Positions 1 to 64,000 of a stretch of 64,000 nucleotides of DNA are shown here, in pieces. The position numbers and the translations under genes were made by a program. This DNA comes from Afipia sp. GTDB lineage: Bacteria; Pseudomonadota; Alphaproteobacteria; Rhizobiales; Xanthobacteraceae. Location of the stretch: positions 1 through 64,000 of the forward strand of contig JAFVHU010000150.1 of NCBI GenBank assembly GCA_017474385.1, written 5' to 3'. The notes below the pieces were generated by a model. It was not told the origin of the DNA, did no database searches, and saw nothing but the letters and a program-made list of their open reading frames with translations. Each line of letters opens with the position of its first letter. The first letter of the stretch is position 1.

Positions 1-207
1 AAGATCGCCAACATCGCATCGACGAAGCCGGACGTTGTCTCTGCCGGCAACATCGGCTGCATGGTGCAGATTGGCTCTGTGGAAAGTACCGATGGAACGT
101 CAGTCCCTGTGGTGCATACGATTGAGCTGCTCGATTGGGCGACAGGCGGTCCTCGACCGGATTTATTGACGAGATCAATGAAGGGCCCCCGCGTTGGGAG
201 TGCCTGA
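1..207 (+). CDS. glcF: Glycolate oxidase iron-sulfur subunit GlcF, C-terminal end (partial)
   Basis: Only the last 68 codons are inside the window; frame 1 is open from base 1 to a TGA at 205-207. The peptide holds a glycine-cysteine segment (SAGNIGCMVQI) followed by PVVHTIELLDWATGG, which matches the C-terminal end of GlcF proteins, where a cysteine of the second CCG domain is followed by a histidine-rich region. GlcF is the electron-transfer subunit of the membrane-associated GlcDEF glycolate oxidase, which makes glyoxylate. A permease of the lactate/glycolate family lies about 4.5 kb downstream (4727-6391) but is separated by unrelated genes. The assignment rests on a short fragment. Confidence 0.72.
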   Translation, partial: KIANIASTKPDVVSAGNIGCMVQIGSVESTDGTSVPVVHTIELLDWATGGPRPDLLTRSMKGPRVGSA

Positions 208-248
208 ACGCCGGCTGAGATGCGGCCGGCGGAAACAGGAGGACCACA

Positions 249-662
249 ATGGCTAAAGGTAAGAAGAAGAAATCAAAGGGTAAGAAAGCGAAGAAGCTGA
301 TGGCGGCCAAGAAGACCGCCAAGAAGACCGCCAAGAAGACCGCCAAGAAGGCTGCCAAGAAATCGGCGAAGAAGGCCGCGAAGAAATCCGCCAAGAAGTC
401 GGCGAAGAAAGCCGTGAAGAAGTCCGCCAAGAAGGCGGCCAAGAAATCCGCCAAGAAGTCGGCGAAAAAATCCTCCGCCAAGGCCGCTGCTCCGAAGAAA
501 GCCGCTCCCAAGAAGGCTGCGAAGAAGCGCGCTCCGAAGCCCGCTGCTCCGGCCCCCGAGCCGGCCCCGGCGTCCGAATCGAGCTGGTCCAGCCCGGCTC
601 CGGCTTCGACCCCGAGCTGGTCATCGGGCTTCGGCTCCGGCAGCGACGACAGCAACAACTAA
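249..662 (+). CDS. Lysine/alanine-rich histone H1-like DNA-binding protein
   Basis: This 137-residue protein begins with a lysine-only cluster (residues 3-17), then about 14 short repeats of the type AKKS/AKKT/AKKA up to residue 78, a proline/alanine-rich linker (80-110) and a Ser/Gly tail ending in DDSNN. The composition is that of bacterial H1-like proteins (AlgP/Hc1 type), which bind DNA without sequence specificity. I infer nucleoid binding from composition only; no globular domain is visible. It starts 42 bp after glcF with a GGAGGA ribosome site, so it may be co-transcribed with the glycolate oxidase genes, and it ends in its own terminator. The repeated codons make length variation between strains likely. 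Confidence 0.75.
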   Translation: MAKGKKKKSKGKKAKKLMAAKKTAKKTAKKTAKKAAKKSAKKAAKKSAKKSAKKAVKKSAKKAAKKSAKKSAKKSSAKAAAPKKAAPKKAAKKRAPKPAAPAPEPAPASESSWSSPAPASTPSWSSGFGSGSDDSNN

Positions 663-707
663 AGATCAGGGACCTGCCTCGGCAGGCTGGCTGATGCCTT
701 TCGGAAG

Positions 708-735
708 AGCCGCAGCGGATTCGCTGCGGCTTTTT
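708..735 (+). terminator. Rho-independent terminator after the H1-like gene
   Basis: A 10-bp perfect stem (AGCCGCAGCG / CGCTGCGGCT) with a 4-nt loop is followed by TTTTT. It lies 46 bp past the stop codon of the lysine-rich protein. Confidence 0.85.
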
Positions 736-1059
736 CTGTGCGCTCAGCGGGGGCGAATCGGACCCGGACTCGGAAGGCCTGTGGAGATATCGAGGGGAAA
801 CGGGCGGAAATGCCCGGATCTTTCGAGCGGGCGGGCAAATTAGGGCTGAAATTTGTTGTCGGAATGCAACACTGCGGCAGAACAACACCCCAAAGCCCTG
901 AAACGCCTAAAAAGGCAGCATTTGCTTGGGTTTTTTGCTTCACGCAAAAGATATTGCCCATCACATTGATGCCACGAAACGAATTCGCGCAGTCGATTAT
1001 CGCTTGTCACGCAGACCTTCGGCAATCGGACTGAATTGTAAACGATGATGGGGATCGTC
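736..1059. other. Intergenic region upstream of the TorF-type porin
   Basis: There are about 320 bp without a convincing gene. The first half is coding-like in composition but I see no supported product. The second half (about 840-1040) is more AT-rich and holds a small hairpin (GCCT/AGGC) near 905 followed by a T-run at 931-936. It probably contains the porin promoter and a fairly long leader, but I cannot place a start site with confidence. Confidence 0.4.
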
Positions 1060-2073
1060 ATGAAGAAAGTAAGTTTGTCGGTCGCAGCAGTTACCGTTGC
1101 GATGGGTCTGGGATCGGCTTCCGCCGCCGATCTCGGCAAGGTCTACACCAAGGCTCCGGCACCGGTTGTTGTGTCGCCATGGGATGTTGCCTTCGGCGCG
1201 TCGATCATGAGCAACTATGTGTTCCGCGGCGTGACGCAGTCCAACAAGAACGCTTCGGTCTCGGCCTACTTCGAGCCGCGCTACAACATCAACCCGAACC
1301 TGCAGCTTTACGCCGGTGTCGGCGGTGCGAGCATCTCCTTCACCAACCGCGCCGCTGCTGAAATCGACGTCTACGCCGGTATCCGCCCGACCTTCGGCGC
1401 GTTCGCGTTCGACTTCGGTGTCTGGGGCTACCTGTATCCAGGCGGGCAGTGCACCGAGAGCTTCGGTGGTCCAGGCGGCGCCGCTGTTTGCCCCCCCGGC
1501 TCCAGCTTTGTTCTGCCGAGCCAAAACGGTCTGAAGAAGGACGTCAGCTTCTACGAAGTCTACGGCAAGGTGAACTATACCTTTAACGACTACTTCGCGC
1601 TGGGCGGCAACGTCTACTACACCCCGAACTTCCTGAATTTGGGTGCAGAGGGAACCTACGCGTCGATCACCGCCAAGCTCACCGCACCGAGCACCCTGTT
1701 CGGCACCAGCGGCATCGGCGCCTATGTGTCGGGTGAATTCGGCCGCCAGTGGCTCGGCACCTCCGACTCGTTCTACGGCACCAATATCGTTGCCCCAGGC
1801 TTTGCCGGTCCGTTCCCGAACGGCATCAAGTACGACGACTACAACACCTGGAACGTGGGCGTCGGCTTCACCTACAAGGTGTTCACCCTCGACCTGCGCT
1901 ACTCGGGCACCGACCTGTCGAAGGCTGGCTGTAACGCTTTCACCAGCGACTTCACCGCTCAGCAGACCGGTTCGTTCAGCGCGATCAACCCGGGTGGTTT
2001 CGGCTCCAAGTGGTGCGGCGACCAGTTCATCGCCAAGCTCTCGGCCGACGTGACCCTTGGCGCTCTGAAGTAA
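1060..2073 (+). CDS. TorF-family putative porin (Gcw_chp / TIGR02001-like)
   Basis: The 337-residue precursor has a signal peptide (MKKVSLSVAAVTVAMGLGSASA) cut before ADLGK. The mature part starts with PWDVAFGASIMSNYVFRGVTQSNKNASVS, the hallmark of the TorF/Gcw_chp family, followed by alternating amphipathic strands rich in Tyr, Phe and Gly, as in an outer membrane beta barrel. It probably acts as a passive diffusion channel; the substrate is unknown. I chose the ATG at 1060 over in-frame ATGs at 1045 and 1048 because it gives a clean signal peptide and has GGGG about 6 nt upstream. The gene stands alone with its own terminator. Its last five codons plus the stop are duplicated in the 3' region. 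Confidence 0.85.
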   Translation: MKKVSLSVAAVTVAMGLGSASAADLGKVYTKAPAPVVVSPWDVAFGASIMSNYVFRGVTQSNKNASVSAYFEPRYNINPNLQLYAGVGGASISFTNRAAAEIDVYAGIRPTFGAFAFDFGVWGYLYPGGQCTESFGGPGGAAVCPPGSSFVLPSQNGLKKDVSFYEVYGKVNYTFNDYFALGGNVYYTPNFLNLGAEGTYASITAKLTAPSTLFGTSGIGAYVSGEFGRQWLGTSDSFYGTNIVAPGFAGPFPNGIKYDDYNTWNVGVGFTYKVFTLDLRYSGTDLSKAGCNAFTSDFTAQQTGSFSAINPGGFGSKWCGDQFIAKLSADVTLGALK

Positions 2074-2092
2074 TTCGGCGCTCTGAAGTAAT
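2059..2092 (+). repeat. Tandem duplication of the porin gene's 3' end
   Basis: The 16 bases GGCGCTCTGAAGTAAT at 2059-2074 recur at 2077-2092, separated by TC, giving an 18-bp period. The second copy lies after the stop codon and so repeats the codons for Gly-Ala-Leu-Lys-stop in the untranslated region. It looks like a recent slippage or unequal-exchange event. Confidence 0.9.
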
Positions 2093-2114
2093 CTTCTTCA
2101 TCTAAAACGTCTGA

Positions 2115-2147
2115 GGGCGGCAGAGAAATCTGCCGCCCTTTTCTTTT
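2115..2147 (+). terminator. Rho-independent terminator of the TorF-type porin
   Basis: A perfect 10-bp stem (GGGCGGCAGA / TCTGCCGCCC) with a GAAA loop is followed by TTTTCTTTT. The GAAA tetraloop and long T tract make it strong. It ends 10 bp before the next start codon. Confidence 0.9.
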
Positions 2148-2156
2148 GGTCCAGCG

Positions 2157-2684
2157 GTGAAACGGGTCGTCGTGAGCAGGAATTGGCGAGACAGATCATC
2201 CGGATTTCTGGATGAAGCGGGACAGCGCAGGCTGAAAGCGGGGGCCATTGCAGGCCTCGGTGCTGCGTTGGCCATCGGCGGAATGGAGTTCCTGTCGGCC
2301 ACGCTGAATTATCCGCTGGCCGTCATTCCATTCGCGACATCGATCGTGCTGGTGATGGGTTCACCGGAAGCCGTTCCGGCGCAGCCCCGCGCACTGATTG
2401 GCGGCCATCTGGTGGCGACGCTGATCGGGTTGATGGTGGTGCACGCGGTCGGTGCTCAGCCATGGGCGGCGGCGCTCGCGGTCGGCCTCGCGGTCCTCGC
2501 GATGTTTCTCACCGGCACGTTTCATCCGCCGGCCGGAATCAATCCGCTGCTTGTGGTGTCGCTCAATCTGCCGTGGACATTCATCGTTGCCCCGGTTCTC
2601 GCCGGAGCATTGCTGCTCGCGGCGTTCGCATTTGTCTGGCATCGCGGGGTCCGGCGTCAGCGTTGGCCGGAGCGCTGGCTTTAG
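2157..2684 (+). CDS. HPP family integral membrane protein
   Basis: This 175-residue protein has four to five hydrophobic segments (about residues 29-45, 52-68, 78-95, 100-120 and 138-160) and the family motif FHPPAGINPLL at about 121-131, which names the HPP family. Homologues in plants have been linked to nitrite transport; the role of the bacterial versions is not settled, so I give no substrate. The start is a GTG with a weak ribosome site, and nearby in-frame starts are possible. Its 3' end overlaps the 3' end of the convergent ABC transporter gene by 4 bp. Confidence 0.82.
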   Translation: MKRVVVSRNWRDRSSGFLDEAGQRRLKAGAIAGLGAALAIGGMEFLSATLNYPLAVIPFATSIVLVMGSPEAVPAQPRALIGGHLVATLIGLMVVHAVGAQPWAAALAVGLAVLAMFLTGTFHPPAGINPLLVVSLNLPWTFIVAPVLAGALLLAAFAFVWHRGVRRQRWPERWL

Positions 2685-4426
2685 ATCGTCGCCACCCGCT
2701 CACCTTCACCGAGCGTGAACTGCTCGCCGGAGCGAACCAGCGACACCTCGCGCTGGTGGAAAGCCTCAAGCGTTTTGCGATGTCCGATCGAGATGATCGT
2801 GGTCTGCGGGAGCTTTTCCACGATCAGCCGATAGAGCAGCTCTTCTGACGGCTCGTCGAGCGAAGCCGTGGCTTCATCGAGAAACAGATATTCTGGTATG
2901 TGCAGAAGCGCGCGCGCGATGCCGAGCCGCTGCTGTTCGCCGAGTGACAGCGTTCTGTTCCAGTGCCCTTCCTCGTCAAGCCGCGCCGCGAGCGCGGGGA
3001 GACCGACGAGCTTCAGGACATCGGCCAGTTGTGCCGCGCTGTAGGTCTCGTCTTTCGAAGGATACGTGATTGCCGAGGCTAACGAGCCGACCGGGAAGTA
3101 AGGCCGTTGCGGCAGCATCATCAATGACGCACCCTTCGGGATCGAGATTGCGCCCTTGCCGAACGGCCAGATCCCCGCGATGGCGCGGAACAGTGTCGAT
3201 TTCCCCGAGCCGGAGGGGCCGGTGACCAGCGTGCGCTCACCGCTTTTCAGCTTGAAGCCGGAGGCTTGCACCAGCGGCTTGCCGTTCGGCAGGGTGAGTA
3301 GCAGGTCGTCGAGGGCAATGATGTCTGCTCCCTGTGCGGCGACAGGCTGAATCGAGTCGGGGCTCACCGCGAGCGCCTTGGCCGCATCGATCCCGGCCTC
3401 GAAGCCGTTGAGGCGGGCGACCACGGCCTGCCATTCGGCCAATGAGCGATAGGTCGAGATGAAGAACGACAACGCGCCCTGCACGCTGCCGAACGCGGAT
3501 GCGGTCTGCATCATGCCGCCGAGCTGCATCTTGTTGGCGAAGTACGCCGGCGCGACCAGGATGTAGGGAAAGATCACCGAGGCCTGCGAGTAACTCGCGG
3601 TGAATGCCGTCACCTTCTTGGTGCGGCTCATGATGCCGAGCCAGTTCTCGACCACCGCGCCGAACCGCGTCAGCAGGCGCTGGCGTTCGGCGCTGTCGCC
3701 GTCGAGCAGGGCGATCTGTTCGGAATTCTCGCGGACGCGGACGAGATTGAAGCGGAAATCCGCCTCGTACTTCTGCTGCCTGAAATCCAGTCCGACCAGC
3801 GGCCAGCCGATCAGGTGGGTCAGCCACGTGCCGAGGGCAGCGTAGATCAGCGCGCCCCAGACCATGTAGCCCGGAATGTCGATGTCTCTGCCGAACAGAT
3901 GCAGCGGCGCCGCGCTCGACAGGGTCCAGAGGATGACCACGAACGACGCCAGCGTGACGATCGAATTCAACAGGCCGATGCCGATGTTCAGCGTGCGGTC
4001 CACGAACAGCTTGACGTCATCGGTGATGCGCTGGTCCGGGTTGTCGGCGGCGTCGCCCTGAAGCTGCATCCGGTAATGGTTCGCGTTGCTGAGCCATTCG
4101 CCCAGATAGCGTTCGGTCATCCATTTGCGCCAGCGGATCTGCAGCCACTGATTCAGGTAGAGCTGATAGACCGCGATAATGATGAAGATCGTGACGATGA
4201 CCGTAAAGTAGATGATCTCGGCGACGAAGCTGTCCCAGTTGCGCTCCTGGAGCGCGTTGTAGAAGCGGTTGTTCCACGAGTTCAGCAGGACGTTGATGCC
4301 GACGGTCGCGAGTTCGATCACGATCACCGCGGTCAGCAGGGCGATGCCCGCCCATTTGTCCTCGGAGCGGAAATAGGGTGCTGCAATCCGCCACACCGTT
4401 TTGAGGGTCGAGCCGATCCCGTTCAC
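2681..4426 (-). CDS. ABC exporter, fused permease-ATPase of the BacA/SbmA-YddA type (BclA-like)
   Basis: The 581-residue half-transporter has an N-terminal membrane domain (about residues 20-330, several helices, with the QIRWRKWMTERYLGEWL segment typical of the SbmA/BacA-YddA group) and a C-terminal ATPase. The ATPase has Walker A GPSGSGKST near residue 402, signature LSLGEQQR near 494 and Walker B YLFLDEATASLDE near 512, so it should be active. In Bradyrhizobium, BclA proteins of this architecture import antimicrobial and nodule peptides and are needed for bacteroid formation; whether this paralogue does so cannot be read from sequence. Start is GTG behind a clear AAGGAG. It appears monocistronic. 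Confidence 0.85.
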   Translation of the reverse strand: MNGIGSTLKTVWRIAAPYFRSEDKWAGIALLTAVIVIELATVGINVLLNSWNNRFYNALQERNWDSFVAEIIYFTVIVTIFIIIAVYQLYLNQWLQIRWRKWMTERYLGEWLSNANHYRMQLQGDAADNPDQRITDDVKLFVDRTLNIGIGLLNSIVTLASFVVILWTLSSAAPLHLFGRDIDIPGYMVWGALIYAALGTWLTHLIGWPLVGLDFRQQKYEADFRFNLVRVRENSEQIALLDGDSAERQRLLTRFGAVVENWLGIMSRTKKVTAFTASYSQASVIFPYILVAPAYFANKMQLGGMMQTASAFGSVQGALSFFISTYRSLAEWQAVVARLNGFEAGIDAAKALAVSPDSIQPVAAQGADIIALDDLLLTLPNGKPLVQASGFKLKSGERTLVTGPSGSGKSTLFRAIAGIWPFGKGAISIPKGASLMMLPQRPYFPVGSLASAITYPSKDETYSAAQLADVLKLVGLPALAARLDEEGHWNRTLSLGEQQRLGIARALLHIPEYLFLDEATASLDEPSEELLYRLIVEKLPQTTIISIGHRKTLEAFHQREVSLVRSGEQFTLGEGERVATI

Positions 4427-4670
4427 AGATTTTTTCTCCTTGGATGGGCGGCAAGGCCCTGAAAGATATTAGAAATTCTCAAATACTAGACGAAAGTCGC
4501 AAAATCTCCTGCCTGCGACATCTTGTCCATTATGCGGTGTTCACTCTAGCATGCCGCCGACGGTGAAAGGCTGGGGAGCCCGTTTCATTTGGCATTGTGA
4601 GCGTTTTGGGGCTTGGACCCGCGCTCACGGTTTTCATCACAGGCTTGTGCTCTCCGGCATGCAGACGCGT

Positions 4671-4691
4671 TGACCAACCACGCTCTGGTCA
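4671..4691. promoter_or_regulatory. Dyad operator candidate upstream of the lactate/glycolate permease
   Basis: The perfect 6-bp inverted repeat TGACCA-N9-TGGTCA sits 36 bp before the permease start codon, where a repressor would block transcription or initiation. GntR/FCD-type regulators of lactate and glycolate genes (LldR, GlcC) bind TGGT...ACCA-like dyads, so such a regulator is a reasonable guess. The rest of the 300-bp gap (4427-4726) shows no gene. Confidence 0.45.
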
Positions 4692-4726
4692 GGCGTCGCC
4701 AACAATGACGTGGGGAGGAAACTGCA

Positions 4727-6391
<1,665 letters not shown>

Positions 6392-6418
6392 CCCATCGTT
6401 GCCGTAACGCGTGAAAGC

Positions 6419-6448
6419 ATCCCCGCGGCGCAGGTCGCGGGGATTTTC
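6419..6448 (+). terminator. Rho-independent terminator after the permease
   Basis: A 9-bp stem (ATCCCCGCG / CGCGGGGAT) with an 8-nt loop is followed by TTTTCTTT, 27 bp after the permease stop codon. Confidence 0.8.
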
Positions 6449-6557
6449 TTTGGCTTTTCCGTCCACGTCATGCGCGCCAATTTGAACAGTGAGCGCACTG
6501 GAAAAAATGCCCTTGAGCGTCTAGAACCGCGCACCTAAGAAACTCCAGAGGTCATCC

Positions 6558-6956
6558 ATGACGGTTCTGCGACACGCTGCATTCGGTCTTGCCTTCGTGG
6601 CCGCCGTCATCGGTCAGGCTCATGCAGCCAGTGAGTTTCCGTTTGGAGCGGAAATGACTCTTGAAGCGCGGCCGCAGCCGGGATCGAAAAGAATCCCGAC
6701 GCTGGAAATCGATGACAACGGCCGGGCGCAGCTCGACCTGTGGTGCAAGTCCGGCAAGGGTCAGTTCTCGGTCGCCAACGATACCGTCATCTTCGTGCCG
6801 GGCGCGATGGAAGATCGCGGTTGCACGCCGGAGCGCGCGCAGCTCGATGATGCGTTGCTGAATGCGCTTGGCGCCGCCGCCACATGGAAACGGCAGGGCG
6901 ATTTCGTTTCATTCATCGGTGCAACGACGCTGCGATTCCGGATCAGCACGAACTGA
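6558..6956 (+). CDS. Small secreted META-domain-like protein
   Basis: The 132-residue precursor has a signal peptide (residues 1-23, MTVLRHAAFGLAFVAAVIGQAHA). The mature part has the pattern of META/HslJ-like domains: LEIDDNGRAQLDLWCKSGKGQFSVANDTVIF, then GCTPERAQLDDALLNAL and a C-terminal WKRQGDFVSFIGATTLRFR strand pair. Two cysteines in the mature part could form a disulfide. Function of the domain is unknown; it is periplasmic or outer-membrane-associated in other bacteria. The gene sits alone, tail to tail with the CrtI-like gene. Confidence 0.7.
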   Translation: MTVLRHAAFGLAFVAAVIGQAHAASEFPFGAEMTLEARPQPGSKRIPTLEIDDNGRAQLDLWCKSGKGQFSVANDTVIFVPGAMEDRGCTPERAQLDDALLNALGAAATWKRQGDFVSFIGATTLRFRISTN

Positions 6957-6961
6957 GCGGT

Positions 6962-8506
6962 TCAACGCTCGCGCAGGATCATGTCGGCGCACGCGCCGGC
7001 GGACTGGATCGCACCGGTGTAACCGCCGAAGCCGGTATAGGCCGACGCCAGATACAATCCGGGTACCGGCGTCGCCGGTGTTCGCTTCAAAGCTCTGAAC
7101 AGCGAGCGCGGCGGCACCGGTGCGAATCCATACACCGCGCCCTGCGGCGCGCCGAGATACTGCCGCACCGACAGTGCGGTGTTGAAGGTCGACGCGGCGA
7201 TCGATTGCGTCAGTCCCGGATAATGCCCCTCGAGATAGGCCACGATCGCATCCTGCCAGCGCGCACGTTTGGCGCGGTAGCTGTCCTGGTCGCCATCGGT
7301 CCAGTTCGACAACCGGTCTGGACCGACAACAGACAGAACATAAGGCGGCGCGGGTACGCCCGATTCGATCGCGGCATAGTCGACGATGGCAAGCGGGGGC
7401 ATCCGCTCGCCCGGCTCGTTCGCCATCAGCGTTGTCGCCTGGGTATAATCGTCGAGAGTGGTCATCCAGCCGGGCAGCAATTGGGTCGAATAGCTGCTGA
7501 TGCCAGCGTCGCGCGGCGGCTTCGACAGGCCGAGCGTGAGCATGAACAGCGAAATCGACCGCTGACGATGGCCATAGGCTGCGGTGAGCTTCGCGCCGCT
7601 GGCTTGCGGCAGCAATTCGGCCAGAGTTTCAGGTGCGGCGTTGCCGATGACGCGCGTTGTCTCCACCGTCTGCGGATCGCTGCCGTCCTTGGCCGTGTGG
7701 GTGACGCTCACGATGCGGCCATTTGAATCGACGCTAATGCTGGTCGCGGTCCGCCGCAGGATCGCATCGCTGCCCGCCGCCTTGATGGCTCGCGCCAGCG
7801 CGCTGGAGAGGCGCTGCGATCCGCCCTGCACATAGCGTCCGCCACTCAGCAAATAGCTGCCCTGAGCGGCAGCGAAGAACATCCACCAGGTCGTCGCCGG
7901 ATCGTCGTGATAGTAGGACAGGTTCGCGGCCAGCGCGGCTTTGACCGCTTCGTTGCCGCCGAACACGCGGTCGAGCTTCTGCGACAGCGACAAATTCCAG
8001 TCGCGGATCGAAGGCAGCAGATTTCGGAGCGCGGCGACGGTTTGCAGCGGTGTCTTGAAGACATGTGCCCCGCGCGACAGCACGCCCATCGCGGAGGCGA
8101 TCTGTTCCATTTCGCCGAGCAGGCGGTTGATGCCACCCCGGGCATCCGGAAACCGTTCGATCAATACACGCCGGGCGGCATCGAAATTGTCGGGCAGGGC
8201 CAGCGGCGCACCGACCGGTCCGCCGCGCACTTCATAGAAGGTGCCTGACGGAATCCATTTCACGGCATCGAGCACACCTGCGCGCGTCAGCGGATCGTGT
8301 TTAGGATCGCGCGGGTCATGCGGATCGCTGGTTTCGTGCAATGAGCCTTCGACGAACAGATCACCGACCTTGTAGCTCGAGGCTGCGCCGCCGACCGAAT
8401 TGCTGCGCTCGATCACGAGCACCTTGCGGCCCGCGCGCGCAAGGATCGCGCCGGTGGTGAGGCCGCCGAGGCCCGCGCCAATGATGACGGCGTCGTAGCG
8501 CGTCAT
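6962..8506 (-). CDS. Phytoene desaturase-like (CrtI/COG1233) FAD-dependent oxidoreductase
   Basis: The 514-residue protein opens with YDAVIIGAGLGGLTTGAILARAGRKVLVIERSNSVGGAASS, a complete dinucleotide-binding motif with the GGAAS extension of the CrtI/retinol saturase branch. The C-terminal FAD motif is GLYLASAYTGFGGYTGAIQSAGACADMIL (about 480-508). These enzymes desaturate or isomerise isoprenoid chains, but many bacterial members have unknown substrates. No other carotenoid gene lies nearby, so I do not call it crtI. It starts 35 bp downstream of the secreted protein gene at 8542-9744 on the same strand and may share its transcript. Confidence 0.8.
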   Translation of the reverse strand: MTRYDAVIIGAGLGGLTTGAILARAGRKVLVIERSNSVGGAASSYKVGDLFVEGSLHETSDPHDPRDPKHDPLTRAGVLDAVKWIPSGTFYEVRGGPVGAPLALPDNFDAARRVLIERFPDARGGINRLLGEMEQIASAMGVLSRGAHVFKTPLQTVAALRNLLPSIRDWNLSLSQKLDRVFGGNEAVKAALAANLSYYHDDPATTWWMFFAAAQGSYLLSGGRYVQGGSQRLSSALARAIKAAGSDAILRRTATSISVDSNGRIVSVTHTAKDGSDPQTVETTRVIGNAAPETLAELLPQASGAKLTAAYGHRQRSISLFMLTLGLSKPPRDAGISSYSTQLLPGWMTTLDDYTQATTLMANEPGERMPPLAIVDYAAIESGVPAPPYVLSVVGPDRLSNWTDGDQDSYRAKRARWQDAIVAYLEGHYPGLTQSIAASTFNTALSVRQYLGAPQGAVYGFAPVPPRSLFRALKRTPATPVPGLYLASAYTGFGGYTGAIQSAGACADMILRER

Positions 8507-8541
8507 GCGCTATCGAATCCTGTGACGGGCGGGACGGCGGG

Positions 8542-9744
8542 CTATTTCCATGATGCCTTGTCGGTGTCCCAGCGCTGGCCTTTCAGTTCGGCGGCGATGG
8601 CTTTGATCATTCCGTCGTCGTCATTGAAGGTGCTTTCTTCCTCGCCGCCGGAATCTTCCGAGAACTGCAATTGAGGTGCAGCGGTCTCGTCGGTGGTCTT
8701 GCTGGAGGGAACGCCGAGCCAGACGATCAGGCGATCAGAGCCGCCCGGCTTGTCGGGACTCACCAGCGCGGTGATTTCCAGCGTCTCGGTCAGATCCAGC
8801 GCAGGCGCCAGTTGGCTTGGACGCTTGAGGGTGAAGGTGAGTTCGCCGGTGGCCTCGTTCCACGTCGATGTCGCAGGTTTCGCGGACATGACTTTTGCAG
8901 CCAGAGTGGTGAGCGCCGCCGTGAATTTATCACGGTTCAGCTTGCCGCCCTCGCTCCAGTCACCGGCGGCGAAACGGACCGCGCGCTCCATATCGTAAGT
9001 GCCGGAGGTCCAGCCCGCCGCGACCACGCCGGGAGCAGTCTTCAGGGTCGCGATCAGACCCGGCGCGCGTGCGGGATCGACGAAGAGACGCAATACCTGA
9101 TGGCCAGAGCGCAGCGCGTTGCAATCGGTCGCAATGCTGTCGAGAGCGATCTGGACGTTCTGGCCCTTGAGACTCTTGACGAGAGGAGCGAAATTTTCGC
9201 GCTTGACCCGGACGGCCACCGATTGCGGCGACACCTGCGTAAAATCCTTCGGCGTCTCGCTGAGATCGTCATCGACCACCTGCGACTGCTGGAATTCCTT
9301 TTCGTCGACATCGGCGTTGTCCGGCGACGAGACTGAAGTGAGATGGCTGCCCACCGTGATCTTGCCGTCGAATGAAGCCGATTTGCTGCCCTTGCGGGTC
9401 AGGCTGACGGTGACGGGCGTTTTATTCTCAATGCTCTGCCCGCTGCCGGAGAGCTTCTCGCCCTCAACCTTCAGGTCGAGGACAAAGCGGTCCTTCCGGT
9501 CAGAGGCGGTGGATACGGAGTAGCAGACGTCGAGTGTCGATGCGACGAGCTTGCCGCCCTGACGCGTCTCCTTGATGAACGCATCGACCGGCAGGTCGCC
9601 AAGAAGATCACCGAGCGCATTGAAATAGCGGACCTCGCTCGCAGCCGGTGCGGCTTTCGCGTCCTTGGCGGTTTCAGCCTGGGCTGCCGGCCATGGTCCT
9701 GCTCCCACCAGAGCGAGGGTGCAGCCAATCATCAATGCGCGCAT
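8542..9744 (-). CDS. Secreted protein of unknown function
   Basis: The 400-residue precursor has a signal peptide (MRALMIGCTLALVGAGPWPAAQA). I recognise no known domain. The mature part has a run of polar beta-rich segments, only two cysteines (in DVCYSV and ATDCNAL), acidic patches (PDNADVDEKEFQQSQVVDDD near 140-160; EDSGGEEESTFNDDDG near 365-380) and a repeated theme of hydrophobic strand plus charged loop, which suggests a periplasmic protein. It is the probable first gene of a pair with the CrtI-like oxidoreductase 35 bp downstream. No role can be assigned. Confidence 0.7.
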   Translation of the reverse strand: MRALMIGCTLALVGAGPWPAAQAETAKDAKAAPAASEVRYFNALGDLLGDLPVDAFIKETRQGGKLVASTLDVCYSVSTASDRKDRFVLDLKVEGEKLSGSGQSIENKTPVTVSLTRKGSKSASFDGKITVGSHLTSVSSPDNADVDEKEFQQSQVVDDDLSETPKDFTQVSPQSVAVRVKRENFAPLVKSLKGQNVQIALDSIATDCNALRSGHQVLRLFVDPARAPGLIATLKTAPGVVAAGWTSGTYDMERAVRFAAGDWSEGGKLNRDKFTAALTTLAAKVMSAKPATSTWNEATGELTFTLKRPSQLAPALDLTETLEITALVSPDKPGGSDRLIVWLGVPSSKTTDETAAPQLQFSEDSGGEEESTFNDDDGMIKAIAAELKGQRWDTDKASWK

Positions 9745-9842
9745 GAGTTTCGATCCTGAATCGGGATGGTTCGCGAGTGGAGACGGCGGACAATCTCAAA
9801 ACCGGGGCGGATTGTCGCGGTGATTCTTGGAGTTGAGCCAAT

Positions 9843-9869
9843 AAAAAAGGCCGCCCGCAGGCGGCCTTT
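9843..9869 (-). terminator. Rho-independent terminator of the groESL operon
   Basis: On the minus strand a 10-bp stem (AAAGGCCGCC / GGCGGCCTTT) with a 4-nt loop is followed by TTTTAT, 27 bp after the groEL stop codon. Confidence 0.9.
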
Positions 9870-9895
9870 GATGTCGTTGAGGCGTGCGGCCCGGC

Positions 9896-11572
<1,677 letters not shown>

Positions 11573-11583
11573 TTAATGATGTC

Positions 11584-11700
11584 ATCACCGGGCTTGTCCC
11601 GGTGATCCCGGTCAATCAGGCGCGGTGCTCATCTTGTCGAGATGGCCGGACATAGGCGTTTTCAGAACGCCGTTCTTCGAACGGCTATGCCCGGCCATGA
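11584..11700. repeat. Palindromic repeats in the groES-groEL spacer
   Basis: Two hairpin units fill most of the 170-bp spacer. The first is ATCACCGGG-N5-CCCGGTGAT at 11584-11606. The second (about 11642-11699) has outer arms ATGGCCGGACATAG / CTATGCCCGGCCAT enclosing two inner hairpins (GGCGTTTTCAGAACGCC and GCCGTTCTTCGAACGGC). The arms resemble the unit at 34448-34528, so both belong to a dispersed intergenic palindrome family. Confidence 0.8.
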
Positions 11701-11718
11701 CAGCGTGCGGGCGGGTGC

Positions 11719-12015
11719 TTACTTCAGCACGCCCATGATGTCGGACTCTTTCATGATGAGGAGTTCCTCACCGTCGAGCTTCACTTCGGTGCCGGACCAC
11801 TTGCCGAACAGCACCGTATCGCCGGCCTTCAGATCGATCGGGATCAGCTTGCCGGCTTCGTCGCGGCCACCGGGGCCAACTGCGACGACCTGACCCTGCG
11901 AGGGCTTTTCCTTGGCACTGTCGGGAATGATGATGCCGCCTTTGGTCTTCTCTTCAGCGTCGATGCGCTTGACGACGACACGATCATGCAGCGGGCGAAA
12001 AATTGTCTTGGCCAT
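11719..12015 (-). CDS. groS: 10-kDa co-chaperonin GroES
   Basis: The 98-residue protein has the typical GroES outline: [33 protein letters not shown] (mobile loop about residues 17-33) and [32 protein letters not shown]. It caps GroEL as a heptamer. First gene of groESL, preceded by a CIRCE element and a sigma-70-type promoter. Confidence 0.98.
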
Positions 12016-12118
12016 CGGATGTCCTTTGGGCGTTGGTTAGGTAAGATTTGACGTGCGGCGGGGCGCGGGCCGTGGATAATGGGCTCAGCTAACCCCTTGA
12101 GGGGACGAAGCCTTATCC

Positions 12119-12145
12119 TTAGCAATCGCGCTCCAAGAGTGCTAA
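12119..12145 (-). promoter_or_regulatory. CIRCE element (HrcA operator) of groESL
   Basis: Read on the minus strand it is TTAGCACTC-N9-GATTGCTAA, the 9-9-9 CIRCE layout with a perfect left half and one mismatch in the right half. It lies just downstream of the predicted transcription start, the usual position, so HrcA binding should repress groESL without heat stress. Confidence 0.92.
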
Positions 12146-12156
12146 TGACGGGGCCG

Positions 12157-12185
12157 GGAATATGGGTTGCCGCCGATCCTGTCAA
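12157..12185 (-). promoter_or_regulatory. groESL promoter (-35/-10)
   Basis: On the minus strand a perfect -35 TTGACA (12180-12185) is followed after 17 nt by TATTCC (12157-12162). Transcription would start a few bases before the CIRCE element. Confidence 0.65.
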
Positions 12186-12335
12186 GCAAGGCTCTTAAGG
12201 CCTTGGTGAGGCCAATATAGGATGATCTGGAAACCATAAAGGGGAACGCTGCGTATTGACGGGGGTCAGCTCACGCAGTGTGACGGCGGGTCTGTCGGTC
12301 TGGCAGGCAGCCAAGTGTTCTTGCCGGGAGACACC

Positions 12336-12860
12336 ATGACCACAGTGAGCGAGCGTACCAAAGGCTCCAAGATCGTCACGCTGACAGCCATTTCGCTATT
12401 GTCGGGTTTTCTCGGTGCCTGCGGCGGTGGCGGTTTCGGCGGCTTCGGCGGCGGACAGGCCACGGTGCAGGAACCGGCCGTGGCGCCCGAAATTCCGGCC
12501 ACCATTCGCTCGGATGAAATCGTCGGACGGTGGGGTCTCGCTTCATTCCACAAACCGGACGACCGGACCCGCACCGAAGCTGCGGCGCGCGGGCAGTGCA
12601 AGAATCCCTACGTGATCGGGCAGGGCGCCACCGGCGGCGTTATCATGCATCTGCCGGACGAAGCCACGCCGCAGGAATTGCGCCTGAAGGGCAGCCAGAG
12701 TGGCAAGAATTACATTGGTCCGGCTGGTCCCGCTGGCGGGGAAAAGGATCGCGAGATCGTTTCGTTCGACGGGCGCGTGCTGATGACGCGGTTCATCGAC
12801 AAGGATGCGTCCAGCCGCTATGGAACCATGGTGTATGTGCGCTGCGCACCGCGGGCCTGA
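12336..12860 (+). CDS. Putative lipoprotein, conserved hypothetical
   Basis: The 174-residue precursor has a lipoprotein signal (LLSGFLGAC, with Cys29 as lipid site) followed by a Gly/Phe-rich linker (GGGGFGGFGGG). The rest contains EIVGRWGLASFHKPDDRTRTEAAA, then GQCKNPYVIGQG and a C-terminal TMVYVRCAPRA; two mature cysteines may pair. I do not recognise a named domain. The start at 12336 has GGGAGA 5 nt upstream; an in-frame GTG at 12315 is less likely. It is probably attached to the outer or inner membrane on the periplasmic side. Confidence 0.72.
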   Translation: MTTVSERTKGSKIVTLTAISLLSGFLGACGGGGFGGFGGGQATVQEPAVAPEIPATIRSDEIVGRWGLASFHKPDDRTRTEAAARGQCKNPYVIGQGATGGVIMHLPDEATPQELRLKGSQSGKNYIGPAGPAGGEKDREIVSFDGRVLMTRFIDKDASSRYGTMVYVRCAPRA

Positions 12861-12914
12861 AGCGAGAGGTCTGACGCCGGCGGACGGATAATCGACGTCG
12901 GGGAAGCAAGCGCA

Positions 12915-13163
12915 ATGGCCGGGGTGCAGTCGTCAAGCTCCGGCTCCGTTCGCGTCGTCATTGTTCTTTGCATCACACAAGTCCTGGGCTATGGGCGCGT
13001 GGTGGGCCGGATCGCCCGGCCGGCGCAGATTTGTCAGGCGCTGTCGCCGTTCGTACTGGCCTATGTGATCGGCCGCTGGTCCGGCCAGGTTGCCCTGGAA
13101 ATACTGATTGGCGTGCTGCTGGTGGCGCTCGCCTGCTTCGCCGTCTTGCGGCGGCCGTCATAG
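12915..13163 (+). pseudogene. Internally deleted MFS transporter remnant
   Basis: The 82-residue frame joins two pieces of a major facilitator protein. Residues 1-27 (ending VVIVLCITQVLGYG) look like the N-terminal start of the first helix of many MFS proteins. From about residue 28 the sequence jumps to RIARPAQICQALSPFVLAYVIGRWSG and a last helix ending CFAVLRRP, the usual end of such proteins. About 300 residues of a normal 390-400 would be missing, with the frame kept. The product would have only two or three helices and cannot be a transporter, so I call it a remnant; a new small membrane protein cannot be excluded. Confidence 0.6.
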
Positions 13164-13166
13164 GCA

Positions 13167-13197
13167 AAGAGCCCGGAAGCGTGGCCTCCGGGCTCTT
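13167..13197. terminator. Bidirectional terminator between the MFS remnant and cheZ
   Basis: A perfect 11-bp stem (AAGAGCCCGGA / TCCGGGCTCTT) with a 9-nt loop lies between the convergent genes, with short T runs on either strand. Confidence 0.7.
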
Positions 13198-13224
13198 CGA
13201 ATCTGTTCTGAGATATCGCGGCGC

Positions 13225-13995
13225 TTAGCCGAACATCGCGTCGATGTCGTCCTGCGAGGCGTGACCTTTGTCATCCACGCCCTTGGGCCCGTTCAGCAGC
13301 TTGGCGTCGCCGACGCGGGTGTCGATGATAGCGGGCGCGTGCTGCTTGATGGCATCGACGCCGCCCCAGATCTCCATCATGACGTTGATGTGATGCTCGA
13401 TGAACTTCATCGTCGTCATCACCTTGCTGATGCGCTGGCCGGTGAGGTCCTGGAAGTTGCACGCCTCGAAAATGCCGACGACGCGATCCTGGATTTCCTC
13501 GCTGAGCTGGACCTGCTGATCCGGTGACATGGTCTTGCCAAGCGCGCTGGCGGCCTGATCGATCGCCTCGGCGGCTTCAAGGATCTGCTGGGTGGCTTCC
13601 TCGGTGCCGCCGACGACGGCGCCCAATTCGCCGGTGACCTTCGCCATTTCGTCGCCGCTGAAGCTCTTGCCGTGAAGCACGGCGATTTCCTGCTTGGTGC
13701 GGTTGATGGCGTCGTGAATGAGATCAAGCTCGACCTTCAGCTTCTCGCACTGTTCGATCTGCGCGCGATAGCTTCCGAGCAACTGCTGGGCTTCGGTCAG
13801 TTCCTGTGCCGACGGGCTTTCATCCTGCTCCGCGACCGGGCCGCGATGATGCGACGCCATTTGCGCGCGAATGGCGCGCAGCTCGCTCATGATCTGATGA
13901 TGATGCGGCGTGACGTCGCTCTCATCGCGATCGAGCGTCGGCATGCCGACGGACTGGATTGCTTCAATACGGAATCGCTTACGTTGAACAGCCAT
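13225..13995 (-). CDS. cheZ: Protein phosphatase CheZ
   Basis: The 256-residue protein carries the CheZ active-site helix ACNFQDLTGQRISKV, with Asp183 and Gln187 in the positions that position water for CheY-P hydrolysis, and ends in the amphipathic SQDDIDAMFG, the CheY-binding tail. Residues about 60-150 are long charged helices as expected of the four-helix bundle. It should dephosphorylate CheY in chemotaxis signalling. I place the start at the ATG whose upstream GGGGAAA serves as ribosome site; upstream in-frame codons to 14109 are unlikely to be used. No other che gene is nearby, so it acts at a distance from its partners. Confidence 0.88.
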   Translation of the reverse strand: MAVQRKRFRIEAIQSVGMPTLDRDESDVTPHHHQIMSELRAIRAQMASHHRGPVAEQDESPSAQELTEAQQLLGSYRAQIEQCEKLKVELDLIHDAINRTKQEIAVLHGKSFSGDEMAKVTGELGAVVGGTEEATQQILEAAEAIDQAASALGKTMSPDQQVQLSEEIQDRVVGIFEACNFQDLTGQRISKVMTTMKFIEHHINVMMEIWGGVDAIKQHAPAIIDTRVGDAKLLNGPKGVDDKGHASQDDIDAMFG

Positions 13996-14283
13996 TGGTT
14001 TCCCCATCCCTGATGAGGCGTTTGTAACCCGGCGTGATTTAACGCGAGGTTTCATACGGAACTGTCGCTTCAATGAAGTATCCGATGGCGCACACCAACG
14101 GTTAACCATGCAGGGCTCGCGTTTATCGAAAATAAACGCTGTCGCGAAGAACAGGCCGTGCGTGTGGACGTGGTGAATCCTCTGAGCGGTTTTGTTTACC
14201 GAACCGACGCGCTTTTAACCTTAAATGTTCGTGTTCAGGCGCGCTGTCCGCGCGTCAACGACGAAACAGTACAGAGTACGTCG

Positions 14284-15096
14284 ATGTCCAAAAAATATTC
14301 CCTCGCGCTTGTTGCCGGCGCGGTGTGTTTCGGCGCCAGTTCAATGCAGGCTTTCGCGTTTGACGAAGATGTGCCTGTTCCAGAGCCTCGCGTGATTTAC
14401 GCGCAGCCAACGTCAACGCCTCCGATGCCGATCCGCGTTGCTTATAACGAGCGATCCAACTCCAACATGGGCGGCGGATTGATCGAGTTTTTGTTCAGCG
14501 GCGGTCAGTCCGGCGACCCGAATTATCAGGCGCCGCGCTACGAACAACGCTACGAGCAGATGCCCTCACGCGGCGGATTGCCGCCGATGGATCCCCAATA
14601 TCGCTACATGCGGCAGGGCGACGTCGGCATTGAGCCGGGCCGCCCGGGTATGGACCCGAAATTCGAAAAGCAGGTGGTCGAGTACGACGGCAGGCACGCG
14701 CCGGGAACGCTGGTGATCGATACGCCGAACAAATTTCTCTATCTGGTGCAGGGCGGCGGCAAGGCACTGCGCTACGGCATCGGTGTCGGCAAACCGGGGT
14801 TTGAATGGTCGGGCGTGAAGACGATCTCCGCCAAGAAGGAATGGCCGGCATGGACGCCGCCGCCGGAAATGCTCAAGCGACGTCCCGATCTGCCGCGCCA
14901 CATGGAAGGCGGTCCGGAAAATCCGCTCGGCGCGCGCGCGATGTATCTCGGCTCAACACTGTATCGCATTCACGGCTCGAACGAGCCCTGGACCATCGGC
15001 ACTGCGGTGTCGTCGGGCTGTATCCGGATGCGCAATGAAGACGTGATTGATCTTTACGGCCGGGTGAATGTCGGCACCAAGGTCATCGTGATTTGA
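14284..15096 (+). CDS. L,D-transpeptidase (YkuD / ErfK family)
   Basis: The 270-residue precursor has a signal peptide (MSKKYSLALVAGAVCFGASSMQAFA). A proline-rich linker follows, and the YkuD domain spans about residues 135-270: TLVIDTPNKFLYLVQGGGKALRYGIGVG at its start and the catalytic IHGSN...SSGCIRMRN with His230 and Cys246. It makes 3-3 cross-links in peptidoglycan or links proteins to it, in the periplasm. The start is chosen at the ATG giving the signal peptide; an upstream frame to 14158 would add 42 unlikely residues. It has its own terminator. Confidence 0.9.
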   Translation: MSKKYSLALVAGAVCFGASSMQAFAFDEDVPVPEPRVIYAQPTSTPPMPIRVAYNERSNSNMGGGLIEFLFSGGQSGDPNYQAPRYEQRYEQMPSRGGLPPMDPQYRYMRQGDVGIEPGRPGMDPKFEKQVVEYDGRHAPGTLVIDTPNKFLYLVQGGGKALRYGIGVGKPGFEWSGVKTISAKKEWPAWTPPPEMLKRRPDLPRHMEGGPENPLGARAMYLGSTLYRIHGSNEPWTIGTAVSSGCIRMRNEDVIDLYGRVNVGTKVIVI

Positions 15097-15118
15097 ACAA
15101 GACTGAACTTACAAAAGA

Positions 15119-15148
15119 ACGGCCGCTGAATTTCAGCGGCCGTTTTTC
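15119..15148 (+). terminator. Rho-independent terminator after the L,D-transpeptidase gene
   Basis: Long stem ACGGCCGCTG / CAGCGGCCGT with a 5-nt loop and TTTTTCTTT downstream. It also lies just beyond the convergent DUF2076 gene. Confidence 0.88.
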
Positions 15149-15169
15149 TTTGATTAGCTACGAAGGCAA

Positions 15170-15997
15170 TCAGGCGTAATCGCTGTCGCCGTCATCGACG
15201 TCATTGTAATCCTCGTCGTCATCCTGGTCTTGATCCTGGTCCTGATCGGCGTCGGCCTGTGCCTGATCGTAGGAACTCTGGCGCGGGCTGTCGCTCCCGC
15301 TCTTGCCAACGTCGTTGACGCCGGCGTCGCGTGCGAGGCTGCCCGAGGACTGGTTGTTGTCCCACGGCGTCTTGCTGCCGGCGGACTCCGCGGTGTTGCC
15401 AAAGCTTTGCTGGCTGCCGCCGCCCATCATGCCGCGGATGCTGTTCATCAGCATCGATCCGCCGATCACGCCGGCTGCGGTTGCCGCCGCCGTTCCGAGA
15501 AACGAGCCGCCGCCACCGGCATTGCCGCCGCCGAACAGTCCGCCGACCGGATTCCCAGCCCTTGGGTCATTCATACGCGGGTCGTTCATACGCGGATCAC
15601 CGCCCATGCGCGGGTCGCCGCCCATGCGATCGGCCTGGTTGAGCGCCTGACCGCTGTTCCAGACCGGACCCCGCTGCGCGCCGTCACCGGGACGAACGTT
15701 CGGCACGGAACCGCGGCTCTGGCCGGGGCCGAGAATGGTATCACGCATCGAATCGAGAAATCCGCCGGAGGGTTGCTGTTGCTGCGCGCCGCCTTCGAGT
15801 TCCTGAATGCGGGCGTCGGCGCGCCTGAGCGCCTCGTCCTGCACCAGCACAGTCTGCACGAGCGCATAGACAGCGTTCGGCGCGCGGCGCAAACCCTGCA
15901 TGATCGCAGCCTCTGCGTCCGGCTCGCGCGGTGAATTCTCGACCTTGGCGAGACGGTCGAACAGATCGTCAACCAGTTGGCGTTCCTGCGGTGTCAT
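15170..15997 (-). CDS. DUF2076 domain-containing protein
   Basis: The 275-residue protein begins MTPQERQLVDDLFDRLAKVENSPREPDAEAAI, the defining N-terminus of DUF2076. A coiled stretch (residues about 45-70) leads into a low-complexity middle with Asp-Pro-Arg-Met repeats (about 125-145), a glycine-rich segment (150-190) that could insert in a membrane, and a very acidic C-terminus made of QD/DD repeats. Function is unknown; members are described as periplasmic or envelope ligand-binding candidates only by prediction. The ATG at 15997 has a clear GAGGAGG upstream. Confidence 0.85.
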   Translation of the reverse strand: MTPQERQLVDDLFDRLAKVENSPREPDAEAAIMQGLRRAPNAVYALVQTVLVQDEALRRADARIQELEGGAQQQQPSGGFLDSMRDTILGPGQSRGSVPNVRPGDGAQRGPVWNSGQALNQADRMGGDPRMGGDPRMNDPRMNDPRAGNPVGGLFGGGNAGGGGSFLGTAAATAAGVIGGSMLMNSIRGMMGGGSQQSFGNTAESAGSKTPWDNNQSSGSLARDAGVNDVGKSGSDSPRQSSYDQAQADADQDQDQDQDDDEDYNDVDDGDSDYA

Positions 15998-16147
15998 GAT
16001 TCCCTCCTCAAGCATCCGGCATGCGAATGCGCGTCATGATGTAAGGCCGCATTGTGTCGGGTTAAGTCCCGGTCAGAATTAAATTTAGGAAAGCCGGTCA
16101 TCGCGGTGCGACAAAAAGCCGTAAGTCGCGCAATGAACCACCTTCTT

Positions 16148-16245
16148 CATCCTGAGGTGCGAGCACTAGCGAGTCTCGAAGGATGACTGTCAGGATGCTG
16201 TCGCCCTTCGAGACGCGGCGTCTGCGCCGCTCCTCAGGGTGACGG
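16148..16245. repeat. Dispersed palindromic repeat R1, copy 1
   Basis: A 98-bp element starting CATCCTGAGGTGC and ending in the near inverse GCTCCTCAGGGTG, with an internal inverted pair CTCGAAGG / CCTTCGAG. A second copy is at 23269-23369. It overlaps the last 12 bases of the deacetylase gene and provides that gene's final codons and stop. Confidence 0.88.
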
Positions 16246-17091
16246 CTTGTCGAGCGTGACGTTGCTTGCCGCAAGCAGACGCGGGAAATCGTCACTGCTC
16301 AGAAACGCGAATTCGCGTTCGCGCTGATGGGTGACGTCATCGAGGCTGACAAGCGTCTCGTCGACGAAACCGGGATGGCACATCACAAGGCCGCGGTTGG
16401 GGAGGCCATCGAGAAAGCCTTGCATCGCATCGGCGAATTCATGTCCCCGCACCATGTCATAGGCACCGGCGAATCCGGGGTTGAAAGCAATGCCGGCGCG
16501 GGTGCTTTTCTGGCGAAATGTTTCGCTCAGCACATCGAGCAGCAGCGCTTTTGGACTGTCGAGCCGCTGCGCCAGCGGCAATGTACGGCCGCACTGGCGA
16601 ACCCACGCGTTTGGCGCGGTGGCCTTCACCGCGACAAGAAACGCATCGCGGATTTGTGGAAACAGTTGCACGTGCTGGTGGCCGTCGATGTAGTCCGGCG
16701 CGCGGCCGAACATCTGCCTGAAGGCAGAAATTTGCGCCAGCAGTTCGGCCTGAATGATTTCCGGGTCGAGACGCCGCAGCAGGCTCGCACGCAGCAGTCT
16801 GCCGAGGGGCAAAAACTGTCCGCCGTTGAGCGGCTTGAAGTGCATGGTCAGCGGATGAAACGGCGCGGTCAGCGTCGCGTGCAATCCGATGGCGCAATCC
16901 GGACTGGCGGCAACCGCCTGCGTCAGGGCTTCGATCTCGGCGCGATCGACTGCCGCACCGACCACCATGACGGACGTGGCGTTGATCCTCTTCTGAATGA
17001 TCAGATCGCGGATCGCGCGATTGACGCCGGGACTCATGCCGTAGTCGTCGGCGCACAACCAGATGTGACGCGGCGGCGCACCCACGCTCAT
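16234..17091 (-). CDS. ChbG/HpnK (YdjC) family carbohydrate deacetylase
   Basis: The 285-residue protein shows the YdjC signature: ADDYGMSPGVNRAIRDLI near the N-terminus (metal-binding Asp pair), GLHATLTAP around residue 69 and DGHQHVQLFPQI around residue 139 (metal-binding His). It should remove acetyl groups from an N-acetylated sugar. Its start overlaps the stop of the upstream glycosyltransferase gene by 4 bp (ATGA), so the two are translationally coupled and probably act on the same glycan or lipid-linked sugar, possibly hopanoid- or polyprenyl-linked. The last codons are supplied by repeat R1. Confidence 0.85.
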   Translation of the reverse strand: MSVGAPPRHIWLCADDYGMSPGVNRAIRDLIIQKRINATSVMVVGAAVDRAEIEALTQAVAASPDCAIGLHATLTAPFHPLTMHFKPLNGGQFLPLGRLLRASLLRRLDPEIIQAELLAQISAFRQMFGRAPDYIDGHQHVQLFPQIRDAFLVAVKATAPNAWVRQCGRTLPLAQRLDSPKALLLDVLSETFRQKSTRAGIAFNPGFAGAYDMVRGHEFADAMQGFLDGLPNRGLVMCHPGFVDETLVSLDDVTHQREREFAFLSSDDFPRLLAASNVTLDKPSP

Positions 17092-18134
17092 TCAGCCGCG
17101 GTCTGCGGTGTCTTGTCGGCGGCGGCGGAGGTCTCGGCGCTTTTCACGCTGTGCTCCGCGACGAAGTAGATCGGTCGCGCCTTGATCTCGGACAGGATCT
17201 TGCCGATGTATTCGCCCATCACGCCGATCATGATGAGCTGCACGCCGCCGATGGTCATCAGGCCGACCACCAGCGAGGGATAACCGGGGACGGATTTGCC
17301 GTCGATAATTGTTTCCCAAAGTATCGACAGGCCGAACAGGAACGCCACGAACGCCAGCAGCAGCCCGAGCAGGCTCGCGACGCGCAGCGGCGCAACGGAG
17401 AACGACGTCAGCCCTTCGATGGAAAGACCGAGCAAGCGGCCGGGACTGAAGGTGGTGACGCCATGCGCGCGCGCTTCGGGCTCGTAGTCGACGCGAATCT
17501 GCCTGAAGCCGATCCAGGTTGCGAGGCCCTTGAAGAAGCGGTTGCGCTCGGGAAGCTGCTTGAGCGCGGCCGCCGCGCGCGGGGACAACAGGCGGAAATC
17601 GCCGGCGTCCGCGGGAATCTTCTGCCGCGAGCCCCAGTTGATCAGCGCGTAGAAGGTGCGCACGCCCATGCGCCGCAGCACCGATTCATTGTCGCGATGC
17701 GCCTTCGCGGTATAGACGACGTCATAACCGTCATTGATCCAGTGGCTGACCAGCCGCTCCACCAGTTCCGGCGCGTGCTGGCCGTCGCCGTCCATGAACA
17801 GCACCGCGCCGCGGCGGGCATGATCGAGCCCGGCCATCAGCGCTGCTTCCTTGCCGAAATTGCGCGACAGCGACACCACCTGCACGTCGAGGGCGGTCGG
17901 CGGCAGGCCGCGCGCGATGCTCAGCGTCGCGTCGGTTGAACCGTCATCGACATAGATGACTTCGCAGGCGAGGCCGTATTTCTGCTTGAGCGTGCCGGCG
18001 AGGGCGCAGAGACGCTCGTGCAGCCGAGCCAGACCGGCCGCTTCGTTGTAAGCGGGCACGACGATCGAAAGACCTTGCGCAGCCGGGGTGCGGCTGCTGC
18101 CTGACGGGTTCGAGACATCGGCACTCGGCGTCAT
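17088..18134 (-). CDS. Family 2 glycosyltransferase with two C-terminal membrane helices (DPM1/GtrB-like)
   Basis: The 348-residue protein has a GT-A fold start (LSIVVPAYNEAAGLARLHERL), the acceptor-side VIYVDDGSTD, and the DxD-type metal site FMDGDGQHAPE. Two hydrophobic helices lie near residues 245-270 and 285-310. This layout is that of polyprenyl-phosphate sugar transferases (GtrB, ArnC, Dpm1), which load a sugar on undecaprenyl phosphate at the inner membrane. The sugar is not predictable. It overlaps the deacetylase gene by 4 bp. Start taken at an ATG with AGGAA upstream; an upstream frame to 18191 lacks a better site. Confidence 0.87.
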   Translation of the reverse strand: MTPSADVSNPSGSSRTPAAQGLSIVVPAYNEAAGLARLHERLCALAGTLKQKYGLACEVIYVDDGSTDATLSIARGLPPTALDVQVVSLSRNFGKEAALMAGLDHARRGAVLFMDGDGQHAPELVERLVSHWINDGYDVVYTAKAHRDNESVLRRMGVRTFYALINWGSRQKIPADAGDFRLLSPRAAAALKQLPERNRFFKGLATWIGFRQIRVDYEPEARAHGVTTFSPGRLLGLSIEGLTSFSVAPLRVASLLGLLLAFVAFLFGLSILWETIIDGKSVPGYPSLVVGLMTIGGVQLIMIGVMGEYIGKILSEIKARPIYFVAEHSVKSAETSAAADKTPQTAAE

Positions 18135-18264
18135 CGTCGGTTTCCTAAGCATCCCTCGGGAGCATGATGATCCGGCATCACGCGCTCTCAAGTATCATAT
18201 GGTAGTTGCCGGGTGCTGTCGCCACGGTGCGCCCGCAGCGTGCGCTGCCGCAAATCGCCAAACC

Positions 18265-19242
18265 TTATTGCCCCAAGAATGTCTGGAGTTTGGCGAAAAG
18301 CGGATTGTCGCGATCGAACACATATTCCAACTCCGCGATGGACACCGTTTCCGCGCCGTGGTCGCGCAGAAGGCTGCTGAGCGCATAGAGCTGCGTCGGC
18401 GGACAGTGCAGCGTCACCATGCCCGACGAGGTCGGCCCACCGAACGGCGACACCACGCCGAACCGGTTGTGGGCCTCGGCCAGCAGGGCGTCGTTGCACG
18501 CCGCGAAGCGGGTGCGGACTTCCTTGTATTTGCGGGCGCGGGCGCTGGCGGCGATGTGATCGAGGATGACCCGCGCGGTTTCGCGGGCGCTGTCCGACCA
18601 GTCGGCATCGCGCGAGGCGACCAGATTGGCGTGGCTGCGCAGCATGACGCCGTCGTCGAGCACCTTCAGCCCGTTGGCGGCAAGGGTCGCGCCGGTGGTG
18701 GTGATGTCGACGATCAGTTCAGCCGTTCCCGCCGCGGGCGCGCCTTCGGTGGCGCCGGCGCTTTCCACGATGCGGTAATCGACGACGCCGTGGCTGGCGA
18801 AGAAGTTGCGCGTCAGGTTGATGTATTTGGTCGCTACCCGCATGCGGTGATTGTGCTGGGCGCGGAACGAGGTCGCGACGTCGTCGAGGTCCGCCATGGT
18901 GCGGACATCGATCCACGCCTGCGGCACGGCCACAACGACATTGGCGCTACCGAACCCGAGACTCTCGATTAGCATGACGCGCTTGTCGGCGTTGTGGATG
19001 TTTTCGCGGATCAGGTCCTCACCGGTAATGCCGAGGTGGACCGCACCGCGCGCAAGCTGTGCCGCGATCTCGCTGGCCGAGAGATAGGCGATCTCGACAT
19101 TGCCGAGGCAGGACATGGTGCCGCGATACTCACGCGAGCCGCGTGGTTTGGAGAGCGTCAGGTTCGCCTGCGCGAAGAAAGCCTCGGCGTTTTCCTGCAA
19201 GCGTCCCTTGGACGGGACGGCGACAACGAACGGCGTGCTCAT
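18265..19242 (-). CDS. hisG: ATP phosphoribosyltransferase HisG (long-type, 325 residues)
   Basis: The protein catalyses the first step of histidine synthesis from ATP and PRPP. It has the [15 protein letters not shown] start and the PRPP-binding segment [21 protein letters not shown]. Unlike the short form (about 210-230 residues) it has about 100 further residues ending in [36 protein letters not shown], which resembles the C-terminal ACT-like regulatory domain. Its start overlaps hisZ by 4 bp. A long HisG normally does not need HisZ, so this pairing is notable. Confidence 0.93.
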
Positions 19243-20381
19243 GCGGCGCTCCCTTGCGAAAGCGCTTCGATCCAGATCGAGAAGCCCACGGCTGGAATGG
19301 GCTCGCGCGAACCGAGCCGCGTCAGCAGCCCGTCATAGCGCCCGCCGCCGACCAGCGGCTCCGCGCCGTTGCCCCTGGCGTGCAGTTCGAATTCAAAGCC
19401 GGTGTAGTAGTCGAGGCCGCGGCCGAAGGCCGTGGAAAAGCGGATCGTCTTGGTGTCGATGCCGCGCGCGGCCATGAATCCGGTGCGGCTTTCAAACTGG
19501 TCGATGGCGGCATTGAGGTCGAGCTTCGCATCCGCTGCGAGCGTGCGCAGTTGAACTGCTGCGTCATCCGGCTCGCCGGCGATGCCGAGGAAACGCTCGA
19601 TCAGTTGCAGCGCGTGGCGCGGCAATGCGCCGCCCTTCAGGGTCGATTGTTCGAGAAAGCGGTCGGCGATTTCCGACACCGTGCGGCCGCCGACATTGCT
19701 GGTGCCCGCGATGGACATGAGATCGGTGACCAGCGCGAGCGCCGCCTTGCGGTCGGAGCCCGCGAGCGCCGCCAGCACGCCTTCATATTCATTGCGGGTT
19801 TTGCCGGTCTCCAGTGTCAGGCGCTGGAGATCCTGCGCGAGCGAAATCTTGCGGTTGAAATCCTTGATCAGCCGCCGCTTCCACACTGGATACAGATCGA
19901 GCGCGTCGATCAGCGCCGCGAACAAAGCAACGTCGCCGGTGCGGATGTCCACGCCGGTCACGCCGAATGCGGCTGCGGCTTCAAGACCGAGCGCCAGCAT
20001 TTCGGCGTCGGCGGCGGCGCGATCCTGACGGCCGAAGGATTCCACACCGGCCTGGTTGAATTCGCTGGCGGTGCCGCCGCGATAACGAAACACCGGACCG
20101 AGATAGTAAAATCCCGCCGGCGCACCCGCGCGCGATGAGGCGAGATAGTCCCGTGCTACCGGAATGGTGAGGTCCGGCCGCAGGCACAGTTCCTCGCCGC
20201 TGGCGTCGGTCGTCAGATAGAGACTTTTACGGATGTCTTCGCCGGACAGATCGAGAAACGGCTCCGCCGGTTGCAGGATTGGCGGGCGCGCATGGGTGTA
20301 GCCAGCCCGCGCAAATGTCTGCAGCAAGGCCTCCGCCTGTGCGGCGGACCCGGTCGCGGTTGCGGCACTGGTCTGGCTCAT
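19239..20381 (-). CDS. hisZ: ATP phosphoribosyltransferase regulatory subunit HisZ
   Basis: The 380-residue protein is a histidyl-tRNA synthetase paralogue without the anticodon-binding domain. It keeps the class II motif 2-like stretch [23 protein letters not shown] and the late motif [10 protein letters not shown]. HisZ forms a complex with short HisG and is needed for its activity and feedback control. It is the first gene of the hisZ-hisG pair; the 4-bp ATGA overlap implies coupled translation and equal amounts. Confidence 0.92.
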
Positions 20382-20499
20382 TCTTCGGTATCCAACGGAA
20401 TGTAAAAGGCTTGAATCGGCAGTCCCTTAACATGGGAATGCCGGGGTTTCGACGACGATCCGGAAAAGGGCTTAATGAGAGGTCTTCCGGAATGCAACC

Positions 20500-21255
20500 T
20501 CAGCGTGCATCGGGTTTACCCCAATCGCCGAGTGCCGTCTGTATCACGGCCAAGGCCGCCACCGCAGCGGTATCGGCGCGCAGGATTCGCGGGCCCAGCG
20601 CGAGCCTCACGACGTGCGGCTGCTTCAGCAGCAGGGCACGCTCTTCCTCGGCAAATCCGCCCTCAGGACCGATCAGCACGTCCGTGCCCTTTGTGCGGTC
20701 CGTGCCGGCGAACACGGCCATAGGATCGGCGATCGGGGCGTCTTCGTCGCAGAACACCAGAAGGCGCTGCCCGTCGCGCGCGCCAAGCCAGCGCTCGAGC
20801 GGTTCGGGATCGTGCACCTCGGCGAGACTGAGAATGCCGCACTGTTCGGCGGCTTCGATGACATTGGCGCGCATCCGCTCGACATTGACGCGGCTGGCCT
20901 GCGTAAACCGGGTTGCCACCGGCCGCAGCGCTGAAACCCCCATTTCAATGGCTTTCTGCACCATGTAGTCGAGCCGCGCATGCTTCAGCGGCGCGAACAC
21001 GTAATGCAGATCGGGCAGGCCATCCTGTGTCCGGGTCTGGCTGACGATCTCCGCGCGATCCGGCCGTTTGCGGCCCGCGAGGCTGGCCTGCCATTCGCCG
21101 TCGCGGCCATTGAACACCAGCACGGTATCACCTGCCGCGAGCCGCAGCACATTGCCGAGATAATTGGATTGATCGCGGTCGAGGGCGATGCCGGTGCCGG
21201 CCGCGAGCGGTGCATCGACGAAAAGCCGTGGGCTGCGAAAATCGAGTTTGGGCAT
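20500..21255 (-). CDS. rsmE: 16S rRNA (uracil-1498-N3)-methyltransferase RsmE
   Basis: The 251-residue protein has the SPOUT knot motifs of RsmE: ARLDYMVQKAIEMGVSALRPV, VLIGPEGGFAEEE and LALGPRILRADTAAVAAL, and an N-terminal PUA-like part (residues 1-75). It methylates U1498 of 16S rRNA in the 30S subunit. The start is the ATG at 21255; a GTG at 21258 is also possible. Upstream lies the paired hairpin element A. Confidence 0.93.
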   Translation of the reverse strand: MPKLDFRSPRLFVDAPLAAGTGIALDRDQSNYLGNVLRLAAGDTVLVFNGRDGEWQASLAGRKRPDRAEIVSQTRTQDGLPDLHYVFAPLKHARLDYMVQKAIEMGVSALRPVATRFTQASRVNVERMRANVIEAAEQCGILSLAEVHDPEPLERWLGARDGQRLLVFCDEDAPIADPMAVFAGTDRTKGTDVLIGPEGGFAEEERALLLKQPHVVRLALGPRILRADTAAVAALAVIQTALGDWGKPDAR

Positions 21256-21386
21256 CACGCCGATCCATTCATTTTTCAGACTTCTAGCCGAATGATTAAG
21301 GATTGGCAGCCGTTTGCAGGGCGGGCCGCCGCGCTGCTGCCAGATTCAGCGGGTTGTTAAGGGGCGGCGAGAATCGTAAAAGTCGC

Positions 21387-21551
21387 CTGGTGTGGTGGTT
21401 CGCAAGTCCGCAATCATGTTTGCGACGCATTCTTTTGCGGACTTGCGAACCAGAACCACACCAGAGGTTATAGTTGCTAGTGTCCTTTTGAATCCGAAGT
21501 TCGCTACGGAAGGCGCTGCGAAATAAGGCGAATTTCGGATTCAGGACACTA
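21387..21551. repeat. Paired inverted hairpin element, site A
   Basis: Hairpin A1 pairs 21387-21412 with 21436-21464 across a 23-nt loop; the right arm has 3 extra bases. Hairpin A2 pairs 21478-21504 with 21528-21551 across a 23-nt loop; the left arm has 3 extra bases. Between them is a short AT-rich spacer around TTATAGTTG. Site B at 53342-53509 has the same build with different arm sequences. The element fills the upstream region between rsmE and the gene at 21581. The remainder of this 325-bp gap shows nothing I can name. Confidence 0.88.
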
Positions 21552-21580
21552 CGACACTGGAACCCGCCGGAGAAGAACCC

Positions 21581-22300
21581 GTGACCGCCTATCGTCTTAT
21601 CGCATCGCTGGCCGCCGCCGCATTCGTCATGCAGGCAGCGGACGTTCGCGCGCAGGGTGCGTTTCCCGCGCCGCTGCCGGGACAGCAGGCTGCGCCGCCT
21701 GCCGCGAGCAATGCATCGCCGTTTCCTCCTGTGAATGGTGGTGGTGCCCCGGCCACATCGCCATTCCCGCCCGTCAATGGCGCAACCGCTGCGCCGGTGA
21801 GGCCGCAGCCGTCGCCGAGCGCCTTTAGCACCGGCGCTCCGCCGGTTGGCGGCGGCGGTTTCGGTGGACCACCCCAGCAGCAGGCCGGTCCGCCGCCGGG
21901 TGCGGAAGAATGTCAGAAAGGCTTCCTGCCGCTACGTGCGGATGTGGAAGCCAAGGGCAAGCTGGTTCAGGCCGCCGGCAAGCGTAAGGCAACGCCGCAG
22001 GAGGCCTGCAAGCTGATCGGTAATTTTGTGCAGGCTGACGCGAAGATGATCAAGTTTGTCGACGCCAACGCGCAGAAATGCGGCATTCCCGCCGAGGTCG
22101 GCGAGCAGATGAAGAAGGGGCATGCCAATTACACCCAGCTGCAGCAGCGCGTTTGTTCAGCAGCGCAGCAGCAGCAGGCTGGACCGGCAGGCCCGAGCCT
22201 GAGCGAAGCGCTCGGCTCCGCATCGCTGCCCGAGGCCAAGCCATCCAAGCGTGGTGGCAGCACCTTCGATACGTTGAACGGTAACGTCCTGACACGCTGA
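21581..22300 (+). CDS. Secreted proline/glycine-rich protein of unknown function
   Basis: The 239-residue precursor has a signal peptide (MTAYRLIASLAAAAFVMQAADVRA). Residues 25-105 are low-complexity Pro/Gly/Ala with two copies of SPFPPVNG. A compact helical part follows (about 108-190): EECQKGFLPLRADVEAKGKLVQAAGKRKATPQEACKLI and NAQKCGIPAEVGEQMKKGH, with three or four cysteines that could form disulfides. I recognise no characterised homologue. The GTG start has GGAGAAG upstream. It is 25 bp upstream of ubiA and could be co-transcribed. Confidence 0.7.
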   Translation: MTAYRLIASLAAAAFVMQAADVRAQGAFPAPLPGQQAAPPAASNASPFPPVNGGGAPATSPFPPVNGATAAPVRPQPSPSAFSTGAPPVGGGGFGGPPQQQAGPPPGAEECQKGFLPLRADVEAKGKLVQAAGKRKATPQEACKLIGNFVQADAKMIKFVDANAQKCGIPAEVGEQMKKGHANYTQLQQRVCSAAQQQQAGPAGPSLSEALGSASLPEAKPSKRGGSTFDTLNGNVLTR

Positions 22301-22325
22301 TGTGCTCTGACTGAGGAGGGTTGCG

Positions 22326-23258
22326 ATGAGCAACGCCGCAGCCCCCGTCGCCGACTCAACCGCCAACTGGGTCGACACCCACGCGCCGCTCTGGATGCGG
22401 CCTTATCTGCGGCTCTCGCGCTTTGATCGCCCGATCGGCTGGTGGCTGCTGCTGATGCCTTGCTGGTGGTCGGCGGCGCTGGCCGCAGGCATCGCGCAGG
22501 ATGTGCGCGGACTGCCGCTGGTCATCGTGCTGTTCTTTATCGGCGCGGTGGTGATGCGCGGCGCAGGATGCACCTGGAACGACATCACCGATCGGAAGCT
22601 CGACGCACAGGTTGAACGCACCCGGTCGCGGCCGATTCCAGCCGGACAGGTGACGGTTCGGCAGGCGGCCGCTTTTCTGGTGCTGCAGGCGTTGATCGGG
22701 CTTGCGGTGCTTCTGCAATTCAACAGCTTTGCGATCCTCACCGGCATCGGATCGCTGGTGGTGGTTGCGATCTATCCCTTCATGAAGCGGGTCACCTACT
22801 GGCCGCAGGTGTTCCTGGGACTCGCGTTCTCGTGGGGCGCGCTGATGGGATTTGCGGTCATCCTGGCGCGGATCGATGCCACGGCGCTCTTTCTCTACGC
22901 AGGCTCGATCGCGTGGGTGATTGCCTACGACACGATCTATGCGCATCAGGACACCGAGGACGATGTGCTGATCGGCATCAAGTCGACGGCGCTGCTGTTC
23001 GGGGAGCGGACGCAGCTCGCACTGACGATTTTCTACAGCCTTGCAGTGCTGCTGATCGGTGTCGCGCTGTGGCGCGGCGGTTCGCAATGGTTCGCGTGGA
23101 TTGGACTGGCGGCGTTCGCCGCACACCTGGTCTGGCAGGTGCGGACCATCCGTATCGATGATTCCGCCCTGTGCCTGCGGCTGTTCAAGTCGAACCGCAA
23201 CGCCGGATTGCTGCTGTTCGCCGGATTGCTCGCCGACGCTGTGCTGCGCAGCTATTAG
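22326..23258 (+). CDS. ubiA: 4-hydroxybenzoate polyprenyltransferase UbiA
   Basis: The 310-residue integral membrane protein has both aspartate-rich motifs of UbiA prenyltransferases: NDITDRKLD (residues 85-93) and YDTIYAHQDTEDD (about 201-213). Around nine hydrophobic helices are visible. It transfers the polyprenyl chain to 4-hydroxybenzoate in ubiquinone synthesis, in the inner membrane. GAGGAGG precedes the ATG. Repeat R1 copy 2 begins 11 bp after the stop. Confidence 0.93.
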   Translation: MSNAAAPVADSTANWVDTHAPLWMRPYLRLSRFDRPIGWWLLLMPCWWSAALAAGIAQDVRGLPLVIVLFFIGAVVMRGAGCTWNDITDRKLDAQVERTRSRPIPAGQVTVRQAAAFLVLQALIGLAVLLQFNSFAILTGIGSLVVVAIYPFMKRVTYWPQVFLGLAFSWGALMGFAVILARIDATALFLYAGSIAWVIAYDTIYAHQDTEDDVLIGIKSTALLFGERTQLALTIFYSLAVLLIGVALWRGGSQWFAWIGLAAFAAHLVWQVRTIRIDDSALCLRLFKSNRNAGLLLFAGLLADAVLRSY

Positions 23259-23268
23259 TGCTCGTCGT

Positions 23269-23369
23269 CATCCTGAGGTGCGAGCACTTGCGAGCCTCGA
23301 AGGATGACCTTGTGCACATGCCGTCGCCCTTCGAGGCCTCCGCTTCGCTACGGCACCTCAGGGTGACGG
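23269..23369. repeat. Dispersed palindromic repeat R1, copy 2
   Basis: A 101-bp element with terminal inverted repeats CATCCTGAGGTGC / GCACCTCAGGGTG (one mismatch) and an inner pair CTCGAAGG / CCTTCGAG. It is closely similar to copy 1 at 16148-16245 and sits between the convergent ubiA and DUF6101-like genes, where it may act as a transcription barrier. Confidence 0.9.
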
Positions 23370-23389
23370 CAGGGGACAGATGGTACTAC

Positions 23390-23935
23390 CTAATGACGTG
23401 CGATGATTTCGCGTTCGCCGCGATGAATGGATTGCTCCATTGCAGTCCGGCCCGCCTTGCGGCGCATGAGAAACTTCGGACGGCGATCCTTGATGATGTT
23501 GCGGCGGCGGCGGCGCGGCGCGGGTTCACGGGTGTCGCCCGTTTCGTCCTCGATCTGCGGCAAAGCAAACAGGTCGCCCCACATCTGCCAGGCCATATCC
23601 AGATGCAGATCGTCCGCGGTGACCAGCAGCGGCACCGACAAGGACGGATCGCTGTGAACCAGAACGAGGGCGCGTCCGTCATTGGTTTCGCGGCAGGCGA
23701 TGCCGAGAAATTCGCTGACGCGGACATTGATCGCCATGCGGATGCCGCCGACGGCACGGCGCACGGTGACGCGTTCGCGATTGATTTCGATATGCCTGAC
23801 GCCGCCATCGGCGCGGCCATCGCGCGCTTCAAAGCTGACTGGCAAAGAATGGGGGTCGAGCTGCAACATGCAGCTCGACCCGACGGGTTGCACCCCGCCG
23901 ACTCCGAATTGACGCCTCACGGCTTTATCTCCCAC
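23390..23935 (-). CDS. Conserved hypothetical protein (DUF6101-like)
   Basis: The 181-residue protein has a central part (residues 20-130) with SLPVSFEARDGRADGGVRHIEINRERV, then SVPLLVTADDLHLDMAWQMWGDLFALP, and a strongly basic C-terminus (RRRRRNIIKDRRPKFLMRRKAG). The basic tail could contact nucleic acid or membrane. I believe it matches a family found in Bradyrhizobium and relatives, named only by DUF number. The start is GTG with a weak ribosome site. It is divergent from pmbA. Confidence 0.65.
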   Translation of the reverse strand: MGDKAVRRQFGVGGVQPVGSSCMLQLDPHSLPVSFEARDGRADGGVRHIEINRERVTVRRAVGGIRMAINVRVSEFLGIACRETNDGRALVLVHSDPSLSVPLLVTADDLHLDMAWQMWGDLFALPQIEDETGDTREPAPRRRRRNIIKDRRPKFLMRRKAGRTAMEQSIHRGEREIIARH

Positions 23936-24040
23936 GCCGGAATTATGTTCCCGGTCGATGGGAGGAGCATGCCAGAGCCGCGTCCGAATCCGCTTAAGAA
24001 GGCTGGTTAATCGTCTCTCACTGTGTTTGCTTCAGTTCTC

Positions 24041-24078
24041 ATGATTGACGAGACGTTGGCGCGGATGATTGACGAGAC
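24041..24078 (+). repeat. Direct repeat in the pmbA upstream region
   Basis: The 14-mer ATGATTGACGAGAC occurs at 24041-24054 and again at 24065-24078, a 24-bp period. It lies between two divergent genes and may be a duplicated regulator site or a small duplication. Confidence 0.6.
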
Positions 24079-24194
24079 CTTGCCGGGGCCGCCAAATATC
24101 TTTCCCATGAGGGGTCGAAAACGCTTGAAGTCCGCGTAAAACAGGCACATCTCATGATATGTTGCATTCGTATCCAAGCCTCGGGAAATTGTTT

Positions 24195-25592
24195 GTGAAC
24201 TCTTCACCAAACGCATCATTGTCGCCATCACCGAAATCAACGACATCCGGATTGCTCGATCAGACCGCGTTGAGCGATCTGGCGCAGCGTCTGGTTGAAG
24301 CGGCGAAGCGCGCAGGCGCGGACTCGGCGGACGCCATCGCGGTGCGCGGCGTATCGCAAAGCATCGAGATCCGCGACGGCAAGGTCGAGGAATCGGAGCG
24401 ATCCGAAGGCGACGACGTCGGCTTGCGCGTGTTCGTTGGAAAGCGGCAGGCGGTGGTTTCAACCAGCGACATCGGCGGCGATGTTGCAAAGCTCGCAGAG
24501 CGTGCGGTGGCGATGGCGCGGGTTGCGCCCGACGATGAATATGTCGGCCTCGCCGATCCGTCGCTGCTGGCGAAACAGTTTCCCAATCTCGATCTGCTCG
24601 ATCCTCAGGTGCCGTCCGTCGATGAACTGGAGCGGCGTGCGCTGGAAGCGGAAGCCGCGGCACTCGCGGTCAAGGGTGTCTCGAAGTCCGGCGGTGCATC
24701 CGCCTCCGCAGGTATCGGCGGCATGGTGCTCGTGACCTCGACCGGCTTTCACGGATCCTATCTGCGTTCGAGCCACAGCGTATCGGCGGTGGCGATTGCG
24801 GGTGAAGGCACCGGCATGGAGCGCGATTATGATTTCACCTCGGCGATACACAGCTCCGATCTCGAGTCTCCGGCGAGCGTCGGGCAACGTGCGGGCGAGC
24901 GCACCGTGGCGCGGCTCAATCCGCGCAAGGTCGCGACCTGCAAGGCGCCGGTGGTGTTCGATCCGCGCGTGTCGAACTCGCTGGTAGGTCATCTGGTCGG
25001 CGCGGTGAACGGCGCATCGATCGCGCGCAAGACGAGTTTTCTCAAAGATCGTCTCGGTCAGCAGTTGTTCGACAAGGGCATTCGCATCATCGACGATCCG
25101 CTACGCGTGCGCGGAATGCGGTCGCAGGCATTCGATTCCGAAGGCGTTGCGACCAGGAAGCAGGCCATCATCGACGACGGCGTACTGACGACGTGGCTGC
25201 TGGATTCCGCAACCGCGCGCGAACTGGGCCTGGCCACCACGGGGCACGCCCATCGCGGCGTCTCGTCGTCGCCGTCACCCGGACCGTACAATCTTCACCT
25301 TGAGGCCGGTCCGTTGTCGCCCACTGAGTTGATCGCCGATATCAAGGAAGGCTTCTATGTCACCGACCTGATCGGGTCCGGCGTCAATGGCGTGACCGGC
25401 GATTACAGCCGGGGCGCGGCGGGATTCTGGATCGAGAACGGACAACTGACCTATGCGGTCAGCGAAGTGACCATCGCGGGCCACCTGCTCGAGATTTTCA
25501 AATCGATGGTTCCCGCCAACGACCTCGCATTCAAATACGGCGTCAACGCACCGACCGTGCGTGTCGGGGAACTGACGATTGCCGGTCGCTGA
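24195..25592 (+). CDS. pmbA: TldD/PmbA family metalloprotease subunit PmbA (TldE)
   Basis: The 465-residue protein follows the PmbA plan: an N-terminal domain with SQSIEIRDGKVEESERSEGDDVGLRVFVG, and a C-terminal domain with ATTGHAHRGVSSSPSPGPYNLHLE, GFYVTDLIGSGVNGVTGDYSRGAAGFWIENG. PmbA pairs with TldD to process peptides (microcin maturation, CcdA turnover) in the cytosol. The HEXXH-type site is in TldD, which is not in the window. I prefer the GTG at 24195 (GGGAAA upstream) over an ATG at 24159. The CysQ-like gene starts 7 bp after its stop. Confidence 0.9.
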   Translation: MNSSPNASLSPSPKSTTSGLLDQTALSDLAQRLVEAAKRAGADSADAIAVRGVSQSIEIRDGKVEESERSEGDDVGLRVFVGKRQAVVSTSDIGGDVAKLAERAVAMARVAPDDEYVGLADPSLLAKQFPNLDLLDPQVPSVDELERRALEAEAAALAVKGVSKSGGASASAGIGGMVLVTSTGFHGSYLRSSHSVSAVAIAGEGTGMERDYDFTSAIHSSDLESPASVGQRAGERTVARLNPRKVATCKAPVVFDPRVSNSLVGHLVGAVNGASIARKTSFLKDRLGQQLFDKGIRIIDDPLRVRGMRSQAFDSEGVATRKQAIIDDGVLTTWLLDSATARELGLATTGHAHRGVSSSPSPGPYNLHLEAGPLSPTELIADIKEGFYVTDLIGSGVNGVTGDYSRGAAGFWIENGQLTYAVSEVTIAGHLLEIFKSMVPANDLAFKYGVNAPTVRVGELTIAGR

Positions 25593-25599
25593 GTCCGAT

Positions 25600-26400
25600 A
25601 TGATCAGCGATACCGTCCTGACGCGTGACGCTGAACTGCTTGCCGACGTTACGCGCGAAGCCGGTACGCTGGCGCTCGATCTGTTTCGCACCGAGCTGAA
25701 AACCTGGATCAAGGGCAAGTCGTCGCCGGTCTCCGAGGCCGACATCGCGGTCAACGATCTCGTTGAGACGCGGTTGCGTTCCGCGACGCCGGATTACGGA
25801 TGGCTCTCGGAAGAAAGCGCCGACGACCCATCGCGGCTCGGCAAATCGCTGACATGGATCGTCGATCCCATCGACGGCACCCGCGCCTATCTCGCACGGC
25901 AGGACGACTGGTCGGTCTCTATAGCGCTGGTTGCAGACGGATCGCCGCTGCTCGGTGCGGTCTTCGCGCCCGCAAGCAATGAGTTCTTTTTCGCAACGCG
26001 CGGGCGGGGCGCCATGCTGAATGGAACGCGGATCGCAGCCGCGTCCGGCATCGCAATCGATTTTCCGAAGATTGCAGGGCCGAAACCTCTGGTTGAGCGT
26101 CTCGGCGGGATGCGCGAGGGGGAAACGCTCCACCCGAGAATCGGATCTCTGGCTCTACGGCTGGTGCGGGTGGCGGACGGGCGGCTTGATGCCGCATTTG
26201 CTGCCGGGCACAGCCGCGATTGGGACCTTGCCGCGGCCGATTTAATCGTGCACGAAGCGGGCGGGGAAATGACCTCACTGGCCGGAGAACGTCTGGTTTA
26301 CAATCAGACCGACGTTCGTCACGGGTTGCTGGTGGCGGCAGGGCATGCGCGGCACGCGCATATTGTCAAACATTTTCGGGAAAATCCGATTCCGTGGTGA
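25600..26400 (+). CDS. Inositol monophosphatase-family phosphatase, CysQ-like (3'(2'),5'-bisphosphate nucleotidase)
   Basis: The 266-residue enzyme has the metal-binding motifs of the family: EES near residue 71, DPIDGT with Asp89 and Asp92, and WDLAAADLIVHEAGG with Asp209. SSPVSEADIAVNDLVE near residue 45 is typical of the CysQ branch. It would hydrolyse 3'-phosphoadenosine 5'-phosphate or a related phosphate, Mg-dependent. The neighbourhood (pmbA, DUF4170, DUF374, waaA, lpxK) recurs in this group but does not fix the substrate. ATG at 25600 is preferred to a TTG at 25579. Confidence 0.85.
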   Translation: MISDTVLTRDAELLADVTREAGTLALDLFRTELKTWIKGKSSPVSEADIAVNDLVETRLRSATPDYGWLSEESADDPSRLGKSLTWIVDPIDGTRAYLARQDDWSVSIALVADGSPLLGAVFAPASNEFFFATRGRGAMLNGTRIAAASGIAIDFPKIAGPKPLVERLGGMREGETLHPRIGSLALRLVRVADGRLDAAFAAGHSRDWDLAAADLIVHEAGGEMTSLAGERLVYNQTDVRHGLLVAAGHARHAHIVKHFRENPIPW

Positions 26401-26460
26401 TCGTGAGCACGTTTTTTGCTTGAATTCGTGAGCCGGTCACTGGTTTTTGGGAAAACACTC

Positions 26461-26709
26461 ATGTCGGAAACTGTGCAACCGCAGTTGCTTCACCTCGTCA
26501 TCGGCGGCGAACTTCTCGACCTCGATCACGTGACGTTCAAGGATCTCGACAAGGTCGAGGTCGTCGGCCTGTTCCCCAACTATGCCACGGCCTTCGCGGC
26601 ATGGAAGGCAAAGGCCCAGCAGACCGTCGATAACGCCCACATGCGTTACTTCATCGTCCATCTCCACCGGCTGCTCGATCCCGGTCAAGATGCAAAGTCC
26701 GCCCCTTGA
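26461..26709 (+). CDS. DUF4170 domain protein
   Basis: This 82-residue protein contains LHLVIGGELLDLDHVTFKDLDKVEVVGLFPNYATAFAAWKAKAQQTVDNAHMRYFIVHLHRLLD, the whole DUF4170 domain. The fold is predicted small alpha/beta and has no known function. It lies just before the lipid A/Kdo genes and its stop codon overlaps the TTG start of the next gene, which implies coupled translation and suggests an accessory role in that pathway (inference). Confidence 0.88.
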   Translation: MSETVQPQLLHLVIGGELLDLDHVTFKDLDKVEVVGLFPNYATAFAAWKAKAQQTVDNAHMRYFIVHLHRLLDPGQDAKSAP

Positions 26710-27416
26710 AACGACTTCTTCGAAATCTTGGCCGCTCGAGCTGGGTGCAGCGTGCTGTGGGTGTGACCGCGGCAGAGCTTTTGCGTTTTGTGTGGCTGAC
26801 CAACCGTTTCAGCCTCGATCCGCCGAATGTCTACAGACACGTCGAGCCGGATATACCGGTCATCATCGCTTTCTGGCACGGCCAGCATCTCATGATGCCG
26901 TTCCTGAAACTCAAGCGGTATTCCGCCAGGGTTCTGATCTCGCGCCATCGTGACGGTGAGATCAATGCGATCGCGGCGGAACGCCTCAATGTCGGGACTG
27001 TGCGCGGCTCCGGCGATCATGGAACGGCATTTCACCGCAAGGGCGGCGTCGGCGCGTTCAAGATGATGCTGCGGACGCTGGAAGAGAACATCAATATGGC
27101 GTTGACCGCGGACGTGCCGAAGGTTGCGCGCAAGGCGGGCCTCGGCATCATCATGCTGGCACGCGAGTCCGGCAGGCCGATCCTGCCGGTGGCCATCGCC
27201 ACCAGCCGCTTCAAGCGCCTCAACAACTGGGACCGGACCGTCATTCATTTGCCATTCGGGCGCGGCGTCATCGCCGCAGGTGAGATAGTGTGGGTGCCGC
27301 CCGATGCGGACAGCGAGACGATGCAGACGCTACGCGCACAACTTGAAGAACGGTTGAACGAGGTCACGAGCCGCGCTTACCGTCTCGTCGGCCGGGACGA
27401 GGGCCTTCATGCCTAG
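26706..27416 (+). CDS. DUF374 lysophospholipid acyltransferase-like protein (LpxJ-type candidate)
   Basis: The 236-residue protein holds DUF374: IAFWHGQHLMMPFLKLK with the His of the acyltransferase-type HX4D-like region, VLISRHRDGEINAIAAERLN, VRGSGDHGTA and ALTADVPKVARKAGLGIIMLARESGRPILPVAIATS. DUF374 proteins of Campylobacter and Helicobacter (LpxJ) are secondary acyltransferases of lipid A. Here the gene sits between DUF4170 and waaA-lpxK, overlapping both neighbours, so a lipid A acylation role is likely but untested. The start is TTG, overlapping the upstream stop. Confidence 0.85.
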   Translation: MKRLLRNLGRSSWVQRAVGVTAAELLRFVWLTNRFSLDPPNVYRHVEPDIPVIIAFWHGQHLMMPFLKLKRYSARVLISRHRDGEINAIAAERLNVGTVRGSGDHGTAFHRKGGVGAFKMMLRTLEENINMALTADVPKVARKAGLGIIMLARESGRPILPVAIATSRFKRLNNWDRTVIHLPFGRGVIAAGEIVWVPPDADSETMQTLRAQLEERLNEVTSRAYRLVGRDEGLHA

Positions 27417-28713
27417 CGCGCTCCCAGCGACGCTTGCGGCGTATCGGCGGCTGTCGGCCCTTGCCGCGCCGCTTGCAGCTCCGCTGATCGCGCGGCGGCT
27501 GAAGCAGGGCAAGGAAGATCCCGAGCGGCTCGGCGAACGCCGTGGCGTAGCCAGCGTGGAGCGCCCGCACGGGCCGCTGATCTGGATTCACGGCGCGAGT
27601 GTCGGCGAGGTGCTTGCGGCGGCCGGGCTGATCGAACGGCTGCGCGCGCTGAATGTCCGCATCCTGCTGACCTCGGGCACGGTCACGTCGGCGGCCATTG
27701 TCGCGCGGCGGTTTCCGCCCGACGTCATTCATCAATATATTCCGTTCGATTCGCCGCGCTTTGTGTCGGCGTTTCTCGATCACTGGAAGCCCGGTCTGGC
27801 GCTGTTCATCGAGTCGGACATCTGGCCCAACCTGATCCTGTCGAGCGCCGAGCGGCGCATCCCGATGGTGATCATCAATGGCCGGATGTCGCCGCGCTCG
27901 TTTCCGCGCTGGCAGAAACTGCGCGGCACGATCTCCACGCTGCTGGAGTGTTTCGATCTCTGCCTCGCGCAATCCGACCGCGACGGCGAGCGCTTCGCGG
28001 CGCTGGGCTGTCCGAACGTTGTCACATCCGGCAATCTGAAACTCGACGTCGAGGGGCCGCCGGCGGACGTGAAGAAGCTGGAGCGGCTCCGGGAGGCGAT
28101 GCAGCGCCGGCTGGTGTTCCTTGCAGCCTCCACGCATCCGGGTGAGGACGAAATCATTCTCGATGCGCACCGGCGTCTGGCAGCGCGGATGCCGCAATTG
28201 CTGAGCGTGATCGTGCCGCGTCATCCCAATCGCGGCGAGGCCATCGCGCGGATGCTGACGAACGGCGGCATGCAGGTCGCCTTGCGCTCGCAGGACGAAT
28301 TGCCAGGCACTGAGACGGACATCTATGTCGCCGACACCATGGGCGAACTTGGATTGTTCTACCGGCTGGCGCCGGTAGTCTTCATGGGCGGTTCGCTGGT
28401 CGCGCATGGCGGGCAGAATCCGATCGAAGGCATCAAGCTGGGCGCTGCGATCCTGCACGGACCGCATGTGTTCAACTTCGACGATATTTACGACGCGCTC
28501 AATCAGGCTGGCGGAGCCATTCGCGCCGAGACCGGCGAGGACTTCGTGAAGTCGCTCGGGCATCTGCTGGTGAACCCGATTGCGCGGCAGCGCTCGGTCG
28601 GCGCGGCGGAAATTGTTGTCAGCCGGCTTGGCGGCGCGCTCGACAAAACACTTGGCGCGCTGGAGCCATATCTCTTTCAGTTGCGGCTGGAGAGAGGGAG
28701 CTCCGATGCGTGA
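27409..28713 (+). CDS. waaA: 3-deoxy-D-manno-octulosonic acid transferase WaaA (KdtA)
   Basis: The 434-residue GT30 enzyme adds Kdo to the lipid A precursor at the inner membrane. Visible marks are the N-terminal WIHGASVGEVLAAAGLIERLR (catalytic Glu region), LFIESDIWPNLI, HPGEDE and VFMGGSLVAHGGQNPIEGIKLGAAILHGPH. The length is usual. It overlaps the upstream DUF374 gene by 8 bp and lpxK by 8 bp, giving one tight operon. Confidence 0.95.
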   Translation: MPSALPATLAAYRRLSALAAPLAAPLIARRLKQGKEDPERLGERRGVASVERPHGPLIWIHGASVGEVLAAAGLIERLRALNVRILLTSGTVTSAAIVARRFPPDVIHQYIPFDSPRFVSAFLDHWKPGLALFIESDIWPNLILSSAERRIPMVIINGRMSPRSFPRWQKLRGTISTLLECFDLCLAQSDRDGERFAALGCPNVVTSGNLKLDVEGPPADVKKLERLREAMQRRLVFLAASTHPGEDEIILDAHRRLAARMPQLLSVIVPRHPNRGEAIARMLTNGGMQVALRSQDELPGTETDIYVADTMGELGLFYRLAPVVFMGGSLVAHGGQNPIEGIKLGAAILHGPHVFNFDDIYDALNQAGGAIRAETGEDFVKSLGHLLVNPIARQRSVGAAEIVVSRLGGALDKTLGALEPYLFQLRLERGSSDA

Positions 28714-29716
28714 GCCGGCCTTCTGGTATCGGCCGCCATCGTTGCTATCGCGATTGCTTGCGCCGCTCGGCGCGATTTATGGAGCCATCACCGCGCAGCG
28801 GATGTCGCGCGCCGGAGCGTCCGCCGGGATTCCGGTTCTCTGCGTCGGCAACTATCATCTCGGCGGCGCGGGCAAGACGCCGACGACGCTCGCGCTCGTA
28901 AAGCTCCTGCGCGAGTTGGGCGAGCAGCCATTCGTCGTCAGCCGTGGTTACGGCGGAACGCAGCAAGGCCCGCTGCGCGTCGATCCGGCATCGCATTCCG
29001 CCGCCGATGTCGGCGATGAGCCTCTGATGCTGGCGTCGCGTGTGCCCGTCATTGTGTCGCGCGACCGTGTGGCCGGCGCGGCACTCGCCCGTGCATCAGG
29101 TGCGAGCGTAGTGCTGCTGGATGACGGTTTCCAGAATCCGTCGCTTGCAAAGGATGCGTCACTGATTGTGATCGATGCTGCACGCGGCATCGGCAACGGC
29201 GGTGTGTTTCCGGCAGGGCCCTTGCGCGCGCCTGTTGAACCGCAGATCGCGCGCACCGACGCGCTGATCGTGATTGGCGCAGGCGAGGCGGCCAATGACA
29301 TAGCAGCGGCGGTAGCAAAACGTGGCGCGCCTGTGTTACGGGCGCGGCTTGTCCCGGATCAAGCCTCCGTCGACAAGTTGCGCGGGCAGCGCGTGCTGGC
29401 GCTTGCGGGGATCGGCGATCCGGCGCGGTTCTTTGCGACGTTGCGCGCCAGCGGCGTGACTGTGGCCGAGGAGAAATCTTTCGCCGATCATCATCCGTTC
29501 ACACCGGACGAGATCGAGCGGCTGGTGTCGGATGCGGCAGCGACGTCACTCGCTTTGGTGACCACCGAGAAGGACATGGCGCGCATCCGCAGCGATGCCC
29601 GTCTCAAAGCTTATGTGGACCGCATCGTGACCTTCGCGGTCACGCTCAAGTTCGACGATGAATCGGCGTTGCGGGATTTTGTGGCCGGGCGGCTGACGAA
29701 AGCGCGCGCACGATAA
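28706..29716 (+). CDS. lpxK: Tetraacyldisaccharide 4'-kinase LpxK
   Basis: The 336-residue enzyme phosphorylates the 4' position of the lipid A disaccharide. It has an N-terminal membrane-associated helix (PSLLSRLLAPLGAIYGAI), the P-loop GNYHLGGAGKTPTT near residue 50, SRGYGG and LLDDGFQN, and a late TTEKDMARI. The ATG at 28706 overlaps the waaA stop region; longer upstream frames run inside waaA. It is the last gene of the operon, 3 bp from the convergent DUF2093 gene. Confidence 0.95.
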   Translation: MREPAFWYRPPSLLSRLLAPLGAIYGAITAQRMSRAGASAGIPVLCVGNYHLGGAGKTPTTLALVKLLRELGEQPFVVSRGYGGTQQGPLRVDPASHSAADVGDEPLMLASRVPVIVSRDRVAGAALARASGASVVLLDDGFQNPSLAKDASLIVIDAARGIGNGGVFPAGPLRAPVEPQIARTDALIVIGAGEAANDIAAAVAKRGAPVLRARLVPDQASVDKLRGQRVLALAGIGDPARFFATLRASGVTVAEEKSFADHHPFTPDEIERLVSDAAATSLALVTTEKDMARIRSDARLKAYVDRIVTFAVTLKFDDESALRDFVAGRLTKARAR

Positions 29717-29719
29717 ATC

Positions 29720-29944
29720 TCAGGCCTTCTTCAGTTGCGCGGGATAGTGCCGCTGCAACACGGCTTCCGGCGTCGCGTAGGCTTCCTGCCGGTCAATGCT
29801 CCAGTATTTCAGCTCATCCAGCGGAATGTGTTCGCCGGTGATGGCGCAGCGGACGTAGGAGCCGGGAGAGGTCACGCGAAAATCGCCGTCGAGATATTCG
29901 ACCTGCGCTTCGCCCTGGCCGGAAGGCCCGAATTTATTGAGCAC
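29720..29944 (-). CDS. DUF2093 domain protein
   Basis: A 74-residue protein covering the whole of DUF2093: EAQVEYLDGDFRVTSPGSYVRCAITGEHIPLDELKYWSIDRQEAYATPEAVLQRHYP. The SPGSYVRCAITG and LKYWS parts are the most conserved. Function is unknown. In many Rhizobiales it lies just downstream of xseA, as here (135 bp gap). The start is GTG. Confidence 0.9.
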   Translation of the reverse strand: MLNKFGPSGQGEAQVEYLDGDFRVTSPGSYVRCAITGEHIPLDELKYWSIDRQEAYATPEAVLQRHYPAQLKKA

Positions 29945-30078
29945 GATAACTGTCCTTGTCGGGTCCGGCAGATTGTCGTCCGGAGAGGTTGCTCAAATAT
30001 AGGCACGATCCCGCAAGCGGGAAACCGGTTTTCGGGATGGATCATGCGGAAAACAAAAGCGAAACCGCTCTGAAGGTC

Positions 30079-31539
30079 TCAAAAAAGGTCGCCCTGGACC
30101 TTTTTGACGCCGAAATCGGTGGTTCGCTTTGACGCAGGCTTGGCCGGCGCTGCTTTCGGCTTCGCCGCGGCTGTTCCTTCGCCATCCGCCGTCGCACCGA
30201 TGCGTCCGTCGGCAAACTCGATGGTGAGATGCTGACCGGAACCGACGTTGGCCGCGGCATGCAGCGGCTGGCCGTGTTCGTCGCGCACCAGAGCGAAGCC
30301 GCGATCCAGCACGCCCTTGTAGGACAGTGCATTCAAAAGCTGCGCGACATATTTCAGCCGCGTCTCGCGCTGCTGGATATGCAGATCCGCGCAGCGCCGC
30401 GCGCTTGCCGCCAGCCGCGCCACTTTTTCCTTGCCGCGCTCGATTTGCGCGCGCAGCGCCGTCACGGTCAGCCGCCCGCCGATCGCAGACAGCCGCCGCT
30501 CGTAGACATGCGCGTTGGCGCGCAGTGCGCGCGGCAGTTGCGCGCTGGCGCGGTCGAGGCGCTGGCGCGGGATATTCAGCAACTCCGTCGCCTTCGGCAA
30601 CGCGCGAGCCGCGGCGCGCAGTTCGCTGCGGCGATGCTCCTGGCCGCGCTGCCAGCACAGCATGGCGCGGCGTTCCAATGATGTGACCTCGACGAACAAC
30701 TCGGCGCGCACCGGCACCGCCATCTCGGCCGCCGCGGTCGGCGTCGGCGCGCGCTTGTCGGCGGCGAAATCGATCAGGGTGACGTCGGTCTCGTGGCCCA
30801 CCGCCGAGATCAGCGGGATCATGCTCTCCGCCGCGGCGCGCACCACGATCTCTTCGTTGAACGACCACAGGTCTTCCAGCGAGCCGCCGCCGCGCGCAAC
30901 GATCAGCAAATCCGGCCGCGGAATCCTGCCGCCTTCTTCCAAAGCGTTGAAGCCCCGGATCGCGGCAGCGATCTGCTCGGCGGAGCCTTCGCCCTGCACG
31001 CGCACCGGCCACACCAGCACATGGCGCGGGAAACGGTCTTCCAGCCGGTGCAGGATGTCGCGGATCACGGCTCCCGTCGGCGAGGTCACCACACCAATGA
31101 CTTCGGGCAGCCACGGCAGAAGCTGCTTGCGCGCTTCGTCGAACAGACCCTCGGCGGCGAGCTTCTTCTTGCGCTCTTCCATCAGCGCCATCAGTGCGCC
31201 GACGCCGGCCGGCTCGATCGCCTCGATAACGATCTGGTACTTCGACGAGCCCGGAAACGTCGTCAGCTTGCCGGTGGCGATGACTTCGAGGCCTTCCTGC
31301 GGCTTGAAGCGCATTCGGCCATGGACACCCTTCCAGATCACCGCCTCGATCTTGGCGCTGTCGTCCTTCAGGGCGAAATAGCAGTGGCCGGAGGAGTGCG
31401 GGCCGCGAAAACCCGAGATTTCGCCGCGCACCCGCACATGGCCATAGGCATCCTCAACCGTCCGCTTCAGGGCCGAAGACAGCTCGGAGACGGTAAATTC
31501 CGGTGAATTGGGCAGCGGTTCGGCGGCAGTCGATTTCAT
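30079..31539 (-). CDS. xseA: Exodeoxyribonuclease VII large subunit XseA
   Basis: The 486-residue protein has the N-terminal OB fold ([30 protein letters not shown]), the conserved [42 protein letters not shown], and [58 protein letters not shown], followed by a long coiled-coil. With XseB it degrades single-stranded DNA. A low-complexity Ala/Lys/Pro tail (about 455-475) ends in KKVQGDLF. XseB is not in the window. Start ATG at 31539. Confidence 0.95.
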
Positions 31540-31620
31540 CAGGATTCGAATCTGTTGCGATGACGAAGCATCATGTTAAACCCTTCTATCATCCCATAAA
31601 CGCCGGTTCGACCCTTATCC

Positions 31621-32889
31621 ATGAATATCCTTTTGATCGGTTCCGGCGGGCGCGAACACGCGCTGGCGTGGAAAATGGCGGCCTCGCCACTGCTGACCAA
31701 ACTTTGGTGCGCACCGGGCAATGCCGGCATCGCCCGCGAGGCCGAATGCGTCGCGCTCGATGTCGCGGACCACGCCGCGGTGATCGACTTCTGCGGGATG
31801 AATAAAATCGATCTGGTTGTGGTCGGCCCTGAAGCGCCGCTGGCGGCCGGTATTGTCGACGATCTTGCCGCCGCCGGTATCAAGGCGTTCGGCCCCAGCA
31901 AGGCGGCCTCGCAGCTCGAAAGCTCCAAGGGCTTCACCAAGGACATCTGCAAGGCGAACAACGTTCCGACCGCGGCCTATGAACGGTTTCGCGATGCGGA
32001 TGCGGCGAAAGCCTATATCCGCAAGCAGGGCGCGCCGATTGTCGTGAAGGCCGACGGCCTTGCGGCTGGCAAGGGCGTCGTGGTGGCGATGACGCTGGCC
32101 GAAGCCGAGGCCGCCGTCGATGCGCTGTTCACCTCGGCTGGTGCGGAAGCTGTTGTCGAAGAATTCATGGAGGGCGAGGAAGCCTCGTTCTTCGTGCTGT
32201 GCGACGGCGACAACGCGTTGCCGCTGGCCGCTGCGCAGGATCACAAGCGCGCCTTCGACGGCGACAAGGGGCCGAACACCGGCGGCATGGGCGCCTATTC
32301 GCCGGCGCCTGTGTTCACCGACGCGGTGCGCGAGCGGACGATGGCCGAGATCATCCTGCCGACGCTGCGCGCCATGAAGGCGATGGGCATGCCTTACAAG
32401 GGCGTGCTGTTCGCAGGCCTGATGATCACAAAAGATGGCCCGAAGCTGATCGAATACAACGCGCGGTTCGGCGACCCCGAGACGCAGGTGCTGATGATTC
32501 GCCTGATGTCGGACCTCGTGCCGGCGCTGCTGGCCTCGGTCGACGGTGAATTGAAGCATTTCGACCTGCGCTGGTATCCGGAGCCTGCGCTCACCGTGGT
32601 GATGGCGGCGAAAGGCTATCCCGGCGATTACGCCAAGGGCACGACCATCGAGGGACTCGATGACGCCGCGAAGATTGAAGGCGTCGAGATTTTCCACGCC
32701 GGCACCCGGGCCGACGGAAACAAAATTCTCGCCAACGGCGGACGGGTGCTGAACGTCACGGCAACAGCCAAGACCGTCAGCGAGGCGCAGCGGCGGGCCT
32801 ATGAGGCCATCGACCGCATCAAATGGCCCGAAGGCTTTTGCCGCCGCGATATCGGCTGGCAGGCGGTGGCGCGGGAGCAGAAGTCCTGA
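31621..32889 (+). CDS. purD: Phosphoribosylamine-glycine ligase PurD
   Basis: The 422-residue enzyme makes glycinamide ribonucleotide in purine synthesis. N-terminal [17 protein letters not shown], the ATP-grasp segments [28 protein letters not shown] and [39 protein letters not shown] and [16 protein letters not shown] are all present. It is divergent from xseA, an arrangement common in Rhizobiales. No defect. Confidence 0.97.
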
Positions 32890-33058
32890 CCGGGTGCCGT
32901 TTCCGTGCACACATAGGACCTATAACCACGGAATGTTGTTATTGAGCTGAAATTTTCGTCGCGGGGCGGTGTTGTTGCAAGGTTGACTTTCGATCATCGA
33001 ATTCAGTGAGTATGGGTCTCTGCGTTAGCGGGGATAACAACAAGGGTTCAGAAATCCC

Positions 33059-33955
33059 ATGTCCGATCTCGCCGATCTTTTTCCTGGCTTCAAATCCGAA
33101 TGGATCAGCACTCGCGGCGGGCGCATTTTCGCCCGCGTCGGCGGCAACGGGCCGCCGCTGCTGTTGCTGCACGGTTATCCGCAGACCCACGTGATGTGGC
33201 ATCGCGTCGCGCCGATGCTGGCTTCGAGGTTCACGCTCGTGATTCCGGATTTGCCGGGATACGGATGGTCCGATGTGCCCAAGACCGATGAGAGCCACAC
33301 GCCGTTTACCAAGCGCGCGATGGCGCAGGTGATGGTCGAGGTGATGGAAAAGCTCGGCCATGTGCATTTCGGCCTCGCGGGCCACGACCGCGGCGGCCGC
33401 GTCGCCTACCGGCTGGCGCTCGATCATCCCGGGCGGCTGTCGCGCTTCGCGACGCTCGATATTCTGCCGACCTACGATTACTGGGCGAAGATGGATCGCG
33501 GTTTCGCGCTCCGGATTTATCACTGGGCGTTTCTGGCGCAGCCGCATCCTCTGCCGGAGAATCTGATCGCGTCGAATCCCGACGACTATTTCGGCCGCAC
33601 CTTCAAGAGCTGGGCCAAGAAGGACGCGCCCAATCCGTTCGATCCGCGTGCGGTCGAACATTACCTGACGGCGCTTCGCGATCCGCTGCGCATTCATGCG
33701 GCGTGCGAGGATTATCGCGCCGGGGCCTATGCCGATTTCGAGCAGGATAAGGCTGACGTTGAGGCTGGCAACAAGATCACGGTGCCGCTGCTGGCACTGT
33801 GGGGCGGCGCGGGCATTGCGTCCTCGGCCTCGAGCCCGCTCGACACCTGGCGCAGGTGGGCGACGAATGTCAGTGGACACGCTATCGACGCAGGACATTT
33901 TCTGCCTGAGGAAAATCCGCAGGCAACGGCTGAAGCATTACTTAAATTCTTTTAG
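33059..33955 (+). CDS. Fluoroacetate / haloacetate dehalogenase (alpha/beta hydrolase)
   Basis: The 298-residue hydrolase aligns without gaps, by residue number, with the Rhodopseudomonas palustris fluoroacetate dehalogenase (RPA1163). Nucleophile Asp110 and carboxylate-binding Arg111 and Arg114 are in GHDRGGR; the acid is Asp134; the halide pocket has His155, Trp156 (IYHWAF) and Tyr219 (DYRAGAY); the base is His280 (AGHFLPEE). It should hydrolyse fluoroacetate or chloroacetate to glycolate in the cytosol, and glycolate oxidase and permease genes lie elsewhere in this window. Fluoroacetate specificity is inferred from the conserved pocket. A GNAT gene follows 11 bp later. Confidence 0.9.
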
Positions 33956-33966
33956 GGGCAGGATTG

Positions 33967-34413
33967 ATGGCACTACGTGAGGCGCGGCGAGAAGACATCC
34001 GGCGGATCGTTGAAATGCTCGCGGATGATGAGGTCGCGCGCGGGCGCGAGGATTTCTCCAGCAATATGGTGGCGTATTGTGCCGCCTTCGACGCCATCGC
34101 GGCGGACCCCAACAATACGCTTTATGTCTGGGATCACGAGGGAATGGCGATGGGGTGCCTGCAACTGACCTTCATTCCCGGCATGTCCTATCACGGCAGT
34201 TGGATCGCGAAGGTCGAAGGTGTGCGGGTCGATCGTTCGCTGCGTGGCCTCGGCATCGGCGAACAGATGATGGAAGCCATGATCGCCAAGTCGCGTGCCC
34301 GCGGCTGCAAGCAATTGCAGCTCACGACCGACAAGCGGCGTGTCGACGCGCAGCGCTTCTATGTGCGGCTTGGTCTGGAGGCCTCGCACGAGGGCATGAA
34401 GATCAATCTATAG
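33967..34413 (+). CDS. GNAT family N-acetyltransferase
   Basis: The 148-residue protein has a GNAT fold: N-terminal LREARREDIRRIVEML, central KVEGVRVDRSLRGLGIGEQMMEAMIAKSRARGCKQLQLTT (acetyl-CoA loop RGLGIG) and RFYVRLGLEASHEGMKINL. The acceptor is unknown. It follows the dehalogenase gene by 11 bp and is probably in the same transcript. One in-frame TTG precedes the ATG. Confidence 0.85.
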   Translation: MALREARREDIRRIVEMLADDEVARGREDFSSNMVAYCAAFDAIAADPNNTLYVWDHEGMAMGCLQLTFIPGMSYHGSWIAKVEGVRVDRSLRGLGIGEQMMEAMIAKSRARGCKQLQLTTDKRRVDAQRFYVRLGLEASHEGMKINL

Positions 34414-34444
34414 CGATACGCCGCCTCCCTCGGAGTATCCAGCC

Positions 34445-34533
34445 GTCATGGCCGGGCATCGTCCCGGCCATCCACGTCTGGTTGCTCGGATGGGTGAAGA
34501 CCTAGATGCCCGCGACAAGCGCGGGCATGACGA
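34445..34533. repeat. Dispersed palindrome pair (second family)
   Basis: Two hairpins: ATGGCCGGG-N6-CCCGGCCAT (34448-34471) and ATGCCCGCG-N5-CGCGGGCAT (34506-34528), in the gap between the convergent GNAT and tadA genes. The first arm resembles the outer arm of the palindrome at 11642-11699. Confidence 0.82.
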
Positions 34534-34541
34534 AGAAAAAG

Positions 34542-34988
34542 TTAGCGCCGCGCCTTGAAGAAATTCGTCAGCAGCGCGGCGGCTTCGCTTTCGCCGACTG
34601 ACGGATAAATCTCCGGTGCATGATGACAGGTCGGCGCGGCGAAGAATCGCACGCCCGAGTCCACCGCGCCGCCCTTCGGATCGGCCGCGCCATAGTAAAG
34701 CCGCCGGATGCGCGCGAAGGAAATCGCCGCAGCGCACATGGTGCAGGGTTCCAGCGTGACGTAGAGGTCGCAATCGGTCAGACGCTCGCTGCCGGTGACG
34801 CGGGCGGCCTCGCGGATCGCCAGGATTTCGGCATGCGCGGTCGGATCGCGGTCGGCGAGGGTGCGGTTGCCGGCCTGCGCGATCACCGTGCCGTCCCGCA
34901 CGATAACGCAGCCGATCGGCACTTCCCCCGCCGTTTCGGCGATTTCGGCCTGTTTCAGCGCCAAATCCATGAAAGATCGTGCCGTCAT
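34542..34988 (-). CDS. tadA: tRNA-specific adenosine deaminase TadA
   Basis: The 148-residue protein has the zinc and catalytic motifs: HAE with His52 and Glu54, and PCTMC with Cys82 and Cys85. It converts A34 to inosine in tRNA-Arg. CVIVRDGTVIAQAGNRT and DPKGGAVDSGVRFF agree with TadA rather than a broad nucleoside deaminase. Confidence 0.92.
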   Translation of the reverse strand: MTARSFMDLALKQAEIAETAGEVPIGCVIVRDGTVIAQAGNRTLADRDPTAHAEILAIREAARVTGSERLTDCDLYVTLEPCTMCAAAISFARIRRLYYGAADPKGGAVDSGVRFFAAPTCHHAPEIYPSVGESEAAALLTNFFKARR

Positions 34989-35151
34989 GCCTCGTTTCCG
35001 GCAATAAACTCTGTTAGTACGACGTCTTCAGCAAACGCGAGAACCGGTTTTGCGCGAAAATGCGCCCTGATTTAAAAGGGCGCATACCGCCAGCCAGTTT
35101 CACGTTGTGCGACAGTCCCGATATTCTGCCCAACGTCCTGAGAGATCATTC

Positions 35152-37281
35152 ATGCCCCGCGACAACGATAAAAACAACGGCCGTCCGCCGCGCCGTGAAG
35201 GCGGAGCGGGTGGAGGCTACAAGGCCGGCGGCAGAGGCCGCCCCGGCGGAGGCTCGCGCAGCGGAGGAAGCTCGCGCGACGAGCGACCGGCGCGATCGTC
35301 AGGCCCGCGTGGCGACAAGAAATTCGGTGACCGGAAGTTTGGCGACAAGCGGCCTTATGCGTCGAAGCCCTATGCCGGCAAGCGCGATGATTTCCGCAAA
35401 GACGGACCGGATCGCGGCCCGCGCAAGGAATTCGGCTCGCGGGATCGCGGCGAAGCGCGTTCATTCAAGCCACGCGAGGATCGCGGCGAAGCGCGTTCGT
35501 TCAAGCCACGCGAGGATCGTGGCGAAGGCCGTTCATTCAAACCGCGGGAGGATCGCGGCGAAGGCCGTCCGTTCAAGCCGCGTGAGGACCGTGGTGAGGG
35601 CCGTCCGTTCAAACCACGTGGCGATCGTCCTGAAGGGCGTTCATTCAAGCCGCGTGAGGATCGCGGTGAGGGCCGTTCCTTCAAACCGCGTGACCGCGAT
35701 GACCGTGCGCCGCGCTCTGCCGGTGCCGGACGCTTCCAGGACAAGAAGTTCGGCGAGAAGCGGCCTTACACGCCGCGCGGCGAGGGCGGCGATGCGCGTC
35801 CCGCCCGCTTCAACCGGGACGACCGGCCGCAGCGCGACGAGCGCCCGCGTTTCAATCGCGACGACCGGCCCGCACGTGGCGCGCCGGATCGCGGCCCGCG
35901 CAGGGATTTCAACCGCGGCGAGGATCGCGGCAACGACAAGCCCTGGCAAAAGCGCGGACCGTCACGCGACGGTGACAGCCGTCCGCCGCGCCGCGAAGGC
36001 GGCGGTTTCGACAAACCCCGTTTCGACCGTGGCGACCGCGACCAGAGCGAGCGCCCGCGTTTTTCGCGTCCCCGTTTTGACAAGCCGCGTGACGACCGCG
36101 CGCCGCGTGGCCGCAGCGACTGGCAGGAACACCCGCGCAGCGAAACCCGCGACCGTCCGCGCCGCGACAACGAGGACGACAGCAAGGTCTTCGCCAAGCG
36201 GCCGGCATTCGGCGGCCGCGGTGAATACCGCGAGCGCAAGCCCGATTTCGACAAGCGTGCGCCGCGCGCGGCGCCTGAAAAGAAGAAGACCGGCGAACGC
36301 ATCGCCAAGATCGTCGCGCGCGCGGGCCTTTGTTCCCGCCGCGATGCCGAGGACTGGATTGTGCAGGGCCGCGTTGCGGTGAACGGCCGCGTCATCAATT
36401 CACCGGCGCTCGATATCACCGATAACGACGTCGTCACCATCGATGGCAAGCCGTTGCCGGAGCGGGAGCGCACGCGGCTGTTTCTCTATCACAAGCCGCG
36501 CGGCCTGATGACGACCCATGACGATCCCGAGGGCCGTCCGACGGTGTTCGACAATCTGCCCGAGGGATTGCCACGCCTCATCAGCATCGGCCGGCTCGAC
36601 TTCAACACCGAAGGCCTGCTGCTGCTGACCAACGACGGCGGGCTCGCCCGCGCGCTGGAGCTGCCGGACACCGGCTGGCTGCGGCGCTATCGCGTCCGCG
36701 CCCACGGCGAGGTCACACAGGCCCAGCTCGACGAGTTAAAGAAGGGCGTCGAGGTCGACGGCGTCAAATACGGTTCGATCGATGCGACGCTGGAGCGCGA
36801 CAAGGCGGCCAACGTCTGGATCGTGTTTGCGATCCGCGAAGGCAAGAACCGCGAAGTCCGCAACGTCATGGCGCATCTCGGTCTCGAGGTGAACCGGCTG
36901 ATCCGCATTTCCTATGGTCCGTTCCAGCTCGGCGAAATCGAGGAAGGCCAGGTCGAGGAGATCAAGTCGCGGGTGCTGCGCGAGCAGCTCGGCGAGAAGA
37001 TCGTTGCGATGTCCGGCGCGCAGTTCGACAAGCCGGTGAAGGAGATCGCGGAGGACGACGCTGCGCCCCGCATCAAGGGCCGTATCAAGCCTGCGGGAAA
37101 GAAGAGCGGGCTGATCGCGGACCGCAAGGGCCGCCGCATCCTGGTGACACGTGCAGGCAGCGACGAGGCGCGCGCGCGCAACGAGGAAGAAGCCAGCGGC
37201 TATGGCCCGCCGCGCCGTCCGCAGCGTGGCTATAAGGGCAAGCGCGATCTGAAGCCCAAAGACGGCGCCACGGAAGACTGA
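35152..37281 (+). CDS. Pseudouridine synthase (RluB/RsuA family) with a long Arg/Gly-rich N-terminal tail
   Basis: The 709-residue protein has two parts. Residues 1 to about 375 are disordered, basic and rich in Arg, Gly, Asp, Phe and Lys, with seven 12-residue repeats (RSFKPREDRGEG type, residues about 98-181). Then comes an S4 domain (GERIAKIVARAGLCSRRDAEDWI, near 380) and the synthase domain, with LFLYHKPRGLMTTHDD and catalytic GRLDFNTEGLLLLTNDGG near 481. It should modify 23S rRNA (U2605-type site). The tail probably binds RNA. The tail accounts for over half the length, whereas RluB is usually about 250-300 residues. rsmD starts 8 bp later. Confidence 0.88.
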   Translation: MPRDNDKNNGRPPRREGGAGGGYKAGGRGRPGGGSRSGGSSRDERPARSSGPRGDKKFGDRKFGDKRPYASKPYAGKRDDFRKDGPDRGPRKEFGSRDRGEARSFKPREDRGEARSFKPREDRGEGRSFKPREDRGEGRPFKPREDRGEGRPFKPRGDRPEGRSFKPREDRGEGRSFKPRDRDDRAPRSAGAGRFQDKKFGEKRPYTPRGEGGDARPARFNRDDRPQRDERPRFNRDDRPARGAPDRGPRRDFNRGEDRGNDKPWQKRGPSRDGDSRPPRREGGGFDKPRFDRGDRDQSERPRFSRPRFDKPRDDRAPRGRSDWQEHPRSETRDRPRRDNEDDSKVFAKRPAFGGRGEYRERKPDFDKRAPRAAPEKKKTGERIAKIVARAGLCSRRDAEDWIVQGRVAVNGRVINSPALDITDNDVVTIDGKPLPERERTRLFLYHKPRGLMTTHDDPEGRPTVFDNLPEGLPRLISIGRLDFNTEGLLLLTNDGGLARALELPDTGWLRRYRVRAHGEVTQAQLDELKKGVEVDGVKYGSIDATLERDKAANVWIVFAIREGKNREVRNVMAHLGLEVNRLIRISYGPFQLGEIEEGQVEEIKSRVLREQLGEKIVAMSGAQFDKPVKEIAEDDAAPRIKGRIKPAGKKSGLIADRKGRRILVTRAGSDEARARNEEEASGYGPPRRPQRGYKGKRDLKPKDGATED
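35443..35694 (+). repeat. Seven 36-bp in-frame tandem repeats
   Basis: Seven consecutive 36-bp units start near GATCGCGGCGAAGCGCGT at 35443. Each encodes DRGEARSFKPRE-like 12-mers. Units 1 and 2 are nearly identical at DNA level, later ones diverged at third positions, which suggests selection on the peptide. Copy number may vary between strains. Confidence 0.92.
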
Positions 37282-37289
37282 GCAGAAGC

Positions 37290-37850
37290 ATGCGCGTCGT
37301 CGGTGGTCGTCTGAGAGGCCGCAACATCGCCTCGCCCGCGTCGAATGACATTCGTCCGACGCAGGATCGCTTGCGCGAGTCGCTGTTCAATATCCTGATG
37401 CACGCCTACGAAAACCCGATCGACGGCGCGCGGGTGCTCGACCTGTTCGCGGGCACCGGCGCGCTCGGAATCGAGGCGGTGTCGCGCGGTGCGGGGTTCA
37501 CGCTGTTCGTGGACAATGGCGCGGAAGCGCGGGCGCTGTTGCGCAACAATGTCGAGGCGCTGGGTCTGGGCGGCGTCACGAAAGTCTATCGCCGCGACGC
37601 CACCAATCTCGGCCCCGCCTATCCGGTCGAGCCGTTCTCGCTGGCGTTTCTCGATCCGCCCTATGGACGCGGACTTGCCGACAAGGCGCTGGCGTCCCTG
37701 CGCGACGGCAAATGGCTGACGCCGGAGGCGCTGGTCGTGGTCGAGGAATCGAAGGCGGCGGAGTTCAAAGCGCCCGATGGCTTCGAGGAGCTTGAGCGCC
37801 GCGCCTATGACGACACGGAGTTCGTGTTTTTGCGCGCTTCCGCGAGCTAG
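37290..37850 (+). CDS. rsmD: 16S rRNA (guanine-966-N2)-methyltransferase RsmD
   Basis: The 186-residue enzyme has MRVVGGRLRGRNIASP, RPTQDRLRESLFNIL, the SAM site VLDLFAGTGALGIEAVSRGA and the catalytic LDPPYG, all typical of RsmD. It follows the pseudouridine synthase by 8 bp, so two rRNA-modifying enzymes are co-expressed. Confidence 0.95.
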   Translation: MRVVGGRLRGRNIASPASNDIRPTQDRLRESLFNILMHAYENPIDGARVLDLFAGTGALGIEAVSRGAGFTLFVDNGAEARALLRNNVEALGLGGVTKVYRRDATNLGPAYPVEPFSLAFLDPPYGRGLADKALASLRDGKWLTPEALVVVEESKAAEFKAPDGFEELERRAYDDTEFVFLRASAS

Positions 37851-37852
37851 CT

Positions 37853-39670
37853 TCAGCGCCGCCCGAATAGCTTCTCGATGTCTGCGAGTTTGAGTTCGAC
37901 ATAGGTCGGCCGGCCGTGATTGCACTGGCCGGAATTCGGCGTCACTTCCATCTCGCGGAGCAGCGCGTTCATTTCCTCGGGCTTGAGGATGCGCCCGGCG
38001 CGCACTGAGCCGTGACAGGCCATAGTCGCCGCAACGTGCATCAGCCGCCGTTCAAGCGGCAGGGCCTCGTCCCATTCGGCCATGTGCTCGGCGAGATCGC
38101 GCAGCAATGACGCCGCGTCGGTCTTGCCGAGCAGCGACGGTGTCTCGCGGACGGCGATCGCGCCGGGACCGAACGACTCGATGCTGAGCCCGAATTTCTC
38201 CAGCTCGTCCGCGCGCGCGACAAGTCTCTCGACGGTGGCCTCGTCCATCTCGACGATTTCGGGGATCAGCAGGATCTGCCGCTGCACGCCGTTTCGTTCG
38301 AGCGAGGCTTTCAGCCGCTCATAGACAATGCGCTCATGGGCGGCGTGCTGGTCCACCACCACCAGTCCATCGCGGGTTTGCGAGACGATATAGGTTTCAT
38401 GAATCTGCGTGCGGGCTGCGCCGAGCGGGCGATCAATCAGTTCGTTTGCGGGTGGTTGCTCATAGCGCACGTCGGCGGTCGGCGCGCCGGTGTCGAATGC
38501 GGCCTGCGCGGCTTCGGCAAACATATTGGACGAAAACGCATTCGCATAAGCCGGCGCAGCGGGCGCCGCCGGAAAATTCGGCGAGCGCCGCCAGTCCCAG
38601 CCGCTGCTACGTGGAATGCTGCCGGGACGGAACGCCATGATCGCGGCGCCGTCGGAATTCGCGGCGGTGCGCTTGCCTTCGCGTGCGAGACCATCTTTCA
38701 GCGCGTGAACGATGAGCGAACGAACAAGACCGGCATTGCGGAAACGCACCTCGGTCTTGGCCGGATGCACGTTGGCGTCGACTTCCTGAGTGTCGAGGGT
38801 TACGAACAGCGCCACCACGGGATGCCGGTCGCGCGGCAGATAATCCGCATAGGCCGCGCGCACTGCCCCGAGGATCAGCTTGTCGCGCACCGGCCGTCCG
38901 TTGACGAACAGATATTGGCCGAGCGCGTTGGCGCGCGTGAGCGACGGCGCCGCCGCAAAGCCTTCGACACTGACACCGTCACGTTCGGCGCGCACCTCAA
39001 TGGCGCTGGCGCGAAAGTCCGCGCCCAGAATATCGCCGAGCCTTGTCAGTCTCCCCGCTGCACCGGGCAACGCCGCAGCCCAGGTGACGGGCGCGCGCTC
39101 TTCGCCGGACAGTGAGAACGCAATATCCGGCCGCGCCATCGCGAGCCGCCGCACCACTTCGCGGACAGCTTCCGCCTCGGTGCGGTCGGTTTTGAGAAAT
39201 TTCAGTCGCGCCGGCGTCGCGTAGAATAGATCGCTGACCTCGACGCGCGTTCCGGCGGTCAATGCCGCTGGCACAATATCGGACTTCGCTCCGGCATCGA
39301 CATTCAGTGTCCAGGCGTGAGGTTCGCCGGCGTGCCGCGTGGCAATGCCGAGCTTTGATACCGCACCGATCGATGGCAGCGCTTCGCCGCGAAAACCCAG
39401 CGTGCGGATGCGCAGCAGGTCTTCATCGTCGAGTTTCGATGTGGCGTGACGGTCCACCGACAGCGCGAGATCGTCACGCGTCATGCCCGCGCCGTCGTCG
39501 GTGATGGCGATGCGCCGACGCCCGCCGCCCTCGGTGAAAATATCGATGCGCGAAGCACCGGCATCGATGGCGTTCTCCACCAGTTCCTTCACCGCGCTGG
39601 CGGGCCGTTCAACCACCTCGCCGGCGGCGATGCGGTTGACGATCTGAATGGGGAGCTGGCGGACAGGCAT
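37853..39670 (-). CDS. mutL: DNA mismatch repair protein MutL
   Basis: The 605-residue protein has the GHKL ATPase motifs (ELVENAIDAGAS; DDGAGM; GFRGEALPSIGAVSKL) and a C-terminal dimerisation domain. The motif DQHAAHERIVYE fits the nicking-endonuclease consensus DQHA(X)2E(X)4E, and GQCNHGRPT near the end is a metal-binding part. So this MutL is likely an endonuclease, as in bacteria lacking MutH. The start at 39670 is the conserved MPVRQLP; the frame extends 12 codons upstream without support. Confidence 0.95.
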   Translation of the reverse strand: MPVRQLPIQIVNRIAAGEVVERPASAVKELVENAIDAGASRIDIFTEGGGRRRIAITDDGAGMTRDDLALSVDRHATSKLDDEDLLRIRTLGFRGEALPSIGAVSKLGIATRHAGEPHAWTLNVDAGAKSDIVPAALTAGTRVEVSDLFYATPARLKFLKTDRTEAEAVREVVRRLAMARPDIAFSLSGEERAPVTWAAALPGAAGRLTRLGDILGADFRASAIEVRAERDGVSVEGFAAAPSLTRANALGQYLFVNGRPVRDKLILGAVRAAYADYLPRDRHPVVALFVTLDTQEVDANVHPAKTEVRFRNAGLVRSLIVHALKDGLAREGKRTAANSDGAAIMAFRPGSIPRSSGWDWRRSPNFPAAPAAPAYANAFSSNMFAEAAQAAFDTGAPTADVRYEQPPANELIDRPLGAARTQIHETYIVSQTRDGLVVVDQHAAHERIVYERLKASLERNGVQRQILLIPEIVEMDEATVERLVARADELEKFGLSIESFGPGAIAVRETPSLLGKTDAASLLRDLAEHMAEWDEALPLERRLMHVAATMACHGSVRAGRILKPEEMNALLREMEVTPNSGQCNHGRPTYVELKLADIEKLFGRR

Positions 39671-39979
39671 TGGGGTTCCAGGGCGACTCGATACGGCGCG
39701 GCGCATTTTACCGGGTTCAATGGATCAAAGGGAACCTCATCCGGGCCCATTTGTCCGTCTTTCACCGCTTCGCACAGGACTCATTGAATGGCCGCACATG
39801 CGGTCAGCATGTGGCGGAGTATCCTCGAAATGACCTCGAAATCTCTGAACAATGGTCACACGACGCAGTTTGCATGCGTGTGCGTCGTTCGTGAGAATAT
39901 CTCGGCGAACTCATCCGGCAGATGCGGGCGGCGCGCAAACCGAAACCGGATGGAACGTCGCCATTGTAAGGAGAAGTGG

Positions 39980-40291
39980 ATGAAGGTCGTAAAAACTGCA
40001 GCGATTGCACTCGCAACCTCGGCAATGCTGACTGGCGCTGTACTGGCACAGGGCGTTTCATCTGACACGCGGGTTCGCGGCGGCGCGCAGGGCGGTGTCA
40101 GCGGCCCCGCCGGAGTCTCCGGTGGCGCCAATACCGGCGCCGGCGTTGATTCACAAGTCGGAGGCTCGGGCGCGAATGTCGGAGCCGGCGCACAGACCGG
40201 CGCGAGAGGCACTGTCGGGTCGGGCGCGGGCGGAGCCGTCAACGGGGCGGCTGGTGCAGCCGGCGGCGCTGCGGGCGGCCTCAGGCGGTAA
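39980..40291 (+). CDS. Small secreted Gly/Ala-rich protein
   Basis: The 103-residue precursor has a signal peptide (MKVVKTAAIALATSAMLTGAVLA). The mature part is nearly all Gly, Ala, Val, Ser and Thr with no aromatic residue and no cysteine, ending GGAAGGLRR. It could be a surface or envelope-filler protein. AAGGAGAA sits about 5 nt upstream. No family recognised. Confidence 0.7.
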   Translation: MKVVKTAAIALATSAMLTGAVLAQGVSSDTRVRGGAQGGVSGPAGVSGGANTGAGVDSQVGGSGANVGAGAQTGARGTVGSGAGGAVNGAAGAAGGAAGGLRR

Positions 40292-40316
40292 GCTATTCCG
40301 CTTTCCCTCAAGACAA

Positions 40317-40348
40317 AACTCCGGTCGCGTCGGCGGCCGGAGTTCTTC
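40317..40348 (+). terminator. Likely terminator after the Gly-rich gene
   Basis: Stem AACTCCGG / CCGGAGTT with a 12-nt loop (extended by GC/GT pairs) followed by CTTCGT. The T tract is poor, so it is only a candidate. Confidence 0.5.
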
Positions 40349-40363
40349 GTGTGGCAGGTGTGC

Positions 40364-40783
40364 CTAGTCGTCGAAGCTGCGTGTATTGCGCTTTGCCTTG
40401 ACGTCGCTGCGGCGCTTCTTGCCGTCGAGACGGCGCATCTTGGAGCCGAGGGTCGGCCTCGTGGCGCGGCGCGGTTTCGGGCGAACGGCGGCCTCGCGTA
40501 ACAGTTCCAGCAGCCGGTCGATGGCGTCGGCGCGGTTGCGCTCCTGAGTGCGGAAGCGTTGCGCGTGAATGACGATCACGCCGTCCTTGGTCATGCGCTG
40601 GCCCGCGAGCGCGGTCAGCCGCGTCAACACATCCGGCGCAAGCGTTACGCGGCCGACGTCGAGGCGCAATTGCGCCGCGGTCGAGAGCTTGTTGACATTC
40701 TGTCCGCCTGGACCTGAGGCGCGAACGAACGCAATGTCGAGGTCCTTCTCGTCAATCGTGATGTCGCGTGTGATCCGGATCAT
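40364..40783 (-). CDS. arfB: Alternative ribosome-rescue factor ArfB (peptidyl-tRNA hydrolase)
   Basis: The 139-residue protein has the GGQ motif (Gly26-Gly27-Gln28, in RASGPGGQNVNKLSTA) and a basic C-terminal tail (RRATRPTLGSKMRRLDGKKRRSDVKAKRN) that enters the empty mRNA channel. It releases stalled ribosomes. The length agrees with ArfB/YaeJ and excludes RF1/RF2. Confidence 0.94.
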   Translation of the reverse strand: MIRITRDITIDEKDLDIAFVRASGPGGQNVNKLSTAAQLRLDVGRVTLAPDVLTRLTALAGQRMTKDGVIVIHAQRFRTQERNRADAIDRLLELLREAAVRPKPRRATRPTLGSKMRRLDGKKRRSDVKAKRNTRSFDD

Positions 40784-40807
40784 AGGCTACGCCTAGCATG
40801 ATCCGGC

Positions 40808-41575
40808 TCAGCCGTGAATGCGCACCAGCATCTCACCCGCAAGATAGATACCCAGCAACAGCATCGCGATCAGAAACCAGCGCCGGAACGTATCCGCATC
40901 CATGCGCGAGCGCAGAAGCTGACCGAGATACATGCCGGCGAAGGCGGTAGCCATCGCGACAAGACCGGGAATGGCGACGGTCGCATTCAGCAGTCCCGCG
41001 CCGGTGAGGTTGAACGCCAGCGCCACGGTCGCCGTGGTGAAGAACACACCGAGTGCCTGGACCAGTTCGTCCTTCTCCATGCCGATGGCCTGCATGAAGG
41101 GCATCGAGGGAATGACCTGCACGCCGGTCGCCGCCGAGATGACGCCCGTGATCAGGCCGACAATGCCGCCGACCCATTTCTCGTTCTGGCGCGGCACGCT
41201 GAAGCGGACCTTGGACAACCCGATGATCGCGTAGATCACCAGCAGCACGCCGAGGACGATGGTGCCGTAGCGCGCATAAGGACCCGTCATCAGGCCGCCG
41301 CCGGACAGGATGCCGAGCACGGTGCCGACCATCAGCGGCCACAGCCTGCGTACGATGTCGCGCAGATAGGGGCCGACGAAGGTCTGCCAGATATTGGTGA
41401 CGATGGCGGGCACGATCACGATGGCGAGGGCATGCGCGGGCGGCATCCGCGTGGCGAGAAGGCCCATCGCCACGGTGGGCAGGCCCATGCCGATGGTGCC
41501 TTTAACGAAGCCCGCCAGCAGGAAGACCGCGGCAATCACTATGAGGAGAATCGGATCGGAGAGTGAACTGGACAT
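40808..41575 (-). CDS. TauE/SafE family sulfite/organosulfonate exporter
   Basis: The 255-residue membrane protein has about seven or eight helices and the TauE/SafE signatures FLLAGFVKGTIGMGLPTVAMGLL near the N-terminus and WVGGIVGLITGVISAATG in the middle. It may move sulfite or a small organic acid across the inner membrane; no sulfur gene is nearby. The LysR gene at 41671 is divergent (95-bp gap), so LysR control is likely. Confidence 0.87.
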   Translation of the reverse strand: MSSSLSDPILLIVIAAVFLLAGFVKGTIGMGLPTVAMGLLATRMPPAHALAIVIVPAIVTNIWQTFVGPYLRDIVRRLWPLMVGTVLGILSGGGLMTGPYARYGTIVLGVLLVIYAIIGLSKVRFSVPRQNEKWVGGIVGLITGVISAATGVQVIPSMPFMQAIGMEKDELVQALGVFFTTATVALAFNLTGAGLLNATVAIPGLVAMATAFAGMYLGQLLRSRMDADTFRRWFLIAMLLLGIYLAGEMLVRIHG

Positions 41576-41670
41576 GGCGCGTACATTGACCGACGGCGGC
41601 AAACTGCACAATCTGGAGGATACGGAGCAAGCCTTCGGCTTTGGCGAAGGCAGTGTAAAGGGCCTTGGCC

Positions 41671-42561
41671 ATGCATTTCGATCTGGTGGATATGCGGTTG
41701 TTCGTGGCGGTCGCCGAGGCGCGCAGCATCACCCACGGCGCCGAGCGATCCGCGCTGGCGCTGGCATCGGCCAGCGCGCGCATCAAGGGCATGGAGGCGG
41801 CGCTGGGTGTGCCGCTGCTGGAGCGGCAGCGGCGCGGCGTCAGGCTCACGGCGGCGGGCGAAAGCCTGCTCGATCATGCCCGGATCGTGCTGCATCAGAT
41901 GGCGGCGATGCAGGGCGAACTCAGCGCCTACGCGCGAGGCCTGAAGGCGCGCATCCACATGCTCGCCAATACGTCCGGCGCGAGCGAGCATCTGCCGAAG
42001 GCGCTGGCGTCATTTCTCGCGAAATATCCTGCGATCAGCGTCGATGTCGAGGAGCGCGAGAGCGTGGAGATTGCCACGGCACTGGCGTCGGGCGCGGCCG
42101 ATATCGGTCTGGCGGTTGATGCGATGCTGCCCGAGGGGCTCGATCGTTTTCCGTTCTGCGACGATCGCCTCGTCCTGATCGTGCCGTCGGGCGACGAGAT
42201 CGCGCGGCGCCGCCAGACCAGTTTTCGCGACGTCGCTGTCCGCGATTTCGTCGGCCTGACCGAGGTCAGCGCCTTGCAAAGCCACATCGCAACCCATGCT
42301 GCGCAACTCGGAGTCCGTCTGCGGGTGCGCGCGCGGCTGCGAAGTTTCGATGCGATCTGCCAGATGGTGGAGGCGGGCGTCGGCGTGGCCATCATTCTGG
42401 AAGCCGCTGCGCGCCGCTACCGGTCAACACGGATCAAGACCATCAGGATGACCGATCCGTGGACCAGCCGCAGGCTCGCGATCTGCACGCGCGGCCGCCA
42501 GTCATTGCCCCGGCCGGTGCAGCAGCTTGCAGATCACCTGAAGATGTTCGCGAAGGTTTGA
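41671..42561 (+). CDS. LysR family transcriptional regulator
   Basis: The 296-residue protein has an N-terminal winged helix-turn-helix (DLVDMRLFVAVAEARSITHGAERSALALASASARIKGMEAALGVPLLERQ) and a C-terminal effector-binding domain (GLKARIHMLANTSG...AISVDVEERESVEIATALASGAADIGLAVDA). It is divergent from the TauE/SafE gene and probably regulates it. I place the start at the ATG at 41671; a TTG lies two codons upstream. Effector unknown. Confidence 0.88.
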   Translation: MHFDLVDMRLFVAVAEARSITHGAERSALALASASARIKGMEAALGVPLLERQRRGVRLTAAGESLLDHARIVLHQMAAMQGELSAYARGLKARIHMLANTSGASEHLPKALASFLAKYPAISVDVEERESVEIATALASGAADIGLAVDAMLPEGLDRFPFCDDRLVLIVPSGDEIARRRQTSFRDVAVRDFVGLTEVSALQSHIATHAAQLGVRLRVRARLRSFDAICQMVEAGVGVAIILEAAARRYRSTRIKTIRMTDPWTSRRLAICTRGRQSLPRPVQQLADHLKMFAKV

Positions 42562-42578
42562 TGCCGAAGGCTGGGACG

Positions 42579-43361
42579 TCAGGCGTTCAGGATATTCATC
42601 GCCGCGTCATGGATACGCTTGTCGCCAGCCGCAACGATACGGCCGCCGGATTGCGCGGGCTTGCCGTCCCAGGTGGTAATAATGCCGCCCGCGCCGCTGA
42701 CGATCGGAATCAGGGCCGCGACGTCGTACGGTTTCAGTTCGGTCTCGATGATGAGGTCGAGATGTCCCGCGGCGAGCATGCAATAGGCGTAGCAATCGCC
42801 GCCATAGCGCGACAGCCGCACGTCCGCTTCGACACGCTCGAACTGCGCGCGGTCCGGCGCCTTCATCAATCGCGGACTGGTGGTGAACAGCGTCGCCTCT
42901 GCGAGCGACGCGCAGCGCCGCACCGACAATTTGCGTTTGCCCGACGGGCCGTCGTAACGCGCGGAGCCGCCGTCGCCGCTGAAGCGTTCGGCGATATAGG
43001 GTTGATGCATCATGCCGAACACCGGCGTGCCGTTGTGCATCAGCGCGATCAGTGTGCCCCAGATCGGCAGGCCGGCGATGAAAGACTTGGTGCCGTCGAT
43101 CGGATCGAGCACCCAGACATACTCCGCGTCGGCGCGCTCGGATCCGAACTCTTCGCCGACTATGCCGTGCAGCGGAAAGCTATCCTTGATCATCCGGCGC
43201 ATCACGGCCTCGGCGGCGCGGTCGGCTTCAGTGACCGGATCGAGATCGCGTCCGGTGTTCTTGTTCTCGACGCTGAGCGAGGTGCGGAAGAAGGGAAGGA
43301 TGGTGTCGCCCGAGGCGGTCGCCAGTCGTCCGATGAAAGCGGTGAAGTCGATGACCGTCAC
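42579..43361 (-). CDS. hisN: Histidinol-phosphatase HisN (inositol monophosphatase family)
   Basis: The 260-residue enzyme has VGEEFGSE with Glu70, the metal site VLDPIDGTKSF (Asp86, Asp89) and late ELKPYDVAALIPIVSGAGG. In Rhizobiales this subgroup is the histidinol-phosphate phosphatase of histidine synthesis, in place of HisB. A SuhB-type inositol phosphatase cannot be wholly excluded. The GTG start has AAGGAAT upstream. The intergenic small RNA on the other side is typical of this locus. Confidence 0.88.
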   Translation of the reverse strand: MTVIDFTAFIGRLATASGDTILPFFRTSLSVENKNTGRDLDPVTEADRAAEAVMRRMIKDSFPLHGIVGEEFGSERADAEYVWVLDPIDGTKSFIAGLPIWGTLIALMHNGTPVFGMMHQPYIAERFSGDGGSARYDGPSGKRKLSVRRCASLAEATLFTTSPRLMKAPDRAQFERVEADVRLSRYGGDCYAYCMLAAGHLDLIIETELKPYDVAALIPIVSGAGGIITTWDGKPAQSGGRIVAAGDKRIHDAAMNILNA

Positions 43362-43713
43362 GGGGATTCCTTTGGAGCGACCACGATGTGATGGAGTGTA
43401 AGTGCGAACCTGTTACGGCCCTATAAGAGTCCGGGCAGGGGAGCAATCGTCTGAAGTTCTGACAGCGCGTCACTAACCGAAGTGTTCATTCCTTACTTTG
43501 AGATTCTAAAGCGAAGGTGCAAATGAAAGCCTGATCACCGATGAATGGAATTTTATATTCAGTTCTTGGGCGCAGCTTTGTGCTTTTTTGACATCATCCG
43601 GCTGTCATATTTGTCTATAAGGCATTGTTTTTTCAAATGAATTATGTTTTCCACCAAGCAGATGGCCGCAAGTCTGTTATGCGCTGAGGGCATGACTAAA
43701 GCTTTAAAAATAC

Positions 43714-43742
43714 TTGCTCTGAGTGCGCTGCGGTTGCATATT
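43714..43742 (+). promoter_or_regulatory. Promoter of the mmgR/suhB-type small RNA
   Basis: -35 TTGCTC (43714-43719), 17-nt spacer and -10 CATATT (43737-43742) give a good sigma-70-type pair. Transcription would start about 43749. Confidence 0.65.
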
Positions 43743-43748
43743 GTTGCG

Positions 43749-43836
43749 GTGCGATAACGCCTCGCGTTATTGCTGCCCTCCTTGGGCGTTTCCTCCCTAG
43801 ACTTGGGCCACTTGCTTTCGCGAGTGGCCCTTTTTT
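43749..43836 (+). ncRNA. mmgR: mmgR / alpha-r8 (Rfam suhB-type) small RNA
   Basis: About 88 nt. A 5' hairpin (ATAACGC / GCGTTAT) is followed by a single-stranded stretch with CCCTCCTTGGG and TTTCCTCCC, the anti-Shine-Dalgarno-like motifs known in mmgR/alpha-r8 RNAs. A strong terminator closes it: 11-bp stem GGGCCACTTGC / GCGAGTGGCCC with a TTTC loop, then TTTTTT. In Sinorhizobium MmgR represses polyhydroxybutyrate accumulation and is near an inositol monophosphatase gene; here hisN is the neighbour. Limits are estimated from promoter and terminator. The surrounding gap 43362-43896 holds an AT-rich part (43490-43700) with no gene I trust. Confidence 0.85.
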
Positions 43837-43896
43837 CTTGGCGGGTGGTGGGGCAACACGGATGCTTCTCACGCGAAGAGATTCGCATGCAGAAAT

Positions 43897-44784
43897 TTAT
43901 TCCGCCGCCGCCTGGAACGGTCCGAGACTGTCGAGCGGAAGCGCGGCCAGCGCCTCCGCCAGCACCATGAAATCGTCGGCGACCTTGCGGAATTGCGGGC
44001 CACGCTCGCGCCGCCGCTCATCCATGTAGATCGCGCGATTGAGTTCGAGTTGAATCGTATGCAGCCCGCTGGCCGGGTTGCCGTAGTGCTCGGTGATGAA
44101 GCCGCCCGCATAGGGCTTGTTGCGGCCCACCGAATATCCCAGTCCGGTCAGCGTTTCCTCGACGACGTCGGGCAGCAGGCCTGCGCAGCTCGTGCCGTAG
44201 CGGTCGCCGATCACCACGTCGGGGCGCTTGGGCTCATCGCGTGTGACGCCGATCGACGGCATCGAATGGCAATCGACCAGAACGACCGTGCCGAACGCCT
44301 GATGCGCCTTGTTGATCAGGCGGCGCAATGCGCGGTGATAAGGCTTGTAGAGCGCCTCGATCCGGTTCAGCGCATCCTCGACATCGAGGCGTTCGAAATA
44401 GATTTCCTGGCCGTCGCCGACGACGCGGGGAATCGTCCCGAGGCCGCCTGCAACCCGCATCGAGCGTGTATTCGCGAAGCTCGGCAGCCGTCCCGCGAAC
44501 ATGCGCGGATCGAGTTCATAGGGCTCGCGATTGACGTCCACATAGGAGCGCGGAAAATTCACCCGCACCATCGGAAATCCGCGGCCGGTGAGATCCGCGA
44601 TGATCTCGTCCATGAACGAATCTTCCGAACGCCGCAGCGCCGCCTGATCGATGCGGGACGCGGCCAGAAATTCGCGCGGATAGACCGATCCTGAATGCGG
44701 GGAGTTGAAGATGATCGGCGCGCGCCAGACCGGCGGCTCGATGATCTCGAATGGAGGCGACAACTCGTCCTCGAACTGGGTCAT
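43897..44784 (-). CDS. N-formylglutamate amidohydrolase family protein
   Basis: The 295-residue protein shows the family pattern: IFNSPHSGSVYPREFL near residue 28, SEDSFMDEI, FPRSYVDVNREPYELDPRMF, VLVDCHSMPS near 168 and ITEHYGNPASGLHTIQLELNRAIYMDE. These hydrolases split N-formylglutamate to glutamate and formate in histidine breakdown, but this branch in Rhizobiales lies outside a hut operon, so the real substrate is open. It is divergent from cpdR. The start is the ATG with AGAGG upstream; a GTG two codons further up is possible. Confidence 0.85.
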   Translation of the reverse strand: MTQFEDELSPPFEIIEPPVWRAPIIFNSPHSGSVYPREFLAASRIDQAALRRSEDSFMDEIIADLTGRGFPMVRVNFPRSYVDVNREPYELDPRMFAGRLPSFANTRSMRVAGGLGTIPRVVGDGQEIYFERLDVEDALNRIEALYKPYHRALRRLINKAHQAFGTVVLVDCHSMPSIGVTRDEPKRPDVVIGDRYGTSCAGLLPDVVEETLTGLGYSVGRNKPYAGGFITEHYGNPASGLHTIQLELNRAIYMDERRRERGPQFRKVADDFMVLAEALAALPLDSLGPFQAAAE

Positions 44785-45050
44785 TGCCACCTCTTTTCCT
44801 CGCCATTTTCATCCGCGGCGTTATGCTCGCCGCTGCTGAAATGCCTGCCCGGGCAACACATTTTCGCCGGAAAAGCAGGTGTTTTGTTCGACACCATTGT
44901 CCGCAAAGCTAACTGATCTGCCAAGAGGAAGTTCGCCTTCACCCGAAATTTACTACCCATCGGGCAAATAGAAGGCAGGGGATATTCTCCATTCACGGGA
45001 TTCGACGACCAGTGATCCGGTTCTGAAGGATCGCTACGGGACACCAAGCC

Positions 45051-45413
45051 ATGCAGCACAAAATTCTCCTTGCCGAAGACGACAACGACATGCGCCGCTT
45101 TCTGGTCAAGGCACTGGAGAATGCAGGGTTTCAGGTCTCGTCCTACGATAACGGGCTGTCAGCCTATCAGAGGCTGCGCGAAGAGCCTTTTGAAATGCTT
45201 CTAACCGACATCGTGATGCCGGAGATGGACGGCATTGAACTGGCGCGCCGCGCGTCGGAACTGGATCCCGATATCAAGATCATGTTCATCACCGGTTTTG
45301 CCGCTGTCGCGTTGAATTCGGACTCCGAGGCGCCGAAAAACGCCAAGGTGCTGTCCAAGCCGGTCCATCTTCGCGAACTGGTCAGCGAAGTGAACAAGAT
45401 GCTGGCGGCCTGA
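45051..45413 (+). CDS. cpdR: Single-domain response regulator CpdR
   Basis: The 120-residue protein is a lone receiver domain: Asp10/Asp11 acid pair, phospho-acceptor Asp53, Thr81 and Lys103. It matches CpdR of Caulobacter and rhizobia, which in its unphosphorylated form brings ClpXP and its substrates (PdeA, CtrA) to the pole in cell-cycle control. The C-terminus ends MLAA, a Leu-Ala-Ala tail like an ssrA degron; in Caulobacter, CpdR is itself a ClpXP substrate. It has the N-formylglutamate amidohydrolase gene as divergent neighbour. Confidence 0.92.
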   Translation: MQHKILLAEDDNDMRRFLVKALENAGFQVSSYDNGLSAYQRLREEPFEMLLTDIVMPEMDGIELARRASELDPDIKIMFITGFAAVALNSDSEAPKNAKVLSKPVHLRELVSEVNKMLAA

Positions 45414-45520
45414 GGAGGCTGCGGATAGGGGACGATTTGCCCCGAAAACACGGTTTCCCGTCCTTGCCTGAGGCGATCCAAGCCGATATAGGGACGCATC
45501 CCGGCACCAGTGGTCTTTAA

Positions 45521-45595
45521 GGGCGCGTAGCTCAGCGGGAGAGCACCTCGTTGACATCGAGGGGGTCACAGGTTCGATCCCTGTCGCGCCCACCA
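45521..45595 (+). tRNA. tRNA-Val (anticodon GAC)
   Basis: 75 nt with encoded CCA. Acceptor stem GGGCGCG / CGCGCCC, D-arm with AGCTCAGCGGGAGAGC, anticodon stem CCTCG / CGAGG around TTGACAT (anticodon GAC), T-loop GGTTCGATCCC. It lies alone between cpdR and the outer membrane protein gene. Confidence 0.97.
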
Positions 45596-45724
45596 TCGTT
45601 TCTCAAACCACGCAGCAACGTGATATTCGGGAGACAGCGGATATCTGAATCCGCCGTCCCGGACGTCCCCAATTGTTAGTTCCCATCAACCCCCCTAGGG
45701 TTTCGCGGGGAACTGGGGGATTTC

Positions 45725-47494
45725 ATGACCAAAACAGCCGTATTTTCGGCGATTGCGGTGCTTGCCTTTTCGGCGCTGCCCGCATCCGCTCAAACAGTCG
45801 ACAATTTTGTTAAGCGCCTGGCTCCGCCGCCCAGCGTTTCCGTCGCTCCGAACCCTCTGTCGTGGGGCGGCTTCTATTTCGGTGCGGGGTGGGGCCGCGA
45901 GAAGAAATCGCTCGATCAGGGAACGGCCTATCAAACGCTTGTACCCGGCGGGCCGGGCCAGCCGTCGAACGAACCGGTCTCGCTGGCAACCACGAATTAC
46001 CTCAACCGCGGCCACATCCTTGGGGGATATCTCTGGCAGTACGAGCGGTTTCTGCTCGGCGCCGAGGGCGACTATTCATTCGGCGACCGCGTCCCGACAT
46101 CAATTCCGTTCGGGGCCGAACCCGGCTATTGCGGCGTCGGAACGACCGGCAATTATATCTGCGGAAGCCCGACTGCTTTCGGATCGGTCGAGACGAGGGG
46201 GCATGTGCGCGGGGTAGCCGGCCTTGCCATCACTCCCAGCTTCATGGCGTTTGTCAGCGGCGGCGCGGCATTTGGCCGAAGCGATACCGTCGGCTCTCAT
46301 GTCGGGTTCGCCCTGGCGGCCAGCCCAAGCGCGCCTGCGCTTGTGTCGGGAAATTCCCTGGCTCCGAACAAGAATCTGGTCGGTACGTCCATCGGCGGCG
46401 GCATTCAGGTGAAAGCCAGCGAGAACCTCATAGCAAGGCTCGAATATCTGAAAGATACCTACAACGACCTGACAACGAGCGGCGCGGTTGTTCAAGCCAA
46501 CGTCAACGGCAACATCGTGACGATGACGTCGCCGAGCGAGAAAGTGAAAGTGACCAATGAAACCATTCGCGCGTCGCTGATCTATCGCTTCGATCCCAAT
46601 GAGTCGCCATCCGCAGCCGCTGCTCTCAACTGGAGGTCATTCACGACCGATCCCGCGCTTTACGCCAATACGTGGGCGGGCTTCTATGTCGGCGGCGGCC
46701 TCACTCAGAACAACTACACGGTCAAGCAAGAAGGCGGCATGACCCTGACCATCGATGACATCACGACGCCCGGTCTGGACGTTTCCAGAAACGAGGGTTT
46801 TGCCCGCAAGATGGATCGGACCGGCGATCACCTTCTGCTCGGCTATCGCGCGCAATGGAACAGGTTCTGGCTCGGTGTCGAAGGCGATTTCGAATTCAAC
46901 TCCCTGTCTAGCCTCGTGAACGGCAAAAGTCCCGGACAGTTCGGAGGCGCGTCGGGAGCCAATATGACCTGCTATGTATTTACGACAGCGACCTCCTGCG
47001 TCGGTCTGGCGATGGCGGGAAATCTTTCCGTCGAGAGCAAGAATCATCTTCGTCTGATGGCCGGCTTCGTCATCACGCCTCAACTCTCAGGGTTCTTCAG
47101 TTACGGAAAATCCTACGGCACGGTTTCGGGCAGCATCGGATCGAGCTCCGGCGGCTTGGTGATTTCGCCGCCGAGCGCGCCGCTCGCCGGCGCGGCAACG
47201 GTCACACGGACCTTTGCCCCCGAGAATCTGATCGGCACCACCATCGGCGGCGGGTTCGAATACAAGGCGACGGATGATCTTTCCGTCCGCGGCGAATATC
47301 TGCGCGACACTTATACGTGGAGCCATCTCCCCATTGGCGGAGCAGGTTTTGGCGGAACGATTGGTAATGTTACGACCAACGGTTTTGCCGCTGCATCCAA
47401 CGTACATCAGATCGTGAACGAGGCGTATCGCGTCTCGCTGGTCTATCGCTTCATCAACCCGCAGGGCGACCGGTTCTGTTCGTTCTGCTGGTGA
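45725..47494 (+). CDS. Outer membrane protein with two tandem Omp25/31-type barrels
   Basis: The 589-residue precursor has a signal peptide (MTKTAVFSAIAVLAFSALPASA). Two similar halves follow: residues about 46-293 (WGGFYFGAGWG ... RASLIYRF) and about 315-579 (WAGFYVGGGLT ... RVSLVYRF). Each starts with the WxGFYxGxG strand and ends in an Arg-x-Ser-Leu-x-Tyr-Arg-Phe strand of the Omp25/RopB porin-like family, joined by a linker of about 20 residues. Each half carries an ENLIGTxIGGG segment. The chain ends CSFCW rather than at the usual aromatic of the barrel. Function is probably structural or immune-related envelope. No neighbours in an operon. Confidence 0.86.
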   Translation: MTKTAVFSAIAVLAFSALPASAQTVDNFVKRLAPPPSVSVAPNPLSWGGFYFGAGWGREKKSLDQGTAYQTLVPGGPGQPSNEPVSLATTNYLNRGHILGGYLWQYERFLLGAEGDYSFGDRVPTSIPFGAEPGYCGVGTTGNYICGSPTAFGSVETRGHVRGVAGLAITPSFMAFVSGGAAFGRSDTVGSHVGFALAASPSAPALVSGNSLAPNKNLVGTSIGGGIQVKASENLIARLEYLKDTYNDLTTSGAVVQANVNGNIVTMTSPSEKVKVTNETIRASLIYRFDPNESPSAAAALNWRSFTTDPALYANTWAGFYVGGGLTQNNYTVKQEGGMTLTIDDITTPGLDVSRNEGFARKMDRTGDHLLLGYRAQWNRFWLGVEGDFEFNSLSSLVNGKSPGQFGGASGANMTCYVFTTATSCVGLAMAGNLSVESKNHLRLMAGFVITPQLSGFFSYGKSYGTVSGSIGSSSGGLVISPPSAPLAGAATVTRTFAPENLIGTTIGGGFEYKATDDLSVRGEYLRDTYTWSHLPIGGAGFGGTIGNVTTNGFAAASNVHQIVNEAYRVSLVYRFINPQGDRFCSFCW

Positions 47495-47599
47495 TCTTCG
47501 TTGCAGGCAATCGCGCCCGCCGGTCATTTGATCGGCGGGCGTTTTCGTGTCTGGAACTCTCAGGGCCTCTCCGCGTTGCATGTGCCGGAGGACGATCAC

Positions 47600-47812
47600 A
47601 TGCGAACTTTTCTGGGAATGGTACTGGGCTGCCTGCTGACCATTGGTGTGGTCTACATTCACGATTCGATGGCGACATCGACGGTGGCCAGCGGCGCATC
47701 GGCTGGCACGTCGCGCCAGATCGTGAACTGGGACGTCGCCGCCAGCGAGTGGGGACAGGTCAAGGAAAACGTCCGCACCACCTGGCTGAAGCTGAAAGCC
47801 AATAGCGGCTGA
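47600..47812 (+). CDS. Small single-helix membrane protein of unknown function
   Basis: A 70-residue protein: N-terminal helix (FLGMVLGCLLTIGVVYIH) that could be a membrane anchor or uncleaved signal, then a short periplasmic part with IVNWDVAASEWGQVKENVRTTWLKLKAN. Similar small proteins recur in Bradyrhizobium, without known role. GGAGG lies 8 nt upstream of the ATG. Confidence 0.7.
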   Translation: MRTFLGMVLGCLLTIGVVYIHDSMATSTVASGASAGTSRQIVNWDVAASEWGQVKENVRTTWLKLKANSG

Positions 47813-47845
47813 CAGGTTTCTCTGCTGATGATTCCAAATTGAATG

Positions 47846-47872
47846 AGGCCCGGCGATGCCGGGCCTGTGTTT
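47846..47872 (+). terminator. Hairpin after the small membrane protein gene
   Basis: 9-bp stem AGGCCCGGC / GCCGGGCCT with a 3-nt loop. Only GTGTTTG follows, so termination strength is uncertain. It also flanks the convergent PHA-type gene. Confidence 0.6.
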
Positions 47873-47879
47873 GTGAAGA

Positions 47880-48203
47880 TCACACGTCCGTTGTTTTTTT
47901 CTCCAGCATCCGCGTTGCGCGGGAGCGGATTGTCGCCTGGATGCCGTGTGCCAGCCCTGCGAGCAGCCAGGGCAGCATCACCTCAAGCTTGACGTGATCT
48001 TCCGCCACCTCGATTGTTCCGCTGACCTGCTGTTTCAACGCGGTCAACTGGAATGCGAGGCGATCGCCGCTCCAGATTTCTTCGTTGATCTGAAGAATCT
48101 TTCCGTATTCCGAGCGCACGTTGCCGAGCCCGGCCTTCAGGCGGCGGGTGGCTTCCTCCTTTCCCAACTTGTGGGGAATGGAGACGATGAACGGTTGGGC
48201 CAA
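47880..48203 (-). CDS. Polyhydroxyalkanoic acid system family protein (PHA_gran_rgn)
   Basis: The 107-residue protein matches PHA_gran_rgn: FIVSIPHKLGKEEATRRLKAGLGNVRSEYGKILQI, WSGDRLAFQLTALKQQVSGTIEVAEDHVKLEVMLPWLLAGLA. It has been found in polyhydroxyalkanoate gene regions, its exact role unproven. The start must be TTG (GAGG upstream), as no ATG or GTG lies between it and the upstream in-frame stop. No other PHA gene is nearby. Confidence 0.85.
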   Translation of the reverse strand: MAQPFIVSIPHKLGKEEATRRLKAGLGNVRSEYGKILQINEEIWSGDRLAFQLTALKQQVSGTIEVAEDHVKLEVMLPWLLAGLAHGIQATIRSRATRMLEKKTTDV

Positions 48204-48340
48204 TGTCGTGCCTCGGGCGATGCGTTTGCAGGCCGATTATAGCAACCGAAGCTGATGCAGGCTCAAGGAAATTTCAGGTTCATTAACGCTGAGACGCGCG
48301 GCCGCGTGCGGGGAAGGCGGTTCCGTGATATTTTTAAAGC

Positions 48341-48538
48341 ATGCTCCGCCTTGTGACAGTCGCGTCCGTGCTGTCGTCGAATCTCGGTGCGCGTCCCGCA
48401 CCTGTGATCGACACGACGGATGACGCCTCCACCGGCTACTGGGCTTACCGTCTCAGCGTGTCGCCGCAGGATCTCGCTGCCGCGATCGAGGAGGTCGGGC
48501 CCTCTGTCGCCGCCGTGCGCCGGAATCTCGGCAAATAA
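48341..48538 (+). CDS. Small DUF3606-like protein
   Basis: The last 40 residues (STGYWAYRLSVSPQDLAAAIEEVGPSVAAVRRNLGK) match the C-terminal half of DUF3606. The first 25 residues (MLRLVTVASVLSSNLGARP) do not resemble the family. The start is uncertain; a shorter protein starting at a GTG is possible. It may be a truncated copy. It ends at a strong hairpin. Confidence 0.5.
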   Translation: MLRLVTVASVLSSNLGARPAPVIDTTDDASTGYWAYRLSVSPQDLAAAIEEVGPSVAAVRRNLGK

Positions 48539-48561
48539 AAGCCCGGCGCGAGGCCGGGCTT
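48539..48561. terminator. Hairpin terminator after the DUF3606-like gene
   Basis: Stem AAGCCCGGC / GCCGGGCTT with a 5-nt loop, immediately after the stop codon, with few T residues; bidirectional use for the convergent gene is likely. Confidence 0.65.
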
Positions 48562-48598
48562 GAATTCGCAGAATCGGATAGTCGGCTGAGCGTTCAGC

Positions 48599-49099
48599 TC
48601 AATCGCATTGCTGGTAGCCGGACGACGCGCACTTCTGCGCCCTCGCACGTGCTTCCGCGATTTGCTGGGAACTGAGCTGGCTGGACACGGCCGCGAGCTC
48701 TTTCTTGGCCTCGTCGTTCCCCTGCATCGCGGCGACGTCATACCACATGTACGCTTTCTCGATGTCGTCGGATTCCTTGCCCTCGCCCTTGTAGTACAGG
48801 CTTCCGAGCAACACCTGCGCGTCCGCATTGCCCTGCTTCGCCGCGAGCCGGCCCCACTTCTGGGCTTGCTTGCGGTCCTTGGAAACACCAAGGCCCATCT
48901 TGTGCATCAGGGCGATGCGATACTGCGCGACCGCATTTCCTTTTTCCGCAAGTGGACGAAACAGCTTCGCCGCAGCGGCGTATTCCTTGCGGGCGAAGGC
49001 TTTCATGCCGTCTTCCCACGTGCCCGCCTCTGCGACGGGCGTACCGACGATAACTCCGAACGCAACGACTGCCGCGGTCAATCCAGTCAACCTGAACAT
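48599..49099 (-). CDS. Secreted SEL1-repeat (TPR-like) protein
   Basis: The 166-residue precursor has a signal peptide (MFRLTGLTAAVVAFGVIVGTPVAEA). The mature part carries three SEL1-type helix pairs: EYAAAAKLFRPLAEKGNAVAQYRIALMHKMGLGV, DRKQAQKWGRLAAKQGNADAQVLLGSLYYKGEG and DIEKAYMWYDVAAMQGNDEA. The two C-terminal cysteines may pair. It is probably a periplasmic scaffold. The ATG at 49099 follows a GGGG stretch; a TTG two codons upstream is less likely. Confidence 0.82.
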   Translation of the reverse strand: MFRLTGLTAAVVAFGVIVGTPVAEAGTWEDGMKAFARKEYAAAAKLFRPLAEKGNAVAQYRIALMHKMGLGVSKDRKQAQKWGRLAAKQGNADAQVLLGSLYYKGEGKESDDIEKAYMWYDVAAMQGNDEAKKELAAVSSQLSSQQIAEARARAQKCASSGYQQCD

Positions 49100-49307
49100 T
49101 TGCAAGACCCCCGTCCCCGATGAAATTCAGAAAATTATGGGATTGCGTATATCCTGAATGCGATTGAGTCACAATGCGGACACGCCGGTCCATTCGTTGG
49201 AGCGAGCGTCGGACGGCTCACAGTGCAATGCAAAACATTCTCAATCTGCGCACGCACGAAAGGCGCGCGTTGAGACGCACGCCCTTTCGATCAGTCCGTA
49301 TTCGGGA

Positions 49308-49682
49308 TCAGTAGTAGCCGCGCAGCGGCCGCCGGCGCGGCTGCCGGTTCAGGATCAAGGCCAGCGCGAAACCGACCGCGCCTGCGATCAGCAGGGCACC
49401 GAGCGGCTGTTCGCGAACGGCGGAGGCCACCGCCTTGTTGCCGTCGCGGTAAATATCGCTGCCTGTATCGAGTGCTTCCTTGGCGTAACCACTCGCTGTA
49501 TCGCCAATGTCGTGCGCGGCATCTTTCGCCTGGCCGTACAAATTCTGCACGGTTCCTGCGGCCTCCCGCGCGCGTCCCGACGCCTCGGTTGATGCGTCGC
49601 CGGTTGCGCGGCCGGATGCACCTTCGATTTTTCCCGCGGCGTCTTTCGCAGCGCCTGTAATCCGATCCTTGTCCATCGTCAT
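49308..49682 (-). CDS. CsbD-like stress protein with a membrane tail (DUF883-like)
   Basis: The 124-residue protein starts MTMDKDRITGAAKDAAGKIEGASGRATGD, which is CsbD-like, continues with amphipathic repeats (REAAGTVQNLYGQAKDAAHDIGDTASGYAKEAL), and ends with a DUF883-like hydrophobic helix, VREQPLGALLIAGAVGFALALILN, before a basic tip. It combines a soluble stress-protein N-terminus with an inner-membrane or ribosome anchor of the ElaB/YqjD type. Stress induction is inferred from the family. GGAGAAC precedes the ATG. Confidence 0.82.
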   Translation of the reverse strand: MTMDKDRITGAAKDAAGKIEGASGRATGDASTEASGRAREAAGTVQNLYGQAKDAAHDIGDTASGYAKEALDTGSDIYRDGNKAVASAVREQPLGALLIAGAVGFALALILNRQPRRRPLRGYY

Positions 49683-49773
49683 GTTCTCCGGGGGTGATGG
49701 ACCGACAACAGTCTGGTCTGCTGTGGGTTCCGTCAGCGCGTTGCAAAATGCGTCGTAAATTTGATGCAAACGC

Positions 49774-49801
49774 AAAAGGCCCGCTCGGTGAGCGGGCCCT
49801 T
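49774..49801 (-). terminator. Terminator of the pirin-wrbA-hydrolase transcript
   Basis: Stem GGCCCGCTC / GAGCGGGCC with a GGT loop, followed on the minus strand by TTTTGCG, 25 bp after the hydrolase stop. Confidence 0.75.
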
Positions 49802-49825
49802 CTTATTGAAAACATTTTCGCTCTG

Positions 49826-50650
49826 TCAGCTCTTGATAAAGGCCAGCAGATCGTTGTTGATGACATCCGCGTGCGTGGTGATCATGCCATGCGGATAGTC
49901 CTTGTAGGTTTTCAACGTGCCCCTTTTCAGCAGCTTGGCGCTCAGCGGACCCGATGCAACGTAAGGCACGATCTGGTCGTCTTCGCTGTGCATCACCAGC
50001 ACGGGAATATCGATCTTCTTCAGGTCTTCGGTGAAGTCTGTTTGCGAGAAGGCCACGATGCCGTCGTAATGCGCCTTGGCGCCGCCAATCATGCCCTGAC
50101 GCCACCAGTTTCCGATCACGCCTTCGATGGCTTTCGCGCCGGGACGATTGAAGCCGTAGAACGGTCCTTCCGGCAAATCGCGATAGAATTTCGCACGGTT
50201 CGCTGCGAGCTGTGCCTGCAAATCGTCGAACACGGACTTGGGCAGACCGAGCGGGTTTGCTTCTGTCTTCACCATCAGCGGCGGCACCGCACAGAGAAGA
50301 GCTGCCTTCGAGGCGCGGCCTGTACCGTGACGTGCGAGATAATGCGCAACCTCGCCGCCGCCGGTCGAATGGCCGACATGGATCGCATCTTTCAGATCGA
50401 GGTGGGTGACAACCGCGGCGAGATCGTCGGCGTAGTGATCCATATCGTGACCGTCGCCGGTCTGGGTCGAGCGGCCGTGCCCGCGCCTGTCGTGGGCAAT
50501 GACGCGGAAGCCCTTGCCCAGGAAGAACAGCATCTGCGGGTCCCAGTCGCCCGCCGAGAGAGGCCAGCCATGGCTGAAAATGATCGGCTGTCCCGAGCCC
50601 CAGTCCTTGTAAAAGATTTCAGTGCCGTCTTTGACTTTAATGGTCGGCAT
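49826..50650 (-). CDS. Alpha/beta hydrolase, cofactor-free haloperoxidase-like
   Basis: The 274-residue protein has nucleophile Ser95 (GHSTGGG), acid at Asp224/Asp225 and base His254 (YPHGM), with oxyanion HGW near residue 28. It is close to bacterial non-heme chloroperoxidases/esterases. Actual activity is more likely esterase or perhydrolase. It lies downstream of wrbA in a run of three minus-strand genes facing away from a LysR gene, and may be part of a quinone or peroxide stress response. Confidence 0.86.
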
Positions 50651-50848
50651 GGAATGCCTCCCTCGCTTGAAAAATGACTCTTCCGGCGGCGAGACCTTAG
50701 ATGCCCCTCGTGGCATTTACACGACCCCATTGGCCGCAAGTACACTCGCGATCTTCGCGCGAGGGTATCGCGTCGATCATAGTCGTCTCGCAATTATTCG
50801 CGCGCGAACGAAAGCGGCGGCGCTGTCGCCGGCGCCGCCGAATGTCGA

Positions 50849-51448
50849 TCAGCCGTGGAGCTTCTTCGCGGTTTCCGCGATGGTGCGGCCCTGATAGCGC
50901 GCGCCGTCGAGTTCGTTCTGGCTCGGCTGGCGGCTGCCGTCGCCGTCGGTGATGGTGGTCGCGCCGTAAGGCGAACCGCCATGGACTTCCTTGACGCCCA
51001 TCTGTCCGGCGTAGCCGTAGTTGAGGCCAACCACGACCATGCCGAAGTGCAGCAGGTTGGTGATGATCGAGAACAGCGTGGTCTCCTGGCCGCCGTGCTG
51101 CGTGGCCGATGAACTGAACGCGCCGCCGACCTTGCCGTGCAGTGCGCCCTTCATCCACAGGCCGCCGGCCTGATCGAGGAAGTTGGCCATCTGCGACGAG
51201 ATGCGGCCGAAGCGGGTGCCGGTGCCGACGATGATCGCGTCGTAGTTCGCAAGATCCTCGATCTTGGCAACGGGCGCAGCCTGATCGACCTTGTAGTACG
51301 ACGCCTTCGCGACCTCGAGCGGAACGAGTTCGGGCACGCGCTTGATGTCGACAGTGGTGCCGGCTTCTCGTGCGCCCTCGGCGACGGCATTCGCCATTGC
51401 TTCGATATGTCCGTAAGCCGAATAATAAAGAACAAGAACCTTGGCCAT
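50849..51448 (-). CDS. wrbA: NAD(P)H:quinone oxidoreductase WrbA
   Basis: The 199-residue flavodoxin-like protein has the FMN loop [47 protein letters not shown] and [15 protein letters not shown], all WrbA hallmarks. It reduces quinones by two electrons and limits oxidative stress. AAGGAGG precedes the ATG. Upstream on the same strand is pirin (62 bp). Confidence 0.94.
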
Positions 51449-51510
51449 GATGGCCTCCTTCAGTTTTCAGGGTTGGATGGGGAGTGGTGGATGGAGGGAA
51501 TGGATGCGGC

Positions 51511-52209
51511 TTATGCCGCATCCACGAGGACGAGTTCGGTGTCTTCCAGCGCGGTGACCCTCACCGACGCTTCTTTCTGGACGGCGACGCCGTCGCGGGC
51601 ATTGGCGCGCACACCGTTGACCTCGACGCTGCCAACCGCCGGGACGAGATAGCCGTAGCGTTTCTCGCCGAGGGCGTACTCGGCGGTCTCGCCGGCTTTC
51701 AGCGTGGTGGCGAGCACGCGCGCATCGGCGCGGATCGGCAGCGCATCGTTGTCGGCCTTGAAGCCGCTGGCGATGGTGACGAACTTGCCGGAGCGGTCAG
51801 CCTTGGGGAACGGCTTCGCGCCCCAGCACGGCTGTCCGCCTTCCTGCGTCGGCACGATCCAGATCTGAAAGATCTTGGTCGTCACCGGCTCAAGATTGTA
51901 TTCCGAGTGGCGGATGCCTGAGCCTGCGCTCATCACCTGGACATCGCCGGCCTCGGTGCGGCCCTTGTTGCCGAGCGAGTCCTGATGGGTGATCGCGCCT
52001 TCGCGAACGAAGGTGATGATTTCCATGTTGGCATGGGGATGCGCGGGAAAACCGGTGTTCGGCGCGATCTCGTCGTCATTCCAGACGCGCAGGCTGCCGT
52101 GGCTGATGTTGTCCGGATCGTAGTGGCTGCCGAACGAAAAGTGATGCTTCGCCTTGAGCCAGCCGTGATCCGCACTGCCGAGTTTGTTGAATGGCCGAAG
52201 TTCGATCAT
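51511..52209 (-). CDS. Pirin family protein (YhaK-like)
   Basis: The 232-residue bicupin has the N-terminal pirin motif PNTGFPAHPHANMEIITFVREGAITHQDSLGN (metal-binding His), then GIRHSEYN, and a C-terminal half-cupin. YhaK-type pirins respond to oxidative stress; some have quercetinase activity. It is the first gene of the minus-strand set, divergent from the LysR regulator, with an inverted repeat in the 164-bp gap. Confidence 0.92.
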   Translation of the reverse strand: MIELRPFNKLGSADHGWLKAKHHFSFGSHYDPDNISHGSLRVWNDDEIAPNTGFPAHPHANMEIITFVREGAITHQDSLGNKGRTEAGDVQVMSAGSGIRHSEYNLEPVTTKIFQIWIVPTQEGGQPCWGAKPFPKADRSGKFVTIASGFKADNDALPIRADARVLATTLKAGETAEYALGEKRYGYLVPAVGSVEVNGVRANARDGVAVQKEASVRVTALEDTELVLVDAA

Positions 52210-52319
52210 GGGATATTCCTTCGTTGAATGTGCTTGAGATGACCGCCGGGCGCGTCATGCGCCGTGGGTGACCTTGAATTCGATGGGCTATGGATAAGCA
52301 TTCCCGGATGGTGCATAAA

Positions 52320-52347
52320 TAGAAACTATTGAAACTCATTGTTTCTA
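52320..52347. promoter_or_regulatory. Candidate LysR operator between the pirin and LysR genes
   Basis: Perfect arms TAGAAAC / GTTTCTA with a 14-nt spacer, in an AT-rich stretch 27 bp before the LysR start. The location and partial dyad fit a LysR-type binding site. Confidence 0.55.
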
Positions 52348-52373
52348 ATAGTGACACTTGAAGGACGACCCAC

Positions 52374-53288
52374 ATGTCCAGGCTCCCGGACTTCGAGGCG
52401 CTGGCGATCTTCGCAAAAGTTGTGGAAATGCGGTCATTTGCCGGGGCCGCGGCCGAGCTGGCGCTGTCGAAGGCGACGGTTTCCAAGGCCGTCAGCCGCC
52501 TTGAGGAGCGGCTCGGCGCGCGGCTGTTCAACCGCACCTCGCGGCAACTGGCGCTGACCGACGCCGGCCAGAAGCTGGCCGAACGCGCGGCGCAGCTCCT
52601 GATGGACGGCGAGGCGGCGGAGAACGAAGCGCTGGCGCAATCGTCCGTGCCGCGCGGGCTGGTGCGCTTTGCGGTGCCGATGACCTATGGCGTTCGGGTC
52701 ATTGCACCCTTGCTGCCGGAGTTTTTGGCCGCCTATCCCGAGGTCTCGATCGACCTGCATCTGAGCGATGCGATGGTCGATCTGATCGGTGACGGATTCG
52801 ATGCCGGTATCCGCATCGCGCGCCTGCCGGATTCATCGCTGGTTGCGCGCCGGTTGAGCGACATGCGGCGCTATACGGTGGCGGCGCCGTCCTATCTCAA
52901 GAAACACGGCCGGCCGACGCACCCGATGCATCTCGCCGACCACAAATGCTTCGGCTACGCGTATCTCTCGACGCCGGGCGTGTGGCACTACGTCAATACG
53001 GCTGGCGAACAGGCGACGGTCCGGCCGTCGGGGCAATTGCGGGTCAATAATGGAGAAGCCGCGCTGCCGGCGTTGCTGGCGGGGCTCGGGATCGCCGACC
53101 TGCCGGATTTCATTGTCGGCGACGCCATTGCGTCGGGGAAACTCGAGGTCATCCTCAAGGACTGGAAGCAGCCCGAAGGCGCGGTGCATCTGGTGATGCC
53201 GCCGGGCGGTCCGCGCCCCGCGCGTGTCGAAGTGCTGGCGGATTTTCTCGCCGAAAAGCTCGGCCGCACCAAACGCGGGGCCCGATAA
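52374..53288 (+). CDS. LysR family transcriptional regulator (stress/quinone cluster)
   Basis: The 304-residue protein has a LysR helix-turn-helix (FEALAIFAKVVEMRSFAGAAAELALSKATVSKAVSRLEERLGARLFNRT) and a substrate domain of the CrgA type. It is divergent from pirin-wrbA-hydrolase, so it probably controls them and itself. Effector unknown; quinones or electrophiles are my guess. Confidence 0.9.
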   Translation: MSRLPDFEALAIFAKVVEMRSFAGAAAELALSKATVSKAVSRLEERLGARLFNRTSRQLALTDAGQKLAERAAQLLMDGEAAENEALAQSSVPRGLVRFAVPMTYGVRVIAPLLPEFLAAYPEVSIDLHLSDAMVDLIGDGFDAGIRIARLPDSSLVARRLSDMRRYTVAAPSYLKKHGRPTHPMHLADHKCFGYAYLSTPGVWHYVNTAGEQATVRPSGQLRVNNGEAALPALLAGLGIADLPDFIVGDAIASGKLEVILKDWKQPEGAVHLVMPPGGPRPARVEVLADFLAEKLGRTKRGAR

Positions 53289-53341
53289 GGTCCGATCACG
53301 TTCCTGTTCCGCACTGGATTGGCGGACCAAGTCTGCGTAAC

Positions 53342-53509
53342 CTAGTGGAGTGGATTTGACATTCGCCATCCCCTTGGCAGCGAGTCCGCAAAGCGAATGT
53401 CAAATCCAAAACTCCACTAGAAACCTATATTTGCTAGTGGTCCGTCGATTCTAACATTCGCAAGAATACTCGCTGAAATGGGGTGCGAATGTTAGAATCG
53501 GACCACTAG
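53342..53509. repeat. Paired inverted hairpin element, site B
   Basis: Hairpin B1 pairs 53342-53366 with 53393-53420 across a 26-nt loop; the right arm has 3 extra bases (AAA). Hairpin B2 pairs 53434-53461 with 53485-53509 across a 23-nt loop; the left arm has 3 extra bases (TCG). Outer ends are CTAGTGG / CCACTAG in both. The central spacer is AAACCTATATTTG. It has the same build as site A at 21387-21551 and lies between the LysR and GGT-family genes. Nothing else is visible in this 247-bp gap. Confidence 0.9.
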
Positions 53510-53535
53510 GTTTCCATCCTCGAAGGTTTCCCTGA

Positions 53536-55113
53536 ATGCGCAATTTCATCTCGCCGTCCCGCTCCATTGCAGTGGGGGAACGCGGCATGGCCGCGACCTC
53601 GCACCCGCAGGCGACTCTCGCCGCACTCGACATTCTGAAAGCCGGCGGCAACGCAATGGATGCCGCCATTGCGGCAGTTGCCTTGCAGGGCGTGGTCGAG
53701 CCGCAGATGACCGGGATCGGCGGCGACTGCTTCGTGCTGTATTCGCCGAAAGCGGGTGCGCCGGTCGCGCTGAACGGTTCGGGCCGCACGCCCGCAAAGA
53801 CCGATCTGGCGAAAACAATGGCAAAGGGCGCGAAGGCGCTCACGCCGACCTCGATCGAAGGCGTCACCGTTCCGGGCGCGATCGATGCCTGGTGCAGGCT
53901 TGCTGCGAAGCACGGCAGCAAATCGCTGGAGGAGATTTTCAAGCCGGCGATCGATGCCGCGGAGAACGGTTTCCGGATCACGCCGCGCGTCGCGTCGGAC
54001 TGGTCGCGCAATCGCGCGAAGCTCGAAAGCAATCCCGCAGCGAAGGCGTATTATCTTCCGGGCGGCGTTGCGCCGGCGATCGGCGACCGGCGCAGCCAGC
54101 CGGCGCTCGGCAAGACGCTGCGGCGTATTGCGCGTGAAGGCCGCGCGGCGTTTTACGAAGGCGAGGTCGCGGAGGAACTTGCAAGCGTGCTGCAAGGCCT
54201 GGGCGGTGTGCACACCGTTGAAGATTTTTCTGCGAACGCGCCGGAAGATGTCACGCCGATTTCCGCCAGCTATGGCGGCCATGAGATTCTCGAATGTCCG
54301 CCGAACGGGCAGGGGCTTGCGGCGCTGATGATCCTGCGCACGCTGGCGGGTTACGACATCAAGGCGCTCGCGGAAGTTGACCGCGTGCATCTGCTGGCGG
54401 AGGCGAGCAAGGCGGCGTATCGCGCGCGCGATGCGTTCTTCTGCGACCCCGCGCACGGCAAGGTCGATGCCGCGCATTTTCTCTCGGACAGCTATATCGG
54501 CGCGATCCGCAGCAAGATCGACATGAAACGCGCGAGTGCGGCCGTCGACTGGGACGATATCGAACACAAGGATACGGTCTACGTCACCGTGGTGGACCGC
54601 GATCTCAACGCGGTGTCGTTCATCAACTCGCTGTTCCAGCCGTTCGGGAGCGGCATCTATGCTCCGAAATCCGGCGTGCTGCTGCACAATCGCGGCTGGG
54701 GCTTCCGGCTTCAGCCCGGTCATCCCAATGCGCTCGGATCGAACAAACGGCCGATGCACACCATCATTCCGGGCATGGTGATGAAGAACGGGCGCTGCAT
54801 GATGCCATTCGGCGTGATGGGCGGCCACTATCAGGCGACCGGTCACGGCAACTTTCTCTCCAACGTGTTCGACCTTGGCATGGATATACAGGCGGCGTCG
54901 GAAACGCCGCGCTCGTTTGCGTTCGAAGGCGTGCTGTCGCTGGAGCCGACATTTGGCAAAGAGATCGGCACCGAGCTTGCGGCGCGCGGGCATGATGTGA
55001 AATGGGCCGACGTCGCCATTGGCGGCTGCCAGGCGATCTGGATCGATCACGAACGCGGCGTCCTGCTCGGCGCCACCGACCATCGCAAGGATGGTGTCGC
55101 GCTCGGCATTTAA
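53536..55113 (+). CDS. Gamma-glutamyltransferase family protein (Ntn hydrolase)
   Basis: The 525-residue protein has the GGT outline: [30 protein letters not shown] and NGSGRTP at the start, and the cleavage/nucleophile point before Thr347 ([31 protein letters not shown]). It autocleaves to two chains. Unlike E. coli GGT no signal peptide is seen, so it is probably cytoplasmic; such proteins act on various gamma-glutamyl or acyl substrates. The hairpin element B precedes it. Confidence 0.87.
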
Positions 55114-55174
55114 GCACTCGGTCCGGACGCATGGCGTGCGTCCGGCGGCACATCAATCAACGCAGCGCGACGCG

Positions 55175-55498
55175 CTACGTATTTCCGTACTTCATGAAGA
55201 AGCACCGCCTCTCGCCGGAGAGGTTGTGGCATCGCCATGTCTTGCCGTCTTCGCTCGGCGTCGCCTGCTCGAACGGAACCAGTTCCTTGAATCGCGTCAG
55301 CCAGATTCCGTCGGGCCGGACCTGAACCTCGTCGGAACTCAGCTGCTCGCAATCGCTCGGTCCGCAACAGTGAACGCCGTCGGTGCCTTTGTAGGCCCCT
55401 TCGGCAATCCAGTTCGGACGTCCATCCGCGTCGTGCGCGTAGCAGACGCGGGTCACCAGCAGTCCCACTGTCAGAAACAAGAAAATGACTGATCGCAT
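55175..55498 (-). CDS. Small secreted cysteine-containing protein of unknown function
   Basis: The 107-residue precursor has a signal peptide (MRSVIFLFLTVGLLVTRVCYA) cut before HDADG. The mature part has five cysteines in two clusters: GTDGVHCCGPSDCEQL and KTWRCHNLSGERRCFF. These may bind a metal or form disulfides. I know no function; it recurs in Bradyrhizobiaceae. A very strong ribosome site (GGAGGTGATG) precedes the ATG at 55498, suggesting high expression. Confidence 0.72.
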   Translation of the reverse strand: MRSVIFLFLTVGLLVTRVCYAHDADGRPNWIAEGAYKGTDGVHCCGPSDCEQLSSDEVQVRPDGIWLTRFKELVPFEQATPSEDGKTWRCHNLSGERRCFFMKYGNT

Positions 55499-55631
55499 CA
55501 CATCACCTCCTTGAGGGAGTGCGAAGCATCAATCGTGCCAGATGGAAGGCGTTGCGAGCTCCGGCGGCATGCCTGAACTGCGAACTCCGCGCGAGCGAAT
55601 CAATTCTGCAACACTGCAGCTTGCCCGCGGT

Positions 55632-56375
55632 TTAGGGGCGTGCGGCGAGCAACTTCGGCAAATCCGCCAGCGCGCCAATGCGATAGTCCGGTTCCCAGCC
55701 GAACTCATCCATCTGCATGCGGATCGCCTTGAACATCGACAGCGGCCGCACGAGGTCGGCCTTCACGAATTCGGCAGCCATCGCCTCTGGCGTCACGCGT
55801 TCGATCCAGGCCACGTTCAGGCCGAAGGCTTTGGCGCCGCAGGCGTCGAACGGATTGGACGAGACGAACAGCACCTCGTGCGGCTTCACGCCGAGATTCG
55901 ATTCGATCAGCTCATAGGTTCGCGGTGACGGCTTGAAAATCTTCGTCGTGTCGATGCTGATGGTGACGTCGAGAATTGTATCGAGGCCGGTATTGCGCAC
56001 CAGCGCGTTCAGCATGCCGGTGCTGCCGTTCGACAGGATCGCGAGCTTGCGGCCTTTCAATGCCGCAAGAGCCTCCTTCGCATCCGGATAAAGGTCGAGG
56101 TGGACGTACTTCTCCATGATGCGCTCGAAGGCTTTTTCATCGAACGGCAGGCCGAGCGCCTTGAGGGTGAATGTCAGCGATTGCCGCGTGATGATCGAGA
56201 AATCCTCGTAGCGCCCCATCAGCGAGCGAAGCCAGGTGTATTCGAGTTGCTTGATGCGCCAGATCTGGGTGATCAGCTCGCCGTAGCCGGGAAACGCCTC
56301 GTCGGTGACGGCGGCGACCGACTGCACGTCATAGAGCGTGCCGTAAGCATCGAATACAACGGCCTTGATCGTCAT
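55632..56375 (-). CDS. (S)-2-haloacid dehalogenase, type II (HAD superfamily)
   Basis: The 247-residue enzyme has the full set of type II haloacid dehalogenase residues: Asp9 nucleophile (VVFDAYGTLYD), Thr13, Arg40, Ser115-Asn116 (LSNGS), Lys148, Tyr154, and Ser172, Asn174 and Asp177 (SSNPFDACGAKAFG). Each is offset by +1 from DhlB of Xanthobacter. It removes chloride from 2-haloalkanoates. A Bug receptor gene is divergent (58 bp), possibly for substrate uptake. With the fluoroacetate dehalogenase 22 kb away this makes two dehalogenases. Confidence 0.9.
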   Translation of the reverse strand: MTIKAVVFDAYGTLYDVQSVAAVTDEAFPGYGELITQIWRIKQLEYTWLRSLMGRYEDFSIITRQSLTFTLKALGLPFDEKAFERIMEKYVHLDLYPDAKEALAALKGRKLAILSNGSTGMLNALVRNTGLDTILDVTISIDTTKIFKPSPRTYELIESNLGVKPHEVLFVSSNPFDACGAKAFGLNVAWIERVTPEAMAAEFVKADLVRPLSMFKAIRMQMDEFGWEPDYRIGALADLPKLLAARP

Positions 56376-56433
56376 CTGCGCTTCCTTCAGGGTATGGCGA
56401 CAAAGAATAAAAACAAATTCTCAGGGAGGCATC

Positions 56434-57432
56434 ATGAATCGGCGCGAGCTTCTGAAAGCGGCTGCGGTTGTGCCGTTGTCGCAGGTTGCATTGCACACGC
56501 TGCCCGGCAACGCCAATGCGCAGGCGGCATGGCCGTCGCGCAACATCACCATGATCGTGCCGTTTCCCGCTGGCGGGCAGGCGGATCTCGCGGCGCGGCC
56601 GGTGGCGCTGGCGCTGGAGCGCATTCTGGGAAAACCCGTGATCGTCGATAACCGCGCCGGTGGCGGCGGCGGTTCGGTCGGCAATGCCGCGGCGGCGCGC
56701 GCCGAGCCTGACGGCTACACGGTGCTGATGACACTCTCGTCGCTGGCGGTGCTGCCGGAAGCCGACCGGCTGTTCGATCGTCCGGTGGCTTATGAGATGT
56801 CGCAGTTCGCGCCGGTGGCGCGGGTGCTTGCCGATCCAACCATGCTGGCGGTACCTGCGTCCGCACCTTGGAAGACGGTGAAGGATTTCGTCGAGGATGC
56901 GAAAGCGCGGCCCGGACAAATTCCCTACGGCTCGTCAGGTCCCTACGGCACACTGCATATCGCGATGGAAATGTTCGCGGCCAGCGCCGGGATCAAACTG
57001 CTTCATGTGCCGTTTCGCGGCGCGGGTCCTGCACTAACCGGATTGCTGACCGGCACCGTGCAAGCGGTGGCGTCAGCGCCAGGCACGCTGCGTGCGCAGG
57101 TCGATGACGGCAAGATGCGCGTGCTGGCCGGCTGGGGGGCGAAGCGCGTCGCAAGCTTCCCCGACGTGCCGACTTTTCAGGAACTCGGCTACAAGGACGT
57201 CGAGTTCTACATCTGGGCGGGGTTGTTCGCGCAGACGGCGTTGCCTGCACCGATCATGACCAAGTTGCGCGAGGCGATGGGCGAGGCGGTGCGCGCACCG
57301 GAAGTGGTGAGGACATTCGAGACCGCAGGCAGCCCCGTCGCTTATCTCGATGCGCCGGATTTTGCGAAGTTCGTGGAAGCCGACAGCGCGCGGCTGATCG
57401 CAGCGGTGAAGAAGATCGGTAAGGTGGAGTAG
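56434..57432 (+). CDS. Bug-family tripartite tricarboxylate transporter solute receptor
   Basis: The 332-residue precursor has a Tat-type signal (NRRELLKAAAVVPLSQ) and the TctC/Bug fold marks AWPSRNITMIVPFPAGGQADLAARPVALALERILGKPVIVDNRAGGGGGSVGN, and later LLHVPFRGAGPALTGLLTGTVQAV. Such proteins bind carboxylates in the periplasm; many lack cognate TctAB genes nearby, as here. The GGGAGG ribosome site is good. It is divergent from the haloacid dehalogenase gene, which hints at a haloacid or related carboxylate ligand (inference). Confidence 0.88.
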   Translation: MNRRELLKAAAVVPLSQVALHTLPGNANAQAAWPSRNITMIVPFPAGGQADLAARPVALALERILGKPVIVDNRAGGGGGSVGNAAAARAEPDGYTVLMTLSSLAVLPEADRLFDRPVAYEMSQFAPVARVLADPTMLAVPASAPWKTVKDFVEDAKARPGQIPYGSSGPYGTLHIAMEMFAASAGIKLLHVPFRGAGPALTGLLTGTVQAVASAPGTLRAQVDDGKMRVLAGWGAKRVASFPDVPTFQELGYKDVEFYIWAGLFAQTALPAPIMTKLREAMGEAVRAPEVVRTFETAGSPVAYLDAPDFAKFVEADSARLIAAVKKIGKVE

Positions 57433-57439
57433 CGCGCGC

Positions 57440-57922
57440 TCACGCCACTTCGCTCTGTTCGCGTATCTCGCTGACGTCGACCCACTCCGCGTTGGTCAGT
57501 TCGGCCATGCGGGCGGGCGGGATGCGAACAGCGCTGTTGATCGAGCCAGCAGCGGGCACGACCTCGCTGAAGGCTTGCAGTGAGACGTCGCAATAGACCG
57601 GCAGCGGGGTCTTCAGCCCGAACGGACAGATCCCGCCGACCGGATGGCCGGTGGCGTCGAGCGCTTCCTCGGCATTGAGCATGCGCGGCTTGCCACCGAA
57701 CACGGCGCGCGCCTTTTTGTTGTCGAGCCGTGCCGTGCCGCAGGTCACCACCAGCAGCACGCGTTCGCCCACGCGCAACGACAAGGTCTTGGCGATCTCC
57801 GCCGGCGTCACGCCAAAGGCTTCGGCGGCGAGTGTGACCGTTGCCGAGCTTTTGTCGGATTCGATCACGGAAATGTCGGGGGCGTTTTTCGCGAAGAACG
57901 CGCGAACCGTTTCGACGCTCAT
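57440..57922 (-). CDS. YbaK/EbsC-type aminoacyl-tRNA deacylase
   Basis: The 160-residue protein belongs to the YbaK/ProX fold: VETVRAFFAKNAPDISVIES, TAAEIAKTLSLRVGERVLLVV-like core (AEIAKTLSLRVG), LDNKKARAVFGGKPRMLNAEEALDATGHPVGGICPFGL. It should hydrolyse a mischarged tRNA in trans. Start ATG at 57922 with AGGACAAGG before it. The gene is tail to tail with the Bug gene, 7 bp apart. Confidence 0.87.
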   Translation of the reverse strand: MSVETVRAFFAKNAPDISVIESDKSSATVTLAAEAFGVTPAEIAKTLSLRVGERVLLVVTCGTARLDNKKARAVFGGKPRMLNAEEALDATGHPVGGICPFGLKTPLPVYCDVSLQAFSEVVPAAGSINSAVRIPPARMAELTNAEWVDVSEIREQSEVA

Positions 57923-58081
57923 GCCTTGTCCTGGTGGAAGTTTTCCGAAAAGCGCGGGCGAAAGGATAATAACGGCGGGAGGCCACCATGCCCAAATCAC
58001 ATGAAACTCACAAGGATGCCTACCGCAAGTCTGCTGTGCGCAAGGCGTCGGCAGGCCGGGTAAGACTCTGTCGGCGGAGGC

Positions 58082-59404
58082 TCAGGCGTGCCCGTGGCTG
58101 CGTTTGACGCGCCAGAGCAGGATCGTCAGCACGATCACAACGAACGGGATGCTGATGCCGGTCGCGACGGTGGCGTTGACCGGTAGGTAGTGCTCCACCG
58201 ACTCGAACACGTAGTGCAGCAGGCTCGCGACGTAGTAGCTGATTGCCGCGACCGAAAGTCCTTCAACGGTCTGCTGCAGGCGAAGCTGCATCCGTGCGCG
58301 CTCGCTCATGGCTGAGAGCAGGTCGCGGTTCTGCTGTTCGATCTCGACGTCGATGCGGGTGCGCAGCAGGTTTGCGGCGCGGGTCAGCTTATTGTTGAGA
58401 TCGTGCATACGCGTGTTCAGCGTCTGGCAGGTGCGCATTGCCGGGTTGAGCCGTCGTCCGAGAAATTCGGCCAGCGTCGGCCAGCCGTCGAACGATTTTT
58501 CGCCGATCACCTCGAGGCGCTGGCGCACAATATCGTCATAGGCCGCGCTGGCGGCGAAGCGATAGCCGGCAATCGCAGCGTCAGCCTCGACGCGTGCGGC
58601 GAGCGAGGTGATCTCGTCGAGGAGTTCGCGGTTGATTTCGAGCCCGCTGCCGCCGCTCGTCATCACGGTCATGATATGGGTGAGGCGATCCTCGGCGTTG
58701 CGGATCACCGGTGTGATGCGATGCGCCTGCGGCAGGCCGAGCAGGGCGAAACAGCGATAGGTCTCGATTTCGAGAATCCTCAGGACGAGACCGCCGGTTT
58801 CGATCGGCGTCAGGCCGCGATTCCATAGCAGGAAGCGGACAAATCCGCCGGCATTGATCTGAAAGTCGGTGGCGACAGTGGCGTGGCCGCCGAGCACCTG
58901 CGATGCCGCGAGCGATGACGGATCGAACAATTGCGCGAGGTCGGGCGTGTCGCTGCTCTCCACGCGTAGGTCAATCGAGACCAAATGCGGGCCGGGTTGT
59001 CCGATCTCGGTCATGGCGTTGGCGATGATGGCGGGCAGTGTAGAGTCTTCTGCCGTCGCGCCCTCCAGCAGCCAGGTGTAGGTGGTGAATTCGCTATGTT
59101 GTTCCCAGCGCAGGATGGCGCCGGGAAGCGCGATGCGCCGATGCTTTGCGGTGGTGGAAAGATCGGCCAGACGGCGAGCGGCACAGAATCGGGTCAATGC
59201 TTCGGCATTGGCGTTCATCTGCGCGGCATCGGTGAGGAAGGCAAAGCGGATCGCGCGGCACGGCGAGGTCACGGCCTCGAATGGGCGGGCATGAAGCTCG
59301 CTGAGCACGGCGTTCCGCTCAGCATGCGGAGCCAGCGCAAGTCCGGCGTCGCCCGACAGCAGGTCTGTGCAACTGCTGTTCTCGCCCTCGTTGATTGCCG
59401 CCAT
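58082..59404 (-). CDS. DUF3422 family membrane protein
   Basis: The 440-residue protein has the DUF3422 start (ERNAVLSELHARPFEAVTSPCRAIRFAFLTD), TTYTWLLEG and EIETYRCFALLGLPQAHRI, a long coiled region, and two C-terminal membrane helices (about 385-402 and 415-432). The topology resembles CorA-like proteins but no GMN motif is seen. Function unknown. Start ATG at 59404. Confidence 0.87.
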   Translation of the reverse strand: MAAINEGENSSCTDLLSGDAGLALAPHAERNAVLSELHARPFEAVTSPCRAIRFAFLTDAAQMNANAEALTRFCAARRLADLSTTAKHRRIALPGAILRWEQHSEFTTYTWLLEGATAEDSTLPAIIANAMTEIGQPGPHLVSIDLRVESSDTPDLAQLFDPSSLAASQVLGGHATVATDFQINAGGFVRFLLWNRGLTPIETGGLVLRILEIETYRCFALLGLPQAHRITPVIRNAEDRLTHIMTVMTSGGSGLEINRELLDEITSLAARVEADAAIAGYRFAASAAYDDIVRQRLEVIGEKSFDGWPTLAEFLGRRLNPAMRTCQTLNTRMHDLNNKLTRAANLLRTRIDVEIEQQNRDLLSAMSERARMQLRLQQTVEGLSVAAISYYVASLLHYVFESVEHYLPVNATVATGISIPFVVIVLTILLWRVKRSHGHA

Positions 59405-59521
59405 GGTGCAAATCCCTGCTCGTCTGCCGCGATCATGCAGGGGGCGGTCGCGTGTTTGCAACCAGACTTATGAGAGGCGGCGCGAAAATCCAGTTGCCCT
59501 ATAGGATTCCGGATTCATATC

Positions 59522-60391
59522 TCAGATGCCAAGCAGCTTGCGCGCATTGGCCTTCAGCACTTTGGGCCGCACCTCGTCGCGGATGTCGAGCTTCTCGAAA
59601 TCCGCCATCCAGCGGTCCGGCGTAATCACCGGTCAGTCCGATCCGAACAGCATCTTGTCCTGCAAAATGGTGTTGACGTAGCGCACCAGGATCGGCGGGA
59701 AATATTTCGGCGACCAGCCGGAGAGGTCGATGTAGACGTTCGGCTTGTGGGTTGCGACCGACAGCGCTTCTTCCTGCCAGGGAAGGGACGGATGCGCGAG
59801 AATGATCTTCATGTCGGGGAAATCAACCGCGACATCGTCGATGTACATCGGGTTGGAATATTTCAGCCGCATCCCGTTGCCGCCGCGCATGCCGGAGCCG
59901 ACGCCGGTCTGGCCGGTGTGAAACAGCGCGATCGATCCGGCTTCTGCAATCGCCTCATAAAGCGGGTAGGCCATCCGGTCGTTCGGATAGAAGCCTTGCA
60001 TGGTGGGATGAAACTTGAATCCCTTGATGCCGTAGTCAGCGACAAGCTTTCGCGCCTCGCGCGCGCCGAGCTTGCCCTTGGCCGGATCGATGCTGGCGAA
60101 CGGTATCAGCACGTCGGAATTCTGCGCCGCCAGTTCCGCCATCTCGTAGTTGTTGTAGCGGCGGAAGCCGGTCTCGCGTTCCGCATCGACGGGAAAGATC
60201 ACCGCGCCGATTTTCTTGGCGCGATAGTAGGCCGCGGTCTCCGGCACGGTGGGCGGATGCTTGTGCGGTGACTTGAAATACTCCGACATCGCCGCCTGGA
60301 AATCGTCATAGCCGTCATCGCCATGAGTGCCGCATGGCTCCTCGGCATGGGTATGGATGTCGATGGCGATCAGGTCGTCCGGATTAAGCAT
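59522..60391 (-). pseudogene. Amidohydrolase (COG2159 family) interrupted by an in-frame TGA
   Basis: The reading frame runs from the ATG at 60391 (GGAG upstream) for 252 residues and stops at TGA 59633-59635. Beyond it the same frame continues for 36 codons (PVITPDRWMADFEKLDIRDEV ... KLLGI) to the normal TGA at 59522-59524. The stop falls exactly at the Trp of the family motif FGSDWP, so TGG became TGA. The rest is intact: DIHTHAEEP metal site, FHPTMQGFYPNDR, LFHTGQTG, ILAHPSLPW. The enzyme would decarboxylate or hydrolyse a cyclic carboxylate. Sequence error or read-through cannot be excluded. It sits beside the IclR regulator and MaoC genes. Confidence 0.8.
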
Positions 60392-60487
60392 GCACACGCT
60401 CCGGGCTGTACCGCAGGCGTCAGCCTGCCTGCGATAAATTGATTATATACTATAACCAATTTATGCCCCGGCGCAAAGCGCGAAGTC

Positions 60488-61258
60488 TCAGCCGTTCGCG
60501 GTGGTCTGGGTCCGGATGTCCTGTGCGGTGCGCTTGAGCGCCACCAGAAATTTCTTCTTGGCTTCGGCCTCGGTCACGGTGCCCGAAATGGTGTTGATGC
60601 TGACCGCGGCGACGACGTGACCAGCCTGATCGCGCACCGGCACCGCGATGCCGCAAATCGCGGGATCGAGTTCGCCGTCGATCCAGGCGTAGCCCTGCTC
60701 TTCCACACGCGCGAGTTCTTCACCGAGCTTGGCTGCATTCGTGACGGTGCGCGGCGCGATCTGCTTGAGTTCGGCGGTGGCGAGATAATGCTGGCGCTCC
60801 TCCGGCGGTAATGCTGCGAGCAGCACGCGGCCCAGCGACACCACATGCGCGGGCAGGCGGCTGCCGATGCCGAGATTGGCGGACAGGATGCGGCGCGCCG
60901 GCAGGCGCAGCGCATACACGATCTCGGTTTCATCCAGCACCGCCAATGCACAGGATTCCCCAATCTCGTTGCGCAGGTCTTCGAGCGCGCGCTGGGCATA
61001 GCCCCAGTAGGGCAGCGCGTTGAGATAGGACAATCCGAGGCCAAGCGCGCGCGGACGCAGGCTGAAGTAACGGCCATCGGCCTCGCAGTATTTCAGCGCG
61101 ACCAGTGTTGCGAGCATGCGCCGTGCAGTTGCGCGCGTCAGCCCCGCAGCCGCTGCGGTCTCCGACAGCGTGTGCCGTCCGGGCGGCCGTCCGAGCGCCT
61201 CGACCACGGAAAATCCTCTCGCGATGGCGCGGACGAAACCGTCACTCTCCTTGGGCAT
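60488..61258 (-). CDS. IclR family transcriptional regulator
   Basis: The 256-residue protein has a winged helix (FVRAIARGFSVVEALGRPPGRHTLSETAAAAGLTRATARRMLATLVALKY) and an IclR effector domain (SCALAVLDETEIVYALRL, GSRLPAHVVSLGRVLLAAL, DPAICGIAVPVRD). The sequence is like the PcaR/PobR group that controls aromatic-acid catabolism. It is divergent from the MaoC genes and close to the amidohydrolase gene. Start at the ATG with GAGGATT; an in-frame ATG further up (51 bp) is less likely. Confidence 0.9.
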   Translation of the reverse strand: MPKESDGFVRAIARGFSVVEALGRPPGRHTLSETAAAAGLTRATARRMLATLVALKYCEADGRYFSLRPRALGLGLSYLNALPYWGYAQRALEDLRNEIGESCALAVLDETEIVYALRLPARRILSANLGIGSRLPAHVVSLGRVLLAALPPEERQHYLATAELKQIAPRTVTNAAKLGEELARVEEQGYAWIDGELDPAICGIAVPVRDQAGHVVAAVSINTISGTVTEAEAKKKFLVALKRTAQDIRTQTTANG

Positions 61259-61332
61259 TCTGAAATCCTCGCAAAAACCGGACTTGTCAGGATCGAAAAG
61301 CCGGACCATAGTGTTCGTACAGTGAGTATAAA

Positions 61333-61347
61333 GTTCGCCTAATGAAC
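61333..61347. promoter_or_regulatory. Candidate IclR operator
   Basis: Inverted repeat GTTC-N7-GAAC in the 106-bp gap between the IclR gene and the MaoC operon, 17 bp before the first MaoC start codon. A second GTTCG lies 21 bp further up at 61313. Short arms, so only a candidate. Confidence 0.35.
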
Positions 61348-61364
61348 ATAGATGAGAGATTGCC

Positions 61365-61841
61365 ATGGCGCAAGCACAAGCTTTCGAGACCGACTTCTGG
61401 AAGGACGAAAATTTGCGAAAGGTCTGGGACGAGATCGTTCCGGGTGAACCGCGCAAGACCATTCCCTACCTGCTGACGAAGGAAGCCATCGCGCTCCTTT
61501 GCAAGGCTGTCGGTGAAACCAACCCGCTTTACCTCGATGAGGCCTATGCGAAGACCACGCCTTGGGGCGGGATCATCGCGCCGCCCTCGATCCATATCCT
61601 GCTGATGTTCTCCTGCACCGAGGCAGATGATTGGATGCGCTCACCCGGCACTGTGAACGCCGGACAGTCCTGGAGCTACAACAAGCCCGCGCGCCCCGGT
61701 GACACCATTACGCTGCAGGCCCGCGCGCTCGACAAGTTCATCAAGCGCGAGCGGCTGTTCGTGGTCCACGACAACATCTTCTTCAATCAGCACGGCGACG
61801 TGATCTGTTCCGGCCGCGGCCAGACCATCCGGCCGATGTAA
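61365..61841 (+). CDS. MaoC-fold protein, degenerate active-site subunit
   Basis: The 158-residue hot-dog protein has VGETNPLYLDEAYAKTTPWGGIIAPPSIHILLMF. In R-specific hydratases the active site is an Asp and His in D-x4-H; here the positions hold Glu51 and Tyr56, so the subunit is likely non-catalytic. It probably forms a heterodimer with the next protein, as in HadAB/HadBC hydratases. It would act on a CoA or ACP thioester in a breakdown pathway. First gene of the plus-strand cluster. Confidence 0.85.
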   Translation: MAQAQAFETDFWKDENLRKVWDEIVPGEPRKTIPYLLTKEAIALLCKAVGETNPLYLDEAYAKTTPWGGIIAPPSIHILLMFSCTEADDWMRSPGTVNAGQSWSYNKPARPGDTITLQARALDKFIKRERLFVVHDNIFFNQHGDVICSGRGQTIRPM

Positions 61842-61862
61842 GCGAACGCGAGGAGTTCAAAC

Positions 61863-62312
61863 ATGACGACGACATTCGAAACCCTCTCGGTCGGCGACAG
61901 CATCGACGGCCCGAAATTCTCGGTCTCGCGCGAATCCATTCGCCTGTTCTGCGATGCATCGCTCGACTACAATCCGTTGCATCTCGACGACAACTATATG
62001 AAGGGCGATTTCGGCAAGACCAATTTCGGCGGCATCATCATGCACGGCATGAATAACTTCGGGCTGATCACCCGGATGCTGACCGACTGGGCTTATCCCG
62101 CGGGCGCCATTCATCGCCGTCTCGAAACGCGCTGGGTCAAGCCGGTGAAGCCGGGCGACACAATACAGCCGGCGGGTATCATCAAGGCCAAGCAGACCAC
62201 CAAGAACTCGCGTTTCGTGCTGATCGACGTGCTGGTGAAGAACCAGAACGGTGAAAAGGTCGCGGTCGGCGAGGCGATGGTGGAATTCCCGCGCGCAGCC
62301 GCGGCAGCCTGA
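61863..62312 (+). CDS. MaoC-fold dehydratase, catalytic subunit
   Basis: The 149-residue protein keeps the hydratase dyad Asp35 and His40 in SLDYNPLHLDD, followed by GGIIMHGMNNFGLITRML and WVKPVKPGDTI. With the previous protein (21-bp gap) it should be an enoyl-CoA hydratase-type enzyme. AGGAG precedes the ATG. The third gene follows after 16 bp. Confidence 0.88.
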   Translation: MTTTFETLSVGDSIDGPKFSVSRESIRLFCDASLDYNPLHLDDNYMKGDFGKTNFGGIIMHGMNNFGLITRMLTDWAYPAGAIHRRLETRWVKPVKPGDTIQPAGIIKAKQTTKNSRFVLIDVLVKNQNGEKVAVGEAMVEFPRAAAAA

Positions 62313-62328
62313 CCGGAGCTGAAGCGCG

Positions 62329-63567
62329 ATGTCGATCGCGATCATAGGCGCAGGGGTTGGCGGACTGACGGCGGCGTTGTCTTTGCACGCCGCCGGCCAG
62401 GGCGACATTCTCCTGCTCGAAGCAGCGCGTGAAATCCGCGACGTCGGCGTCGGCATCAACCTGCCGCCGCACGCCGTCCGCGAATTGAGCGAACTGGGTC
62501 TTGGCGATGCGCTCGCGAAAGTGGGCGTGCCGACCAAGGAGCTGGCCTATTACGATCCGCGGGGCCAGTTGATCTGGGCCGAACCGCGCGGGTTGGACGC
62601 AGGCTACAAGTGGCCGCAATACTCCATCCATCGCGGCACACTACAACGGCTTCTCGTCGATGCCGTGCGCGATCGTCTGGGCCCGTCGTCGATCCGCGTC
62701 GCACAGCGCGTGACCGGCGTGAGCGCCGCCGACAACAAAGTCGTCATTGCAGCGACCGACCTGATCGAAGATCGTGCGATGTCTTACACCGCCGATGTCG
62801 CAATCGCCGCCGACGGCATCCGCTCTCCGGTGCGCGACAGCCTGTACGCCGCGGCGACCCCGCTCGCCTCCAATGGCTGGGTGATGTACCGCGGCGTCAC
62901 CAAGGCCGCGCCGTTTCTCAGCGGACGTTCGATGGTGATCATCGGTGATGAAACCCAGCGGGTGGTGGTCTATCCGATCGCCGACGGCGTCATCAACTGG
63001 CTGCTGGTCCGTCCGAAAGATACCACTCGCGCCGAGACCGAGCTTGGCAACTGGAATCTTCCGGTTTCGACCAGCGTCATTGCGGAGTTCGTGAAGGATT
63101 ACCGCTTCGATTGGCTCGACGTGCACCATCTGGTGTCGTCGTCATCGGAATCTTACGAATACCCGATGGCGGACATTGATCCATTGCCGTGCTGGATTTT
63201 CGGACGCTGCGCGCTGCTCGGGGATGCGGCGCACGCAATGTATCCGTTCGGCTCCAACGGCGCGTCGCAGGCGATCCTTGATGCGCGCGTGCTGGCCTAC
63301 GAACTGGCGACCGCGGCGACCATCGATGATGCATTGCGCGCTTATGACGCGCAGCGTCGGCCGGTTGCGAGCGAAGTACAACTCGCAAATCGGCGGCAGG
63401 CAGGCGATGTGATGGCGCGGGTGAGCGCGCTGGCGCGCAGCGGCGCTCACGGCGACGCGGCGACCGAGCTTCAGGATGTCGAGCGCCGCTACAAGCAACT
63501 TGCGGGTTTCGATGTCGATGCCTTGAACACCCGGAAATCATGGAGCGTTTCCAGCGTTTTGCGATAG
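62329..63567 (+). CDS. FAD-dependent (group A) flavin monooxygenase, salicylate-hydroxylase-like
   Basis: The 412-residue protein has the FAD motif AIIGAGVGGLTAALSLHAAG (residues 4-23), the DG-type region VAIAADGIRSPVRDSLY near 160 and the second FAD site GRCALLGDAAHAMYPFGSNGASQAILDA with Asp299. It should hydroxylate an aromatic or heteroaromatic ring using NAD(P)H. The context (IclR, MaoC pair, amidohydrolase, Bug receptor) suggests catabolism of a hydroxylated aromatic acid; the exact substrate is unknown. The Bug gene starts 48 bp later. Confidence 0.88.
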   Translation: MSIAIIGAGVGGLTAALSLHAAGQGDILLLEAAREIRDVGVGINLPPHAVRELSELGLGDALAKVGVPTKELAYYDPRGQLIWAEPRGLDAGYKWPQYSIHRGTLQRLLVDAVRDRLGPSSIRVAQRVTGVSAADNKVVIAATDLIEDRAMSYTADVAIAADGIRSPVRDSLYAAATPLASNGWVMYRGVTKAAPFLSGRSMVIIGDETQRVVVYPIADGVINWLLVRPKDTTRAETELGNWNLPVSTSVIAEFVKDYRFDWLDVHHLVSSSSESYEYPMADIDPLPCWIFGRCALLGDAAHAMYPFGSNGASQAILDARVLAYELATAATIDDALRAYDAQRRPVASEVQLANRRQAGDVMARVSALARSGAHGDAATELQDVERRYKQLAGFDVDALNTRKSWSVSSVLR

Positions 63568-63615
63568 CGGACAGATCAAAAACCGGAAACAATCCGGAAC
63601 AAGAGGGAAACATGA

Positions 63616-64000
63616 ATGCGGTATTTGGATGTGATGCGGTCTGCATTGATTGCGGTTGGTTTGATTGCTGCAACATCGCAGATTGCTGCGGCTCAGGACT
63701 ATCCCACCCGGCCGATCAGATTGCTGGTCGGCTTCGCTGCGGGCGGCGCGACCGACACCACGTTCCGCAAGCTCGCCGAACTCTCCGCCAAGGATCTCGG
63801 CCAGCCGATCATTGTTGAAAACCGGCCAGGCGCAGGTGCAACGTTGGCCCCATCGACAATGGCCAAAACAGAAGCGCCCGACGGTTACACCATCGCGGCG
63901 GCCACGGCGGGCCTGTTGCGCTATCCGTATATGCAGAAGGTGGATTGGGATCCGATCAAGGACTTCACCTGGATCGCGGGTCTTGGCGGTTATACCTTCG
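63616..64000 (+). CDS. Bug-family solute receptor, N-terminal part (cut by the window end)
   Basis: The frame is open from the ATG at 63616 (GAGGGAA upstream) to the window end, 128 codons. It has a signal peptide (MRSALIAVGLIAATSQIAAAQ part), then DYPTRPIRLLVGFAAGGATDTTFRKLAELSAKDLGQPIIVENRPGAGATLAPSTMAKTEAPDGYTIAAATAG, the usual Bug/TctC start. It is likely the uptake receptor for the substrate of the preceding catabolic genes. Confidence 0.88.
   Translation, partial: MRYLDVMRSALIAVGLIAATSQIAAAQDYPTRPIRLLVGFAAGGATDTTFRKLAELSAKDLGQPIIVENRPGAGATLAPSTMAKTEAPDGYTIAAATAGLLRYPYMQKVDWDPIKDFTWIAGLGGYTF

Follow-up and report, generated by a model that had tools for sequence, protein, structure and literature searches.

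Insertion sequences of the IS630 family duplicate a TA target and favour TA within CTAG, and integron attC sites fold into hairpins in which some bases of one side stay unpaired. In alphaproteobacteria, the CIR of Chen and Shapiro (2003) are reportedly CcrM-associated intergenic repeats of Caulobacter. A 2007 review describes CIR, in its passages on these repeats, as two arms with a linker and with TA at the ends, gives their target duplication as unknown, and states that more information on the mechanism of mobility is needed (PMC2229807). Among gene-less repeats, the same passages describe RUP of Streptococcus pneumoniae as a 107-bp element whose mobilisation is ascribed, from indirect evidence, to IS630-Spn1 and whose insertion sites contain TA (PMC2229807). 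No description of the twin-hairpin element reported here was found in the open-licence literature searched.

Organization of sites A and B

Site A is a 166-bp repeat (21387–21552, + strand) within the window, the whole 64,000-nt stretch of DNA that was analysed, and its extent is set by own-genome matches and an alignment of 30 copies. It contains two unlike facing hairpins of 78 nt and 76 nt around a 12-nt AT-rich spacer, an arrangement that the first-pass annotation had described and that both the coordinates and the DNA fold bear out. The location given there is correct, but its end at 21551 is one base short, because pairing reaches the CTAG-like ends and the unit is therefore 166 bp; the left terminus is CTGG and the right terminus is CTAC. 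Hairpin 1 (21387–21464, + strand) is of P type with the arm CTGGTGTGGTGGTTCGCAAGTCCGC, and its 3-nt bulge (GAA, 21453–21455, in a register that may shift by one) lies on the side of the spacer AGGTTATAGTTG (21465–21476). Hairpin 2 (21477–21552, − strand) is of Q type, the type matching the IS630-family end CTAGTGTCCCGAATCCGAAGTTCGC, with the minus-strand outer arm GTAGTGTCCTGAATCCGAAATTCGC and a spacer-side bulge of TTT (21486–21488).

Site B (53342–53509, + strand) follows the same plan with different arms and belongs to a second subfamily, with an R-type hairpin 1 (53342–53420, + strand; CTAGTGGAGTGGATTTGACATTCGC) and an S-type hairpin 2 (53434–53509, − strand; CTAGTGGTCCGATTCTAACATTCGC). 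Folded as single-stranded DNA, positions 21380–21560 reach −55.2 kcal/mol, whereas shuffled sequences average −23.5 (z −9.9) and none of 200 does as well; the corresponding z for site B is −12.0.

Site A is flanked by divergent genes. To the left is an RNA methyltransferase gene (PF04452; 20500–21258, − strand) and to the right, downstream of the element, is a predicted ORF (21581–22300, + strand) that has no Pfam match at E 0.001 and whose start codon is 28 nt from the element. Site B lies between genes for a LysR regulator and a gamma-glutamyltranspeptidase. An Rfam scan at gathering score gave no family at site A and identified in the window only a suhB/mmgR small RNA (43768–43844) and one tRNA (45521–45592). 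A further inverted repeat at 23266–23368, CGTCATCCTGAGGTGC and GCACCTCAGGGTGACG separated by 71 nt, perhaps represents another repeat family.

Hairpin architecture

From its CTAG-like ends inwards, each hairpin comprises an outer stem of ~9 bp, a spacer-side bulge of 3 nt and an inner stem of ~15–16 bp. The bulge lies beside the spacer in all four hairpins of sites A and B, as had been noted at first pass, and among 283 distinct units it measures 3 nt in 244, 2 nt in 33 and 4 nt in 6. Where P-type arms have C at position 11 its partner is the final base of the bulge region, and in Q-type arms the position-11 base pairs with the first, so that the bulge is 3 nt in either register. Units are mostly 75–79 nt long with loops of 20–26 nt (275 of 283), but very short loops are present in genomes G266 and G484, and the short-loop form in G266 gives an element of about 133 bp. 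GCNGC is found in 154 of the 283 loops (54%) compared with 7.6% of shuffled loops. The outer and inner tetramers of a hairpin match in 90/107 left hairpins and 83/107 right hairpins.

No same-type pair (P-P, Q-Q, R-R or S-S) is present among 127 elements. The earlier proposal that hairpin 2 is an inverted copy of hairpin 1 is thus correct as to the shared frame, but not as to identity, because the types differ.

Covariation of the hairpin arms

The first-pass annotation derived a shared frame with co-changing partners from four hairpins, and the same pattern extends to 62 aligned units, in which 99.1% of 1486 cells (24 pairs) are paired, 21 of the 24 pairs have changed on both sides, and 328 cells carry double changes. 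The covariation score is 0.576, compared with 0.174 for shuffled alignments and at most 0.132 when the arms are slid. G-U accounts for just 8 of the 1486 cells. The full set of 283 units has 188 unpaired cells among 6509 (55 G-T, 33 A-C and 100 other), and the three outermost positions are the commonest place for mismatches (74 of the 188).

The four main subfamilies (249 units, without the 34 others) account for 208 double and 94 single changes, totals that are not event counts because many of the doubles are inherited. Transitions and transversions stand at 150:58 in the double changes and 64:30 in the single changes. These similar spectra, together with the scarcity of G-U, suit correction of one arm by the other at the DNA level, and selection acting on DNA hairpins may also have kept the pairing. 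The paired changes point to DNA hairpins rather than conserved RNA, and a processed RNA structure, one of the possibilities raised at first pass, is disfavoured because the changes seldom pass through G-U and the mismatches have no strong G-T excess. A covariation scan might take palindrome arms that co-change in DNA, as here, for an RNA gene.

Retention of structure through paired changes would also be expected of an element that is useful to its host, such as an mRNA stabiliser, a small RNA or a CcrM/GANTC control site, and that has been spread by selection. Such a role is in keeping with the predicted start just downstream of site A and with the GANTC sites in 76/93 Q units and 26/43 S units. 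However, GANTC is present in only 3/77 P units, the few G-U intermediates and the lack of a strong G-T excess argue against it, and insertion sites vary among species that are 93–96% identical at the site A locus (3.4 kb); we therefore consider host usefulness a very improbable explanation. The GANTC sites are mostly within stems and overlap the loop region in 13 of the 283 units.

Copy number and distribution

BLAST identifies 38 near-full-length A-type matches and 16 near-full-length B-type matches in the element's own genome, a draft of 84% completeness, with sites A and B included. A covariance model of the hairpin built from the 62 aligned units (R1) finds at least 150 units there, the best of 2262 candidates. 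These form 70 facing pairs with spacers of 10–14 nt (mode 12). Of the remaining ten units, L092 is truncated and the other nine are each joined by a weaker partner, in one case just 49 nt in length, so that the genome contains at least 79 facing pairs. Lone hairpins do exist, as in the half-lost elements L092 and L321 and the degraded single hairpin L298 1133–1206. There are thus many sites beyond A and B, with arm differences that are mostly compensated, and neither of the outcomes that the first-pass annotation had named as fatal to its reading was found.

Matches are found by BLAST in 41 of 101 genomes, comprising every one of the 29 genus genomes, a further 11 from the family and a single genome from a different family of the order. 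With R1 and a stricter filter, matches are present in 81 of 149 genomes and 32 of 47 genera of the host family and, class-wide, in 15 of 289 sampled genomes including the host's own, the other 14 (of 288) being spread over 10 other families. Loci in other genomes have the same plan wherever both halves are in view. The 6.0-Mb single-contig genome G028 has the most first-look candidates in the genus (432 by BLAST and 4064 by R1) and is a good place to seek the transposase.

Site A has no match among plasmids at E 1e-5 or phages at E 0.01, and an exact pattern search of viral contigs and plasmid searches with elements of three other relatives also gave no match. At E 10 the plasmid search returns seven Roseibium/Labrenzia plasmids and one 20-base match, and a Roseibium plasmid bears a twin-hairpin element.

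Several composite arrangements are present. Adjacent elements can share one CTAG to form tandem arrays (L059 1500–1503 and L054 1496–1499; also L316, L285 and L282), and L298 4723–5129 is a chain of hairpins in which one element is inserted in the inner CTAG of another. A different element of ~106 bp with ends CTAGTACAGCGA and CTAG on both sides lies within the inner CTAG of a twin-hairpin copy (L360, about 490–600; G116:C126). At L090, two T-Z type elements (1174–1335 and 2526–2687) are located at opposite ends of one long ORF (1305–2699, − strand), presumably a tRNA-thiouridylase gene.

High copy number, bulged hairpins in facing pairs and the lack of genes in the copies examined are all features shared with REPIN or BIME-type elements, in which two inverted REPs are mobilised by a Y1 (HUH) RAYT transposase acting on single-stranded hairpins. 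Nonetheless, the Y1 family (PF01797) is matched in only 3 of the 29 genus genomes and is without a match at E 0.001 in the other 26, including G000, G012, G026 and G028, which makes a REPIN unlikely. The units of mostly 75–79 nt with loops of 20–26 nt also contrast with REPs of 20–40 bp, as given in the relevant part of PMC3733652, and the ends that the arms match belong to DDE-type IS630 elements, so that a REPIN is hardly credible for this family.

Insertion polymorphism and target sites

A joined-flank search was performed with 20 elements of genome G012 in G026 and G017 and with 16 elements of G026 in G012 and G017. Of these 36 elements, 28 have at least one empty-looking fetched place in a sister species (40 comparisons); 25 of the 28 sites are readable and, with the three unreadable ones set aside and site B added, constitute a set of 26. 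All have an empty site of ~4 bp whose filled counterpart is N4-element-N4 with CTAG-like ends, which provides insertion polymorphism between related species, as an exchange of ~4 bp; the first-pass annotation had proposed looking for such polymorphism between strains. From these sequence comparisons the twin-hairpin element evidently moves, and the moving unit is evidently the whole facing pair.

The target tetramers have C at position 1 in 17 of the 26 sites, Y at position 2 in 21, R at position 3 in 18 and R at position 4 in all 26, and 12 are C-N-N-G. A central TA is present in only four, contrary to the IS630 rule of TA insertion and duplication, and it follows that either the insertion rule differs or another enzyme acts. 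Filled sites carry CTAG at both ends in 13 of 26 cases, and 15 of the 52 ends are non-CTAG. CTAG is present at both ends despite targets of CCAG (L234), CCCG (L226) and GCTG (L229), and both ends equal the target only at L221 (CTAG) and at L182 and L223, where a CTGG target (in one of two outgroups for L182, in both for L223) corresponds to CTGG at both ends. At L192, where the target is CTGA, the inner tetramer is its complement, TCAG. Non-CTAG ends reproduce the whole target tetramer in four cases, more often than under permutation (mean 0.77, p 0.01), with a weak excess per position (8 vs 4.7, p 0.07). Classic target duplication was rejected as a general rule; among 26 elements with both ends non-CTAG, only five have directly equal ends and five have inverted-equal ends.

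Insertion is favoured over loss at five sites because two other species have the same empty tetramer there (L183 CCGG, L226 CCCG, L229 GCTG, L223 CTGG and L232 TTGG). Elements are also lost, and pieces of site A remain in G012, G026 and G027. Some of the empty-looking sites may be scars, since the two outgroups of L182 disagree (CTGG and TTGA) and the L221 site in G012 keeps an arm fragment of an element. Genome G116 contains 15 full or nearly full copies at 96–100% identity, 0–7 bases from one of them, and this near-identity is apparently the product of recent activity. Genomes G119, G134 and G209 have probably had recent bursts too.

Relationship to IS630-family insertion sequences

A plasmid search with the element of a relative (L375) gives 28 identical bases (E 3e-4) at the end of an IS630-family transposase gene of Roseomonas mucosa. 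Eleven IS630 loci were examined, that of R. mucosa included, from 625 plasmid records with a match. Eight have paired terminal repeats, seven with CTAGT on both sides and the eighth, of Cupriavidus (L440), with CTAG and CCAG; in the other three the search found no repeat at both ends, the left end of the R. mucosa IS630 not being recognised and the R. gilardii locus (L432) giving no terminal repeats.

The right end of the R. mucosa IS630 matches the Q arm at 25/25 positions, and the ends in Bradyrhizobium sp. CB82 (CTAGTGTCCYGAGTCACAAGTTCGC) and B. guangxiense (CTAGTGTCYTGAACCAGAAGTTCGC) match it at 22/25 and 21/25 respectively. In the B. barranii IS630 the left end (CTAATGTCCCGAGTCACAAGTTCGC) is of Q type and the right end (CTAGTGTGGTGGACCAGAAGTTCGC) of U/P type, two bases off the U arm (23/25), such that a single IS630 has one end of each type, in parallel to the two hairpins of the element. 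The correspondence recurs in a S. meliloti IS630, whose repeat CTAGTCACCCG is identical to the outermost 11 nt on the right arm of the Roseibium twin-hairpin element. The transposases of B. barranii and Roseomonas share 80% identity across 356 residues, and that of Roseomonas has a Pfam DDE_3 domain. The link is tight only for the Q, T and U types, and less so for P, because R-, S- and Z-type arms match the IS630 ends examined at just 12 to 18 of 22–25 positions.

Transposase searches of host DNA were negative. Using four IS630-type transposases, tblastn found none in 1.34 Mb of overlapping fetched loci (up to L430) or in a 518-kb sample of G026 and G000 (9.6 kb masked; a small part of both), and the one weak transposase hit in fetched host DNA (L447) is presumably an IS3/rve fragment. 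No autonomous copy flanked by hairpins is evident in 80 places of the host genome (from the 150 best R1 units), in 67 named loci or in 42 G116 matches (40 of 68 candidates scored, with many copies running off contig ends), where the sole split copy contains another small element.

The arm matches suggest that the mover of the element is of IS630 type, and the repeats are gene-less, short, multicopy and mobile, with ends homologous to those of an IS630-family insertion sequence (25/25, 22/25 and 23/25, weaker for R, S and Z), as in a MITE. Site A is thus probably a non-autonomous IS630-type MITE whose two different ends are each doubled into a hairpin, and of the possibilities raised at first pass it is the structured non-autonomous mobile repeat that is supported, by the high copy number, the insertion polymorphism and the IS630-type ends.

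The 22 of 26 targets without a central TA might instead reflect a different mover, either a recombinase acting on folded single-strand hairpins or host repair, that puts CTAG-ended DNA in place of 4 bp, with the likeness to IS630 a matter of ancestry only. Young copies seem to inherit their outer tetramers, which appear to travel with the element because the pair CTCG..CGAG recurs in the G116 copies L410 and L416. However, the correspondence of the two hairpin types to both end types of the B. barranii IS630, and its repetition for another arm type by the Roseibium and S. meliloti pair, argue against this, and a different mover is unlikely.

A model for mobilization

On the preferred reading, an IS630-type MITE, each hairpin arm would be an IS630-type terminal inverted repeat with an outer CTAGTGTSS or similar, a variable middle and an inner AAGTTCGC or ACATTCGC. 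An IS630-family DDE transposase supplied in trans would cut at the outer CTAG ends and join the element to CNNG-like targets, with the element's outer tetramer usually displacing that of the target, perhaps via a heteroduplex. In such a staggered exchange, for which the coupling sequences of Tn916 offer an analogy, the donor CTAG would meet the target bases and usually be kept, with correction then following within the hairpin. Mismatches between arms would later be repaired with one arm as the template for the other, or purged by selection, and either process could keep each subfamily well paired.

More tentatively, and less likely than not, these could be widespread alphaproteobacterial transposons in which IS630-type ends became two bulged DNA hairpins, TA targeting was left for CNNG-like insertion with the elements' own CTAG ends at the junctions, and templated self-correction produced matched arm subfamilies with pairing intact. 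If so, CIR, and perhaps RIME, would be members of one mobile superfamily. The arm match to IS630 points to a candidate enzyme for repeats built in this way and makes their mobility a testable question. The family is also rich in natural insertion sites and provides matched end types as well as recent bursts.

Comparison with known systems

Integron attC sites, a likeness considered at first pass, also have unpaired bases on one side of a hairpin, but the element here is a two-hairpin unit with IS630-type arms. The REP, REPIN and BIME families of Bradyrhizobium and Rhodopseudomonas (PMC3733652; Br-REP1/2, PMC5082802) are likewise high-copy intergenic palindromes of related hosts; the REP units described in the relevant parts of these sources are shorter and have other consensus sequences.

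By description only, the twin-hairpin elements resemble the Caulobacter CIR, which in the pertinent passages of the review also have two long inverted repeats as linked arms with TA at the ends, in alphaproteobacteria (PMC2229807), and two linker-joined arms are found here in the same class. According to the corresponding parts of PMC2229807 and PMC10969869, CIR are ~110 bp, compared with 166 bp at site A, and one of their arms carries GANTC at its terminal loop or close by, a position in which few of the units here have it.

The likeness to IS630-family insertion sequences and to MITEs such as RUP lies in the terminal repeats with CTAG ends and in the complete match of the Q arm to an end of the Roseomonas IS630. 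The elements differ in that their two ends are formed by separate long hairpins, of unlike types and each with a fixed bulge, and in that targets mostly lack TA, whereas RUP sites contain it in the review's account (PMC2229807). Three features are unusual here: unlike ends that are each doubled into a hairpin, an exchange that does not follow the TA rule, and concerted change arm by arm.
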